44,008 nucleotides of DNA from Clostridia bacterium. GTDB taxonomy: Bacteria; Bacillota; Clostridia; Christensenellales; Aristaeellaceae. The DNA lies in contig JAFQOD010000030.1 of the NCBI GenBank assembly GCA_017395685.1, forward strand, positions 1 to 44,008, in the 5' to 3' direction. Shown one piece after another: positions 1-44,008 of this stretch. The translations under genes and the position numbers were made by a program. The notes beneath the pieces were generated by a model. It made no database searches and was not told the DNA's origin. It saw nothing but the letters and a program-made list of their open reading frames with translations. Every line of letters starts with the position of its first letter. Position 1 is the stretch's first letter.

Positions 1-154
1 AGGAGAAAAATTCTGGAGAATCATTTATGATTCGGGAAGAATTTTTCATTCCTATCAGATTTTCTGCCCGTGCTGCGAAGCAGCACAAGAAAATCTGCAT
101 GTCGAAAAAAATGATCCTTCATTTTTTTCGAGCGTGTTGACTTTGTCAACACGC
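1..154 (+). repeat. Hairpin-chain repeat, copy A (left end cut by window)
   Basis: A run of nested hairpins that recurs at 18962-19140 (opposite strand) and in divergent form at 43918-44008. Stem S1 pairs 1-14 with 38-53 (2-nt bulge) and encloses 18-23/28-33 with loop TTTA. S2 pairs 56-65 with 88-97 and encloses 70-76/80-86 with loop GAA. S3 pairs 102-114 with 119-131. S4 pairs 132-141 with 145-154. Copy B keeps the same stems with paired base changes. On this strand the chain runs directly into a terminator hairpin (155-185). Function unknown: a non-coding RNA, a mobile miniature element or an mRNA 3' structure are all possible. Confidence 0.75.
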
Positions 155-185
155 AGTCACCGGCATAACAGCCGGTGACTTTTTT
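155..185 (+). terminator. Intrinsic terminator ending the left-edge hairpin chain
   Basis: Ten-base perfect stem AGTCACCGGC (155-164) / GCCGGTGACT (171-180) with a 6-nt loop and a T6 tract. The T tract is on the plus side only, so it ends a plus-strand transcript arriving from the left of the window through repeat copy A, not the minus-strand gene at 223-570. Confidence 0.8.
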
Positions 186-222
186 ATTCTGCCTTCATTT
201 TCTGCATGCAGGCAGCATCCCC

Positions 223-570
223 TCAGCCCTTCTGAATCCATGTGTTCCAGGTGCTTTCGTCTGCGCCCAGGGTGACCTGCTCCCCATTGCGCACAATGGG
301 CAGCCGCAGAAACTGGGGATGCTCCAGCAGGCATTCCAATACATATTTTTCATCATCATTGTGGGCCACGGGATGGGAAAGGGCCCGGGGATTTTGACGA
401 TCCACCAGATTCAGCGCCCCCAGACGCCTTGCAAATAAAGCCAATTCCCGCTGGCCCAGCTTATGTTTTTTCAAATCCAGAATCTGATAAGGGATGCGCC
501 TTTCCTTGAAAAAGCGCTCCGCCTTCTGAGTATCAAAATTTTTCTTCAGGGAATAAATCTGGATGTTCAT
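223..570 (-). CDS. ArsC/Spx-family thioredoxin-fold protein
   Basis: A 115-residue protein of the arsenate reductase (ArsC)/Spx family. It opens with a beta strand and a loop MNIQIYSLKKNFDTQKAE, then the helix RFFKERRIPYQILDL, and has the family cis-proline motif LRLPIVR near residue 88. The CX5R (ArsC) or CXXC (Spx) active site is absent: the loop reads YSLKKNFDT with no cysteine. True arsenate reductase activity is therefore unlikely; it may be a regulatory or orphan member. The start ATG overlaps the rsfS stop (ATGA), so it is translationally coupled as the last gene of nadD-yqeK / rsfS. Family call good, function unknown. Confidence 0.8.
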   Translation of the reverse strand: MNIQIYSLKKNFDTQKAERFFKERRIPYQILDLKKHKLGQRELALFARRLGALNLVDRQNPRALSHPVAHNDDEKYVLECLLEHPQFLRLPIVRNGEQVTLGADESTWNTWIQKG

Positions 571-938
571 GCATGCACGCTTTCTTCATCCATAAAAGGC
601 AGGGCCATCCGATTCTGGCCATCCTCCCAAAGCCGCTCCAGATGATAAAACTGCCGGTCTTCGGGATGGAAGATATGCACCAGCACCGTGCCGTAATCCA
701 GCACGATCCAGCGGCCCTCCCCCGTGCCCTCCCGGGCGCGCAGGGAAATGCCTTCCATGGCCAGGGCTTCATCCACATCATCGGCCAGGGCCTTCACCTG
801 CAGGGAAGAGCGGCCTGTGGCAATCACCATATAATCAGTGATTACCGTCAGATGCCCCACATGTAATACTGTCAGATCCAATGCCTTTTTGTCATAGAGG
901 ATGCGGGCAATTTTCAGCGCCAGGGTCGATTGATCCAT
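567..938 (-). CDS. rsfS: Ribosome silencing factor RsfS
   Basis: A 123-residue RsfS/YbeB/Iojap protein. The family binds uL14 on the 50S subunit and blocks subunit joining when nutrients are scarce. The core is visible as KKALDLTVLHV, then TDYMVIATGRSSLQVKALAD, then GRWIVLDYGTVLVHIFHPE and a C-terminal FYHLERLWEDG. A longer open frame exists upstream, but the start at 938 has AGAAGGAGG seven bases ahead and matches the usual family length. It lies 19 nt after the NadD-YqeK fusion and overlaps the ArsC-like gene by 4 nt. nadD-yqeK-rsfS is the standard Firmicutes order. Confidence 0.93.
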   Translation of the reverse strand: MDQSTLALKIARILYDKKALDLTVLHVGHLTVITDYMVIATGRSSLQVKALADDVDEALAMEGISLRAREGTGEGRWIVLDYGTVLVHIFHPEDRQFYHLERLWEDGQNRMALPFMDEESVHA

Positions 939-957
939 TCCATAACCTCCTTCTATC

Positions 958-2127
958 TTAATCCATTTGATCCATCCATATTTTTTGCTGTTCGGTGAGG
1001 CGGCCCTCCAGTTCCTCCGCCGTTCTTTGGGCAATGGGGAAAAAGGGCCGGTTATTTTTCCGTAAATATTCCTGGGTCATCTGCAGGGATTTAAGGGCGG
1101 CAGCGGCCAGGGAATGCTCTGCCAGGCGGCGGATGGCCTGGAGGCCGTCATAATCCTCCCGGTTTTCTTCCGTAGCGTCGGCCACGAAAATACATAATTC
1201 CAGTTCGCTCATGCCCGGCCTGCCGATGGTATGATTACGGATGGCCTGCAGAACATCCCCATCCCGGATGCCGAATTTATACTTGGCCAGATGGGCGCCC
1301 ACCGGGCCATGCAGCATGGCCCCGGAATCCATCATCTGCTTATCCTTCACCAGGCGGTATTCCTGGGCAATCTGGGCCATAACGGATACGGGCATGCCCT
1401 TGGCGCAGTCATGGAGCAATCCTGCCAGGGCCGCCTTCTGGATGGGCAGGCCGTGAAGCGCCGCCAGCCGCACCGCTTCCTTGCGTACCCCCAGGGTATG
1501 ACGAAAACGCCTGGGATTCATCATGCCCTTTAGTTTGGGCAAAAAATCCGGCTGGTATAACCCATTTTCCGCCATATAGCATAATACTTTTTTGTTCAGC
1601 CCGGGGGCATCCTCATACTGGGCTGTAGCGGCCCGGATCATGGTGGAAGAATAAGGGGAGCATTCCACCGGCAAAAGCTGCACCCTGGCCCCGGCTGCCC
1701 GGGCCTTTTCCATGGCCTCATGGGTTTCAATGCCGGTACGGGGGAAGCATAAAATTTCGCACTGGGCAAACAGCTTGTCCGCCTCATGCCAGTAGGGCAG
1801 GGAGGGCAGCTTATCCGCCCCCAGAATCAGATAAAATTTCGCCCCGGAAAATTCCTTGGTTAAAAAAGGCAGGATATCCGCGGTATAGCGAACAGAGGGC
1901 TGCATCCCCGCCCGGGAAAGGGCCATGCCCTCCTGCCCCTCCAGGGCCAGGCGGCACATGGCAAAACGTATATCGGCAGGCGCCTCCGTTTCCCGATGAG
2001 CGGGGCGGGCCATGGGAAGAATGACCACCTGATCCAGCCCTGCCAGACGCAGCGCCTGCCGGGCAAGATGCAAATGTCCCTCATGGATGGGATCGAAGGT
2101 TCCCCCCAAAACGCCCACTTTCTGCAA
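958..2127 (-). CDS. nadD: NadD-YqeK fusion: nicotinate-nucleotide adenylyltransferase with HD phosphohydrolase domain
   Basis: A 389-residue two-domain protein. Residues 1-195 are NadD, which makes deamido-NAD from nicotinate mononucleotide and ATP: GGTFDPIHEGHL (8-19) is the nucleotidyltransferase HxGH-type motif and SSTMIRA (160-166) the second ATP motif. Residues 205-389 are a YqeK-type HD domain with His210, His239-Asp240, His273, His299 and Asp317; YqeK proteins hydrolyse diadenosine tetraphosphate. In most Firmicutes these are two adjacent genes; here they form one continuous frame. The start is TTG, supported by GGAG ten bases upstream; the next in-frame ATG would remove the first NadD strand. 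First gene of the nadD-yqeK/rsfS/arsC-like operon. Confidence 0.92.
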   Translation of the reverse strand: MQKVGVLGGTFDPIHEGHLHLARQALRLAGLDQVVILPMARPAHRETEAPADIRFAMCRLALEGQEGMALSRAGMQPSVRYTADILPFLTKEFSGAKFYLILGADKLPSLPYWHEADKLFAQCEILCFPRTGIETHEAMEKARAAGARVQLLPVECSPYSSTMIRAATAQYEDAPGLNKKVLCYMAENGLYQPDFLPKLKGMMNPRRFRHTLGVRKEAVRLAALHGLPIQKAALAGLLHDCAKGMPVSVMAQIAQEYRLVKDKQMMDSGAMLHGPVGAHLAKYKFGIRDGDVLQAIRNHTIGRPGMSELELCIFVADATEENREDYDGLQAIRRLAEHSLAAAALKSLQMTQEYLRKNNRPFFPIAQRTAEELEGRLTEQQKIWMDQMD

Positions 2128-2148
2128 TACGTATCATCTCCTGCTGAT

Positions 2149-2177
2149 AGTATACCGCATTTTGGGCATTCTGAAAA
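2149..2177 (-). promoter_or_regulatory. Putative sigma-A promoter of nadD-yqeK operon
   Basis: On the minus strand, -35 TTTTCA (2172-2177), 17-nt spacer, -10 TATACT (2149-2154). The -35 box is weak (4/6). It sits 22 nt before the TTG start, within the short divergent region shared with the plus-strand gene at 2197. Confidence 0.5.
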
Positions 2178-2196
2178 GAGGGGGAGGGGGGAAGAT

Positions 2197-3024
2197 TTGC
2201 AGGAATATTTAAAAAGAAGCCGCTTTGGCGGCCTGGCAGATCAGATCGGACTGCATCTGATCCTGCTTATTTTTTCTTTTCTTTGGTTCATCCTTCAATG
2301 GGGCCTGTGCCTGCCTGCACTGACGGCAGGGTTTTCCCTGTTCCTGCTGCTGTCATTCATCATGCGTAAAGCACGGGATGGGCGGCTGATCCGCAGGGAA
2401 AAGCAGCTGCGGATCCGCATCGGCGGGGAAATGGCCCTGGAGCGGCTGCTCACCGCCGATCCTTCCCGGGCGCATTTTGAAATCGCCCTGCTGCTCTCCA
2501 TGCGTCATCCCCTCACCATGATCAAAACCGGGGAGGAGGGGGTTCTATGCTCCCTCCGGGGGGAATATCTGCTCCTTTCCTTTCAGCAATGCCCCTTCAG
2601 CGGCCAGATTACCGCCGATCATGTGCTGAAGCTGCAGCGGGCGGCCCGCCTTCATCATGCAGCCAGGGGCATCCTGTGCGCCCCCTGTCCCCTCTCTGCC
2701 CAGGCAAAGGATCAGGCATCCGGCGAAATCGGCGTCACCTTTTATACACGGGATCAGCTGATTCAGCTGCTGGGGGTAATCAATCCCGCCACCGACGCCC
2801 AATTGATCGCCCTGGGCAAGCGAAAAAAAATGAGGGCTACCGGCAGACAATGGCTGGATCACATTCTGGATCCCCGGCGGATGCCCCGGTATACCCTGTA
2901 CGGCGCCCTGCTGATCGGCCTGTATCTGATTACAAAACTGCCCTACTATATTCTGCCGGGGATATGCTGCCTGGGCCTCGCCGCTGCCAGCCGCTGCAGG
3001 AAAGAAAAACGGGAACGCCTGTGA
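2197..3024 (+). CDS. Membrane protein with possible degenerate restriction-endonuclease-like (Mrr/NERD-type) domain
   Basis: A 275-residue protein if started at TTG 2197, which follows GGGGGAGGGGGGAAGAT; the longer frame upstream would run antisense through nadD. Two hydrophobic helices lie at about 16-56 (LHLILLIFSFLWFIL and GFSLFLLLSFIM) and another near 245-265 (YTLYGALLIGLYLI). Between them, IRIGGEMALERLL... and the later HAARGILCAPCPLSAQAKDQ...GVTFYTRDQLIQLL resemble the back half of Mrr/NERD nuclease folds. The catalytic D...(E/Q)xK pattern is not recognisable: the expected strand reads EYLLLSFQQC. I infer a membrane-bound protein with a dead or divergent nuclease-like domain. No function can be assigned. 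Confidence 0.6.
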   Translation: MQEYLKRSRFGGLADQIGLHLILLIFSFLWFILQWGLCLPALTAGFSLFLLLSFIMRKARDGRLIRREKQLRIRIGGEMALERLLTADPSRAHFEIALLLSMRHPLTMIKTGEEGVLCSLRGEYLLLSFQQCPFSGQITADHVLKLQRAARLHHAARGILCAPCPLSAQAKDQASGEIGVTFYTRDQLIQLLGVINPATDAQLIALGKRKKMRATGRQWLDHILDPRRMPRYTLYGALLIGLYLITKLPYYILPGICCLGLAAASRCRKEKRERL

Positions 3025-3049
3025 TATATACCGGGCAGGCATTGCAAAC

Positions 3050-3078
3050 AAAAACCGGGCCGCCCTTTGGCAGCCCGG
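3050..3078 (-). terminator. Terminator of prsA-like gene (convergent region)
   Basis: GC-rich hairpin CCGGGCcGCC / GGCaGCCCGG at 3055-3078. On the minus strand it is followed by TTTTTG, ending the prsA-like transcript. It may also slow transcription from the plus-strand gene ending at 3024. Confidence 0.7.
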
Positions 3079-3108
3079 CTTCATTCAATTGATTGATTCG
3101 TCCTGCAA

Positions 3109-4434
3109 TCAGTTCAGACGATTGGGATAGGTCTTCACATCCGCCTGGGCAATCCATTCGTCCACAGCGGCAGTGTAGGCTTCTTCCTGCTTGGCGGTGA
3201 GCAGCTCGGCTTCAATGCCGGCCTGCACAGTTTCCAGGGCCACAGGGCCTTCAGCCACATCAGCGGCATACTGCAGGATATGATAGCCGTAATCGGTGAG
3301 CACGGGCTGGCTGACAGCGCCGATGCTTGCCAATTCCATTGCGCCTTCGGTGAAGGGGGTCACATAAGCGGTGGTATCAGCGCCTACCAGATATCCTTCG
3401 GCAGGGGCGGCAGTATCTTCGTTATACTGGGCAACCAGGGCATCAAAATCAGCGCCTTCGGCAGCAGCCAGGGCATAGATTTCTTCGGCCTTGGCCAGAA
3501 TGTTCCGGGCAGCGGCGGCCTTGGCATCCTTCAGGGCGGTGGCGGCTTCATCCAGAGCGGTCTGGGCATCCGCCAGGGCGGCCTTCAGGGCATCCATATC
3601 GGCGTCTTCAGCCGCGTTATCCAGATTGGTCTGGGCGGTGTTCAGGGCATTCTGGGCCTCGGTCTGGGCGGTGGTCTTTTCGGTGATCAGGGCGTTATCC
3701 TCTTCGGTAAATTTCACCAGGATCTGCTTGACCTGGCGCATGCCGGCGGGGGTGTAATACACAACGGCGCCATAATTCCGGGCGTTGATGTAAGCATCCT
3801 GAGAGGCATAGGCTTCCTTATCGGCGGCCACTTTTTCATCATAGGAAGCGGTCACTTCCTCCTGGGAAACGGTTACATCCTTGACGGCATAGGCCTTCAG
3901 CTTTTCAAATTCTTTTTCGGTAGTAGCGGAGGAAAGATAATTTTCCTTGGTGCCCAGGCCGTTGGCAGCGGCATATTCTTCCGCACGGGCGGTGAGGGCA
4001 TCCCCCTCCAGTTCTTCGCCGGAGAGATAATACATGGCAACCTGATCCAGGAACAGGGCATATTCCTCATCAGCGCTCTTTTGCACCTGAGCGGCTTCCT
4101 CTTCGGTCAGCTGATCCAGGCCCAGTTCCTTGATCTTCTGGACGGATACCAGATTTTCGATATAGCCATCCAGCACTTCCTGCTGCACGGTTTCGGCATC
4201 GGTGGGATAGCCGGCACTGTAGCCAAAGTAAGTGGAATACATATCATTGTAATACTGATTCTGCTCAATCTGGTAATTGACCATGGTGTTGAAAACACCC
4301 TTGGTGATGGTTTCGCCGTTCACATCGACGATCACACGGGCATTATCAATTTCTTCATCCACGCCAATCAGGGCGCAGCCGCTGAGAAGCATCATGGCGG
4401 CCAGAACCAGCGCCAGCAAACATTTTTTCTGCAT
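3109..4434 (-). CDS. PrsA/SurA-type parvulin foldase lipoprotein with coiled-coil insert
   Basis: A 441-residue extracytoplasmic peptidyl-prolyl isomerase of the PrsA type, which helps secreted proteins fold outside the membrane. The signal peptide ends in the lipobox LLSGC, so Cys20 would be lipidated. Residues 35-225 are a SurA/PrsA-like helical chaperone region starting VIVDVNGETITKG. The parvulin domain begins MRQVKQILVKF (232-242) and ends DYGYHILQYA (381-390). Between them, about 245-312 is an Ala/Gln/Asp-rich heptad-like stretch (TAQTEAQNALNTAQTNL, AALADAQTALDEAATAL), which I read as a coiled coil inserted after the first parvulin strand. The usual His of the HIL motif is Gln. Own promoter at 4479-4507; single-gene transcript. 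Confidence 0.85.
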   Translation of the reverse strand: MQKKCLLALVLAAMMLLSGCALIGVDEEIDNARVIVDVNGETITKGVFNTMVNYQIEQNQYYNDMYSTYFGYSAGYPTDAETVQQEVLDGYIENLVSVQKIKELGLDQLTEEEAAQVQKSADEEYALFLDQVAMYYLSGEELEGDALTARAEEYAAANGLGTKENYLSSATTEKEFEKLKAYAVKDVTVSQEEVTASYDEKVAADKEAYASQDAYINARNYGAVVYYTPAGMRQVKQILVKFTEEDNALITEKTTAQTEAQNALNTAQTNLDNAAEDADMDALKAALADAQTALDEAATALKDAKAAAARNILAKAEEIYALAAAEGADFDALVAQYNEDTAAPAEGYLVGADTTAYVTPFTEGAMELASIGAVSQPVLTDYGYHILQYAADVAEGPVALETVQAGIEAELLTAKQEEAYTAAVDEWIAQADVKTYPNRLN

Positions 4435-4478
4435 ACAGGAACATCTCCTATCTCTTTTCTGGAATTGAAACGAAATTC

Positions 4479-4507
4479 ATTATACAGGAAAGCGGTGAAA
4501 ACGGCAA
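4479..4507 (-). promoter_or_regulatory. Sigma-A promoter of prsA-like gene
   Basis: Minus strand: -35 TTGCCG (4502-4507), exact 17-nt spacer, -10 TATAAT (4479-4484), about 45 nt before the ATG at 4434. Confidence 0.8.
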
Positions 4508-4548
4508 GAAAAAAATTGCTGCATTGCCCGCCTTGCCCTATATTTGCC

Positions 4549-4761
4549 TTAATTCTTGGGGGGCTTTTGCTCCAGCTTTTTATAGGAGCCATCCTCCTGC
4601 TCGATATAGACCTGATCCAGCGTAGCCCGCAGTCCTTCCCTGAATTCCTGGATATACTGCTTGCGAAGCCTTGCCTGCTCCTCCGCTTCTTCCAGGGTCA
4701 GGCCCACGGTCTTTTTCTTCCGGGCCAGTTCGTTGATGCGGTCAATCTGATGTTTTTCCAT
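4549..4761 (-). CDS. DUF896 (YnzC/UPF0291-type) small protein
   Basis: A 70-residue protein with the DUF896 signature: IDRINELARKKKTVGLTLEE, then EEQARLRKQYIQEFREGLRA, then LDQVYIE. The family is a two-helix hairpin found in Firmicutes and includes B. subtilis YnzC; biochemical function is not established. The ATG has GGAGG eight bases upstream, 3 nt after the stop of the Lgt-like gene, so it is the last cistron of the 9.4-4.5 kb minus-strand operon. Family call strong. Confidence 0.9.
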   Translation of the reverse strand: MEKHQIDRINELARKKKTVGLTLEEAEEQARLRKQYIQEFREGLRATLDQVYIEQEDGSYKKLEQKPPKN

Positions 4762-4764
4762 GGA

Positions 4765-5712
4765 TTATGCCTCCTTCCGGAGCCGGATGCCCAGCCACAT
4801 GGGCAGGCCCAGCAGCAGCACATAAGCCCCATACAGCAGATACCGGTTGATCGTGGTACGGTCGATGGCAAATTCCAATGCCACGCCGATGCCGGAAACG
4901 ATCACCATTCCGCCCACAATCAGCCACAGAAAGCCCTTCTTTTTTCCGGCCCTTCCGGCGGCCAGCAGCAGCCCACACAGCAGGAACAGCACAGCAATCA
5001 CCTGCTGCATCCGGATGAAGGAATAGCTCATATGCCGGTCATACCGCAGGCTTTCCATGATCACCTGGGAAGCGCCGAACAGAAGCAGAAACATTACAAA
5101 GGTATTCCCCGCCTTTTTCTGCTTACGCATATCAAAGAGCAGAATGCCCGCCATCACCAGGGCGGCAATGGCCTCCAGCAGATAGGTGGCCAGATAGCTT
5201 TCCATCCCGTCGGAAATGGCCACAGGCCACTTGGTGGTGAATTCATAAATCAGCGGACGGCTGACGCCAAAGCCGGCATATTCCGGATAGAACATTTCCC
5301 CAAGCCTTGCAAAGAACACAAAGGCCAGGCAGGAAACGGAAAATACATCCAGATACCGGATGGGCCCATCCTTCAGCACCTTCCCGGCCAGGGCCGCCCC
5401 CATTAGGCCGCCCAGCAAAGCGCCCGTCATGGAATATCCGCCCCCGGTAAACAGGGAGGGCCTCATCTTGCCAAAGAACGGGGCATCCACATTGAAGGAA
5501 AACAGGCTGAAGAATAATTTGCTGAAAAAAGCGCCCAGCAGCATGGCGAAAATGCCCATCAGGGCCGCGGCCCCCTTCTGTAGCTGCATCTTTTTCCCCA
5601 GCAATGCAATCAGCCCCATCATGGCCGCTGCGCCGATGGCGCAGAAAAGGCCGTAGGCATACACATCAATCCCGAGAACGGAGAAAAACTCCGCTTCTTC
5701 CCACATGAACAT
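4765..5712 (-). CDS. Lgt-like polytopic membrane protein (prolipoprotein diacylglyceryl transferase homologue)
   Basis: A 315-residue protein with about seven to nine membrane segments and an Lgt-like layout: YAYGLFCAIG (18-27), GGGYSMTGALLGG (90-102) at the place of the Lgt HGG loop, RLGEMFYPEYAG (136-147) at the place of the Lgt RxGNFxNxExxG signature, and VIMESLRYD near 217-225. Several residues important in E. coli Lgt appear changed: the His of SFHGG is Thr, Asn146 is Glu, and the Arg239 position is Gln; the Arg and Glu of the signature remain. I infer a paralogue rather than the housekeeping lipoprotein enzyme. It starts after GGAGG supplied by the end of the phosphodiester glycosidase gene. 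Lipid or glycan transfer is plausible but unproven. Confidence 0.75.
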   Translation of the reverse strand: MFMWEEAEFFSVLGIDVYAYGLFCAIGAAAMMGLIALLGKKMQLQKGAAALMGIFAMLLGAFFSKLFFSLFSFNVDAPFFGKMRPSLFTGGGYSMTGALLGGLMGAALAGKVLKDGPIRYLDVFSVSCLAFVFFARLGEMFYPEYAGFGVSRPLIYEFTTKWPVAISDGMESYLATYLLEAIAALVMAGILLFDMRKQKKAGNTFVMFLLLFGASQVIMESLRYDRHMSYSFIRMQQVIAVLFLLCGLLLAAGRAGKKKGFLWLIVGGMVIVSGIGVALEFAIDRTTINRYLLYGAYVLLLGLPMWLGIRLRKEA

Positions 5713-5715
5713 GCG

Positions 5716-6759
5716 TTATTCCTCCGTCACGGCGCTGGCAAAATAGATGATATCGCTGACAGCACGCTCGCTGCCGGCCAGATCATTATAATAATCGCCG
5801 TTGTAATACATGGCCGCAGTGCCGCCGCCATCCAGATTGAAGGCTTCCTGGCAGCCCAGCATGAACATGAAATCAGCCAGTTCCTGATGGGTGACGCCCA
5901 CGCTCTCCCCGCGGCCTTCAGCAACCACCAGCACATAGCTCAGGGGGCCCATCTGGCCGATGGCGGTGCGGGGCTCCCGGCCCTTGGGGTTATAGCCGTA
6001 GCCGGTATCCATCATCAGCTGATTGCCGTTCTGCACCAGGGCAGGGCCGAAGGTAAAGGCGTGCAGAATGCGGCCTTCCACTCCTTCTGCAGTAATCATA
6101 TCCTGCAGCTTATCATTCAGCTTGGCCTTCTTATTCACGGTAATGCCCTGGGATTTGATGAAGGTGTGGAAATTGCCCTGCTCGTCAATGATCAGGATAT
6201 CCTTGGTCTTGTTGGTCTTGGGCACTTTGCTGTTGACGGGCTGGAACATGCGGAATTCAAAGCAGCGCTTCACTTCATCATCCACGAAATAATCGCCGTT
6301 GATGGCAACCACCGCATTGCTCTTTTCCGCCATGGCCTTTACCTTGGCCGTTTTGGTGGAGGTGTAGATGCCTTTTTTGTTAAAATCCCCGGCCAGGGTA
6401 ATGCGCAGCTGGGAGGGGTCCTTGATATCCACCCAGGCAATGCGCCAGATCACGCCGTCTTCCTCCCGGGTTTCCATCCGCACGGTGATGGATTCATCGG
6501 AATAGCCCTCTTCGGTGTAATTTTCCGCCTTCAGCGGAGCGCCGGGGGTGAAATCATAGGGCATGGCATAAGCGGCTTCCTCTTCCGCATTGGCAGAGGG
6601 AACCAGCCAGCGCAGCCAGCCTTCCTCTTCCCAATCGCTTTCCCCTTCCGCTTCCCACTGGGCTTCGCTCACCATGGTGGGAGAGGAAAGGGCAAAGGGC
6701 ATGGCCAGCACCAGCGCCGCACACAGCATTGCCAGAATGATTCTTACATACAGCTTCAT
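5716..6759 (-). CDS. Secreted or anchored phosphodiester glycosidase (NAGPA-domain) protein
   Basis: A protein of about 347 residues with an N-terminal membrane segment (LYVRIILAMLCAALVLAMPF) and a NAGPA-type phosphodiester glycosidase domain outside. Diagnostic motifs are AVVAINGDYF, PRTAIGQ, and NLDGGGTAAMYYNG followed by RAVSDIIYF at the C-terminus. Relatives remove GlcNAc caps from phosphodiesters, and many bacterial members act on exopolysaccharide or wall polymers. An acidic linker (about 35-55) separates anchor and domain. Start chosen at 6759, eight bases after AAAGGAG; the ATG at 6765 is too close to it. Sits between the GT2-GtrA and Lgt-like genes with gaps of only 14 and 3 nt, implying one transcript. 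Confidence 0.85.
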   Translation of the reverse strand: MKLYVRIILAMLCAALVLAMPFALSSPTMVSEAQWEAEGESDWEEEGWLRWLVPSANAEEEAAYAMPYDFTPGAPLKAENYTEEGYSDESITVRMETREEDGVIWRIAWVDIKDPSQLRITLAGDFNKKGIYTSTKTAKVKAMAEKSNAVVAINGDYFVDDEVKRCFEFRMFQPVNSKVPKTNKTKDILIIDEQGNFHTFIKSQGITVNKKAKLNDKLQDMITAEGVEGRILHAFTFGPALVQNGNQLMMDTGYGYNPKGREPRTAIGQMGPLSYVLVVAEGRGESVGVTHQELADFMFMLGCQEAFNLDGGGTAAMYYNGDYYNDLAGSERAVSDIIYFASAVTEE

Positions 6760-6773
6760 GATCATTGCTCCTT

Positions 6774-7880
6774 TCAGATCAGCTTCTCAGCCGGGAACAC
6801 CCAGGCCTTCTGAATACGGTAATTGACGATGTACATGGCCACCTGAATCAGAATATACAGGGGAATATGCAGCCAGGCAGCGGTAACAAAATGATCCAGA
6901 TATCCATAGAGCAGGGTGGTCACAACCAGGGAACAGAAGGCCAGCACGAAATAACGCGCCAGCGCCCCCTTGCTTTCCTTGGTCTGGAATACAAAGCTTT
7001 TATTCAGCAGGAAATTCACCGGCGCACTGATCAGCCGGGCGATGGGGGCGGCATACAGGGCCTTGGCCGCAAAGGCAATACCCAGGAACTGAATATCCGC
7101 CTGATCCCGGAACAGCCAGTACATCAGCAGCGCCACAATGCCCACATCCAGCAAGAAAGAAACGATGCTGGCAGCGCCGTAGCGGATGAAGGAGCCCAGC
7201 AGCAGCTTATAAATCCGCCAGGAATCCCGGATGGGATGGAAATGGGTGCCCGCATTATCATCATGATAGATGGTATTGATGGGCAGGGCCCGCATCTTCA
7301 CCTTCTGATTGGCGCACTGGATCAGCACGTTCATTTCGTATTCAAACCGGTCGCCAGAAATGGCAAGCATGAAATCCAGCAGATCCCGGTTGAAGGCCCT
7401 CAGCCCCGTCTGGGTATCGGGCAGATAATGGCCGTAGAACAGGCGGAATACCACGGAGGTGATCCGGTTGCCCACCCGGGATTTGGGAGGCACCTGAATG
7501 CTGCCTTTGGAAAAATCACGGCTGCCCAGCAGCAATTCCTTTTCCTGGCCCAATTCATTGGCCAGCATCACCGTATCGGGCACGATATGCTGCCCGTCGG
7601 AATCGGCGGTGATCACGCCGGTGATATCCGTTTCTTCCTTCAGATAGGTATAGCCGGTGCGCAGAGCGGCGCCCTTGCCCCGGTTTACCTCATGGTGCAG
7701 CACATGGCACCGGTCCCAGCCAGCAATTTCATTGAAAATGGGCTGGTATTCTTCCTTGGATCCGTCATCCACCACCAGAATCAGTCTGAAATCTGCCGCC
7801 AGCAGCTCCTTCACATAGGCGGGCAGCCGTTCATCCGGCGAAAGGGAGGGAATCAATACGCAGCAATCCTGAAGCTTCAC
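6774..7880 (-). CDS. GT2 glycosyltransferase fused to GtrA-like membrane domain
   Basis: A 368-residue fusion. Residues 1-225 are a family-2 glycosyltransferase of the dolichyl/polyprenyl-phosphate sugar synthase type: VLIPSLSPDERL, LILVVDDGS, HEVNRGKGAALRTGY, and the DXD-bearing TADSDGQH. Residues 230-365 form a four-helix GtrA-like domain (FIRYGAASIVSFLLDVGIVAL...NFLLNKSFVF...YRIQKAWVFP). Such fusions load a sugar on undecaprenyl phosphate and may help flip it. It overlaps the M1 peptidase gene by 4 nt (ATGA) and precedes the phosphodiester glycosidase, so envelope sugar decoration is the likely theme. Sugar identity cannot be read from sequence. Confidence 0.88.
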   Translation of the reverse strand: MKLQDCCVLIPSLSPDERLPAYVKELLAADFRLILVVDDGSKEEYQPIFNEIAGWDRCHVLHHEVNRGKGAALRTGYTYLKEETDITGVITADSDGQHIVPDTVMLANELGQEKELLLGSRDFSKGSIQVPPKSRVGNRITSVVFRLFYGHYLPDTQTGLRAFNRDLLDFMLAISGDRFEYEMNVLIQCANQKVKMRALPINTIYHDDNAGTHFHPIRDSWRIYKLLLGSFIRYGAASIVSFLLDVGIVALLMYWLFRDQADIQFLGIAFAAKALYAAPIARLISAPVNFLLNKSFVFQTKESKGALARYFVLAFCSLVVTTLLYGYLDHFVTAAWLHIPLYILIQVAMYIVNYRIQKAWVFPAEKLI

Positions 7881-9415
7881 GCAATCACTCTTTCATTTGT
7901 ATTTTCACCCATCATGATGGTATCAAGATAGTCAAGCAGCAGCGGGGCCAGATCCATGCCGGAATATTCCTGCAGAAAGCTTTCAAAGGCCTGCCGGTCC
8001 GCAAAGCTGAAAGCGAATTTTTCCGCATACGCCCGCAGAAAATCATCCGCCCCCTGGGGCAGCATTTCATTGAGCGCAATCATCAGCGCCGCCCCCCGGC
8101 CATAAACCACCACAGAATAATCGGTCAGATTGCCGAAATAATCAATGGGGCTGCCCGGGGTCAGGGAACCGGGGATCACTTCCTGCATGGGGCTGTCCAC
8201 CCGATAAAATTTCAGGGTGTTGAAGCTGCCCTGACCGTATCGCTTTTCCACATAGCGCAGCGTGGCGTATTCGCACAGGGCCTCATCCTGCCAGGGCTGA
8301 TACCACTGATCCGATCCCACCAGGGCATAAAACCATTGATGGGCCGCCTCATGGGCGATGATCAGCTCCAATGTATCCGCCTGGCTTTCCAGATAATAAT
8401 CCTCACTTGCCAGGCAGAAGGCGGTGTATTCCATGCCGCCGAAGGGAAAATCCGCACTGCAAACCGTAAAGGACGGCCAGGGATAATCCCCGTACAGGAC
8501 GCTGAAGGTTTCAATGGCCTTTTTTGCATCCTCCAGCGCCCGCTTTGCCCCCGCCTGATTCCGGGCATAGGAGCAGATCAGCGTGCCCTGATGCAGGGCC
8601 TTCTGCTGATAATAGCCTTTTCCGATGCACAGGCCAATCTCCCGGGCGGCCAGTATTTCCCCTTGCCAGCTGCCATCCTGCTGCCTTTCCAGGGGCGCAG
8701 AGCAGACAGGCAGATAATCATCCGGCGCATAGACCCGGATGGAGAAATTGGCGCAGTCATTCACAAAGGGATCGCCCACAGCGCAATATGCATCCTGCCG
8801 CCAGGCCCCCTCCTCATACCGGGATAAAAGGGGCAGCACATGGGAAAGCTGATAGGCATTCTCCGTATAGCCCGTCCGATGGGCGCAGGCGGGAATTTCC
8901 GCTATAGCCCGCAAGGAAAGCACGCCCCCCTCGCCGGGCGGCAGCGGATCCACATCAATTTCCAATACCGTCTTTTCCTTATCCAGATACCGCCAGGCGG
9001 CGGCCTTTCCGTTCCAGGTGATTTCCTGCAGCGTCAGATAACCGGGGGAAAAGCCCGCATAATAGCAAACGTCGTATAATTCTTCCGTGGCTGCCGGGCT
9101 GCTCTCCTCCGTTTCATAGGCATTGAGCCAGGTGCGCAGCACCAGGGAAGAAAGGGTATCGGGGGTGGCATTGGAATAATCCAGCTGCTGGGATATGGCC
9201 AGGGTATGGGCCTGGGGATTGAGCCGCAGCATCACATCATACCGGGGAAGAGAGGATGCGGCATCCTTCAAACGCTGATCCGCTTCCGGCAGGGCGGGGA
9301 TGCGCCCCATCAGCCAAACCGCCAGAAAAATGAGCATCACAGCTGCGCCCAGCCCCGGGAAAAGCCATTTCCGGGCAGAGCGCGGCAAGGATATTATACA
9401 CCGTTTCCCTGCCAT
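7877..9415 (-). CDS. Membrane-anchored M1-family zinc metallopeptidase
   Basis: A 512-residue protein with one N-terminal membrane helix (about 22-40: LGAAVMLIFLAVWLMG) and an outward M1 aminopeptidase-like domain. The zinc site is HEAAHQW (355-361) with the downstream Glu in DEALCEY. The exopeptidase motif GxMEN reads GGMEY, a change that could alter N-terminus recognition. Start chosen at ATG 9415 after GAAGGGGGCTGG; upstream frame residues look non-coding. First gene of the operon with the GT2-GtrA, phosphodiester glycosidase, Lgt-like and DUF896 genes. A TATAAT box lies near 9450 without a convincing -35. Confidence 0.88.
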   Translation of the reverse strand: MAGKRCIISLPRSARKWLFPGLGAAVMLIFLAVWLMGRIPALPEADQRLKDAASSLPRYDVMLRLNPQAHTLAISQQLDYSNATPDTLSSLVLRTWLNAYETEESSPAATEELYDVCYYAGFSPGYLTLQEITWNGKAAAWRYLDKEKTVLEIDVDPLPPGEGGVLSLRAIAEIPACAHRTGYTENAYQLSHVLPLLSRYEEGAWRQDAYCAVGDPFVNDCANFSIRVYAPDDYLPVCSAPLERQQDGSWQGEILAAREIGLCIGKGYYQQKALHQGTLICSYARNQAGAKRALEDAKKAIETFSVLYGDYPWPSFTVCSADFPFGGMEYTAFCLASEDYYLESQADTLELIIAHEAAHQWFYALVGSDQWYQPWQDEALCEYATLRYVEKRYGQGSFNTLKFYRVDSPMQEVIPGSLTPGSPIDYFGNLTDYSVVVYGRGAALMIALNEMLPQGADDFLRAYAEKFAFSFADRQAFESFLQEYSGMDLAPLLLDYLDTIMMGENTNERVIA

Positions 9416-9542
9416 TTTCCAGCCCCCTTCCAAGCAATCTTTGTTATTATAACACACAATCAGCCCCTTTTACTGCAATCCCGCCGAAAATTTACGTTTC
9501 GTTCACGGGAATGCAGAAAAAGAGGCTGCAGACGCACCTGCA

Positions 9543-10106
9543 TCACAGGATGTGAAAATGCTCCAGCAGGGTTTTAATTCCCAGCAGGATCAGCACCCCT
9601 CCCCCCAGAATCTGGGCCTTTTTATTGAATTTGGCCCCAAAAATGCCCCCGATTTTCACGCCCAGGGCGGATAGCAGGCAGGTGATCACGCCAATGAGCA
9701 GAATGGCCAGCCAGATATTGACCGCCTGCCCCGCAAAGGCCACGCCCACTGCCAGGGCGTCAATGCTGGTGGCAACCGCCAGCGGCAGCATGGAGCGGAT
9801 GGAAAGCCCCCCGTCCGCCGGGCATTCATCCCCTTCGCAGACGGCCTCCCTGATCATATTGGCCCCGATGAGGAAAAGCAGCCCGAAGGTAATCCAATGG
9901 GTATAATCCTCCACCAGACCGGCGAACTGGGATCCCACCAGATAGCCAATCAGGGGCATCAGCGCCTGAAAGCCGCCAAACCACAAGCCGGCAATGATCC
10001 CATGCTTCCATTCGGCCTTTTTCTGGGCCAGTCCCTTGCAGACCGATACGGCAAAGGCATCCATGGCCAGGGCCAGGGCTGTCAAAAGCAGGCTGAAAAA
10101 ATCCAT
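9543..10106 (-). CDS. mntP: Manganese efflux pump MntP
   Basis: A 187-residue, six-helix MntP protein that exports Mn(II). The two internal repeats are visible: LLLTALALAMDAFAVSVCKG near the start and LPLAVATSIDALAVGVAFAG in the middle, each with the conserved Asp-Ala pair. The start at 10106 is preceded by GAGGAGAG; the frame extends five codons further but lacks a site. A yybP-ykoY riboswitch and terminator fill the leader, matching manganese control of this family. Confidence 0.95.
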   Translation of the reverse strand: MDFFSLLLTALALAMDAFAVSVCKGLAQKKAEWKHGIIAGLWFGGFQALMPLIGYLVGSQFAGLVEDYTHWITFGLLFLIGANMIREAVCEGDECPADGGLSIRSMLPLAVATSIDALAVGVAFAGQAVNIWLAILLIGVITCLLSALGVKIGGIFGAKFNKKAQILGGGVLILLGIKTLLEHFHIL

Positions 10107-10126
10107 TTTTTCTCTCCTCACGGCAT

Positions 10127-10260
10127 AAAAAAGACCCGACGGGACGGCAAATAATCCTTGCCGTTCCGTGGGTCTTGCTGTTTAAGGTAATACCAGATAT
10201 CCATCAGCATGTTGATATTACCACGGCATCGCTGCCGCCAACTACTCCCCCACAGGGTAT
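10127..10260 (-). promoter_or_regulatory. yybP-ykoY manganese riboswitch with terminator, leader of mntP
   Basis: Minus-strand leader of mntP. The aptamer spans about 10255-10178: P1 CTGT/ACAG, then the family-defining GGGGGAGTAG loop, GCGGCAGC, and a second side ending GGTAATATC...GGTATTACC. It is followed by a strong terminator, GACCC-rich stem at 10133-10150 / 10159-10175 with a T6 run (10127-10132 on the plus strand). yybP-ykoY RNAs sense Mn(II) and normally turn expression on, fitting an efflux pump. Confidence 0.92.
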
Positions 10261-10287
10261 GAAGGGAAACGAGGGGTTATGATCCGA

Positions 10288-10695
10288 TTAAGCCAGAACT
10301 TCGCCGTCGTTTTCAACGGAGATTTCTTCCACCTGACGGATGGCCCAGCGGGCAACAGTCATTTCGGTGGGGTTGGCATTGGGCTGGCCGATCAGCAGCA
10401 CGATGGTATCGTCCTTGATGCGATCGATGGTGCCGTAGATGCCGCCGATGGTGGTAACCCGGTCACCCTTCTTGAGGGCATTGAGCATTTCCTTGACTTT
10501 CTTATCCTTCTTGCGCTGGGGACGGATGAGCATGAAATAGAACACCAGGCCCATCATGGCCAGGGGCAGCACCATGCCCAGAATACCGGCAGCGGGGGCA
10601 ACCTGTTCGGCGCCTTCCATACCAGCAGCAGCGGCATCCGCAGCAGCAGTGGTTTCAGCAACAGCAGTAGCAATACCAAACAATTTTTCGAACAT
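10288..10695 (-). CDS. yajC: Preprotein translocase accessory subunit YajC
   Basis: A 135-residue YajC protein, an accessory subunit of the SecDF holotranslocon. It has a short N-terminal Ala-rich region, one membrane helix (GILGMVLPLAMMGLVFYFML), the hallmark RPQRKKDKKVKEMLNALKKGD and VTTIGGIYGTIDRI. Start at 10695 agrees with AAAGGCGG upstream and usual family length; the longer open frame is not family-like. Unusually, its neighbours are mntP and the ECF module rather than tgt or secD. Confidence 0.95.
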   Translation of the reverse strand: MFEKLFGIATAVAETTAAADAAAAGMEGAEQVAPAAGILGMVLPLAMMGLVFYFMLIRPQRKKDKKVKEMLNALKKGDRVTTIGGIYGTIDRIKDDTIVLLIGQPNANPTEMTVARWAIRQVEEISVENDGEVLA

Positions 10696-10731
10696 GTGAA
10701 ATAAACCGCCTTTCAAGCAATGATCCATAGC

Positions 10732-10760
10732 ATTATAGCATGAATTTTCCCCCTTGTGAA
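10732..10760 (-). promoter_or_regulatory. Sigma-A promoter of yajC
   Basis: Minus strand: -35 TTCACA (10755-10760), 17-nt spacer, -10 TATAAT (10732-10737), 36 nt before the yajC start. Confidence 0.8.
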
Positions 10761-10868
10761 GCCCATAAATGCAGGAATCAGGAAAGAAAACATCAAAAAA
10801 ATGCGCCAAAAAGAAGGCAAAATCCCTTTCAGGCCCTCAAAATTCCCCCACTTCTTCCGGCGGCATTC

Positions 10869-10897
10869 TTGCGGGGCGCATATAAATGTGATATAAT
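10869..10897 (+). promoter_or_regulatory. Promoter of ecfA1-ecfA2-ecfT
   Basis: -35 TTGCGG (10869-10874), 17-nt spacer, -10 TATAAT (10892-10897), 57 nt before the ecfA1 start. No riboswitch is recognisable in the leader. Confidence 0.7.
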
Positions 10898-10954
10898 TCT
10901 TGGGCTGGCGGTGCAGCCGGCAATCCCATCAACAAAAATCAAAGAGGTATGTTC

Positions 10955-11791
10955 ATGGCACAAGCCATTATTGAATTGAAAAATGTATCCTACGCCTATG
11001 AGGATGAAGGGACGGAAGCGGTCAAAAATGTATCCCTCTCCATCCCCCAAGGGGCCTTCCACGCCATCCTGGGCCAGAACGGATCGGGCAAATCCACCCT
11101 GGCCAAATTGATCAACGGCCTGTATCTGCCCACCAAAGGCAGCGTGCAGGTATGCGGCATGGATACCGCAGAGGATGAAAATACCTGGGAAATCCGCCGC
11201 CGGGCAGGGATGGTATTCCAGAATCCCGATAACCAGCTGGTGGCCACCGTGGTGGAAGAGGATGTGGCCTTCGGCCTGGAAAATATCGGCGTTCCCACCG
11301 GGGAAATGCCCGCCCGGATTGAGCAAGCCCTGTCCGATGTGGGCATGCTGGATTTTGCAAAGCGCGCCCCCCATACCCTGTCCGGGGGCCAGAAACAGCG
11401 GGTGGCCATCGCCGGGGTGCTGGCCATGGCGCCGGAGGCCATCATTTTTGATGAATCCACCGCCATGCTGGATCCCAAGGGCCGCAAGGAAGTATTTTCC
11501 GCCGTGCAGCGGCTCAATGAAGAAAAGGGCATCACCGTGCTCTGGATCACCCATTTTATGGAGGAAGCCGCCCTGTGCCAGCAGGTGCATGTGATGCATG
11601 AAGGGGAAATCGTGCTTTCCGGCACCCCCCAGGAAGTATTCGCCGATGTGGAAAGAATTCAATCCTACCGGCTGGACGCCCCGCCCATGGCCCGTCTGGC
11701 CCACGCCCTGCGCAGCCAGGGCATGCCCATCCGGGAAGGAATCATGACCATCCGGGAAATGCAGGAAGAGGTGAAGCGGCTGTGCAAGTGA
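10955..11791 (+). CDS. ecfA1: ECF transporter ATPase EcfA1
   Basis: A 278-residue ABC ATPase of an energy-coupling-factor vitamin importer. Motifs in order: Walker A GQNGSGKST, Q-loop VFQNPDNQL, signature LSGGQKQR, Walker B AIIFDESTAMLD and the H-loop ITHFMEEA. Ser in the DES sequence where other ATPases have Pro is common in EcfA1. Start at 10955 is eight bases after AGAGG; the ATG six bases earlier is too close. It overlaps ecfA2 by 10 nt. EcfA1, EcfA2 and EcfT form the shared module that different substrate subunits dock on, probably including the one at 17005-17496. Confidence 0.95.
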   Translation: MAQAIIELKNVSYAYEDEGTEAVKNVSLSIPQGAFHAILGQNGSGKSTLAKLINGLYLPTKGSVQVCGMDTAEDENTWEIRRRAGMVFQNPDNQLVATVVEEDVAFGLENIGVPTGEMPARIEQALSDVGMLDFAKRAPHTLSGGQKQRVAIAGVLAMAPEAIIFDESTAMLDPKGRKEVFSAVQRLNEEKGITVLWITHFMEEAALCQQVHVMHEGEIVLSGTPQEVFADVERIQSYRLDAPPMARLAHALRSQGMPIREGIMTIREMQEEVKRLCK

Positions 11792-12642
11792 CCCTGGATC
11801 ATGTAACCCATACCTATCAGCCCGGCAGCCCCTTCCAGGCCACCGCCATCCAGGATGTCAGCCTCACCATTCAATCCGGGGAATTCCTGGCCCTCATCGG
11901 CCATACCGGATCCGGCAAATCCACCCTGGCCCAGCATATCAACGGCCTGCTGAAGCCCACTGACGGCAAAGTGCTCATCGACGGCCGGGATATCCATGAA
12001 AAGGGCTTTGATAAAAAGGAAATCCGCCGCCGGGTGGGGCTGGTGTTCCAGTATCCGGAGCATCAGTTGTTCGAGGAATCGGTGGCCAAGGATATCGCCT
12101 TCGGCCCGAAAAATCTGGGGCTGCCCCAGGCAGAAATTGATGAACGGGTGAAAGAGGCCCTGGAAAATGTGGGCCTGTCCTACGAGGAATTTGCCGAAAA
12201 ATCCCCCTTTGAATTATCCGGCGGCCAGATGCGCCGGGTGGCCATGGCCGGGGTGCTGGCCATGCGGCCGGAAATTCTGGTGCTGGATGAGCCCGCCGCC
12301 GGCCTGGATCCCCAGAGCCGGGAGGAAATGCTTTCCCTCATCGCCGGCCTTCATCAGAAGGGCACCACCATCGTGATGGTATCCCATGCCATGGATGATG
12401 TGGCCCGGTTTGCCACCCGGGCGGTGGTGATGGAAAAGGGCACGATCGCCATGGATGGAAAGCCGGAAGAAATTTTCCGCCATGCCGCCAGGCTTCAGGA
12501 AATGGGGCTGGATGTGCCCTCCATCTGCCGGCTGGGCCTTGCCCTCCGGGAGGCAGGCATCGATTTTCCTGAGGATATTTTCCGGGAAGCGGATGCCGAA
12601 AAAGCCCTGATCCAATTGTGGAAGGGGGCAGAAAAATGCTGA
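11782..12642 (+). CDS. ecfA2: ECF transporter ATPase EcfA2
   Basis: A 286-residue second ATPase of the ECF module, from a GTG start inside the end of ecfA1. Motifs: Walker A GHTGSGKST, Q-loop VFQYPEHQLFEE, signature LSGGQMRR, Walker B VLDEPAAGLDPQ and H-loop VSHAMDDVARFA. The HQLF sequence after the Q-loop is typical of EcfA2 and separates it from EcfA1. It overlaps ecfT by 7 nt. EcfA1-EcfA2 would act as a heterodimer at the membrane driving uptake of vitamins. Confidence 0.95.
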   Translation: MQVTLDHVTHTYQPGSPFQATAIQDVSLTIQSGEFLALIGHTGSGKSTLAQHINGLLKPTDGKVLIDGRDIHEKGFDKKEIRRRVGLVFQYPEHQLFEESVAKDIAFGPKNLGLPQAEIDERVKEALENVGLSYEEFAEKSPFELSGGQMRRVAMAGVLAMRPEILVLDEPAAGLDPQSREEMLSLIAGLHQKGTTIVMVSHAMDDVARFATRAVVMEKGTIAMDGKPEEIFRHAARLQEMGLDVPSICRLGLALREAGIDFPEDIFREADAEKALIQLWKGAEKC

Positions 12643-13439
12643 AAAATATCACCCTGGGCCAGTATTATCCCGTAGACAGCCTGGTGCACCGGCTGGATCC
12701 CCGGATCAAGATCATCCTGCTGATCGCCCTGATCGTGGCCATTTTCCTGGCGGGCAATCTGCTTGCCTTTGTGCCGGTGATGCTGTTTATTGGCTTTGCC
12801 TCCATGCTCTCCTCGGTTCCTTTCAAGCTGCTGCTCAAGGGTCTCAGGCCCCTGCGCTTCATCCTGATTTTCACCTTCGTGCTCAATCTGTTTTTCCTGC
12901 AGGGGGAAGAAATCCTGTTGGATCTGGGGTTCATGAGCATCAAAAAAGAGGCGCTGATTTCCGCCGTTCGTTTCTCCCTGCGGCTGGTGCTGCTGGTGAT
13001 GGGCTCCAGCCTGCTCACCTTGACCACGCCCCCCATCGTGCTCACCGATGGGCTGGAGCGGCTGCTTTCTCCCCTCCGGGTGATTCACTTTCCCGCCCAT
13101 GAAATGGCCATGATGATGAGCATCGCCCTGCGCTTCATCCCCACCCTGCTGGAAGAAGCGGATAAAATCATGAAAGCCCAGACCGCCCGTGGCGCGGATT
13201 TTGAATCCGGCAATCTGATCCAGCGGGCCAGGGCCATGGTGCCCCTGCTGGTGCCCCTTTTCGTCAGCGCTTTCCGCCGGGCCGGGGATCTGGCCATGGC
13301 CATGGAAGCCCGATGCTATCACGGGGGCGAGGGCAGAACGAGGCTCCGGGTGCTCAAATGCAAGGCCGCAGATTTCTATTCCCTCTTTGCCCTGGCCGCG
13401 CTGATCGCCGCTGTGGTGCTGTGCGGAAAGGTATACTGA
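12636..13439 (+). CDS. ecfT: ECF transporter transmembrane scaffold EcfT
   Basis: A 267-residue integral membrane protein (about five to six helices) that couples the two EcfA ATPases to substrate subunits. The coupling helices carry the expected Ala-Arg-Gly type motifs: AQTARGADFES and AMEARCYHGG near the C-terminus, the second with Cys in place of Gly. N-terminal YYPVDSLVHRLDPRIKI is also family-typical. ATG 12636 follows GAAGGGGG by seven bases and overlaps ecfA2. A palindromic terminator at 13452 ends the operon. Confidence 0.95.
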   Translation: MLKNITLGQYYPVDSLVHRLDPRIKIILLIALIVAIFLAGNLLAFVPVMLFIGFASMLSSVPFKLLLKGLRPLRFILIFTFVLNLFFLQGEEILLDLGFMSIKKEALISAVRFSLRLVLLVMGSSLLTLTTPPIVLTDGLERLLSPLRVIHFPAHEMAMMMSIALRFIPTLLEEADKIMKAQTARGADFESGNLIQRARAMVPLLVPLFVSAFRRAGDLAMAMEARCYHGGEGRTRLRVLKCKAADFYSLFALAALIAAVVLCGKVY

Positions 13440-13451
13440 AACTGATTATCA

Positions 13452-13476
13452 GCCGTTCTGATCAGAACGGCTTTTT
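13452..13476 (+). terminator. Terminator of ecfA1-ecfA2-ecfT
   Basis: Perfect palindrome GCCGTTCTGATCAGAACGGC (13452-13471) followed by a T run, 12 nt after the ecfT stop. Confidence 0.85.
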
Positions 13477-13480
13477 TCAT

Positions 13481-13516
13481 AAAAAAAGGCAGGCTGCATA
13501 TTTTCACAGCCTGCCT
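13481..13516 (-). terminator. Terminator of DUF951-lepB operon
   Basis: Stem AGGCAGGCTG (13487-13496) / CAGCCTGCCT (13507-13516); on the minus strand it is followed by a T7 run. It lies 12 nt after the lepB stop, back to back with the ecfT terminator. Confidence 0.85.
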
Positions 13517-13528
13517 GAAATATTTTGC

Positions 13529-14254
13529 TTATTTTACGCCCCGGATTTCGGAAAGGGGCCATACCACGCATTTTACCTTACCCATAATGGCGCTGCCGGA
13601 GATGGGGCCCACATCGAAGGAACGGCTGTCGTGGGAAGTGCCCCGGTTATCGCCCACCACGAAATACTGATCGGCGCCCAGACGGATCAAGGGGAAATCG
13701 GAGGGCTTGCTGGCCATGAATTCGGGATCCTCCACCGCCTGGCCGTTCACATACAGAATGCCGTCCCGGATAGCCAGGGTATCCCCGGGCAGGGCCACCA
13801 AGCGCTTCACAAAGAGGGTGTAGGTATCCAGGGAAAGGGCGGCGCCCAAATCGACGGAACCTTCCATCCGGTTGGGATAGCGGCAGATCACCACATCCCC
13901 CCGCTGCATATCCCCGAAGCGATAGGCCAGCTTGGAGGCCAGCACGATTTCCCCATCCATCAGGGTATTGCACATGCTGTTGCCGTCTACCCGGATGGGT
14001 TCACCGATATACATACGGAACAGGGTGGCGATCACCAGGGCAGCCAGCAGCGTTCTCACCCAGCTTAAAATTTCCTGCGGCACGGTCTTTTTTTCCTTTT
14101 TTTTGGCTTCTTTCTTTGCCTTCCGTTTTTGCAGCCATTTTTTCATGGGGCAATTGCATGCTTCCTGCGCGCCCTCTTCCTGGGGGCATTCCGCCTCCGC
14201 TTCCATTACCTTTTCTTCGATGACGGCTTCTTCCGCCTGCTTATTCAGGGCCAT
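13529..14254 (-). CDS. lepB: Signal peptidase I
   Basis: A 241-residue type I signal peptidase that cleaves Sec signal peptides at the outer face of the membrane. A long charged cytosolic N-terminus, with Glu-rich then Lys-rich blocks (KKWLQKRKAKKEAKKKEKK), precedes one membrane helix (LLAALVIATLFRMYI). The catalytic Ser lies in VDGNSMCNTL and the Lys in LFVKRLVALPGD; the later box VVGDNRGTSHDSR is intact. Start at 14254 is nine bases after AGGAAGG; the ATG at 14275 overlaps the DUF951 stop (ATGA) but has no binding site, so seven more residues are possible. Same transcript as DUF951. Confidence 0.93.
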   Translation of the reverse strand: MALNKQAEEAVIEEKVMEAEAECPQEEGAQEACNCPMKKWLQKRKAKKEAKKKEKKTVPQEILSWVRTLLAALVIATLFRMYIGEPIRVDGNSMCNTLMDGEIVLASKLAYRFGDMQRGDVVICRYPNRMEGSVDLGAALSLDTYTLFVKRLVALPGDTLAIRDGILYVNGQAVEDPEFMASKPSDFPLIRLGADQYFVVGDNRGTSHDSRSFDVGPISGSAIMGKVKCVVWPLSEIRGVK

Positions 14255-14271
14255 GTTCATTTTCCTTCCTT

Positions 14272-14481
14272 TCATGCCTGGAGGGCGGGATCGGGCCCCT
14301 GCTCCAGCACCTTTTTTCTGCGCTTTAAAAATACCTGGCGATCCAGCATCACAATCCGGCCGCAGCCCTGGCAGCGGATTTTGATATCCGCCCCTGTGCG
14401 GATCACCACCCAGGTATCGCTGCCGCAGGGGTGGGGCTTCCGGGTCTGGATCACATCGCCCAGACGAATTTCATTTTCCAT
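14272..14481 (-). CDS. DUF951 small protein
   Basis: A 69-residue member of DUF951, a short single-domain family widespread in Firmicutes with no firm function. Signature: LGDVIQTRKPHPCGSDTW, then VIRTGADIKIRCQGCGRIVM and FLKRRKKV. Cys residues in HPCG and CQGC could bind zinc. Start at 14481 follows GGGAGGGG by five bases; the longer frame upstream is rejected because it runs into the promoter. It stands directly before lepB. Confidence 0.92.
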   Translation of the reverse strand: MENEIRLGDVIQTRKPHPCGSDTWVVIRTGADIKIRCQGCGRIVMLDRQVFLKRRKKVLEQGPDPALQA

Positions 14482-14512
14482 CGGTTCCCCTCCCTGCAAG
14501 ATCAATGCAATC

Positions 14513-14541
14513 ATTATATACGCTTTTTGCGTTTTTTTCAA
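14513..14541 (-). promoter_or_regulatory. Promoter of DUF951-lepB
   Basis: Minus strand: -35 TTGAAA (14536-14541), 17-nt spacer, -10 TATAAT (14513-14518). A TTGACA lies six bases further upstream but would give a 23-nt spacer. Confidence 0.75.
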
Positions 14542-14602
14542 TGTCAATTGTTTGCAGAAGCAAAGAAAAGGCCGAAAAAACGCAGTTCCCCATCAATTTC
14601 TT

Positions 14603-15865
14603 TTACAGATGCCCGGCAAGAGGGGCTTCCTCACTCATTTTCTTTTCCGGAACCCAGGCATCATCAAAATGCAGGATCACGCCGGTATCCGCCAGCGCCT
14701 TCTGCAAAGGCGCAAGGGGAAGGGCGGAAATATCATATCCCGCATCCGCTGCCTGAGCGGCAGCAATGCCCGCAGCCTGGCCGGTAAGCACCGCGGGAGG
14801 AATCACCCGCAGCACATCCCAAGCCCAGCCCTCCGCCGCAGCGCTTCGGCCGCATGTGATCAGATTATCAAATCCTTCGCATACCAGCGCCCCGTACGGC
14901 ACTTCATACAGGCTGTCCCGGCGGTCAAAATCGCAAATGGCGCCGATGGAATCGGGCTGATGACGATACAGATCCGCTTCTGTCAAAGGCTTCTTTCCCC
15001 GGATATGCCGGGTGGTGCGCAACTGAGCCATACCGGGCAGATAATGAATATCCCGTTCCATCCGGGGCTGATCCTTGATTTTTTCATAGAGCAGCAATTG
15101 GTTCTTCTGCAGAAAATCATTCACCATTTCCAGGCTCGCCCCGAAGAAACGGGGCATTCCCTCCGGATGGCCATGGCCATGCAGGGTGGAAGGGCCGCCC
15201 TTGGGATGAATATAGGCATAAAATATGTTTTTCTTTTCCAGTGCAGTGCGGCAATGGTCCAGATCCACGCCCTGAGCCGTCATGGTGAAATAGTTACCCC
15301 CATCCACTGTGGGCGCCCCTGCCCTGAGAAAAATATCGCAATCTCCGGTGGCATCCACAATCATTTTCCCCAGATAGCACTGTCGGCCGGATTTGCTGTC
15401 GATAATCAGGCCGCTGCAATGTTTCCCTTCCATGATCGGCGCAGAAACCAGAGCATCATACAGAATGGTCACCCCAGCGTCAGTGAGTAATTTCACCAGC
15501 TCCAGGGCAAAAATACCAATGGAAAATTGGGTGACATAGCGCACATCAGTGGCCGCTTCCGGCTCCCCATCCTTCCATTCCGGAGGCAGGGTATCAAATC
15601 CCCGGCAGATAGACAGGCGCAGCAATTCCTCCGCCATCCCCCGGATTACCTGCTTGCCCCGTCCGTTGCACAGAGGCACCCAGAAATTGATCAAACCCAG
15701 AGTGGCCAGACCGCCCAGCACCGTACTTTTTTCCAATAATAATACCTTTTTCCCCAGCCTTGCTGCAGAAAGAGCTGCCGCCACACCGGAAAGACCGCCG
15801 CCGGCAACGATTACATCATATTCTCCTGCTACAATAATTTCTTCCTGCCAACTGATTTTTTTCAT
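14603..15865 (-). CDS. FAD-dependent oxidoreductase (FAD_oxidored type)
   Basis: A 420-residue flavoprotein of the FAD_oxidored family (PF12831 type). The dinucleotide-binding site VIVAGGGLSGVAAALSAARL (residues 18-37) is followed by VLLLEKSTVLGGLAT, a mid-protein IVDATGDCDIFLRAG and the C-terminal FAD contact LITCGRSAAAEGWAWDVLR with a following VLTGQAAGIAAAQA. The substrate is unknown; relatives sit in sugar and secondary-metabolite catabolism. It has its own promoter and a GAGGTGA site, and its neighbours (protein secretion, tRNA modification) give no clue. TrmFO or GidA identity is not supported by length or motifs. Confidence 0.85.
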   Translation of the reverse strand: MKKISWQEEIIVAGEYDVIVAGGGLSGVAAALSAARLGKKVLLLEKSTVLGGLATLGLINFWVPLCNGRGKQVIRGMAEELLRLSICRGFDTLPPEWKDGEPEAATDVRYVTQFSIGIFALELVKLLTDAGVTILYDALVSAPIMEGKHCSGLIIDSKSGRQCYLGKMIVDATGDCDIFLRAGAPTVDGGNYFTMTAQGVDLDHCRTALEKKNIFYAYIHPKGGPSTLHGHGHPEGMPRFFGASLEMVNDFLQKNQLLLYEKIKDQPRMERDIHYLPGMAQLRTTRHIRGKKPLTEADLYRHQPDSIGAICDFDRRDSLYEVPYGALVCEGFDNLITCGRSAAAEGWAWDVLRVIPPAVLTGQAAGIAAAQAADAGYDISALPLAPLQKALADTGVILHFDDAWVPEKKMSEEAPLAGHL

Positions 15866-15891
15866 TTATTCACCTCAGCAGAATTTTTCTA

Positions 15892-15920
15892 ATCATATCA
15901 TGTTTTCCCTTTTCGGACAA
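15892..15920 (-). promoter_or_regulatory. Promoter of FAD oxidoreductase gene
   Basis: Minus strand: -35 TTGTCC (15915-15920), 17-nt spacer, -10 TATGAT (15892-15897), 26 nt before the ATG. Confidence 0.65.
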
Positions 15921-15922
15921 GC

Positions 15923-15960
15923 AAAAAAGGAAGTGCATTCATATTTCATCCACTTCCTTT
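15923..15960 (-). terminator. Terminator of ECF S component-sua5 operon
   Basis: Stem AAAGGAAGTG (15926-15935) / CACTTCCTTT (15951-15960) with a 15-nt loop; on the minus strand a T6 tract follows. It lies 12 nt after the sua5 stop. Confidence 0.75.
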
Positions 15961-15971
15961 ATCATTCTTAT

Positions 15972-16988
15972 TTACAATTGAATCATATCAAATGCCGCCG
16001 CCCGGGCCATCCGGTTCATCACTGCCAAGGCATCGCCTTCCGCTTCCCAGCCCTGAGCAAGAATAAAAGCAGCATTCTTTTCATCCAGTTCTCTTAGCCT
16101 CTGGAATAAAAGCCGGGCTCCCTCCTGAGCATCCCTTCCAAGGGACAGACAGCGCCTCTCCCCCAAGGCGGGAAGGCACCGATCCTGGGCCAGGATCCAG
16201 CCCCCCTCCGCTGCATCATAGCGCTCACAGATGGCCTTTACAACCTTTTCATCATCGCCCACAAAGATGGTCATCCTGGCCCTGGGGGCATAATGCCGGT
16301 GTTTCATGCCGGGAGAAGGGGCATGCTCCCCTTCCCGGAGGGGACGCATGATGCTGGGGGCCAGGGTGCAATCCCCCGCCACCCGGGCAATCATATCCTG
16401 AGTGATGGCGCCGGGCCGTAGGATGCAGGGCACATCCCCCGAAACATCCAGCACCGTGGATTCTACCCCCACCCGGCAGCTGCCCCCCTCCAGAATCATG
16501 GGGATGCGGCCCTGCATATCCTCATATACATGGGCGGCAGCGGTGGGGCTGGGCCGGCCGGAGCGATTGGCGCTGGGGGCGGCAATGGGCAATCCGCTTT
16601 CCCTGATCAGGGCAAGGGCCACCGGATGATTGGGGCAGCGCACCGCCACCGTAGGCAGCCCCGCCGTGGTCACATCGGGCACACGATCCGTTTTTTTCAA
16701 TAATAAGGTCAGCGGCCCCGGCCAATAGGCGTCCATCAGCTTTTCAGCAATGTCCGTCACCTCGCACAGGCCCTCCAGCTGCCCCCTGTCCGCCACATGC
16801 ACGATCAGGGGATTATCCGCCGGCCTCTCCTTTGCAGCAAAGATGGCCCGCACCGCCCCCTCATTCAGGGCGTCTGCCCCCAGGCCGTACACCGTTTCCG
16901 TGGGGAAGGCCACCACCTGGCCCTCCCGGAGCAGGGCCGCTGCCCGGCGCAGGCTTTCCTCCCCGGCAGGCTGGCAAATGGTATGCAT
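15972..16988 (-). CDS. L-threonylcarbamoyladenylate synthase, Sua5 type
   Basis: A 338-residue Sua5/YwlC-type enzyme that makes threonylcarbamoyl-AMP from Thr, bicarbonate and ATP, the first step to the t6A base in ANN-decoding tRNAs. The YrdC domain (about 1-205) shows GQVVAFPTETVYGLGADA, KERPADNPLIVHV, WPGPLTLLL, PIAAPSANRSGRPSPT and STVLDVSG. The longer Sua5 C-terminal domain follows with PGMKHRHYAP, which marks it as Sua5 rather than short TsaC. It is 16 nt downstream of the ECF S component and appears co-transcribed. Confidence 0.95.
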   Translation of the reverse strand: MHTICQPAGEESLRRAAALLREGQVVAFPTETVYGLGADALNEGAVRAIFAAKERPADNPLIVHVADRGQLEGLCEVTDIAEKLMDAYWPGPLTLLLKKTDRVPDVTTAGLPTVAVRCPNHPVALALIRESGLPIAAPSANRSGRPSPTAAAHVYEDMQGRIPMILEGGSCRVGVESTVLDVSGDVPCILRPGAITQDMIARVAGDCTLAPSIMRPLREGEHAPSPGMKHRHYAPRARMTIFVGDDEKVVKAICERYDAAEGGWILAQDRCLPALGERRCLSLGRDAQEGARLLFQRLRELDEKNAAFILAQGWEAEGDALAVMNRMARAAAFDMIQL

Positions 16989-17004
16989 AAATATTACTCC
17001 TTCA

Positions 17005-17496
17005 TCAGTGAATCGTCTTTCTGATCCGCAGCATCACAGGCCAAAGCACAATGCCCCCGGCGGCGCCGGCCGCTGCCTGGCAGGCATTTCCCAGCAGGCT
17101 TCCTGCCGCTGCCGCTGCGCCGTACAGCACCGTTTCAAAGAGGAAATATCCCCCCACCATCAGGCATTCCGCCAGGATCATCCAAAGAATTCGCCGCCAC
17201 ATCCATTTTTCCTTCAGGCAAAGGGTACCGGCCATCAGGCCCATTCCCCCTTTGATCACCGCCGTTGCAGGGGCATACATGGTGTAGCCCAGCAAGAGAT
17301 CGGCAAGGGCACTGCCTGCCGCCCCCGCTGCCGCTGCCCAGGGGCCCAGCAGCGCCCCGGCGCAGAGAATCAGCGCATCCCCCAGATTGCAATACCCTTT
17401 ATCCATGGGGACGGGAATCTGGATAAACAGGGTGGCCATGGCAATCAACGCAGCCATCATGGATGCATAAACCAGCTGATCAATCTTTTTTCTCAT
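17005..17496 (-). CDS. ECF transporter substrate-binding (S) component
   Basis: A 163-residue membrane protein of the ECF S-component type (PF07155-like). Family features are GYCNLGDALILCAGALLGP, then a glycine/alanine-rich GSALADLLLGYTMYAPATA followed by VIKGGMGLMAGT. S components bind one vitamin or precursor and dock on EcfA1-A2-T; the substrate here cannot be read. Start at 17496 is nine bases after GGGAGG and follows a near-ideal promoter. No vitamin riboswitch is visible in its leader. It stands about 3.6 kb from the EcfAAT genes, as in group II systems with a shared module. Confidence 0.85.
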   Translation of the reverse strand: MRKKIDQLVYASMMAALIAMATLFIQIPVPMDKGYCNLGDALILCAGALLGPWAAAAGAAGSALADLLLGYTMYAPATAVIKGGMGLMAGTLCLKEKWMWRRILWMILAECLMVGGYFLFETVLYGAAAAAGSLLGNACQAAAGAAGGIVLWPVMLRIRKTIH

Positions 17497-17524
17497 TGCA
17501 TAACACCTCCCTGCAATCGGCCAT

Positions 17525-17553
17525 ATCATAGGCTTTCCATGCCCGTTTGTCAA
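17525..17553 (-). promoter_or_regulatory. Promoter of ECF S component-sua5
   Basis: Minus strand: consensus -35 TTGACA (17548-17553), 17-nt spacer, -10 TATGAT (17525-17530). Confidence 0.85.
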
Positions 17554-17588
17554 GCAATTGCCTGGTTTTTTCTCTGTATCGGGTGAAT

Positions 17589-17617
17589 TTGGCTTGTGTA
17601 TTGGAAATGAATATGAT
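17589..17617 (+). promoter_or_regulatory. Promoter of nadK-argR-recN
   Basis: -35 TTGGCT (17589-17594), 17-nt spacer, -10 TATGAT (17612-17617); an overlapping second TATGAT lies at 17617-17622. Divergent from the S-component promoter. Confidence 0.6.
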
Positions 17618-17650
17618 ATGATGTTTATGCATAAAGGAGAATTCGTTTCC

Positions 17651-18505
17651 ATGAAGCAGGCCTTTTATTTTTACGCCAATCCCTATCAGCCCCGCAGCCA
17701 GGAGGCGGCCCGTTCGCTGGCAGCCGTCATGGCAAGAATGGGGGCGGATATCTATGCCCCGCCGTGGCTGGCCGCCCTGGGAACAGGAACAGCCCTGGAG
17801 GAGGATGCCCTCTTTCCCCCCATCCGGGCCATCGTGGCCCTGGGCGGGGATGGCACCCTGCTGCGGGCGCTCCCCCTTTCCGTGAAATGGGGCATTCCCC
17901 TCATGGGGGTGCATACCGGCACGGTGGGCTTTCTCATGCCCGGAAATGCACAAAAGCCGGAGGAAACCGCTTCCCTGCTGCTGGCCAAGGAATATCCCAT
18001 CCAAAGGCGCCCCCTGCTGGATATCCGCTGGGAGGATCAGCGCCATCTGGCCCTCAATGATGTATCCCTCACCCGGGGCGAGCATCCCGGGGTGGTTGAG
18101 GTAACGGTGCTGGCGGATGATGAAATGGTCTTCCATGCCCATGGGGACGGGGCGCTGATTTCCACCCCCCAGGGGGCCACTGCCTACGCCATGGCGGCGG
18201 GGGGGCCCATCGTCCGGCCCGATACCCCCTGCCTGCTGGCGGTGCCCGTCTGCGCCAGGGAATTGCTGCTGCGGCCGGCGGTGCTGCCCCTGGATGCCAG
18301 AATCACCCTGCTGGCCCACGGCCATGAACGGCGGCGGCTGCAATTGGCGGTGGATGGGCAGCTGTTATTCCCCATCCAGAAAGAAACCAGGGTGGAAGTA
18401 TGCACGGCCCCTGAACAGGCGCTGCTCATTTCCCCCGGCCCCCATACATTTTTCAATACCCTGCGCATAAAGCAGCAGATCTGGAACCAACAAGAACAGG
18501 AGTGA
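17651..18505 (+). CDS. nadK: NAD kinase
   Basis: A 284-residue NAD(+) kinase that makes NADP(+). The diacylglycerol-kinase-like core shows IVALGGDGTLLRAL (GGDGT at 65-69), GVHTGTVGFLMP, LNDVSLTRG and the substrate loop STPQGATAYAMAAGGPIV. Start at 17651 follows AAAGGAGA by ten bases; the upstream extension of the frame passes through the promoter. The gene is 6 nt before argR; nadK-argR-recN is the usual Firmicutes order. Confidence 0.95.
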   Translation: MKQAFYFYANPYQPRSQEAARSLAAVMARMGADIYAPPWLAALGTGTALEEDALFPPIRAIVALGGDGTLLRALPLSVKWGIPLMGVHTGTVGFLMPGNAQKPEETASLLLAKEYPIQRRPLLDIRWEDQRHLALNDVSLTRGEHPGVVEVTVLADDEMVFHAHGDGALISTPQGATAYAMAAGGPIVRPDTPCLLAVPVCARELLLRPAVLPLDARITLLAHGHERRRLQLAVDGQLLFPIQKETRVEVCTAPEQALLISPGPHTFFNTLRIKQQIWNQQEQE

Positions 18506-18511
18506 ACCTAC

Positions 18512-18961
18512 GTGAAAAACGCAAGGCAAACGGCAATCCTCAGCATCATTGAGCAATACGATGTGGAAACCCAGGAGGAGCTGGCCTCCCGTCTGCGGGA
18601 TATGGGCATTGTGGTCACCCAGGCCACCGTATCCCGGGATATCAAGGAGCTGCGGCTGCTGAAGGTGCTCTCCGGCAAGGGCGGCTATAAATATGCCACC
18701 GCCGATAAGGCGGAGCATGGGCTGTCCGATCGGTTTGTGCGCATGTTTGTGGATTCCGTTTTATCCATTACCTTCGCCGGCAATATCATCGTGATCAAGA
18801 CCCTCTCCGGCAGCGCCAATGTGGCCGCCGAGGCCATCGATTCCATGCGCTGGCCCGAAATTCTGGGCACCATGGCAGGGGATAATACCATCCTGGCCAT
18901 CGTACACGATGAAGCGGAAGCCGCCAAGATCGTGGATCGGTTTATGGAAATGCTCAAATAA
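18512..18961 (+). CDS. argR: Arginine repressor ArgR
   Basis: A 149-residue ArgR/AhrC, an arginine-dependent hexameric repressor or activator of arginine genes. N-terminal winged helix: RQTAILSIIEQYDVETQEEL, then TQATVSRDIKELRLLKV, the classic recognition helix. C-terminal arginine-binding and oligomer domain: GNIIVIKTLSGSANVAAEAI and ILGTMAGDNTILAIV. The start is GTG 18512, nine bases after GGAG overlapping the end of nadK. A hairpin-chain repeat (18962-19140) separates it from recN. Confidence 0.95.
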   Translation: MKNARQTAILSIIEQYDVETQEELASRLRDMGIVVTQATVSRDIKELRLLKVLSGKGGYKYATADKAEHGLSDRFVRMFVDSVLSITFAGNIIVIKTLSGSANVAAEAIDSMRWPEILGTMAGDNTILAIVHDEAEAAKIVDRFMEMLK

Positions 18962-19140
18962 GGCGGCATACGCCGCCTGCCGAAAAAATAAAAATTCATT
19001 TTTTCGGAAATGCAGATTTTCTTGTGCGGTAAACCGCACGGACAGAAAATCTGAAAGGAATGAAAAATTCTTCCCGCATCGTAAACGATTCTTCAGAATT
19101 TTTCTCCTCGCGGCGTACATGCCGCCGCTGCGGATTTCCA
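18962..19140 (-). repeat. Hairpin-chain repeat, copy B (between argR and recN)
   Basis: Matches copy A (1-154) on the opposite strand. In plus coordinates: S4 GGCGGC/GCCGCC 18962-18977, S3 18980-18989/18998-19007, S2 19013-19022/19044-19053 enclosing GTGCGG/CCGCAC, S1 19056-19071/19095-19108 enclosing ATCG/CGAT, and S0 GCGGCG/CGCCGC 19110-19128, followed by a flank shared with copy C. Compared with A, stem changes are paired (for example GTGCTGC/GCAGCAC against GTGCGG/CCGCAC). It lies immediately after the argR stop, so read-through to recN would transcribe it in the antisense sense. Confidence 0.8.
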
Positions 19141-19204
19141 TTGGGTGATTTTCCGCCTTTATTGAATCCGAAAGAAAAAGAATGCATGCATATGAGGTAT
19201 CAAC

Positions 19205-20866
19205 ATGCTGGTTTCATTGACCATTCGCAATATCGCCCTGATGGATGAAATGCAGGTGGAATTTTCCAAGGGCCTGCATGTGCTCACCGGCGAAACGGGG
19301 GCAGGCAAATCCATTATCGTGGATGCGGTCACCCTGCTGCTGGGCGGCAGGGCGCAAAAAGAATTGATCCGCAACGGCTGCGATAAGGCCCGGGTGGAGG
19401 GGGTATTCGATCTTTCCGATTGTCCTTTAGTCCATGCCCTTCTGCAGGAGCATGATCTGGATGAAAACGGGGAAGAGCTGATTCTCTCCCGGGATATCAC
19501 CATCCAGGGCCGTTCCTCCTGCCGGGTAAACGGGGCGCTGATGCCCCTTTCCCAGTATCAGGCATTCACTGCGCTGCTGATGGATATCCACGGCCAGCAC
19601 GAGCATCAGTCCCTGATGGATGAAAAGCGCCATCTGGGTTTTTTGGATGCATCCGGGGATGAAAATCATCAGGCCCTGCTGCAAAAAATCAGGGCAGACA
19701 GCGCCGCCTGGAAGGAAAGCAGGGCCGCCCTGGACAAGCTGCAGAAGCAATCTGCCCAAGCCGCCGAACGGACGGAGCTTTTGCGCATCCGCCAGAAGGA
19801 ACTGAAAAATGCCCGTCTGGTGCCGGGTGAGGAAGAGGAGCTTGCCCGGGAACGGGATCGCTACCGCAATGTAGAAAAGATTGAATCGGGGCTCCGGGAG
19901 GCCTTTGACGCCGTATACGATGGGGTCAATCCTGCTGCGGAGGCCCTGCGGGATGCGGTAAATGCCCTTGCCCCCATCGAAAATCTGGATGATCAGTATG
20001 CCGCCCTCCGGGCCCGGCTGGACGGCCTGTATTATGAAGCGGAGGATATCGGCCTTTCCCTGCGGGATCTTCTGCGCAATCTGGATTCTGATCCCGACCG
20101 GCTGGAATATATCCAGGCCCGGCTGGATCTGATCCGCCGCCTTTCCCGGAAATACGGGGGCGCGGATACAAAAGAAATGGCGAAAAAGCTCACCGAAATT
20201 GAAGAAGAACTTTCCGCCATGGAAAATATCGATGATCTGATGGATGAGGCTGCGAAAAAGGAAAAATCAGCCGCACAGCAATATCAGCAAACCGCCCGGC
20301 TGCTTTCCGCCGCCCGCAAAGAACTGGCGGAAAAATTCCGGCAGGAGATGGAAATCCAGCTGCGGGATCTGAATATGGCGGGCACAAAATTCCATGTTTC
20401 CCTGCCCCCCTGTCCTCCCGGTCCCCAGGGCATGGAAACCGCCGCCTTCCAGATCGCCCCCAACCGGGGGGAAGAGCTGCAGCCCCTATCCAAAATCGCC
20501 TCCGGGGGCGAGCTTTCCCGCCTGATGCTGGCCATCAAATCGGTGGCGGCCAAGCGGGAAGGGGTGCCCTCCATGATCTTTGACGAAATCGATACCGGCA
20601 TTTCCGGCCGGGCCGCCCAGGTAGTAGGCGAAAAAATGGCCGCCATCGGAAAGGAACGCCAGGTGCTCTGCGTCACCCATCTGCAGCAGATTGCCGCCCT
20701 GGCCGATCATCATTTCCTGGTGGAAAAATCCTTCGACGGGGAGCGTACCCGCACCCGGCTGACCCCCCTCACCGGGGAAGCCCGCGTGGCTGAAATCGCC
20801 CGAATGCTGGGCGGCGATGATGAAAGCGCCAAGGCCCACGCCCGGGAAATGCTGAAAATGAAATAA
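19205..20866 (+). CDS. recN: DNA repair protein RecN
   Basis: A 553-residue SMC-like ATPase that acts early in double-strand-break repair. The N-terminal half-ATPase starts MLVSLTIRNIALMDEMQVEF with Walker A GETGAGKS; long coiled coil from about 150 to 350; C-terminal half with signature ASGGELSRLMLAI, Walker B MIFDEIDTGISG and VTHLQQIAALADHH. Length matches the family. The ATG follows TGAGG by seven bases. A terminator hairpin with a T-rich tail follows at 20875. Confidence 0.95.
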   Translation: MLVSLTIRNIALMDEMQVEFSKGLHVLTGETGAGKSIIVDAVTLLLGGRAQKELIRNGCDKARVEGVFDLSDCPLVHALLQEHDLDENGEELILSRDITIQGRSSCRVNGALMPLSQYQAFTALLMDIHGQHEHQSLMDEKRHLGFLDASGDENHQALLQKIRADSAAWKESRAALDKLQKQSAQAAERTELLRIRQKELKNARLVPGEEEELARERDRYRNVEKIESGLREAFDAVYDGVNPAAEALRDAVNALAPIENLDDQYAALRARLDGLYYEAEDIGLSLRDLLRNLDSDPDRLEYIQARLDLIRRLSRKYGGADTKEMAKKLTEIEEELSAMENIDDLMDEAAKKEKSAAQQYQQTARLLSAARKELAEKFRQEMEIQLRDLNMAGTKFHVSLPPCPPGPQGMETAAFQIAPNRGEELQPLSKIASGGELSRLMLAIKSVAAKREGVPSMIFDEIDTGISGRAAQVVGEKMAAIGKERQVLCVTHLQQIAALADHHFLVEKSFDGERTRTRLTPLTGEARVAEIARMLGGDDESAKAHAREMLKMK

Positions 20867-20874
20867 TCTTATCA

Positions 20875-20910
20875 ATCGCCCTGCATTTCACAGCGGCGAT
20901 TTTTCTTTTT
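20875..20910 (+). terminator. Terminator of nadK-argR-recN
   Basis: Stem ATCGCC (20875-20880) / GGCGAT (20895-20900) followed by TTTTCTTTTT, 9 nt after the recN stop. The proS promoter begins just downstream. Confidence 0.7.
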
Positions 20911-20914
20911 CCCC

Positions 20915-20943
20915 TTGAAATTCCTTTTATCTTCCTGTATAAT
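20915..20943 (+). promoter_or_regulatory. Promoter of T-box-proS
   Basis: -35 TTGAAA (20915-20920), 17-nt spacer, consensus -10 TATAAT (20938-20943). Confidence 0.85.
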
Positions 20944-20949
20944 GATTGC

Positions 20950-21168
20950 AATTGCAAAGGCATTCCGGGGGAATGGAGAGCCGCTTTTCAGAGAGTGCAT
21001 CCCAGGCTGAAAGATGTGCGCAGGCCCTTTACCCGCCCCTGTGGCTGCGGCCAATCACCGCCGGGTGCTCCCGTTACAGGGCATGAAAGATGGGCGTTTA
21101 TTACGCCAAGCAAGGTGGTACCGCGAAGCATCCCTTCGTCCCTGCATGGGGCGGAGGGTCTATTTTTT
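20950..21168 (+). promoter_or_regulatory. T-box leader of proS
   Basis: A leader of about 220 nt with the T-box consensus AAGGTGGTACCGCG at 21112-21125, whose bulge pairs with the uncharged tRNA end. Downstream is the competing terminator, CCCTTCGTCCC / GGGGCGGAGGG (about 21132-21157) followed by a T7 run ending at 21168. The 5' part (20970-21090) holds the Stem I region with an AGAGAGTGC-type segment. The specifier codon was not resolved by eye; proline is inferred from proS. Uncharged tRNA would turn expression on. Confidence 0.9.
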
Positions 21169-21184
21169 TGAGGAGGGAATACCC

Positions 21185-22627
21185 ATGGCCAAGGAAAAGA
21201 AGCAGGAATTTGTGCAGCACATTACCCCCCGGGATGAAAATTTCTCCCAGTGGTATACCGACGTGGTCACCCAGACCGATCTGATGGATTACACCCCCGT
21301 GCGCGGCTGCATGGCCTTGAAGCCCTACGGCAACCGCATCTGGGAGCTGATCCACGATCAGCTGGATCAGATGTTCAAGGAAACGGGCCATGAAAATGTA
21401 TCCATGCCCATGCTGATTCCTGAATCCCTGCTGCTCAAGGAAGCGGATCACGTGGAAGGCTTCGCCCCCGAAGTGGCCTGGGTCACCCAGGGCGGCAATG
21501 AGCCCCTGCAGGAACGCCTGGCCGTCCGTCCCACCAGCGAAACCATTTTCTGCACCATGTTTTCCAAGTGGGTGCAGTCCTACCGCGATCTGCCCATGAA
21601 GTATAATCAGTGGTGCTCCGTCATGCGCTGGGAAAAGACCACCCGTCCCTTCCTGCGCACCGCCGAATTCTGGTGGCAGGAAGGCCATACCGTGCATGCC
21701 ACCGCCGAAGAAGCGGAAGAAGAAACCCAGATGATGCTGAAGGTATACCAGAAATTCTGCGAAGAAAATCTGGCCATTCCCGTCTATGCCGGCCAGAAAT
21801 CCGATAAGGAAAAATTCGCCGGCGCCCGGGCCACCTATTCCGTGGAAGCCATGATGCAGGACGGCAAGGCCCTGCAGGCAGGCACCTCCCACAATTTCGG
21901 CACCAATTTCTCCGTGCCCTTCGAAGTGCAGTATCTGTCCAAGGAAGGCAAGCTGGAATACTGCCACGAAACCAGCTGGGGCGTATCCACCCGCCTCATC
22001 GGCGCCATCATCATGACCCACGGCGACGAACGCGGCCTGAAGCTGCCCCCCATGATCGCCCCCTTCCAGGCGGTGATCCTGCCTATCGCGGCCCATAAGG
22101 GCGGCGTCATGGAAAAGTGCGAAGAGGCTTTCCAGGCCCTGAAGGCCGCCGGTATCCGGGTGAAGCTGGATGACCGGGATAACGTATCCCCCGGCTGGAA
22201 ATTCAATGAATGGGAGCTGAAGGGCGTGCCCGTCCGCGTGGAAATGGGCCCCCGGGATATCGAAAACGGCGTGGCCACCGTGATGCGCCGGGATACCTTC
22301 GAAAAGACCACCATCTCTCTGGAAAATCTGGCGGAAGAGCTGAAGAAGCTGCTTGACGATATCCAGAAGAATATGTATGCCATCGCCAATGATTTCCGCC
22401 TCGCCCACACCAAGGATGTATTCACCTACGAGGAACTTACGGAACAGGTCAACGGCGGCTATGCCCGTGCCATGTGGTGCGGCGACCGTGCCTGCGAGGA
22501 TAAGATCAAGGAAGAAACCGGCGCCACCAGCCGCAATATGCCCTTCGATCAGACTCCTATCGGCGATACTTGTGTCTGCTGCGGCAAGAAGGCCGAAAAG
22601 GTGATGTATTTCGCCAAGGCCTATTGA
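21185..22627 (+). CDS. proS: Prolyl-tRNA synthetase, archaeal/eukaryotic-like class
   Basis: A 480-residue class II prolyl-tRNA synthetase of the shorter ProS type 3 group without the bacterial editing insertion. Features: FSQWYTDVVTQTDLMDY, GCMALKPYGNRIWELI, RLAVRPTSETI, QWCSVMRWEKTTRPFLRTAE, WQEGHTVHAT and the C-terminal zinc-type domain with CGDRACE and TCVCCGKKAEKV ending MYFAKAY. The ATG at 21185 follows GAGGAGGG; an upstream frame through the T-box is rejected. Expression is under T-box and terminator control. This ProRS type occurs in a subset of bacteria, so it is not by itself proof of recent transfer. Confidence 0.96.
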   Translation: MAKEKKQEFVQHITPRDENFSQWYTDVVTQTDLMDYTPVRGCMALKPYGNRIWELIHDQLDQMFKETGHENVSMPMLIPESLLLKEADHVEGFAPEVAWVTQGGNEPLQERLAVRPTSETIFCTMFSKWVQSYRDLPMKYNQWCSVMRWEKTTRPFLRTAEFWWQEGHTVHATAEEAEEETQMMLKVYQKFCEENLAIPVYAGQKSDKEKFAGARATYSVEAMMQDGKALQAGTSHNFGTNFSVPFEVQYLSKEGKLEYCHETSWGVSTRLIGAIIMTHGDERGLKLPPMIAPFQAVILPIAAHKGGVMEKCEEAFQALKAAGIRVKLDDRDNVSPGWKFNEWELKGVPVRVEMGPRDIENGVATVMRRDTFEKTTISLENLAEELKKLLDDIQKNMYAIANDFRLAHTKDVFTYEELTEQVNGGYARAMWCGDRACEDKIKEETGATSRNMPFDQTPIGDTCVCCGKKAEKVMYFAKAY

Positions 22628-22641
22628 TTTCAAAGGGCATT

Positions 22642-22674
22642 TTTCCCGGGGCATCATGCTCCGGGAAATTTTTT
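22642..22674 (+). terminator. Terminator of proS
   Basis: Stem TTTCCCGG...GCAT / ATGC...CCGGGAAA (22642-22668) followed by T6, 15 nt after the proS stop. Confidence 0.85.
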
Positions 22675-22697
22675 CGCCCTTTTTCCCATTTTCCCCC

Positions 22698-22726
22698 TTG
22701 ACAAATGCCATGAAATGCAGTATTAT
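22698..22726 (+). promoter_or_regulatory. Promoter of tRNA-Lys
   Basis: Consensus -35 TTGACA (22698-22703), 17-nt spacer, -10 TATTAT (22721-22726), 18 nt before the mature tRNA 5' end. Confidence 0.85.
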
Positions 22727-22744
22727 ACTTCTCGCAGTTCAGAT

Positions 22745-22820
22745 GCACCATTAGCTCAGTTGGTAGAGCACCTGACTCTTAATCAGGGTGTCCCGGGTTC
22801 GAGTCCCTGATGGTGCACCA
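22745..22820 (+). tRNA. tRNA-Lys (anticodon CTT)
   Basis: Full cloverleaf of 76 nt with encoded CCA. Acceptor stem GCACCAT/ATGGTGC with discriminator A; D arm TAGCTCAGTTGGTAGAGCA; anticodon stem CCTGA/TCAGG with loop CTCTTAA giving CTT, which reads AAG; T loop TTCGAGT. The T stem CCGGG/CCCTG contains one C-T mismatch at its second pair. Own promoter and terminator, so transcribed alone. Confidence 0.96.
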
Positions 22821-22824
22821 AAAA

Positions 22825-22860
22825 GCGGCAATCTTCGAAGAAGGTTGCCGTTTCTTTTTG
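22825..22860 (+). terminator. Terminator of tRNA-Lys
   Basis: Stem CGGCAAtCTTC / GAAGgTTGCCG (22827-22850) followed by TTTCTTTTTG, starting a few nt after the CCA end. Confidence 0.8.
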
Positions 22861-22934
22861 TTCTTTTCTCTCTTATCTCTTCTCTTTTCCCTCTTCTCAG
22901 GCTGCCGTTTCTTTTTCTCCTCTGCATTTCATCA

Positions 22935-22963
22935 TTGCATTTTCTGCGGCGCTGTGCCATAAT
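22935..22963 (+). promoter_or_regulatory. Putative promoter of GH9 gene
   Basis: -35 TTGCAT (22935-22940), 17-nt spacer, -10 CATAAT (22958-22963), 40 nt before the ATG at 23003. Confidence 0.6.
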
Positions 22964-23002
22964 ATTTCCAGTAAAACCCATTTCAAACATAAGGAGCACA
23001 GC

Positions 23003-24537
23003 ATGCGGATTCAGATCAATCAATTGGGCTATACTCCTTCCATGAAAAAATATGCCCTGCTGCGGGGGCAATTATCCAAAGAGGTGCATATCCTCAACGA
23101 AACAGGGCACATTGTGATGACCCTGCCCGTAGGAAACCCGCCTGTGGAAATCTGGGGCGATCCGGTATACACAGTGGATTTTCCGTCCTCAAAGAAAAGG
23201 GCGTTTATTTTCTGCGCTGCGGGGAGGAATGCTCCCATCCATTCCCCGTGGGGGATGATCCCTATCAGGGCTGTCTTACCGCCCTTGTGGATATGTTCTA
23301 TTATCAGCGCTGCGGGGATGACCTGGATGAAAGAATCGGCCCCTTTGCCCATCCTGCCTGCCATAACACCCCTGCCCGGGTATACGGAACGGATCAATTT
23401 TTGGATGTGACCGGCGGCTGGCATGACGCCGGGGATTTCGGCCGCTACATCGTGCCCGCCGCCAAGGCCGCCGCCGATCTGATGCTGGCCTGGCAATGGA
23501 ATGAGCATGCCTTCGCCGTCCCCGGCGTCACCCCCATCCGGGAGGAAACCCGGTATGAATTGGAATGGATGCTGAAAATGCAGCGGGCGGACGGCGGGGT
23601 GTATCACAAGGTAAGCTGTGCCCGATTCTGCGCCATGATCATGCCCCACGAAGAAAAAGAAGAATTGATCATCAGCCCGGTTTCCACCACCGCCACCGGG
23701 GATTTTGCCGCCTGCATGGCCATGGCCAGCCGCTTCTATGAAGCAATCGACGCACCCTTTGCCGCCCGGATGCTGGAAGCGGCCAAAAAGGCCTGGGATT
23801 TCCTGATGCAATCCGATCCCCTCCTCTTTTCCAATCCCCAGGGGGTATCCACCGGCGGCTACGGCGACCGCAGCGATGAGGATGAACGGCTGTGGGCCCA
23901 TGTGGAGCTGGCTCTGGCCACAGGAGAGGAAAAATATCTATCCGCCGCCCGGGAAGCGCTGGATGCCATCGACCGCACCTTCGCCCCCTTGGGCTGGGGG
24001 GATGTAAGGGGCTATGCCGCCCTGAGCGGAATGCAGCTGCCCGGGAAAATGGGGGCCATCTGCCGGGAATGGGTGATTGGGGCGGCGGACAGACTGCTTC
24101 CCCGGATCAATGCCTACGGCATTACCATGATGGAACGGCTGCCCTGGGGCAGCAATATGAATATCGCCAATGACGGCATGCTCTTTTATCAGGCCTATCT
24201 GCTCACCGGGGATGAAAAATACCGCCTGGCCGCAGAAAAGCAGCTGCATTATATCCTGGGCGTCAACCCGGTGGATTATTGCTATGTATCCGGCTTCGGC
24301 TCCCATCCCATGTGCCATCCCCATCACCGGCCCAGCGTGGCCCTGGGCATCTGCCAGCCGGGCATGCTTTCCGGCGGCGCCGCCAGCGGCCTGATGGACG
24401 CCTGCGCCCGGGAGCACCTGCAGGGCCAGCCGGCAGGGAAATGCTTCATCGACCGATACGAAAGCTATTCCACCAATGAAATCTGCATCTACTGGAATTC
24501 GCCCCTGGTGGCGCTGCTGGCCGGGCTGATGCGCTGA
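23003..24537 (+). CDS. GH9-family glycoside hydrolase (cellulase/cellodextrinase type), split by an apparent frameshift
   Basis: A GH9 enzyme with an N-terminal Ig-like domain, in two frames. From ATG 23003 (AAGGAG upstream) the first frame gives MRIQINQLGYTPSMKKYALL...VYTVDF, a typical CelD_N start. At 23177-23184 the frame must shift by -1 in a T4 run to continue as SVLKEKGVYFLRCGEEC...VGDDPYQG and the catalytic (alpha/alpha)6 domain. GH9 motifs there are intact: TGGWHDAGDFGRYIVP with the catalytic Asp pair, HHRPS, and YSTNEICIYWNSP with the catalytic Glu. The second open frame alone runs 23248-24537 from a GTG. There is no signal peptide, so the enzyme would be cytoplasmic and act on imported oligosaccharides. 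A homopolymer error, a true mutation or slippage are all possible. Confidence 0.85.
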
Positions 24538-24560
24538 TTTCGCACCCGGATAAACATGAA

Positions 24561-24595
24561 AACGCCCGCCTTTCCATCACGGAAATGCGGGCGTT
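24561..24595 (+). terminator. Bidirectional hairpin between GH9 and cyclophilin genes
   Basis: Stem AACGCCCGC (24561-24569) / GCGGGCGTT (24587-24595) with an inner TTCC/GGAA pairing, between convergent genes. T tracts are short on both sides, so termination strength is uncertain. Confidence 0.6.
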
Positions 24596-24609
24596 CTGAT
24601 TGAATCGAT

Positions 24610-25254
24610 TCAGGGCTTTTCAATCCTGCGGATGGCCGTGATCACCGGCTGATCCTGCGGAGCCACGGTGCCGTTATAATCCTGGACAGGGGTATTGGCG
24701 CACAGGGCATCCACTACCTCCATGCCCGAAAGCACCTTGCCGAAGGCGGCATAGGCCCCATCCAGATGGGGGGCTGCCTGATGCATGATGAAAAACTGGG
24801 AAGAGGCGCTGTCGGGATCGGCAGAACGGGCCATGGAAAGCACGCCGCGGGTATGCTTGAGATCATTATTGACGCCGTTCTGGCTGAATTCACCCTTGAT
24901 ATTCTTCCCCGATCCGCCGTAGCCATTGCCCAGGGGATCGCCGCCCTGCACCATAAAGCCGCTGATGATCCGATGGAAGGTGAGCCCGTCATAAAATTTT
25001 TCATCCACCAGGCTGAGGAAATTTTCCACCGTGACCGGGGCCTTATCCCCATACAGTTCCGCAGTGATCACCCCGGCATCCTTCACTTCAATTTCAACAT
25101 AATAGGTGCCGCCAAAGCCGCCCTTTTCCCCGCCAAAGAGGAAAACGGCGCCCACCGCCAGCATGATCACCACCAGCACCGCCGCCCCCATCAGCAGCAG
25201 CTGCTTTTGATTCATCTGCTTCTTATCCTGTTTCTTTGCCTGCTTGCCAGCCAT
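24610..25254 (-). CDS. Membrane-anchored cyclophilin-type peptidyl-prolyl isomerase
   Basis: A 214-residue protein: Lys/Gln-rich cytosolic N-terminus, one membrane helix (LLLMGAAVLVVIMLAVGAVFLF), then an extracytoplasmic cyclophilin domain. Hallmarks are APVTVENFLSLVDEKFYDG, LTFHRIISGFMVQGGDPLGNG, GVLSMARSADPDSASSQFFI and YAAFGKVLSGMEVVD; the catalytic Arg of FHRII is present. It would assist folding of secreted proteins beside the PrsA-like lipoprotein. Start at 25254 is eight bases after AAGGAG; an earlier GTG is too close. Own strong promoter. Confidence 0.93.
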   Translation of the reverse strand: MAGKQAKKQDKKQMNQKQLLLMGAAVLVVIMLAVGAVFLFGGEKGGFGGTYYVEIEVKDAGVITAELYGDKAPVTVENFLSLVDEKFYDGLTFHRIISGFMVQGGDPLGNGYGGSGKNIKGEFSQNGVNNDLKHTRGVLSMARSADPDSASSQFFIMHQAAPHLDGAYAAFGKVLSGMEVVDALCANTPVQDYNGTVAPQDQPVITAIRRIEKP

Positions 25255-25287
25255 TTGATTCACTCCTTACACAAATGTTTCCTTCAT

Positions 25288-25316
25288 ATTATATCCAATT
25301 CCTTCCCCTGTTGCAA
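25288..25316 (-). promoter_or_regulatory. Promoter of cyclophilin gene
   Basis: Minus strand: -35 TTGCAA (25311-25316), 17-nt spacer, consensus -10 TATAAT (25288-25293), 33 nt before the start. Confidence 0.8.
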
Positions 25317-25504
25317 GCAAAAGCCGCCTGGGCAAAAACGCCCCCTGTTCAGCGGAAATTATTTCCCCCCTGTAATACAAAATTCAACATATCTTAACGG
25401 AAATTCCGGACGGACGATAGCTTTTTTTGAAATCTTATAGTATAATATATTTTGGGTTTTGATGTGCATTCTTATGCTGCGCCAGACCCGGGAAGGAGTA
25501 TTGC

Positions 25505-26266
25505 ATGATCTACGATTTGCAGAAGGCCAGCATGTGGAAGCGGATATCCGCCTTTTTGTTCGATGGGATTCTGCTGGGCATCATCGCGGTGCTCTTTGCG
25601 CTGATGCTGTCCGGGCTGACGGGCTATAACGGCTATGCCGCCCAGGTAAACGACGCCTATGCCCGCTACGGAGAGCAATATCAGGTGGATATGCAGATCA
25701 CCAGCGCCGCCTATGAGGCCCTGGATGAAGCAGGACGGCAGAACCTGCAGGCCGCCTACGACGCCCTCAATGCAGATGAAGGCGCCCGCCATGCCCTGAG
25801 CATGATGATGGAGCTGAGCCTGCTGATCGTCTCCTTCGGGCTGCTGCTGGGCTTTGTGGTGATGGAATTCATCATTCCCCTGCTGTTCAAAAACGGCCAG
25901 ACGCTGGGCAAAAAGATTTTCGGCATTGCCGTCATGCACACCTCCGGGGTGAAAATCAGCGGCCCCATGCTCTTTGCCCGCACCATCCTTGGCAAATACG
26001 CAGTGGAAACCATGGTGCCCGTCTATATCCTGCTGATGATGCTCTTTGGCCAGATCGGCATTGTGGGCCCCGCCATTCTGATCCTGCTGATGATTCTGCA
26101 GGCCGGGGTGATGATCGGCACCCACACCAATTCCATGATCCATGATCTGCTGGCCAAGACCGTTACCGTGGATATGGGCAGCCAGATGATCTTTGAATCC
26201 CAGGAGGCGCTGATCGCCTACAAGGAAAAAATCCATGCAGAAAAGGCCGCCAAAGAGGCCTACTGA
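25505..26266 (+). CDS. RDD-family membrane protein
   Basis: A 253-residue protein of the RDD family with four predicted membrane helices. Family marks are WKRISAFLFDGILLGIIAVL at the start, FKNGQTLGKKIFGIAVM in the middle and MIHDLLAKTVTVD near the end. A polar stretch of about 60 residues lies between the first and second helices, probably outside. Some RDD proteins act as sodium-proton antiporters, others are unknown. Upstream TATAAT (about 25440) lacks a clear -35. It precedes the ABC importer by 44 nt and may or may not belong to that transcript. Confidence 0.88.
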   Translation: MIYDLQKASMWKRISAFLFDGILLGIIAVLFALMLSGLTGYNGYAAQVNDAYARYGEQYQVDMQITSAAYEALDEAGRQNLQAAYDALNADEGARHALSMMMELSLLIVSFGLLLGFVVMEFIIPLLFKNGQTLGKKIFGIAVMHTSGVKISGPMLFARTILGKYAVETMVPVYILLMMLFGQIGIVGPAILILLMILQAGVMIGTHTNSMIHDLLAKTVTVDMGSQMIFESQEALIAYKEKIHAEKAAKEAY

Positions 26267-26310
26267 TATACAAGTAACCAATCTACAATCAATAAGGGAA
26301 GGGAATCAAA

Positions 26311-27405
<1,095 letters not shown>

Positions 27406-27416
27406 GGTGATGCGCA

Positions 27417-28376
27417 ATGGTAGATAACAGACAACAATGGAAGGCCTGGCTGTATCTGGCCCCGGCCATCGTGCTTTTGCTGATATTCACCGTATGGCCC
27501 ATCATCAATACGGTGGTTATGTCCTTCATGGAAGGCTACAGCGGCCTGCTCAAGGCCGGCGGCCAGGCATCCTTCAGCATCGGCGTCAATAATTTTGCCC
27601 GTGTAATCGGCCAGCCCACCTTCCAGCAATCCCTGAAAAACACCATCCTGCTGTGCGTGCTGACGGTGCCCATCTCCACGGTGCTGGCGCTGCTCATCGC
27701 CGTGGCCCTCAATTCCATCAAGGTTTTCCAGAAGGGCCTGCAGACGGTATTCTTCCTTCCCTATGTGACCAACTCCATCGCCATCGGCATGGTATTTGCC
27801 GCCATGTTCAATATCATCGGCAATATCGGCACCCGGCGTGAAGTGATCAGCAGCTACGGCGTCATCAACGATCTGATCCGCTTCATCAGCGGCAATCCCA
27901 ATCCCAAGAATTATATCAACTGGATCAACAATGGATCCGATTACTGGGCCAATATGTTCGTGATGGTGGTTTACATCGTCTGGAACGCCCTGCCCTTCAA
28001 GATCCTGGTGCTGCTGGGCGGATTGCAGAGCATCAACAAGCAGTATTACGACGCTGCCAAGGTGGATTCCACCCCCCGCTGGCGGGTGCTCACCCGGATC
28101 ACTGTGCCCCTGCTTTCCCCCATGCTTGCCTATGTGGTCATTACCGGCTTTATCGGCGGCTTCAAGGAATATACCAGCATCGTGGGTATCTTCGGCGAAA
28201 ATATGGGCCCTGCCCATGCCCCCGGTCGGATGAACACCATGGTAGGCCTGATCTATGATTCCCTGGAGCAGAACAAGCAGGGCGAGGCCAGCGCCGCCGC
28301 ACTGATCCTGTTCGGCATCATTCTTGTTGTCACCATGATTAATCTGTGGGTCAGCAAGAAAAAGACCCATTACTAA
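27417..28376 (+). CDS. ABC importer permease, MalF/UgpA class
   Basis: A 319-residue CUT1 permease with about six membrane helices, starting WLYLAPAIVLLLIFTVWPII. The EAA-type coupling loop is DAAKVDSTPRWRVLTRITVP, which contacts the ATPase. A loop of about 35 residues between helices (ISSYGVINDLIRFISGNPNP...) is longer than in many relatives. ATG follows GAGGTGA overlapping the end of the ATPase gene. Pairs with the permease at 28389. Confidence 0.92.
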   Translation: MVDNRQQWKAWLYLAPAIVLLLIFTVWPIINTVVMSFMEGYSGLLKAGGQASFSIGVNNFARVIGQPTFQQSLKNTILLCVLTVPISTVLALLIAVALNSIKVFQKGLQTVFFLPYVTNSIAIGMVFAAMFNIIGNIGTRREVISSYGVINDLIRFISGNPNPKNYINWINNGSDYWANMFVMVVYIVWNALPFKILVLLGGLQSINKQYYDAAKVDSTPRWRVLTRITVPLLSPMLAYVVITGFIGGFKEYTSIVGIFGENMGPAHAPGRMNTMVGLIYDSLEQNKQGEASAAALILFGIILVVTMINLWVSKKKTHY

Positions 28377-28388
28377 GGAGGGGCCTGT

Positions 28389-29282
28389 ATGTCTGAAAAT
28401 ACTACGAAAATCATGCAAGCCCGGGACATGAAAAAGAAAGGCACCACCCAGAAGGTCGGCAAGGTATTCGGCCTCATCGGCGTGTATGCTTTCCTGCTTA
28501 TCATGGCCATCATCGTGCTCTTCCCCTTCTACTGGATGCTGATTTCCTCCCTCAAATCCCTGGCGGAATACCGGCTCAGTCCTCCCACCTTCATTCCCCG
28601 GGCCTTCCTCTTTTCCAATTACATCGATGCCTTCACCACCGCCAATCTGGGCCGGCTGTTCCTCAATACCATGTATGTAGGCGTGGTATCCACCCTGCTT
28701 TCCCTGGTGATCACCATTTTCACCGCCTTCGCCTTTGCAAGGCTTGAATTCAAGGGCAAGGAGCTGCTTTTCGCCGCCCTGCTGGCCACCATGATGATCC
28801 CCGGCGAGCTTTTCACCATCACCAATTTCTCCACGGTGATTTCCTTTGGCTGGCTGAACACCTATACCGTTCTGATCGTGCCCTTCCTGGTGAGCATTTT
28901 CTATATCTATCTTCTCCGCCAGAATTTCCTGCAGATTCCCAATGAACTGTATCTGGCCGCCAAGGTGGATGGCACCAGCGATTTCAAATACCTGTGGAAG
29001 GTAATGGTTCCCCTCAGCCTGCCCACCCTGATTTCCATCACCATCCTGAAGATGATGGGCGCCTGGAACAGCTATATCTGGCCCCGGCTGGTGGCCAATG
29101 ACGAAGCCCACCGGATGATCACCAACGGCCTTCGCAATGCCTTCACTACCACCTCCGGCGACGTCAATTACCCCGTGCAGATGGCGGCCGTCGCTCTGGT
29201 ATCCGCGCCCCTGTTCCTGGTCTTTGTGTTCCTGCGCAAGTATATCATGTCCGGCGTCAGCCGCAGCGGCATCAAAGGCTAA
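28389..29282 (+). CDS. ABC importer permease, MalG/UgpE class
   Basis: A 297-residue second CUT1 permease with six helices, preceded by a perfect TAAGGAGG. Conserved regions are VLFPFYWMLISSLKSLAEY, the mid-protein ALLATMMIPGELFTI and the EAA-type loop LAAKVDGTSDFKYLWKVMVP. A basic N-terminal tail of about 30 residues (MKKKGTTQKVGK) precedes the first helix. Same operon as its partner and the binding protein. Confidence 0.92.
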   Translation: MSENTTKIMQARDMKKKGTTQKVGKVFGLIGVYAFLLIMAIIVLFPFYWMLISSLKSLAEYRLSPPTFIPRAFLFSNYIDAFTTANLGRLFLNTMYVGVVSTLLSLVITIFTAFAFARLEFKGKELLFAALLATMMIPGELFTITNFSTVISFGWLNTYTVLIVPFLVSIFYIYLLRQNFLQIPNELYLAAKVDGTSDFKYLWKVMVPLSLPTLISITILKMMGAWNSYIWPRLVANDEAHRMITNGLRNAFTTTSGDVNYPVQMAAVALVSAPLFLVFVFLRKYIMSGVSRSGIKG

Positions 29283-29354
29283 ATTCCCTTCCGGTTATCT
29301 GGCGAAATGCCTGTAACATATCTATCCAATCAAAAGAAAGGACGGAAACCAAAA

Positions 29355-30743
29355 ATGAAGAAGCTTCTCTCCATCCTCCTGCTGGTGACCATGCTGCTGA
29401 GCGTTGCCTCTGTAGCCGTGGCCGAAGACGCCCCTGCCTATGACGGCAGCGAAGTGACCATCTCCTTCTACAACACCATGGGCTCCAACCTGACCCCCGT
29501 TCTGGATGCCTACATCGCCGAATTCAACACCCTGTATCCCAACATCAAGGTGGAATACACCTCTGTTGGCAGCTATGACGACGTACGCGACCAGATTTCC
29601 AAGGAAATTCCCGAAGGCATTCAGCCCAACATGGCCTACTGCTATCCTGACCATGTGGCCCTGTACAACCTGGCCAAGGCCGTGCAGACCCTGGATGCTT
29701 ACATCGAAAGCGATGCCGTGATCACCCGCGCCGATGGTACCACCGAAGTTTTCGGCCTGACCGATGAACAGAAGGCTGACTTCATCGAAGGTTACTACAA
29801 CGAAGGCAAGCAGTTCGGTGACGGCCTGATGTACACCCTGCCCATGAGCAAGTCCACCGAAGTGCTCTATTACAACAAGACCTTCTTCGATGCCAACAAT
29901 CTCTCCCTGCCCACCACCTGGGCCGACCTGGAAGAACTGTGCAAGAAGATCATCGAAATCGATCCCATGGCCATTCCTCTGGGCTATGACAGCGAATCCA
30001 ACTGGTTCATCACCATGTGTGAACAGGGCAAGATTCCCTACACCTCCGCCACCGCCCCCCACTTCCTCTTCGACAATGCCGAAGCCAAGGAATTTGTCAA
30101 GATGTTCCGTGACTGGTATCAGGAAGGTTACCTGACCACCCAGAGCCTGTACGGTGCTTACACCTCCGGCCTGTTCGTATCCACCTCCGATATCAAGAGC
30201 TACATGTCCATCGGTTCTTCCGCCGGCGCCACCCATCAGCGGCCTGCCAAGGGCGCCGATGGCAGCTATCCCTTCGAAGTGGGCATCGCCACCATCCCCC
30301 AGATGGACGCCGCCAACAAGAAGGTTATCTCTCAGGGTCCCTCCCTGTGCATCTTCAAGGATGCCAATGCTCAGGAAGTTGCTGCCAGCTGGCTGTTTGC
30401 CAAGTTCCTGACCACCAACGTCAATTTCCAGGCTGAATTCTCCATGGCTTCCGGTTACGTGCCCGTCATCAAGTCCGTCAACCAGAACGAAGTGTATGCC
30501 GAATTCCTCAACAGCGCCGACGGCGGCGATTACATCTCCGCTCTGTCCGCCAAGGTTTGTCTGGAACAGGCTGACGCCTATTACACCTCCCCCGCCTTCA
30601 ACGGCTCCTCCACTGCCCGCAGCCAGGTGGGCCCCCTGATGACCAAGTGCTTCACCATTCCCGATGGTTCCGACGTGGACGGCCTGGTTGACGCCGCTTT
30701 CGCTGATGCCATCGCCGAATGCGAATATTCCATCGGCTGGTAA
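29355..30743 (+). CDS. Extracellular solute-binding protein, sugar family 1 type
   Basis: A 462-residue binding protein of the family-1 type. Signal peptide KKLLSILLLVTMLLSVASVAVA then EDAPAYDG: no lipobox Cys is present, so type I cleavage near residue 23 is predicted, unlike most Gram-positive binding proteins, which are lipid-anchored. The mature part has VTISFYNTMGSNLTPVLDAY, TLPMSKSTEVLYYNKTFFD and LPTTWADLEELCKKI, all typical. Codon choice is strongly biased (GAA, CTG, AAC), implying high expression. Start at 29355 after GAAAGGACGG. The ligand is not predictable, and the nuclease-like gene downstream leaves open a non-sugar ligand. Confidence 0.92.
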   Translation: MKKLLSILLLVTMLLSVASVAVAEDAPAYDGSEVTISFYNTMGSNLTPVLDAYIAEFNTLYPNIKVEYTSVGSYDDVRDQISKEIPEGIQPNMAYCYPDHVALYNLAKAVQTLDAYIESDAVITRADGTTEVFGLTDEQKADFIEGYYNEGKQFGDGLMYTLPMSKSTEVLYYNKTFFDANNLSLPTTWADLEELCKKIIEIDPMAIPLGYDSESNWFITMCEQGKIPYTSATAPHFLFDNAEAKEFVKMFRDWYQEGYLTTQSLYGAYTSGLFVSTSDIKSYMSIGSSAGATHQRPAKGADGSYPFEVGIATIPQMDAANKKVISQGPSLCIFKDANAQEVAASWLFAKFLTTNVNFQAEFSMASGYVPVIKSVNQNEVYAEFLNSADGGDYISALSAKVCLEQADAYYTSPAFNGSSTARSQVGPLMTKCFTIPDGSDVDGLVDAAFADAIAECEYSIGW

Positions 30744-30758
30744 TCCCCTCCTTTCTTC

Positions 30759-32066
30759 ATGAAAAAGATGCAGCGATTTTTGATCGTCTGTTTGTCCGTC
30801 CTTCTCCTGGCGGGGATTTTCCCCGCCGGGGCCGAAGGGACAAAGGCGGATCTGGCCGGTTCCATCCAGCTGAATTTCGCCTCTGAAACGGTCAAGCAGC
30901 AGGTCAGCGTAAAAACCTACATCGACGGGGACACCGTACATTTCTTCGTTCCCGAAACGGTGATGGCGGGCGGCGTGCTAAAGGCCCGGTTCCTGGCCAT
31001 CAACACCCCCGAAACCACCGGAAAAATTGAGGAATACGGCAAGCGGGCCGCCGCTTTCACCAAAGAAAAGCTGCAGAATGCCGCATCCATTATCATCGAA
31101 TCTGATAATGGCGCCTGGAATAAGGATTCCACCGGCGATCGATATCTGGTGTGGGTATGGTACAGGGAATCCATTGACGCCCCCTACCGCAACCTGAATA
31201 TCGAAATTCTGCAAAACGGCCTGGCCAAGCCCAATTCCTCCGGCAATAACCGCTACGGCGATATCTGCCTGGATGCCATCGATCAGGCAAAGGCACGGAA
31301 GCTGAGCCTGTATTCCGGCCAGAAGGATCCGGATTTCTATTACGGCGACGCGATTGAATTGACGCTGAAGGAGCTGCGCAGCAATCCTCAGGCCTATAAC
31401 GGCAAAAAGGTTGCCTTCAACGGAATCATCACCATGAACAGCAATAACAGCGTCTATCTGGAATCCTATGACGCCGAGACGAATATGTATTTCGGTCTTT
31501 CCGTCTATTACGGATACAGCCTGAACGGCAAAGGGCTGGAAATCCTGAATGTGGGCAATGAAGCCCGCATCGTGGGCACCATGCAGTATTATGAGGCCGG
31601 CGACACCTGGCAGGTATCCGGCCTTACCTACCGGATGATGAAGCCCAAGGATCCCGGCAACATCCAGAAGCTGAGCGACGGCCATTCCCCGGCCTGGGTG
31701 CTCACCACACCGGATACCTTCCTCCACGGCAAGGTGCTGATCCAGGGCGAAGAAAGCCAGCAGGCTTTCGATTACGCCCAGATGGCCGTTGCCACCTCTG
31801 TGGAAATGAAGAATCTGAAGGTGGAAAGCATCTATACCACCCAGGATGAAGACAGCTCCTCCAATGGGGCCATGACCCTCACCTGCACCGCAGAGGGGGA
31901 AACCATCCAGGTGCGCACCGCCGTGCTCTATGACGAAAACCGGGCCCTGATCAGGGAAGACGCCTATCTGGGCAAGGTGATCGACGTCCGGGGCATTGTG
32001 GATTATTTCGAGGGGGCCTACCAGATCAAGGTATTCACCCCCAATGCAATCACCATTCACCCATAA
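30759..32066 (+). CDS. Secreted SNase-like nuclease with two OB-fold domains
   Basis: A 435-residue exported protein. Signal peptide to about 26 (LIVCLSVLLLAGIFPAGA). Residues 45-190 are a staphylococcal-nuclease-like domain: YIDGDTVHF (Asp58), ARFLAINTPET (Arg77, Glu85), YGKRAAAFTKEKL and DRYLVWVWY (Arg128). The calcium-ligand Asp of the reference enzyme is Asn82, as in some homologues, so activity is likely but untested. Two OB-like domains follow: about 200-295, with VGNEARIVGTMQYYEAGD, and about 320-435, with YLGKVIDVRGIVDYFEGAYQ. B. subtilis YhcR also joins SNase and OB folds. The 15-nt gap after the binding-protein gene has no SD; it contains CCTCCTTTCT, a copy of the 16S rRNA tail. Confidence 0.85.
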   Translation: MKKMQRFLIVCLSVLLLAGIFPAGAEGTKADLAGSIQLNFASETVKQQVSVKTYIDGDTVHFFVPETVMAGGVLKARFLAINTPETTGKIEEYGKRAAAFTKEKLQNAASIIIESDNGAWNKDSTGDRYLVWVWYRESIDAPYRNLNIEILQNGLAKPNSSGNNRYGDICLDAIDQAKARKLSLYSGQKDPDFYYGDAIELTLKELRSNPQAYNGKKVAFNGIITMNSNNSVYLESYDAETNMYFGLSVYYGYSLNGKGLEILNVGNEARIVGTMQYYEAGDTWQVSGLTYRMMKPKDPGNIQKLSDGHSPAWVLTTPDTFLHGKVLIQGEESQQAFDYAQMAVATSVEMKNLKVESIYTTQDEDSSSNGAMTLTCTAEGETIQVRTAVLYDENRALIREDAYLGKVIDVRGIVDYFEGAYQIKVFTPNAITIHP

Positions 32067-32090
32067 CACATTTGAAAAGGAGCAGCAACA

Positions 32091-33410
32091 ATGAAAAAGC
32101 TTATCGCTCTGATCGCAGTTCTGGCCCTGTGCCTTTCCTGCGTTCCCGGTCTGGCTGAAGGCAATGACAACCTCAAGTCTGCCAAGGCTTACATCTATCA
32201 GCTGTACAAGAACCCCACCCGCACCGATATCAAGTCCACCCCCGCTGATTTCGACGTGCTGGCCAAAGTGCCCGTGGACGGCGTGGAATATGCCGTGGAA
32301 TGGAGCACCGATACCGAAGCTGTGAAGGTTGTTGTGAAGGAAGACGGCGCTGTCACCATCGATGTGGATGAAGCCAGCACCTCCGAAATCATCTACACCC
32401 TCACCGCCACCGTGAAGGATGCCGAAGGCAATGCCGAAGCCGTTTCCTTCCAGCGCAAGCTGCCCGCCTCCCTCACCGGCATGAGCTATGCCCAGATCGT
32501 GGATTATGCTTACACCCTGGTGGACGGCGAAAAGACCGTCAAGACCTATCGTCTCTTCGGCACCATCGTGAAGATCCCCACCCCCTACAGCGAACAGTAT
32601 GGCAACATCACCGTGGATATCGCCATCAAGGGCAAGGAAGATATGCCCATCCAGTGCTACCGTCTCAAGGGCGAAGGCGCTGCTGCCCTGCAGGTTGGCG
32701 ATCAGATCACCGTGGAAGGCTACATCAAGAATTACAAGGGCCTGATCGAATTCGATTCCGGCTGCGTTCTTGTCGGCCTGGGCGAAATCATTTCCCAGAA
32801 GCCCATCCTGGAAGCTGCCTACAAACTGCTGGACGGCGAAAAGATGAGCACCGCCACCGCCCTGAAGGGCACCATCATCAAGATCCCCACCGCCTGGAGC
32901 GAAGAATACGGCAACATCACCGTGGATATGGTTGTGGACGGCGTGGAAGATATGCCCGTTGAATGCTACCGTCTCACCGGCGAAGGCGCTGCCACCCTGG
33001 CTGTGGGCGACGAAATCGCTGTTGTGGGCACCATCAAGAATTACAAGGGCCTGATCGAATTCGATAAGGGCTGCAAGCTGATCCCCGTGGGCACCGAAAA
33101 TGACGTGCGCACCGCCATCAATGCTTACACCCTCACCGACGGCGAAGCCAAGCCCGCTGCTTCCACCATGACCGGCGTCATCGTTGCCATCCCCACCGCC
33201 TACAGCGAACAGTATGGCAATATCACCGTTGACATCGTGCCCGGCGGCCTGGAAGAATACAAGGTTCAGTGCTACCGTCTCTCCGGCGAAGGCGCCGCTG
33301 ATCTGCAGGTTGGCGATACCATCACCGTTACCGGCACCATCAAGAATTACAAGGGCACCATCGAATTCGATAAGGGCTGCACCCTGGATAACGTGGTAAA
33401 GGCTCAGTAA
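32091..33410 (+). CDS. Secreted protein with Ig-like domain and three tandem OB-fold repeats
   Basis: A 439-residue exported protein. Signal peptide to about 22 (PGLA then EGND); the Cys residues are not in a lipobox. Residues 45-125 look like a bacterial Ig-like domain (YAVEWSTDTEAVKVVV...IIYTLTATVKDAEGN). Then three repeats of about 94 residues: 137-230, 238-333 and 340-433. Each has a lead helix ending in L(V/L)DGE or LTDGE, GTIVKIPTPYSEQYGNITVD-like strands, a conserved CYRL(K/T/S)GEGAA and VGD..(T/A)V.GTIKNYKG.IEFD.GC. The same fold ends the preceding nuclease protein, so the pair probably acts together outside the cell. RBS AAGGAG is strong and codons are highly biased. No catalytic residues seen; ligand-binding role inferred. 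Confidence 0.85.
   Translation: MKKLIALIAVLALCLSCVPGLAEGNDNLKSAKAYIYQLYKNPTRTDIKSTPADFDVLAKVPVDGVEYAVEWSTDTEAVKVVVKEDGAVTIDVDEASTSEIIYTLTATVKDAEGNAEAVSFQRKLPASLTGMSYAQIVDYAYTLVDGEKTVKTYRLFGTIVKIPTPYSEQYGNITVDIAIKGKEDMPIQCYRLKGEGAAALQVGDQITVEGYIKNYKGLIEFDSGCVLVGLGEIISQKPILEAAYKLLDGEKMSTATALKGTIIKIPTAWSEEYGNITVDMVVDGVEDMPVECYRLTGEGAATLAVGDEIAVVGTIKNYKGLIEFDKGCKLIPVGTENDVRTAINAYTLTDGEAKPAASTMTGVIVAIPTAYSEQYGNITVDIVPGGLEEYKVQCYRLSGEGAADLQVGDTITVTGTIKNYKGTIEFDKGCTLDNVVKAQ
32499..33389 (+). repeat. Three tandem in-gene repeats encoding OB-fold units
   Basis: Units of about 285 nt at 32499-32780, 32802-33089 and 33108-33389. Units 1 and 2 share an identical 33-nt block (32724-32756 and 33033-33065); unit 3 has the same block with a few changes at 33339-33371. 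This points to duplication within the gene, with codon bias helping to keep identity. Confidence 0.85.
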
Positions 33411-33466
33411 TTCCATGATGGGGGGATATGCCGCTTCCATTGTGAGCGGATATTCCTCCCCATAGA

Positions 33467-33508
33467 AAAAGCCCATGCTGTATGGCTCTCCATGCAGCAT
33501 GGGCTTTT
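33467..33508 (+). terminator. Terminator of ABC importer-nuclease operon (bidirectional)
   Basis: Stem GCCCATGCTG / CAGCATGGGC with inner ATGG/CCAT pairing (33471-33503), flanked by A5 before and T4 after, so it can serve both converging transcripts. A second imperfect hairpin lies at 33419-33461, just after the gene stop. Confidence 0.75.
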
Positions 33509-33549
33509 ATTGATATTTCAGGTAATTGACCGGGGATCTTCACGCCGCA

Positions 33550-34332
33550 TCATCCGGCATGGGTTTCCAGGCGGGCAATGCCCTCCGCCAGGGACTGGCA
33601 GAAAAGGGGCAGGCACTGCGTCTTGATTTCCTCATCACTGCCCAGAAAATCCTTGCAGGTCCGGATCACATCCCGGGCTGCCAGCTGCAAATCCTCCAGC
33701 TGCATCAGCAGCAGATCCCGCTGTACCCGCAGCCGGTCGCCGCTGCCCTCCCCCGCCTGCTGTGCCCGCTGGGCCAGCGCCTCCAGGGCATGGAAGGCCA
33801 TCTGCACATCCGCATCCTCCGCCTGGGCCAGTTGCCGGCGGATGACCACAGCGGGCTTTTCCTCTTTCCTGATGGCCAGGGCAGCAGTATCCGGGCAGGG
33901 AATGCCCTCTTCCGCCAATTCCCGGCATACGCTTTCAATCAGTTCGGGACGCTTGCGCAGGATGGACCGGTATTTATTCTGATAGCGCAGCATCAGCCCC
34001 CGGTCCCCATTGGACAAGGCCATCACGCAGGCCCGCACCGATTGGCCCTTGCCCCGGGCGGAAAGCACCTGCCGGAGCAATTGATGCACCTCATCTTCCG
34101 TAAAGGTTTCAAAAGGGGCCGCCCGGCGCAGCTCCTCCCCTGCCTGATCCCTGAGCTGCATGTAATAATAATTGCGCACGCTGTTGGGCTTGCGGCCAAG
34201 GGCCTCCCCCATTTTTTCAAACACGCCGCGCAGGGGCGCCCCCGTTTCCGCAGCGGAACGGATTTCCTTCCAAAGCAGATCGGTCTCCTCCTGCCGCCAG
34301 CCGTTGCGCGCCAGATGCATGGTCTGTTCCAT
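33550..34332 (-). CDS. Myb/SANT-like DNA-binding protein (RsfA-related)
   Basis: A 260-residue protein. The N-terminus (about 12-62) is a Myb/SANT-like trihelical motif: GWRQEETDLLWKEIRSAAET, then VFEKMGEALGRKPNSVRNYY, the spacing seen in RsfA/YlbO-type regulators. The middle (70-150) is helical with another HTH-like stretch (ETFTEDEVHQLLRQVLSARG). The C-terminal 100 residues are charged helices without recognisable fold. Such proteins occur as regulators in spore-forming Firmicutes; target genes here are unknown. It has GGAGGGAG upstream and stands alone, converging with the operon at 32-33 kb. Confidence 0.7.
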   Translation of the reverse strand: MEQTMHLARNGWRQEETDLLWKEIRSAAETGAPLRGVFEKMGEALGRKPNSVRNYYYMQLRDQAGEELRRAAPFETFTEDEVHQLLRQVLSARGKGQSVRACVMALSNGDRGLMLRYQNKYRSILRKRPELIESVCRELAEEGIPCPDTAALAIRKEEKPAVVIRRQLAQAEDADVQMAFHALEALAQRAQQAGEGSGDRLRVQRDLLLMQLEDLQLAARDVIRTCKDFLGSDEEIKTQCLPLFCQSLAEGIARLETHAG

Positions 34333-34570
34333 TAATCTCCCTCCACTCAGCCTGTTTTCCTACATAGTATGCGCCTTCCATGAAAAGGATATGCAGGAAA
34401 GGAAAAAACCTGCAGAAAAATTTCCGCTTTTGCATATTGCTTCTGACGGGCATGATTGCGCCCCATTATATGCCCTTTTCAAAAATATATTACGATTTTT
34501 TAACTTTTTTTCATTTTCAATGGAACAATCCGCCCTTCTCAATCGTCTATATATACGAGGTGACGATAAC

Positions 34571-34894
34571 ATGAGCACAATGCTTTCCATTTATCCCAAG
34601 GAAGATATCCCCGCCCTCCTGGCGATTGATGAAGAAGAAAAAGTGGTTTATGTGGATGGACAGCCCTGCGAACTGACCCAGCAGGAATTTTCCCTTCTTC
34701 AGGAGCTGGCCCAGAATATCGATCGGCCTGTCTCCCGGCAGGAGCTGCTTCGCCATGCCTGGGGCTATGTATGCCCCGGGGAAACCCGCACGGTGGATGT
34801 GCATATCCAGCGGCTCCGCAAAAAGCTGGGCTTCTTCTGTATTGAAACGGTGTATCGGCTGGGCTACAAGCTGCGCGCCCAGGAGGTCTATTGA
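34571..34894 (+). CDS. Stand-alone OmpR/PhoB-type winged-helix DNA-binding domain
   Basis: A 107-residue protein that is almost only the effector domain of an OmpR/PhoB response regulator: VVYVDGQPCELTQQEFSLL, SRQELLRHAWGY, then TRTVDVHIQRLRKKLGF and IETVYRLGYKL. No receiver domain or phospho-Asp exists in this frame or just upstream; the upstream extension of the open frame has no receiver sequence. GAGGTGA lies seven bases before ATG 34571. It could be a one-component regulator, a remnant, or controlled by another protein. No kinase gene is adjacent. Confidence 0.85.
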   Translation: MSTMLSIYPKEDIPALLAIDEEEKVVYVDGQPCELTQQEFSLLQELAQNIDRPVSRQELLRHAWGYVCPGETRTVDVHIQRLRKKLGFFCIETVYRLGYKLRAQEVY

Positions 34895-34919
34895 TTCTCC
34901 GGTATCCTCCTTTCCCTAA

Positions 34920-34990
34920 GCCTTTTTGGCCCTCCTCCTTCAGGCCAAAAAGGCAGAATGCGCCCCTGGGCTAATTGCCGGGGGCGCTTT
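34920..34990 (+). terminator. Tandem hairpins after winged-helix gene
   Basis: Hairpin 1 has a perfect 12-bp stem GCCTTTTTGGCC (34920-34931) / GGCCAAAAAGGC (34943-34954). Hairpin 2 is GCGCCCC / GGGGCGC (34960-34987) followed by T6 and is the functional-looking terminator. The rest of the 260-nt gap to 35154 holds an A/T-rich stretch but no convincing promoter pair. Confidence 0.75.
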
Positions 34991-35154
34991 TTTCATGTTT
35001 ATTGAAGAAAAATTGAAAAAAAATTGTTTTTTCCTGCCTCGGGGGGTGGCGCAGAAGGAATAGTTATGATAAAATACAATGTGGTATGCTGTTGCTATTC
35101 ATAGGCTTCACCCCATGAACAGCAGCCATCCAAATCTACCAGGGAGGTTAAAAA

Positions 35155-36222
35155 ATGAACCGACTGGAAAAAGTATTGCAATTGGCCGGCGTGGGCGAAC
35201 ATGAGGCCATTCTCGTCCATAAGCCCTCCAATATCTATTATCTCAGCGGCTATACCGGCGAAGGGCTGCTGGCGGCGGGCAAAGGCTTCCAGGCCATCAT
35301 CACCGATTTCCGCTATACCGAGCAGGCGGAAAATCAGGCCCCCGGTTTCCAGGTACAGATGGTGGAAAAGGGCGTCAGCCATGCCGATCTGGCGGGCCGG
35401 CTCTATGCCGAAAACGGCGTCACCACCGTGTATTATGAGGATGACGAAGTGACCATGCGTGCCTTCGAAGGGCTGAAGAAGGCCATGCCGGCAATGAATT
35501 TCGTATCCCTCAAAAATGCCCCTGAGAAATGCCGCCGAATCAAGGATGAAAAGGAGCTTGCCTTCATTGAAGAGGCCTGCGCCATCTCCTGCAAGGCATT
35601 TGACCGGGTACTGCCCCAGCTGAAGCCCGGCATGACGGAAAAGCAGATCCAGATTCTGCTGGATTTCACCATGCTGGAGTTGGGCGCCGACGGCCTGGCC
35701 TTTGATACCATCGTGGCCAGCGGCGAAAACGGATCCCTGCCCCATGCCATCCCCGGCCAGCGGCAGATCCGTCAGGGCGATATGATCACCTTCGATTTCG
35801 GTGCAAAGAAGCATGGCTACTGCGCGGATATGACCCGCACCATCGCCATCGGCAATCCCAGCTCTGAAATGCTGCGCATTTATGAAACGGTGCTTCATGC
35901 CCAGGAAGAATGCGAAGCGGCCCTGGCCCCCGGCAAAATCTGCAAGGATATTGATTCCATCGCCCGCAAGATCATCGATGATGCCGGCTATCAGGGCCGG
36001 TTCGGCCATGGCCTGGGCCATGCGGTGGGCATCGATATTCATGAGGATCCCCGGCTTTCTCAGTTCTGCTCCGATCCCCTGGAAGTGGGCCATGTGGTGA
36101 CGGTAGAGCCCGGCATCTACATCCCCGGCCTGGGCGGCGTACGCATTGAGAATACCTGCGCCATCACCGAAAATGGCGGGCGCACCCTGGTACATGCACA
36201 AAAGGCGCTGCTGATCCTGTGA
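35155..36222 (+). CDS. M24-family metallopeptidase (Xaa-Pro dipeptidase/aminopeptidase type)
   Basis: A 355-residue pita-bread peptidase. The N-terminal creatinase-like domain (1-125) starts RLEKVLQLAGVGEHEAILV...NIYYLSGYTGE; the catalytic domain carries all metal ligands: Asp in ITFDFGAKKHGYCADMTRT (two Asp), His in RFGHGLGHAVGIDIHE, Glu in VTVEPGIYIPG and Glu in VRIENTCAIT. It probably trims X-Pro peptides in the cytoplasm. RBS GGGAGG is at -11. It lies 50 nt before efp, the common Firmicutes pairing of a PepQ-like peptidase with EF-P. Confidence 0.92.
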   Translation: MNRLEKVLQLAGVGEHEAILVHKPSNIYYLSGYTGEGLLAAGKGFQAIITDFRYTEQAENQAPGFQVQMVEKGVSHADLAGRLYAENGVTTVYYEDDEVTMRAFEGLKKAMPAMNFVSLKNAPEKCRRIKDEKELAFIEEACAISCKAFDRVLPQLKPGMTEKQIQILLDFTMLELGADGLAFDTIVASGENGSLPHAIPGQRQIRQGDMITFDFGAKKHGYCADMTRTIAIGNPSSEMLRIYETVLHAQEECEAALAPGKICKDIDSIARKIIDDAGYQGRFGHGLGHAVGIDIHEDPRLSQFCSDPLEVGHVVTVEPGIYIPGLGGVRIENTCAITENGGRTLVHAQKALLIL

Positions 36223-36272
36223 TCGGCCCCTTATGCAACCATATAGAAATCAAAAAAATGGAGGAATAACCA

Positions 36273-36830
36273 ATGATTACTGCTGGCGATTTCAAAAAGG
36301 GCATCACCGTAGAATGGGAAGGCGGCGTGTGGAACATCGTTGATTTCCAGCACGTAAAGCCCGGTAAGGGCGCTGCTTTTGTGCGCACCAAGATCAAGAA
36401 CGTCATGACCGGCGCCGTGATCGAACGCACCTTCAACCCCACCGATAAAATGCCCCGGGCTATCATCGAAACCAAGGAAATGCAGTATCTCTACAATGAC
36501 GGCGAACTGTATTACTTCATGGATCCCGAAACCTACGATCAGATGCCCCTGGGCAAGGATGCCGTGGAAGAGGCCATCCAGTTCGTAAAGGAAAACACCA
36601 ATGTGCAGATCCGCTTCTTCAAGGGCCAGGCCTTCTCCGTAGAAGCCCCCAACTTTGTTGAACTGGAAATCACCCAGACCGAACCCGGCTTCAAGGGCGA
36701 TACCGCTACCAACAACTTCAAGCCCGCCACCACCGAAACCGGCTATGAAATTCAGGTGCCCCTGTTCATCAACATCGGCGACGTCATCAAGATCGATACC
36801 CGCACCGGCGAATACCTGAGCCGCGCTTAA
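36273..36830 (+). CDS. efp: Translation elongation factor P
   Basis: A 185-residue EF-P that relieves ribosome stalling at polyproline. Three beta-barrel domains, starting [20 protein letters not shown]. The tip loop [12 protein letters not shown] holds Lys32, the position modified in many bacteria; no lysyl-lysine modification genes (epmA/epmB) are in the window. The end [17 protein letters not shown] is canonical. RBS GGAGG precedes the ATG. Probably co-transcribed with the M24 peptidase. Confidence 0.97.
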
Positions 36831-36849
36831 GGACCGATCAGGGATATTG

Positions 36850-36889
36850 GCGGGGGAGATGCTTTTGAAGTCAAAAGCACCTCCCCCGC
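36850..36889 (+). terminator. Strong hairpin after efp
   Basis: Near-perfect stem GCGGGGGAG-TGCTTTTGA / TCAAAAGCA-CTCCCCCGC around a 2-nt loop. No T run follows, so it may act as an mRNA end stabiliser or part of the hairpin-rich gap (36831-37040) rather than a classical terminator. Confidence 0.55.
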
Positions 36890-36920
36890 ACCCCCTCCGA
36901 AAACCAATTCGGGATATTTC

Positions 36921-37010
36921 TGATTGCCAGGCAATCAACGGATTTCCCCGAGGAAGGCATCATTTCCTTTATGAAAATACAAAATCCGCGGCAGTATTTT
37001 CATTCCTTTT
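36921..37010 (+). repeat. Possible divergent copy of the hairpin-chain repeat
   Basis: Within the hairpin-rich gap after efp: a palindrome TGATTGCC / GGCAATCA (36921-36937), then CCCCGAGGAAGG, a stem ATGAAAATAC (36971-36980) / GTATTTTCAT (36993-37002) and TTCCTTTTTCCGG. The AGGA...CATTCCTTT frame of about 57 nt recalls stem S1 of copies A and B (53 nt), but overall identity is low and S2-S4 are not seen. Listed as a candidate only. Confidence 0.3.
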
Positions 37011-37040
37011 TCCGGCCGCCGCACCGGCATGGTGAATCAC

Positions 37041-37505
37041 ATGAGCAATCTCACCGATCGCGTATCCTATCTGAAGGGCCTGGCTGAAGGCCTGAATCTG
37101 GCCGAAAGCAACGAAGGCAAGCTGATCGATAAGATCCTGGAGCTGCTGAACGAAATGGCCGCCGAACTGGAAGATCTGCGGGATGACCACGAAGATCTGA
37201 ATGAATATGTGGAATCCATCGACAGCGATCTGAGCGAAATGGAAGATCTGATCTATGGCGAAGAAGATGAATGCGGCTGCGGCCACTGCCATGGTGACGA
37301 TGAAGACGAATGCGGCTGCGGCCATCACTGCCACTGCCACGATGATGAAGATGATGATGACGAAGACGAGGGCCTGGTAGAATACACCTGCCCCCACTGC
37401 GGCGAAGAAATGACCTTCGAAGTGGAAAATTTCGATTTCGATGAAGATTATCTCTGCCCCGCCTGCCATCAGCCCCTCTTCCCCGAAACCCCCGAAGAAG
37501 AATAA
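37041..37505 (+). CDS. CD1247-like protein with His/Cys/acidic linker and C-terminal zinc ribbon
   Basis: A 154-residue protein found in Clostridia (CD1247 N-terminal domain type). N-terminal helices: LTDRVSYLKGLAEGLNL, KLIDKILELLNEMAAELEDL and EYVESIDSDLSEMEDLIYG. A central stretch (about 82-120) is rich in Asp/Glu, Cys and His with two ECGCGH units. The C-terminus is a two-Cys-pair ribbon: YTCPHCGEEMTF and YLCPACHQPLFP. The linker could bind zinc or other metals. Function unknown. Start chosen at 37041 (GGTGA five bases before); ATG 37029 would add four residues but has no site. Confidence 0.8.
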   Translation: MSNLTDRVSYLKGLAEGLNLAESNEGKLIDKILELLNEMAAELEDLRDDHEDLNEYVESIDSDLSEMEDLIYGEEDECGCGHCHGDDEDECGCGHHCHCHDDEDDDDEDEGLVEYTCPHCGEEMTFEVENFDFDEDYLCPACHQPLFPETPEEE

Positions 37506-37521
37506 TTGCTGATTCTTTTTC

Positions 37522-37552
37522 ACGCCGTCTGTATCTGCAGGCGGCGTTTTTT
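37522..37552 (+). terminator. Terminator of CD1247-like gene
   Basis: Stem ACGCCGtCTG / CAGgCGGCGT (37522-37547) running into a T6-rich tract, 17 nt after the stop. Confidence 0.8.
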
Positions 37553-37562
37553 CATTGCAATC

Positions 37563-37584
37563 AAAAAGCGCCCCCGCAGGGCGC
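37563..37584 (-). terminator. Terminator of radC-DUF218-GNAT operon
   Basis: Stem GCGCCC (37568-37573) / GGGCGC (37579-37584); on the minus strand followed by TTTTTGA. It lies 20 nt after the GNAT stop. Confidence 0.7.
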
Positions 37585-37604
37585 CGATTGATCTGAATAT
37601 GATG

Positions 37605-38060
37605 CTATTTTTTCTCCATCCGGATCAGATATTCAGTGGTATCCTCCTCCGGCTTTCTGTCGCCGGTGGCACGAAAGCCATGCCGCTGATAAAAGGCGAT
37701 GGCACGTTCATTCTTTTCCAGCGCCCAGAGGAAGCGGCAGCCCTGTACCCCAAGGGCATATTCCAGCAGCGCAGCGCCGATTCCCTTGCTGTGCAGCACC
37801 GGCTCCACAAACAGCTTTTCAATTTCCTCTCCCCGGATGCGGATGAAGCCCTTCACCGCCCCATCATCATACACGAAGGTTCGCTGCAGCAGGGCGGCAT
37901 CCTGCAGGTAATCTGCCATCAAAAGCGGCACCTGCATCTCCCCGAAATAAAATTCATCCGCCCGGAAGATGGGATAAAAATACATCCGGTAATTGAAAAT
38001 TTCAATTTCAGCCAGCCGCGCCGCATCCGCCGCCGTTGCCTGCCTGATATGCTTTATCAT
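37605..38060 (-). CDS. GNAT-family N-acetyltransferase
   Basis: A 151-residue GNAT protein. The start HIRQATAADAARLAEIEI is the first strand and helix; acetyl-CoA is bound by VEPVLHSKGIGAALLEYAL (Q/RxxGxG/A type loop reads SKGIGA); late conserved WALEKNERAIAFYQRHGF. Substrate unknown. ATG overlaps the end of the DUF218 gene by 4 nt, so it is the last gene of a radC-DUF218-GNAT operon. Confidence 0.9.
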   Translation of the reverse strand: MIKHIRQATAADAARLAEIEIFNYRMYFYPIFRADEFYFGEMQVPLLMADYLQDAALLQRTFVYDDGAVKGFIRIRGEEIEKLFVEPVLHSKGIGAALLEYALGVQGCRFLWALEKNERAIAFYQRHGFRATGDRKPEEDTTEYLIRMEKK

Positions 38061-38665
38061 ATCAATCCCATCCGGTTCATAAAATACTTGCCCCAGGCCA
38101 GCACTTCCCTGAAATGATTCTTGATCCAGTATTCCGGTTTGCAGGGGCTGCCAAGGCCCTCGGCAGCCAAGCCCTGATCCCGTGCCAGCTGCATGGCCCT
38201 GGGCAGATGATAATCGCTGGTGACGATGGTCACCTTTTCTGCATCGGCCGGCAGCATCCCGATGGCATTCTTCAGATTCTGAATGGTATCATAGGATTGG
38301 GTTTCCGCCAGCGCCTGATGGGCGGGCACGCCCCTTTGCATCAGCCATTTCTGCATGGCCGTACCTTCTGCTTCCGGCTCATTGGCCCCCTTGGCCCCGC
38401 AGCAGATAACGGGCCGGGGATTTGCCTGCCAGGATGCCAGCGCCGCTTCCATCCGCAGCTCCAGCTGAGGGCTCAGGGATCCATCGGCATATACCTGCGC
38501 CCCCAGCACGATGATGGCGTCCGTCTGATGGGTGATGGGGCCAGGATGCTTTTCTGCCCAGGTCAGAATGCCAAGGGCCAGGAAAAAGCAAAGGATGCCC
38601 AGCCCGATCAGGGAAAAAATCAGATGCAGCAAGCGTTTTTTCAATCCTTTTTTCTTTTTTCTCAT
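38057..38665 (-). CDS. DUF218/YdcF-like membrane protein
   Basis: A 202-residue protein of the SanA/YdcF (DUF218) family. A Lys/Arg-rich start, one helix (LIFSLIGLGILCFFLALGIL) and an outward DUF218 domain: DAIIVLGAQVYADGSLSPQL, ICCGAKGANEPEAEGTAMQKW, then ETQSYDTIQNLKNAIGML and VTSDYHLPRAMQLARD. E. coli relatives affect envelope integrity and vancomycin tolerance; biochemistry is unclear. It overlaps radC and GNAT by 4 nt each. Confidence 0.9.
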   Translation of the reverse strand: MRKKKKGLKKRLLHLIFSLIGLGILCFFLALGILTWAEKHPGPITHQTDAIIVLGAQVYADGSLSPQLELRMEAALASWQANPRPVICCGAKGANEPEAEGTAMQKWLMQRGVPAHQALAETQSYDTIQNLKNAIGMLPADAEKVTIVTSDYHLPRAMQLARDQGLAAEGLGSPCKPEYWIKNHFREVLAWGKYFMNRMGLI

Positions 38666-39432
38666 GGGTTTTCCTTTCGTCTTTTGCGCGGGGGCATCTT
38701 TCGCAGGGGCTTTTCAGCCGCCATTTCCTCCTGCTCCAGGGGAAAAAGAATGGGGCGTTCCTCCTCCAGATAGCCGTGCTGGCAGAAGCTGAAGGTCTGA
38801 TCCCCCGCCACCAGAATATGATCATACAGACGGATGCCGATCCCCTCCAGCACCAGGCGCACATGGGAAGTGATATCCACATCCTCCTGAGAGGGAATAA
38901 GGGAAAAACCGGGATGATTATGGCAGATAACCGCGCCGGTGGCATGATACCGCAGCAAGGCCTGCACGATCTGCCGGGGAATCATTTTCACCTCATCCGG
39001 GGTGCCCCGGGCGATCAATTCCGTCGCCAGCAGCCGCAGCTGGGCATCAAAGCATAAAAGATACAAATGCTCATCCGCTGCGCCCAGAAATAAAGTAGCG
39101 CAATAAGCGGATAAATCCCGATAATTTTCCAGTTTCTGGCCGTTCTTCATGGCATCCTGCTGATACCGCCTGAACATGGGCACCAGCATGGAAAGCAGGG
39201 TAGCCGCATTGGAGCCGATCCCCTCCACCTGCATCAGTTCTCGGGGATGTGCTTGCAGCACCCGATGAAAAGACCCGAAATGAGAAAGCAGCCGATGGGC
39301 GATAGGATTGGTATTCACCCGGGGAATGGCATACGTCAGCATCAGCTCCAGCACCTCATGGGGCTCAAATCCTTCCAGCCCCTGGCTGATAAACCGCTGC
39401 CTGAGCCGTTCCCGATGACCATCATGTTCCAT
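38662..39432 (-). CDS. radC: RadC family JAB-domain protein
   Basis: A 256-residue RadC-family protein. Helix-hairpin-helix region (about 15-95): HEVLELMLTYAIPRVNTNPI, LMQVEGIGSNAATLL. The JAB metalloprotein site is present as HNHPGFSLIPSQEDVDIT: the two His, the Ser and the Asp are kept, while the usual SG after HNHP is GF. An Arg/Lys-rich tail follows. The role of RadC in repair is disputed. Start at 39432 has GGAGGG upstream; a 61-residue extension is rejected because it crosses the promoter. Confidence 0.9.
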   Translation of the reverse strand: MEHDGHRERLRQRFISQGLEGFEPHEVLELMLTYAIPRVNTNPIAHRLLSHFGSFHRVLQAHPRELMQVEGIGSNAATLLSMLVPMFRRYQQDAMKNGQKLENYRDLSAYCATLFLGAADEHLYLLCFDAQLRLLATELIARGTPDEVKMIPRQIVQALLRYHATGAVICHNHPGFSLIPSQEDVDITSHVRLVLEGIGIRLYDHILVAGDQTFSFCQHGYLEEERPILFPLEQEEMAAEKPLRKMPPRKRRKENP

Positions 39433-39460
39433 ATGCCATCGCCCTCCTTCCCTTCTTTTT

Positions 39461-39489
39461 ATTTTAACATTTTCACTGTCAAAATGCAA
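39461..39489 (-). promoter_or_regulatory. Promoter of radC operon
   Basis: Minus strand: -35 TTGCAT (39484-39489), 17-nt spacer, -10 TAAAAT (39461-39466), 28 nt before the radC start. Confidence 0.6.
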
Positions 39490-39600
39490 GAATAGCCAGC
39501 CCTGGGCCGTTATTATCAATGGCAGCTCTTTTCCTTTTCCTGGCACGCCGGTATTTATGAATCCCCGGTAAAGAAAGTGAAAAAAAACTTTCCCAAGGGA

Positions 39601-39629
39601 TTTTACCCCGGCCATTTATGTAGTATAAT
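39601..39629 (+). promoter_or_regulatory. Putative promoter of cdaA operon
   Basis: Consensus -10 TATAAT (39624-39629) with a poor -35 TTTTAC (39601-39606) at 17 nt. The TTG start of cdaA is 39 nt further. Confidence 0.5.
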
Positions 39630-39668
39630 AAAGATGCTGAAACCATACGAAAGTGAGGGTGGTGCGGC

Positions 39669-40529
39669 TTGACGGGCTTTGCAGAAAAGGCGCAGACCTT
39701 TCTATGGAATATTTTCCACCGGCCCTCCCTGGTGGATATTATTGACATACTGATTATTGCTTTTATTATTTATCAATTGGTGCTTCTCACCCGGCAGACC
39801 CGGGCCATCCAGGTATTGAAGGGCCTGGCCGTGATTATCGTGGCCAGTTATTTGAGCGAAATCCTGGGGCTGACTGCCCTGAACTGGCTGCTGCGCAGCA
39901 TCCTTAACAACGGCGTGATTGTGCTGATGATCCTGTTCCAGCCGGAATTGAAACGGGCACTGGAGCAGATCGGCCGCAGCACCCGGCTGGATCGATCCGC
40001 CCAGCAGGATGAAAGCGAAAAAATCGTGGATGAAATCACCCAGTGCCTGCTCCGCCTGTCCCGGCGGCGGGTGGGCGCGCTGATCGTGTTTGAGCAGCGC
40101 ACCGGCCTGAAGGATGTAACCGATACCGGCACCCCCATTGATTCTGTAATTTCTGCCCCTCTGCTGGAAAATATTTTTGAGCCCAACACCCCCCTCCATG
40201 ACGGCGCCGTCATCATCCGGGGCGAAAGGGTGGCCGCCGCCGCCTGTGTGCTCACCCTCAGCGAATCCAGCGCCATCAGCCGGGATTTGGGCACCCGGCA
40301 CCGGGCTGCCCTGGGCGTCAGCGAAACTACCGACGCCACCGTGCTTATCGTCAGCGAAGAAACGGGCATCATTTCCATGGCCAGGGGCGGCAAGCTGACC
40401 CGCCATCTGGATGCCGAGGGCATCCGCAAGATCCTCAGAGAAAACTATCATGAAGATCATACCAGGCTATGGCATTGGATCCACAAAGCCCGCCCCATCC
40501 GGAAAGGAGGCGCAGGCCATGATGAATAA
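39669..40529 (+). CDS. cdaA: Diadenylate cyclase CdaA
   Basis: A 286-residue membrane c-di-AMP synthase. Three helices lie in residues 20-100 (VDIIDILIIAFIIYQLVLL, LAVIIVASYLSEIL, GVIVLMILFQPEL). The DAC domain follows with DGA at 178-180 (LHDGAVII) and RHR at 210-212 (TRHRAALG), the two ATP-binding catalytic motifs. c-di-AMP controls potassium and osmolyte balance. Start is TTG, preceded by GAGGGTGG; the next in-frame ATG is far inside. It overlaps cdaR (ybbR) by 11 nt. Confidence 0.95.
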   Translation: MTGFAEKAQTFLWNIFHRPSLVDIIDILIIAFIIYQLVLLTRQTRAIQVLKGLAVIIVASYLSEILGLTALNWLLRSILNNGVIVLMILFQPELKRALEQIGRSTRLDRSAQQDESEKIVDEITQCLLRLSRRRVGALIVFEQRTGLKDVTDTGTPIDSVISAPLLENIFEPNTPLHDGAVIIRGERVAAAACVLTLSESSAISRDLGTRHRAALGVSETTDATVLIVSEETGIISMARGGKLTRHLDAEGIRKILRENYHEDHTRLWHWIHKARPIRKGGAGHDE

Positions 40530-41622
40530 TCCCGCCCCCGCCCCCAAGAATACCCGCGAAAAGAAATTTGATCTCTGGCAGTTGCTCAAGCGCCTGCTGC
40601 GCCGGATCACCAATCGCTGGGGCTGGAAGCTGACCAGCCTGGTGCTGGCCATATTCCTGTGGGGAGGCCTCATTTCCCAGGATACCAGCCTGCCCCGGGA
40701 TAAAACCATCGATCAGGTGCGCATCAATGTTACCAACGAAGCCGTCCTTCGCCAGAATGGCCTGATTGTGGTATCCGGCCTGGAAAATCTGCCCGCTGTG
40801 AAGCTGCGGGTATCCGTTCCTCAGAAAAACTATAGCACCGTAACCGCCGCCAATTATACCGTGCGGCTGGATCTTTCCCAGATCAAATCCGCGGGCACCC
40901 AGAAGGTTCCTCTGGTTGCCGCTCCGGTCAGCGCCTCCCTTTACGGCACGGTGACCGATGTATCCCTGGATGAGGTCACCCTGGTGGTGGAGGAATATGC
41001 CCTCCGCAGCCGCATCCCCGTTCAGGCGGAATTCGTCAATGAAATGGCGGATGGCTTCTATGCCGCCCCGCCGGTCATGAATCCTTCCACTGTGGAAATC
41101 AGCGGCCCGGAAACCCTGGTCAACTCCGTGGCCCGATGCGTGGTCAAATACGATCTGGCCAAGCTGCCCGCCCAGGCCGGGGCCGTGCGCACCAGTCTTC
41201 CCTTCATTCTGCAGGATTATGATGGCAATGAAGTGGATATGGCCCACATCAGTGTGACCAGCCAGACGGTCACGCTGAAGGATATCCTGGCGGAACAGCA
41301 GGTCTATCCCCTGGTTTCCGTGCCTGTGGATACCAGCGCCCTGCTCACCGGTCAGCCCGCCCCCGGCTATCAGGTAACGGATGTGAAGGTGGTGCCCGAT
41401 CATGTGTGGATCGCCGCCCAGGATCTTTCTCCCTTCCTGGAAGAGGGCATCGTTATCCAGCCCTATACCCGGCTTTCTGTCAATGACCGCACCAGCTCCG
41501 TATCCGGCACCCTTTCCCTGCGCAAGCCCGGCACCGCCGCCTATATCAGCACCTATGATCTGCAGATTTCTGCGACCATTGAGCCCATTGAAAGCGCAGC
41601 CCAGCATCAAGCGGGGGAATAA
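40519..41622 (+). CDS. cdaR: YbbR-domain regulator CdaR
   Basis: A 367-residue CdaR. An N-terminal helix (WKLTSLVLAIFLWGGLIS) anchors four extracellular YbbR repeats; each repeat carries a V(R/P)V...(V/I) strand pattern, for example KTIDQVRINVTNEAVLRQNG, then SRIPVQAEFVNEMADGFYA. CdaR binds CdaA and modulates its activity. Start at 40519 follows GGAAAGGAGG by eight bases; the longer frame is an overlap with cdaA. In many Firmicutes glmM is next; here an unknown gene follows after 3 nt. Confidence 0.93.
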   Translation: MMNNPAPAPKNTREKKFDLWQLLKRLLRRITNRWGWKLTSLVLAIFLWGGLISQDTSLPRDKTIDQVRINVTNEAVLRQNGLIVVSGLENLPAVKLRVSVPQKNYSTVTAANYTVRLDLSQIKSAGTQKVPLVAAPVSASLYGTVTDVSLDEVTLVVEEYALRSRIPVQAEFVNEMADGFYAAPPVMNPSTVEISGPETLVNSVARCVVKYDLAKLPAQAGAVRTSLPFILQDYDGNEVDMAHISVTSQTVTLKDILAEQQVYPLVSVPVDTSALLTGQPAPGYQVTDVKVVPDHVWIAAQDLSPFLEEGIVIQPYTRLSVNDRTSSVSGTLSLRKPGTAAYISTYDLQISATIEPIESAAQHQAGE

Positions 41623-41625
41623 GCC

Positions 41626-42507
41626 ATGAATGCATTTGCAGATTCCATCTTTTCCCTGCTGTTCAGCTGGCTCAGGGCCCTGGTGCAGGGCATCTGGGCA
41701 TCGGTAAGCGCAGGCAATTTCAGCGGCTTTTTCACCTGGCTGGGGGATCACTGGCTGTGGCTGGCCCTGTTCGTGGCCCTGTGCGCCACCATCATTGATT
41801 TTCTCATCTGGATGATCCGCTGGCGGCCCTATCTGGTATGGAAAACAAAGATACGCCGTCTGATCCGCTTCTTCAAATATGGAAAAACAGATCATCAGGC
41901 GCAGCAGCATTTCTATCAGGGGTATCAGGAGGGCGTGGCCCTGGATATGCCCCAGGAGGATTTTGCGCCGGATGAAGCCCTTCAGCCCGCCTATGCTTCC
42001 CCCTATGATTATGGCCGCAAATGGGATCAGCCCGCCCCTATGCAGGCGCAGCCTACGGCCCCCTATCAGGCAGCCCCGGCCTTTGATCCCATGCCCTATC
42101 AGCCCGCAGCGCAGCCTGCCTATGCTCCCCGGGAAACTGCCAGGGATGCGGATGCATTCCAGCCGGCTCCCCTGGAAGAGCCCCCTGCCGCCCATTTCTT
42201 CCCCAAGCCCCAGGGCTATGAGCCGCCGCCCCTCAATACCTCCACCCGGGTGCATGGGGGCCAGGCATCCGATATGCCCGCCGCCCGGCGCAAGCGCCGC
42301 AGCGATAAATATGATAAGCAAAAGGCATCCTGGCATCAGCGCCTGATGGCGGATGACGAGGAAGATTCTCTGCTGGATGGGCTGCCCCCGGCAGTGGATA
42401 AGGAGCAGGCCTTCCATCAGCCCGTCTATCCCCAGCATTCCGATTCTCTCTACGCTGCCTGGCAGCGCCCCGGCACACAAAACCAAGGAACGGATCGACA
42501 AGCATGA
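41626..42507 (+). CDS. Unknown membrane protein with Pro/Gln/Tyr-rich disordered tail
   Basis: A 293-residue protein that I do not recognise. An N-terminal region with two hydrophobic helices (about 8-30 and 42-66, LWLALFVALCATIIDFLIWM) leads into a basic segment RRLIRFFKYGK, then about 200 residues of low complexity rich in Pro, Gln, Ala and Tyr (QPAPMQAQPTAPYQAAP, PYQPAAQPAY) ending in a Lys/Arg block KRRSDKYDKQKASW and an acidic stretch ADDEEDSLL. The tail is probably cytoplasmic and disordered. Its place in the cdaA-cdaR operon suggests an envelope link. It overlaps the methyltransferase gene by 4 nt. Confidence 0.75.
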   Translation: MNAFADSIFSLLFSWLRALVQGIWASVSAGNFSGFFTWLGDHWLWLALFVALCATIIDFLIWMIRWRPYLVWKTKIRRLIRFFKYGKTDHQAQQHFYQGYQEGVALDMPQEDFAPDEALQPAYASPYDYGRKWDQPAPMQAQPTAPYQAAPAFDPMPYQPAAQPAYAPRETARDADAFQPAPLEEPPAAHFFPKPQGYEPPPLNTSTRVHGGQASDMPAARRKRRSDKYDKQKASWHQRLMADDEEDSLLDGLPPAVDKEQAFHQPVYPQHSDSLYAAWQRPGTQNQGTDRQA

Positions 42508-43820
42508 GTGAAAAATTTCCCTTTCCCGAAGGCTGGATCGAGCAGCTGAATTCCCTGCTGGGGCATTCGCTGCCCGATTTTTTGCATAGCTATGATGCAG
42601 CCCCTGCCCGGGGTATCCGCATGCGGCCGGGAATCAATCCCCCGCCTGATGCAGGCAACCCCATTCCCTGGGGGGAAAACGGCTATTACCTGCCATTGGA
42701 ATCCCTTGCCGGGGCTGTGCCCGCCCATGAAGCCGGGGCCTATTACCTGCAGGAGCCCAGCGCCATGGCCGCTGCCGCTGCCCTGCGCCCATGTCCCGGG
42801 GAAAAGGTATTGGATCTGTGCGCCGCTCCCGGCGGCAAAAGCACCCAGCTGGGCGCCTTTCTGCAGGGCCGGGGCACCCTGATCTGCAATGAGCCAGTGC
42901 CTGGCCGTGCCCAGATTCTGGCCCGGAATATTGAGCGTATGGGCATCAGCAATGCCATCGTGGTCAATCATCTGCCGGAGGAACTGAGCCCCCGGTGGCC
43001 CGGCTGGTTCGATAAAATTCTGGTGGACGCCCCCTGCTCCGGGGAGGGCATGTTCCGCCGCCACCCGGAAACGCGGCAGGAATGGCATGCCGCTTCTCCC
43101 GCCGGCTGCGCCCAGCGGCAAAGCCACATCCTCTCCCATGCGGCCCGGATGCTGCGGCCGGGAGGAATCATGGCATACAGCACCTGCACCTTCAATCCCA
43201 TAGAGAATGAAGGGGTGGTGCAGGAATTTCTCCGGGATCATCCCGAATTTTCCCTCCTTCCCTTTGCCCTTCCCGGCATCGGGGCATGCCAGGGGATGAT
43301 GCGGCTGTGGCCCCATCTGATCCGGGGAGAAGGACATTTTGTGGCGCTGCTGCAAAAAACTGAGGCCGCCCCGGATGCGCCGATTAAGAAGAAAGAAAAA
43401 CAGCCGGGCAGTGGCATGGCTATCCCGGATAAGCATCAGGCCGCCCTGGCTGCGGATTTTCTGCGGGAGCATTTCGATCTGCCCTTGCTTCCCAATGCCC
43501 TTTTTGCCAGCCATATCACCCAGGCCCCGGAATGCCCGCCCCTGCAGGGGATAAAGGTGCTGCGGCTGGGGCTGCATTTGGGGGAAGTAAAGGGCAAAAT
43601 CTTTGCCCCGGATCACGCTCTGGCCCTGGCCCATCCCTGCAAAAAGCGGCTGGAAGTGGATATGGATGCCGCCCGGGCTTATCAAAATGGCCAGGTGCTG
43701 CCCTGCGGAGAAAAAATGAAGGGCTGGTTTACCCCCTGCCTGGATGGCCTGCCCCTGGGCTGGGGAAAGGCCAGCGACGGGCAACTGAAAAATCACTATC
43801 CCAAGGGCTTGCGCAAATAA
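42504..43820 (+). CDS. RsmF-like rRNA (cytosine-C5-)-methyltransferase
   Basis: A 438-residue NOL1/NOP2/Sun-family m5C methyltransferase. SAM-binding site VLDLCAAPGGKSTQLGAFL (about 97-115); catalytic motif IV LVDAPCSGEGMFRR and motif VI AYSTCTFNPIENEGVV with the nucleophile Cys. The C-terminal third (about 300-438) is the RsmF-type RNA-binding region ending in a PUA-like domain (LPCGEKMKGWFTPCLDGLPLGWGK). The target is probably 16S rRNA, but the exact base is not predictable. Last gene of the cdaA operon; a hairpin at 43841 follows. Confidence 0.92.
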   Translation: MSEKFPFPEGWIEQLNSLLGHSLPDFLHSYDAAPARGIRMRPGINPPPDAGNPIPWGENGYYLPLESLAGAVPAHEAGAYYLQEPSAMAAAAALRPCPGEKVLDLCAAPGGKSTQLGAFLQGRGTLICNEPVPGRAQILARNIERMGISNAIVVNHLPEELSPRWPGWFDKILVDAPCSGEGMFRRHPETRQEWHAASPAGCAQRQSHILSHAARMLRPGGIMAYSTCTFNPIENEGVVQEFLRDHPEFSLLPFALPGIGACQGMMRLWPHLIRGEGHFVALLQKTEAAPDAPIKKKEKQPGSGMAIPDKHQAALAADFLREHFDLPLLPNALFASHITQAPECPPLQGIKVLRLGLHLGEVKGKIFAPDHALALAHPCKKRLEVDMDAARAYQNGQVLPCGEKMKGWFTPCLDGLPLGWGKASDGQLKNHYPKGLRK

Positions 43821-43840
43821 TCAATTGCAAAAAACACAAA

Positions 43841-43863
43841 AATGACCGGTTTCAGCGGTCATT
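43841..43863 (+). terminator. Terminator hairpin of cdaA operon
   Basis: Stem AATGACCG (43841-43848) / CGGTCATT (43856-43863), with a short T-poor tail. A second perfect hairpin GTCGAAGGGC / GCCCTTCGAC with loop CGCA lies at 43892-43915, just before repeat copy C. Confidence 0.6.
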
Positions 43864-43917
43864 TCAAACTGTCAAAAAACCCCTGGGATGCGTCGAAGGG
43901 CCGCAGCCCTTCGACTT

Positions 43918-44008
43918 TGAATCCGCAGCCGGCGACATGTGCGGCGGCGAGGAGCAAAAGGATTTTGTTTCCTATATCAATTTACGACCGTAAAAATAGG
44001 TTTTTCAG
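43918..44008 (+). repeat. Hairpin-chain repeat, copy C (divergent, right end cut by window)
   Basis: Begins with a stretch closely matching copy B: AATCCGCAGC, a GC-rich hairpin GCCG-CG/CG-CGGC around ACATGTG, and CGAGGAG at 43948-43954. After that it departs from A and B: the S1 position holds CCTAT / ATAGG around TTACG/GTAA, and ends with TTTTTCAG, where A and B have TTTCAG starting S2. The rest lies outside the window. Plus orientation, downstream of the RsmF-like gene. Confidence 0.6.

Follow-up and report, generated by a model that had tools for sequence, protein, structure and literature searches.

Short hairpin-chain mobile elements of Clostridia lie in intrinsic-terminator hairpins that are duplicated whole at their borders

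The intergenic repeats described here form a family of mobile elements that are short and non-autonomous and consist of about six hairpins in a chain. They sit in the hairpins of intrinsic terminators, and the whole hairpin is found directly duplicated at the borders of the element. They are probably miniature transposable elements moved in trans by a DDE transposase of the IS1182 type. The window, by which we mean the whole stretch of 44,008 nucleotides analysed, is contig C26 of the draft assembly G000 and has an element at each end, A at the left and C at the right, together with a diverged internal copy, B:

1..156, minus strand: copy A, an element reading right to left, truncated by the contig end; the element ends at 156
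2-53, 56-97, 102-131 and 132-154: hairpins P4, P3, P2 and P1 (the last with the left terminal repeat) of copy A
157..179, no strand assigned: terminator hairpin adjoining copy A, with a T run after it; this is one half of the target-site duplication, and its partner is on contig C17
18962..19140, plus strand: copy B, a diverged element
18962-18977, 18980-19007, 19013-19053, 19056-19109 and 19110-19128: hairpins P1-like, P2, P3, P4 and P5 of copy B
43840..43864, no strand assigned: terminator hairpin adjoining copy C; this is one half of the target-site duplication, and its partner is G000:C75:3596-3618
43865..44008, minus strand: copy C, of a different subfamily, truncated by the contig end; it holds part of P3, P4, P5, P6 and the right terminal repeat CAAACTGTCAAAAAACC, which starts at 43865

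Within the window the covariance model gave 117.7 bits to copy B (itself one of the 31 rows used to build the model), 68.1 to A and 48.0 to C, the next best score being 21.4. The open reading frames 223-570 (minus strand) and 42504-43820 (plus strand) run towards elements A and C respectively, whilst copy B lies between a plus-strand frame ending at 18961 and another starting at 19205, named argR and recN in the original prediction. That prediction described A and B as inverted matches, and the arms 1-73 and 19036-19108 are indeed 92% complementary, with 84% for 83-127 and 18983-19027. The paired changes it named are present: GTGCTGC/GCAGCAC to GTGCGG/CCGCAC at the P3 tip (its S2), T-A to C-G at the end of P2 (S3) and A-T to G-C at an inner pair of P4 (S1). 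Its S4, which is P1, reads GCGTGTTGAC-AAA-GTCAACACGC against GGCGGC-ATAC-GCCGCC, a different sequence that keeps its stem. Compensation is nevertheless incomplete, since in P4 of copy B GAATC has become GCATC opposite GATTC and is left unpaired. The terminator said to end copy A is real, with its hairpin at 157-179 and its T run, but it is the duplicated insertion target and lies outside the element. The hairpin beside copy C matches its C75 partner, which adjoins the left end of such an element, at 22 of 23 bases (one mismatch); inspection by eye also shows an overlap between the ends of C75 and C26. At the flanks and ends of copy B, neither a target duplication nor recognisable terminal repeats were seen by eye. 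Elsewhere in the window, 32496-33398 comprises three tandem repeats of about 306 bp inside the frame 32091-33410, which thus encodes an internally repeated protein; they show 78% and 73% identity to a 225-nt reference stretch.

A search of the genome (2.83 Mb in 79 contigs) revealed many copies beyond those first noted. There are 16 BLAST matches to copy B, of which 14 lie within 34 nt of a contig end, indicating that the repeat broke the assembly; the own-genome copies are 99-100% identical over the stretches they share. One of them, on C31, has lost its interior. The element runs from a left terminal repeat folded into P1, through P2, P3, P4, P5 and P6, to a right terminal repeat. For 12 of 15 loci the length could be measured (three were not measurable by script), and 11 of the 12 span 221-245 bp and one 317 bp, leaving no room for a transposase. 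P3 carries an asymmetric internal loop with T on the 5′ side and GGNC on the 3′ side (a feature for which rows were selected), P4 has AGGA/TCCT close to its base plus a bulge, and P5 is GGCGTACAYGCCGCC in many copies. The ends fit, by eye, a consensus of about CAGnSYRTYRAMAAA, from which several deviate; the left ends in the own genome start CTG, and the right tail of these copies had no match in relatives. The chain's own hairpins can serve as targets: at L087 (G016:C146) an element is seen, by eye, inserted in the P3 tip hairpin of another. Hairpin loops also tolerate insertions: in L144, L158, L095 and L127, extra hairpin-bearing sequence lies within a loop or separates P5 from P6. At L016 (G000:C60, about 2446-2506) a fragment of the repeat adjoins several copies of another intergenic hairpin repeat, of the GGGAGGCATTAATCCC type.

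By BLAST, elements occur in 23 of 60 genomes, and by the covariance model R1 with strict filters in 17 of 297 genomes of the order, where the weakest rows may be chance; both counts include the own genome. A scan for exact P5 returned 94 stretches, all 94 from Clostridia, Clostridiales or Christensenella-like MAGs, which points to Christensenellales as the order. Phages and plasmids gave no BLAST match to one own-genome copy used as query.

The flanks of the elements reveal where they insert. When eight left-end flanks of the own genome were compared with seven right-end flanks, five pairs (C35/C20, C46/C3, C30/C63, C26, the window, with C17, and C36/C60) shared a whole hairpin of 23-29 bp lying no more than 1 nt from the element. 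Their best-match scores were 21-29, against 11 or less for every other pair. The C33/C4 flanks have 11 nt in common around a short palindrome, and those of C41 and C29 found no partner among the flanks compared. By eye, the left hairpin has an A run before it in 7 of 8 cases and the right hairpin a T run after it in all 7, the arrangement of two-way terminators. These duplications are read across contig ends; the cases contained in a single contig come from other genomes. There, a blind test took 110 model hits, excluded 23 (short flank, duplicate or N) and compared 200 nt on each side of the remaining 87 elements. A direct-repeat score of at least 18 was reached by 15 of the 87, as against 1 of 435 swapped pairs. 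In twelve of the 15 the repeat is a hairpin at the element borders, and nine of these twelve have terminal repeats judged recognisable at both ends; L236 and L099 have none that is clear and L064 only the right one. The other three were left uncounted: L136 has no hairpin, in L095 the element's own P1 is repeated, and in L238 the repeat spans two hairpins and its place is unclear. The remaining 72 elements had no direct repeat scoring 18 or more, and older copies stand without a target duplication.

A wider scan of 117 anchors, from which eight rows were dropped, served for locating cases, whilst counting relied on the blind test; in the scan's control 9 of 351 swapped pairs scored at least 20, a high rate because its windows held element sequence. 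It added six border-hairpin cases, namely L128, L162, L131, L144 and L171, all from outside the blind-test input, and L077, which that test had excluded for its short flank. For the gene beside the C35 element an orthologous empty site was sought in ten genomes of the genus; the best hits of six were inspected, the neighbours differ and none could be shown. At L265 (G014), by eye, imperfect copies of a single palindrome enclose the remnant of another such element; the gene that ends there is the one adjoining the C35 element in the own genome. An unoccupied hairpin at G000:C55:37733-37755 (L272), between A-rich and T-rich sequence, differs from the duplicated terminator of copy C at two positions. 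It resembles that terminator without being an orthologous empty site, and the two are perhaps members of a family of similar terminators.

The original prediction placed the differences mainly in loops or in paired changes, and paired changes are borne out across the family. In alignment A2 (108 distinct rows) all 29 modelled pairs have changed on both sides, mainly by Watson-Crick swaps, and 95.2% of cells pair as compared with 68.7% after shuffling. The covariation score is 0.591 against 0.146 for shuffled alignments and at most 0.104 for slid partners. A2 was fitted to the model, with P3, though not P4, a selection criterion; the P3 counts are inflated because a paired P3 with T/GGNC was the criterion for admitting rows to A1, and P5 is under-varied because the loci from the exact-P5 scan were chosen by exact P5. 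Relatives keep the pairing, with some unpaired changes, as in copy B and in single-base changes at the P3 tip of own-genome copies. The pairing is thus real, and the level at which it is kept leans to DNA. Over all pairs there are 141 G-T and 58 A-C among 2962 cells. With only pair 103-212 set aside, for register (in 26 of its 28 G-T rows a C stands next on the 3′ side and could take over the pairing), the figures are 112 and 58 of 2855. When pair 13-72, the internal-loop T/G that may be a real U-G, is set aside as well, they are 33 and 50 of 2763, so that G-T is not the commoner. The complementary strand folds slightly better than the annotated one (mean −50.4 versus −48.2 kcal/mol; lower in 73 of 102), which, with the predominance of Watson-Crick swaps, suggests that pairing may be kept at the DNA level. 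Wobble is not absent, however: minimum-energy RNA folds contain 202 G-U among 3805 pairs on the annotated strand and 167 among 3694 on the other. These wobble and folding comparisons were run on elements alone; the 51 loci hold six tRNA genes.

The chain may stay palindromic because folded DNA is under selection, because RNA is, or because one arm serves as template for the other. It is conceivable, though we would not count on it, that selection plays no part and that template switching between the arms homogenises the inverted repeats, a change in one arm being copied to the other. Homogenisation of arms and inversion of spacers by such switching are described in the available parts of two reports (PMC8604942, PMC7202029). 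The scarcity of wobble intermediates and the equal folding of the two strands speak for it, as do nine loops that occur in either orientation between identical arms, against 0 and 1 in controls. Only three of these nine are clear, and six involve only L239 and L255, where both strands match. Arm copying should, however, erase the asymmetric internal loop of P3 and the overall architecture, which survive large changes of sequence, and the young copies of the own genome bear one-sided changes.

Selection on a functional structured RNA, a small RNA or 3′ UTR module that is mobile or rides on a mobile element, seems to us rather unlikely. Covariation at 29 of 29 pairs would fit such an RNA, and the T opposite GGNC is kept while the surrounding helices change; this conserved T faces G in 79 rows, where it could form a U-G pair, and insertion in a terminator would place the element in transcripts. 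On the other hand, it is the complementary strand that folds better and G-T is not commoner than A-C once the two pairs are set aside; an RNA from the other strand could still fit. Furthermore, as originally predicted, no known RNA family was recognised: Rfam 15, searched with the window and 20 loci at gathering score and with 11 loci in E-value mode, gave no match on an element at gathering score. The E-value searches returned six rows, none of them anywhere near the gathering score; the Clostridiales-2 row (20.6 bits against a gathering score of 58.6, E 1.2) overlaps, on the opposite strand, the element of L049. The same locus, which comes from a relative, has at 994-1376 a T-box match below threshold (31.7 bits against a gathering score of 93, E 0.0014).

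The case for an IS1182-type mover comes from two insertion sequences of the element's own genus. L190 encodes a transposase of 479 aa (NF033551, 431.3 bits, cut-off 270) and has the ends CAGACCATCAACAAAG and CAACCCGTCAACAAAC; L189 has an open reading frame of 408 aa (357.8 bits, same cut-off) and the ends CAGACCATCGGCAAAG and CAGACCATCTTCAAAC. Each is flanked on both sides by a duplicated hairpin, of 33 bp for L190 and 22 bp for L189, and L190 lies between reading frames that end towards it. In another family of the order, L213 is flanked on each side by an imperfect palindrome of 16 bp, the left one 4 nt away from the end. By eye, the terminal inverted repeats of the elements resemble the ends of L189, L190 and L213 (CAGCCTGTCGAAAA). 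The similar ends and the same duplication of a whole hairpin make an IS1182-type transposase the likely mover. Matches to PF13751 occur in 11 of 29 genomes of the genus, nine above cut-off, and NF033551 matches 6 of 17 genomes with a model hit versus 38 of 280 others (Fisher one-sided p = 0.026). Three family models detected no IS1182-type transposase in the own draft assembly, nor was one found in five of six other element-bearing drafts searched, so that we infer the mover rather than observe it. Among 39 IS1182-type loci scanned, many of them fragments, 36 had no direct repeat of at least 15 beside their ends, and the loci of the NF033551 comparison other than L190 and L189 showed no such flanking repeat.

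The several element-rich genomes in which no IS1182-type transposase was found are what one would expect if another enzyme (a transposase, reverse transcriptase or Cas1-like integrase) likewise attacked both feet of the hairpin. We regard this as improbable, given that the end consensus and the whole-hairpin duplication are common to the elements and the two IS1182 insertion sequences of the genus. A stationary, vertically inherited repeat that adjoins terminators by chance is barely credible: copy B and most distant copies show no visible duplication, but site-specific duplicated hairpins, the 99-100% identity of own-genome copies and the nested insertion at L087 contradict it. The original suggestion of self-complementary mobile DNA is upheld by the terminal repeats, the target duplications and the near-identical copies, and an IS1182-type transposase remains our preferred mover.

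For REP/BIME repeats with RAYT, a class marked by a REP palindrome with its tetranucleotide and by a Y1 transposase, flanking duplication of a whole hairpin is not expected. The EFAR repeats of Enterococcus faecalis are short modular stem-loop chains inserted into stem-loop targets, and Efa-1 is probably the same repeat. EFAR is found in one distant species and deletes most of its target stem-loop, whereas the elements described here duplicate theirs and so do not belong to it. Efa-1, in the available account, is 163 bp long with 65 copies and forms a double hairpin (PMC2267715). MITEPye1 of Paracoccus yeei, according to the accessible part of its description, is non-autonomous and mostly intergenic with IS1182-like terminal repeats, but has 4-bp direct repeats, as opposed to whole hairpins, and a low copy number of 1-3 (PMC11578231). 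The pneumococcal SPRITE, BOX and RUP are small structured repeats, BOX being modular and SPRITE enriched at the 3′ ends of genes; SPRITE resembles a terminator itself, and in the portion of the report available no target duplication could be established for it (PMC3049150).

The closest parallel is with IS1272 and TnSha1, staphylococcal members of the IS1182 family, which the available sections of two papers describe as targeting stem-loops, including terminators, without a sequence consensus (PMC5678879, PMC4923244). They thus share with our elements the transposase family of the presumed mover and the use of stem-loop targets. According to the same sections, however, they delete the target stem-loop and make no target duplication, whereas here the stem-loop is duplicated whole and retained on both sides of the element, which rules out IS1272-like replacement. 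Duplication of a whole stem-loop is drawn as an alternative pathway in one of these papers (Figure 13, b; PMC5678879). MITEs derived from IS1182 (PMC11578231) and stem-loop targeting by IS1182 members (PMC5678879, PMC4923244) are already known, as far as the accessible text of these sources goes. In the literature searched, in which subscription journals were thinly covered, we found neither these repeats nor an order-wide covarying hairpin chain described, and no IS1182-type element reported to duplicate a whole terminator.

We envisage that the transposase would recognise the element ends (about CAGnSYRTYRAMAAA) and that in the target it would read not the sequence but the shape of the stem-loop of an intrinsic terminator. 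If the element were joined on the two strands at the hairpin's outer feet and the gaps were then repaired, the whole hairpin would remain on both sides; by analogy, the strand chemistry may be the attack at stem-loop feet of pathway b in the available part of PMC5678879. Because the hairpin copy adjoining the element lacks a T run on the side that faces the element, convergent transcription is expected to continue across the element and to end at the far hairpin, and the element would join the 3′ untranslated region without loss of termination. More speculatively, and with considerable doubt on our part, the elements could form an order-wide mobile class in which the unit conserved is a DNA shape, namely palindromes in a chain, kept paired on both strands. 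The transposase would then read folded DNA in the target (terminator stem-loops, duplicated whole) and perhaps also in the hairpins of the element itself, on which further copies can land.

In conclusion, these elements provide natural cases of whole stem-loop duplication, seemingly by the transposase family of IS1272, which itself deletes its target. They suggest how an element may settle at gene 3′ ends while termination is preserved, and the set of covarying palindromes could help to tell selection on folded DNA or RNA from homogenisation by template switching.
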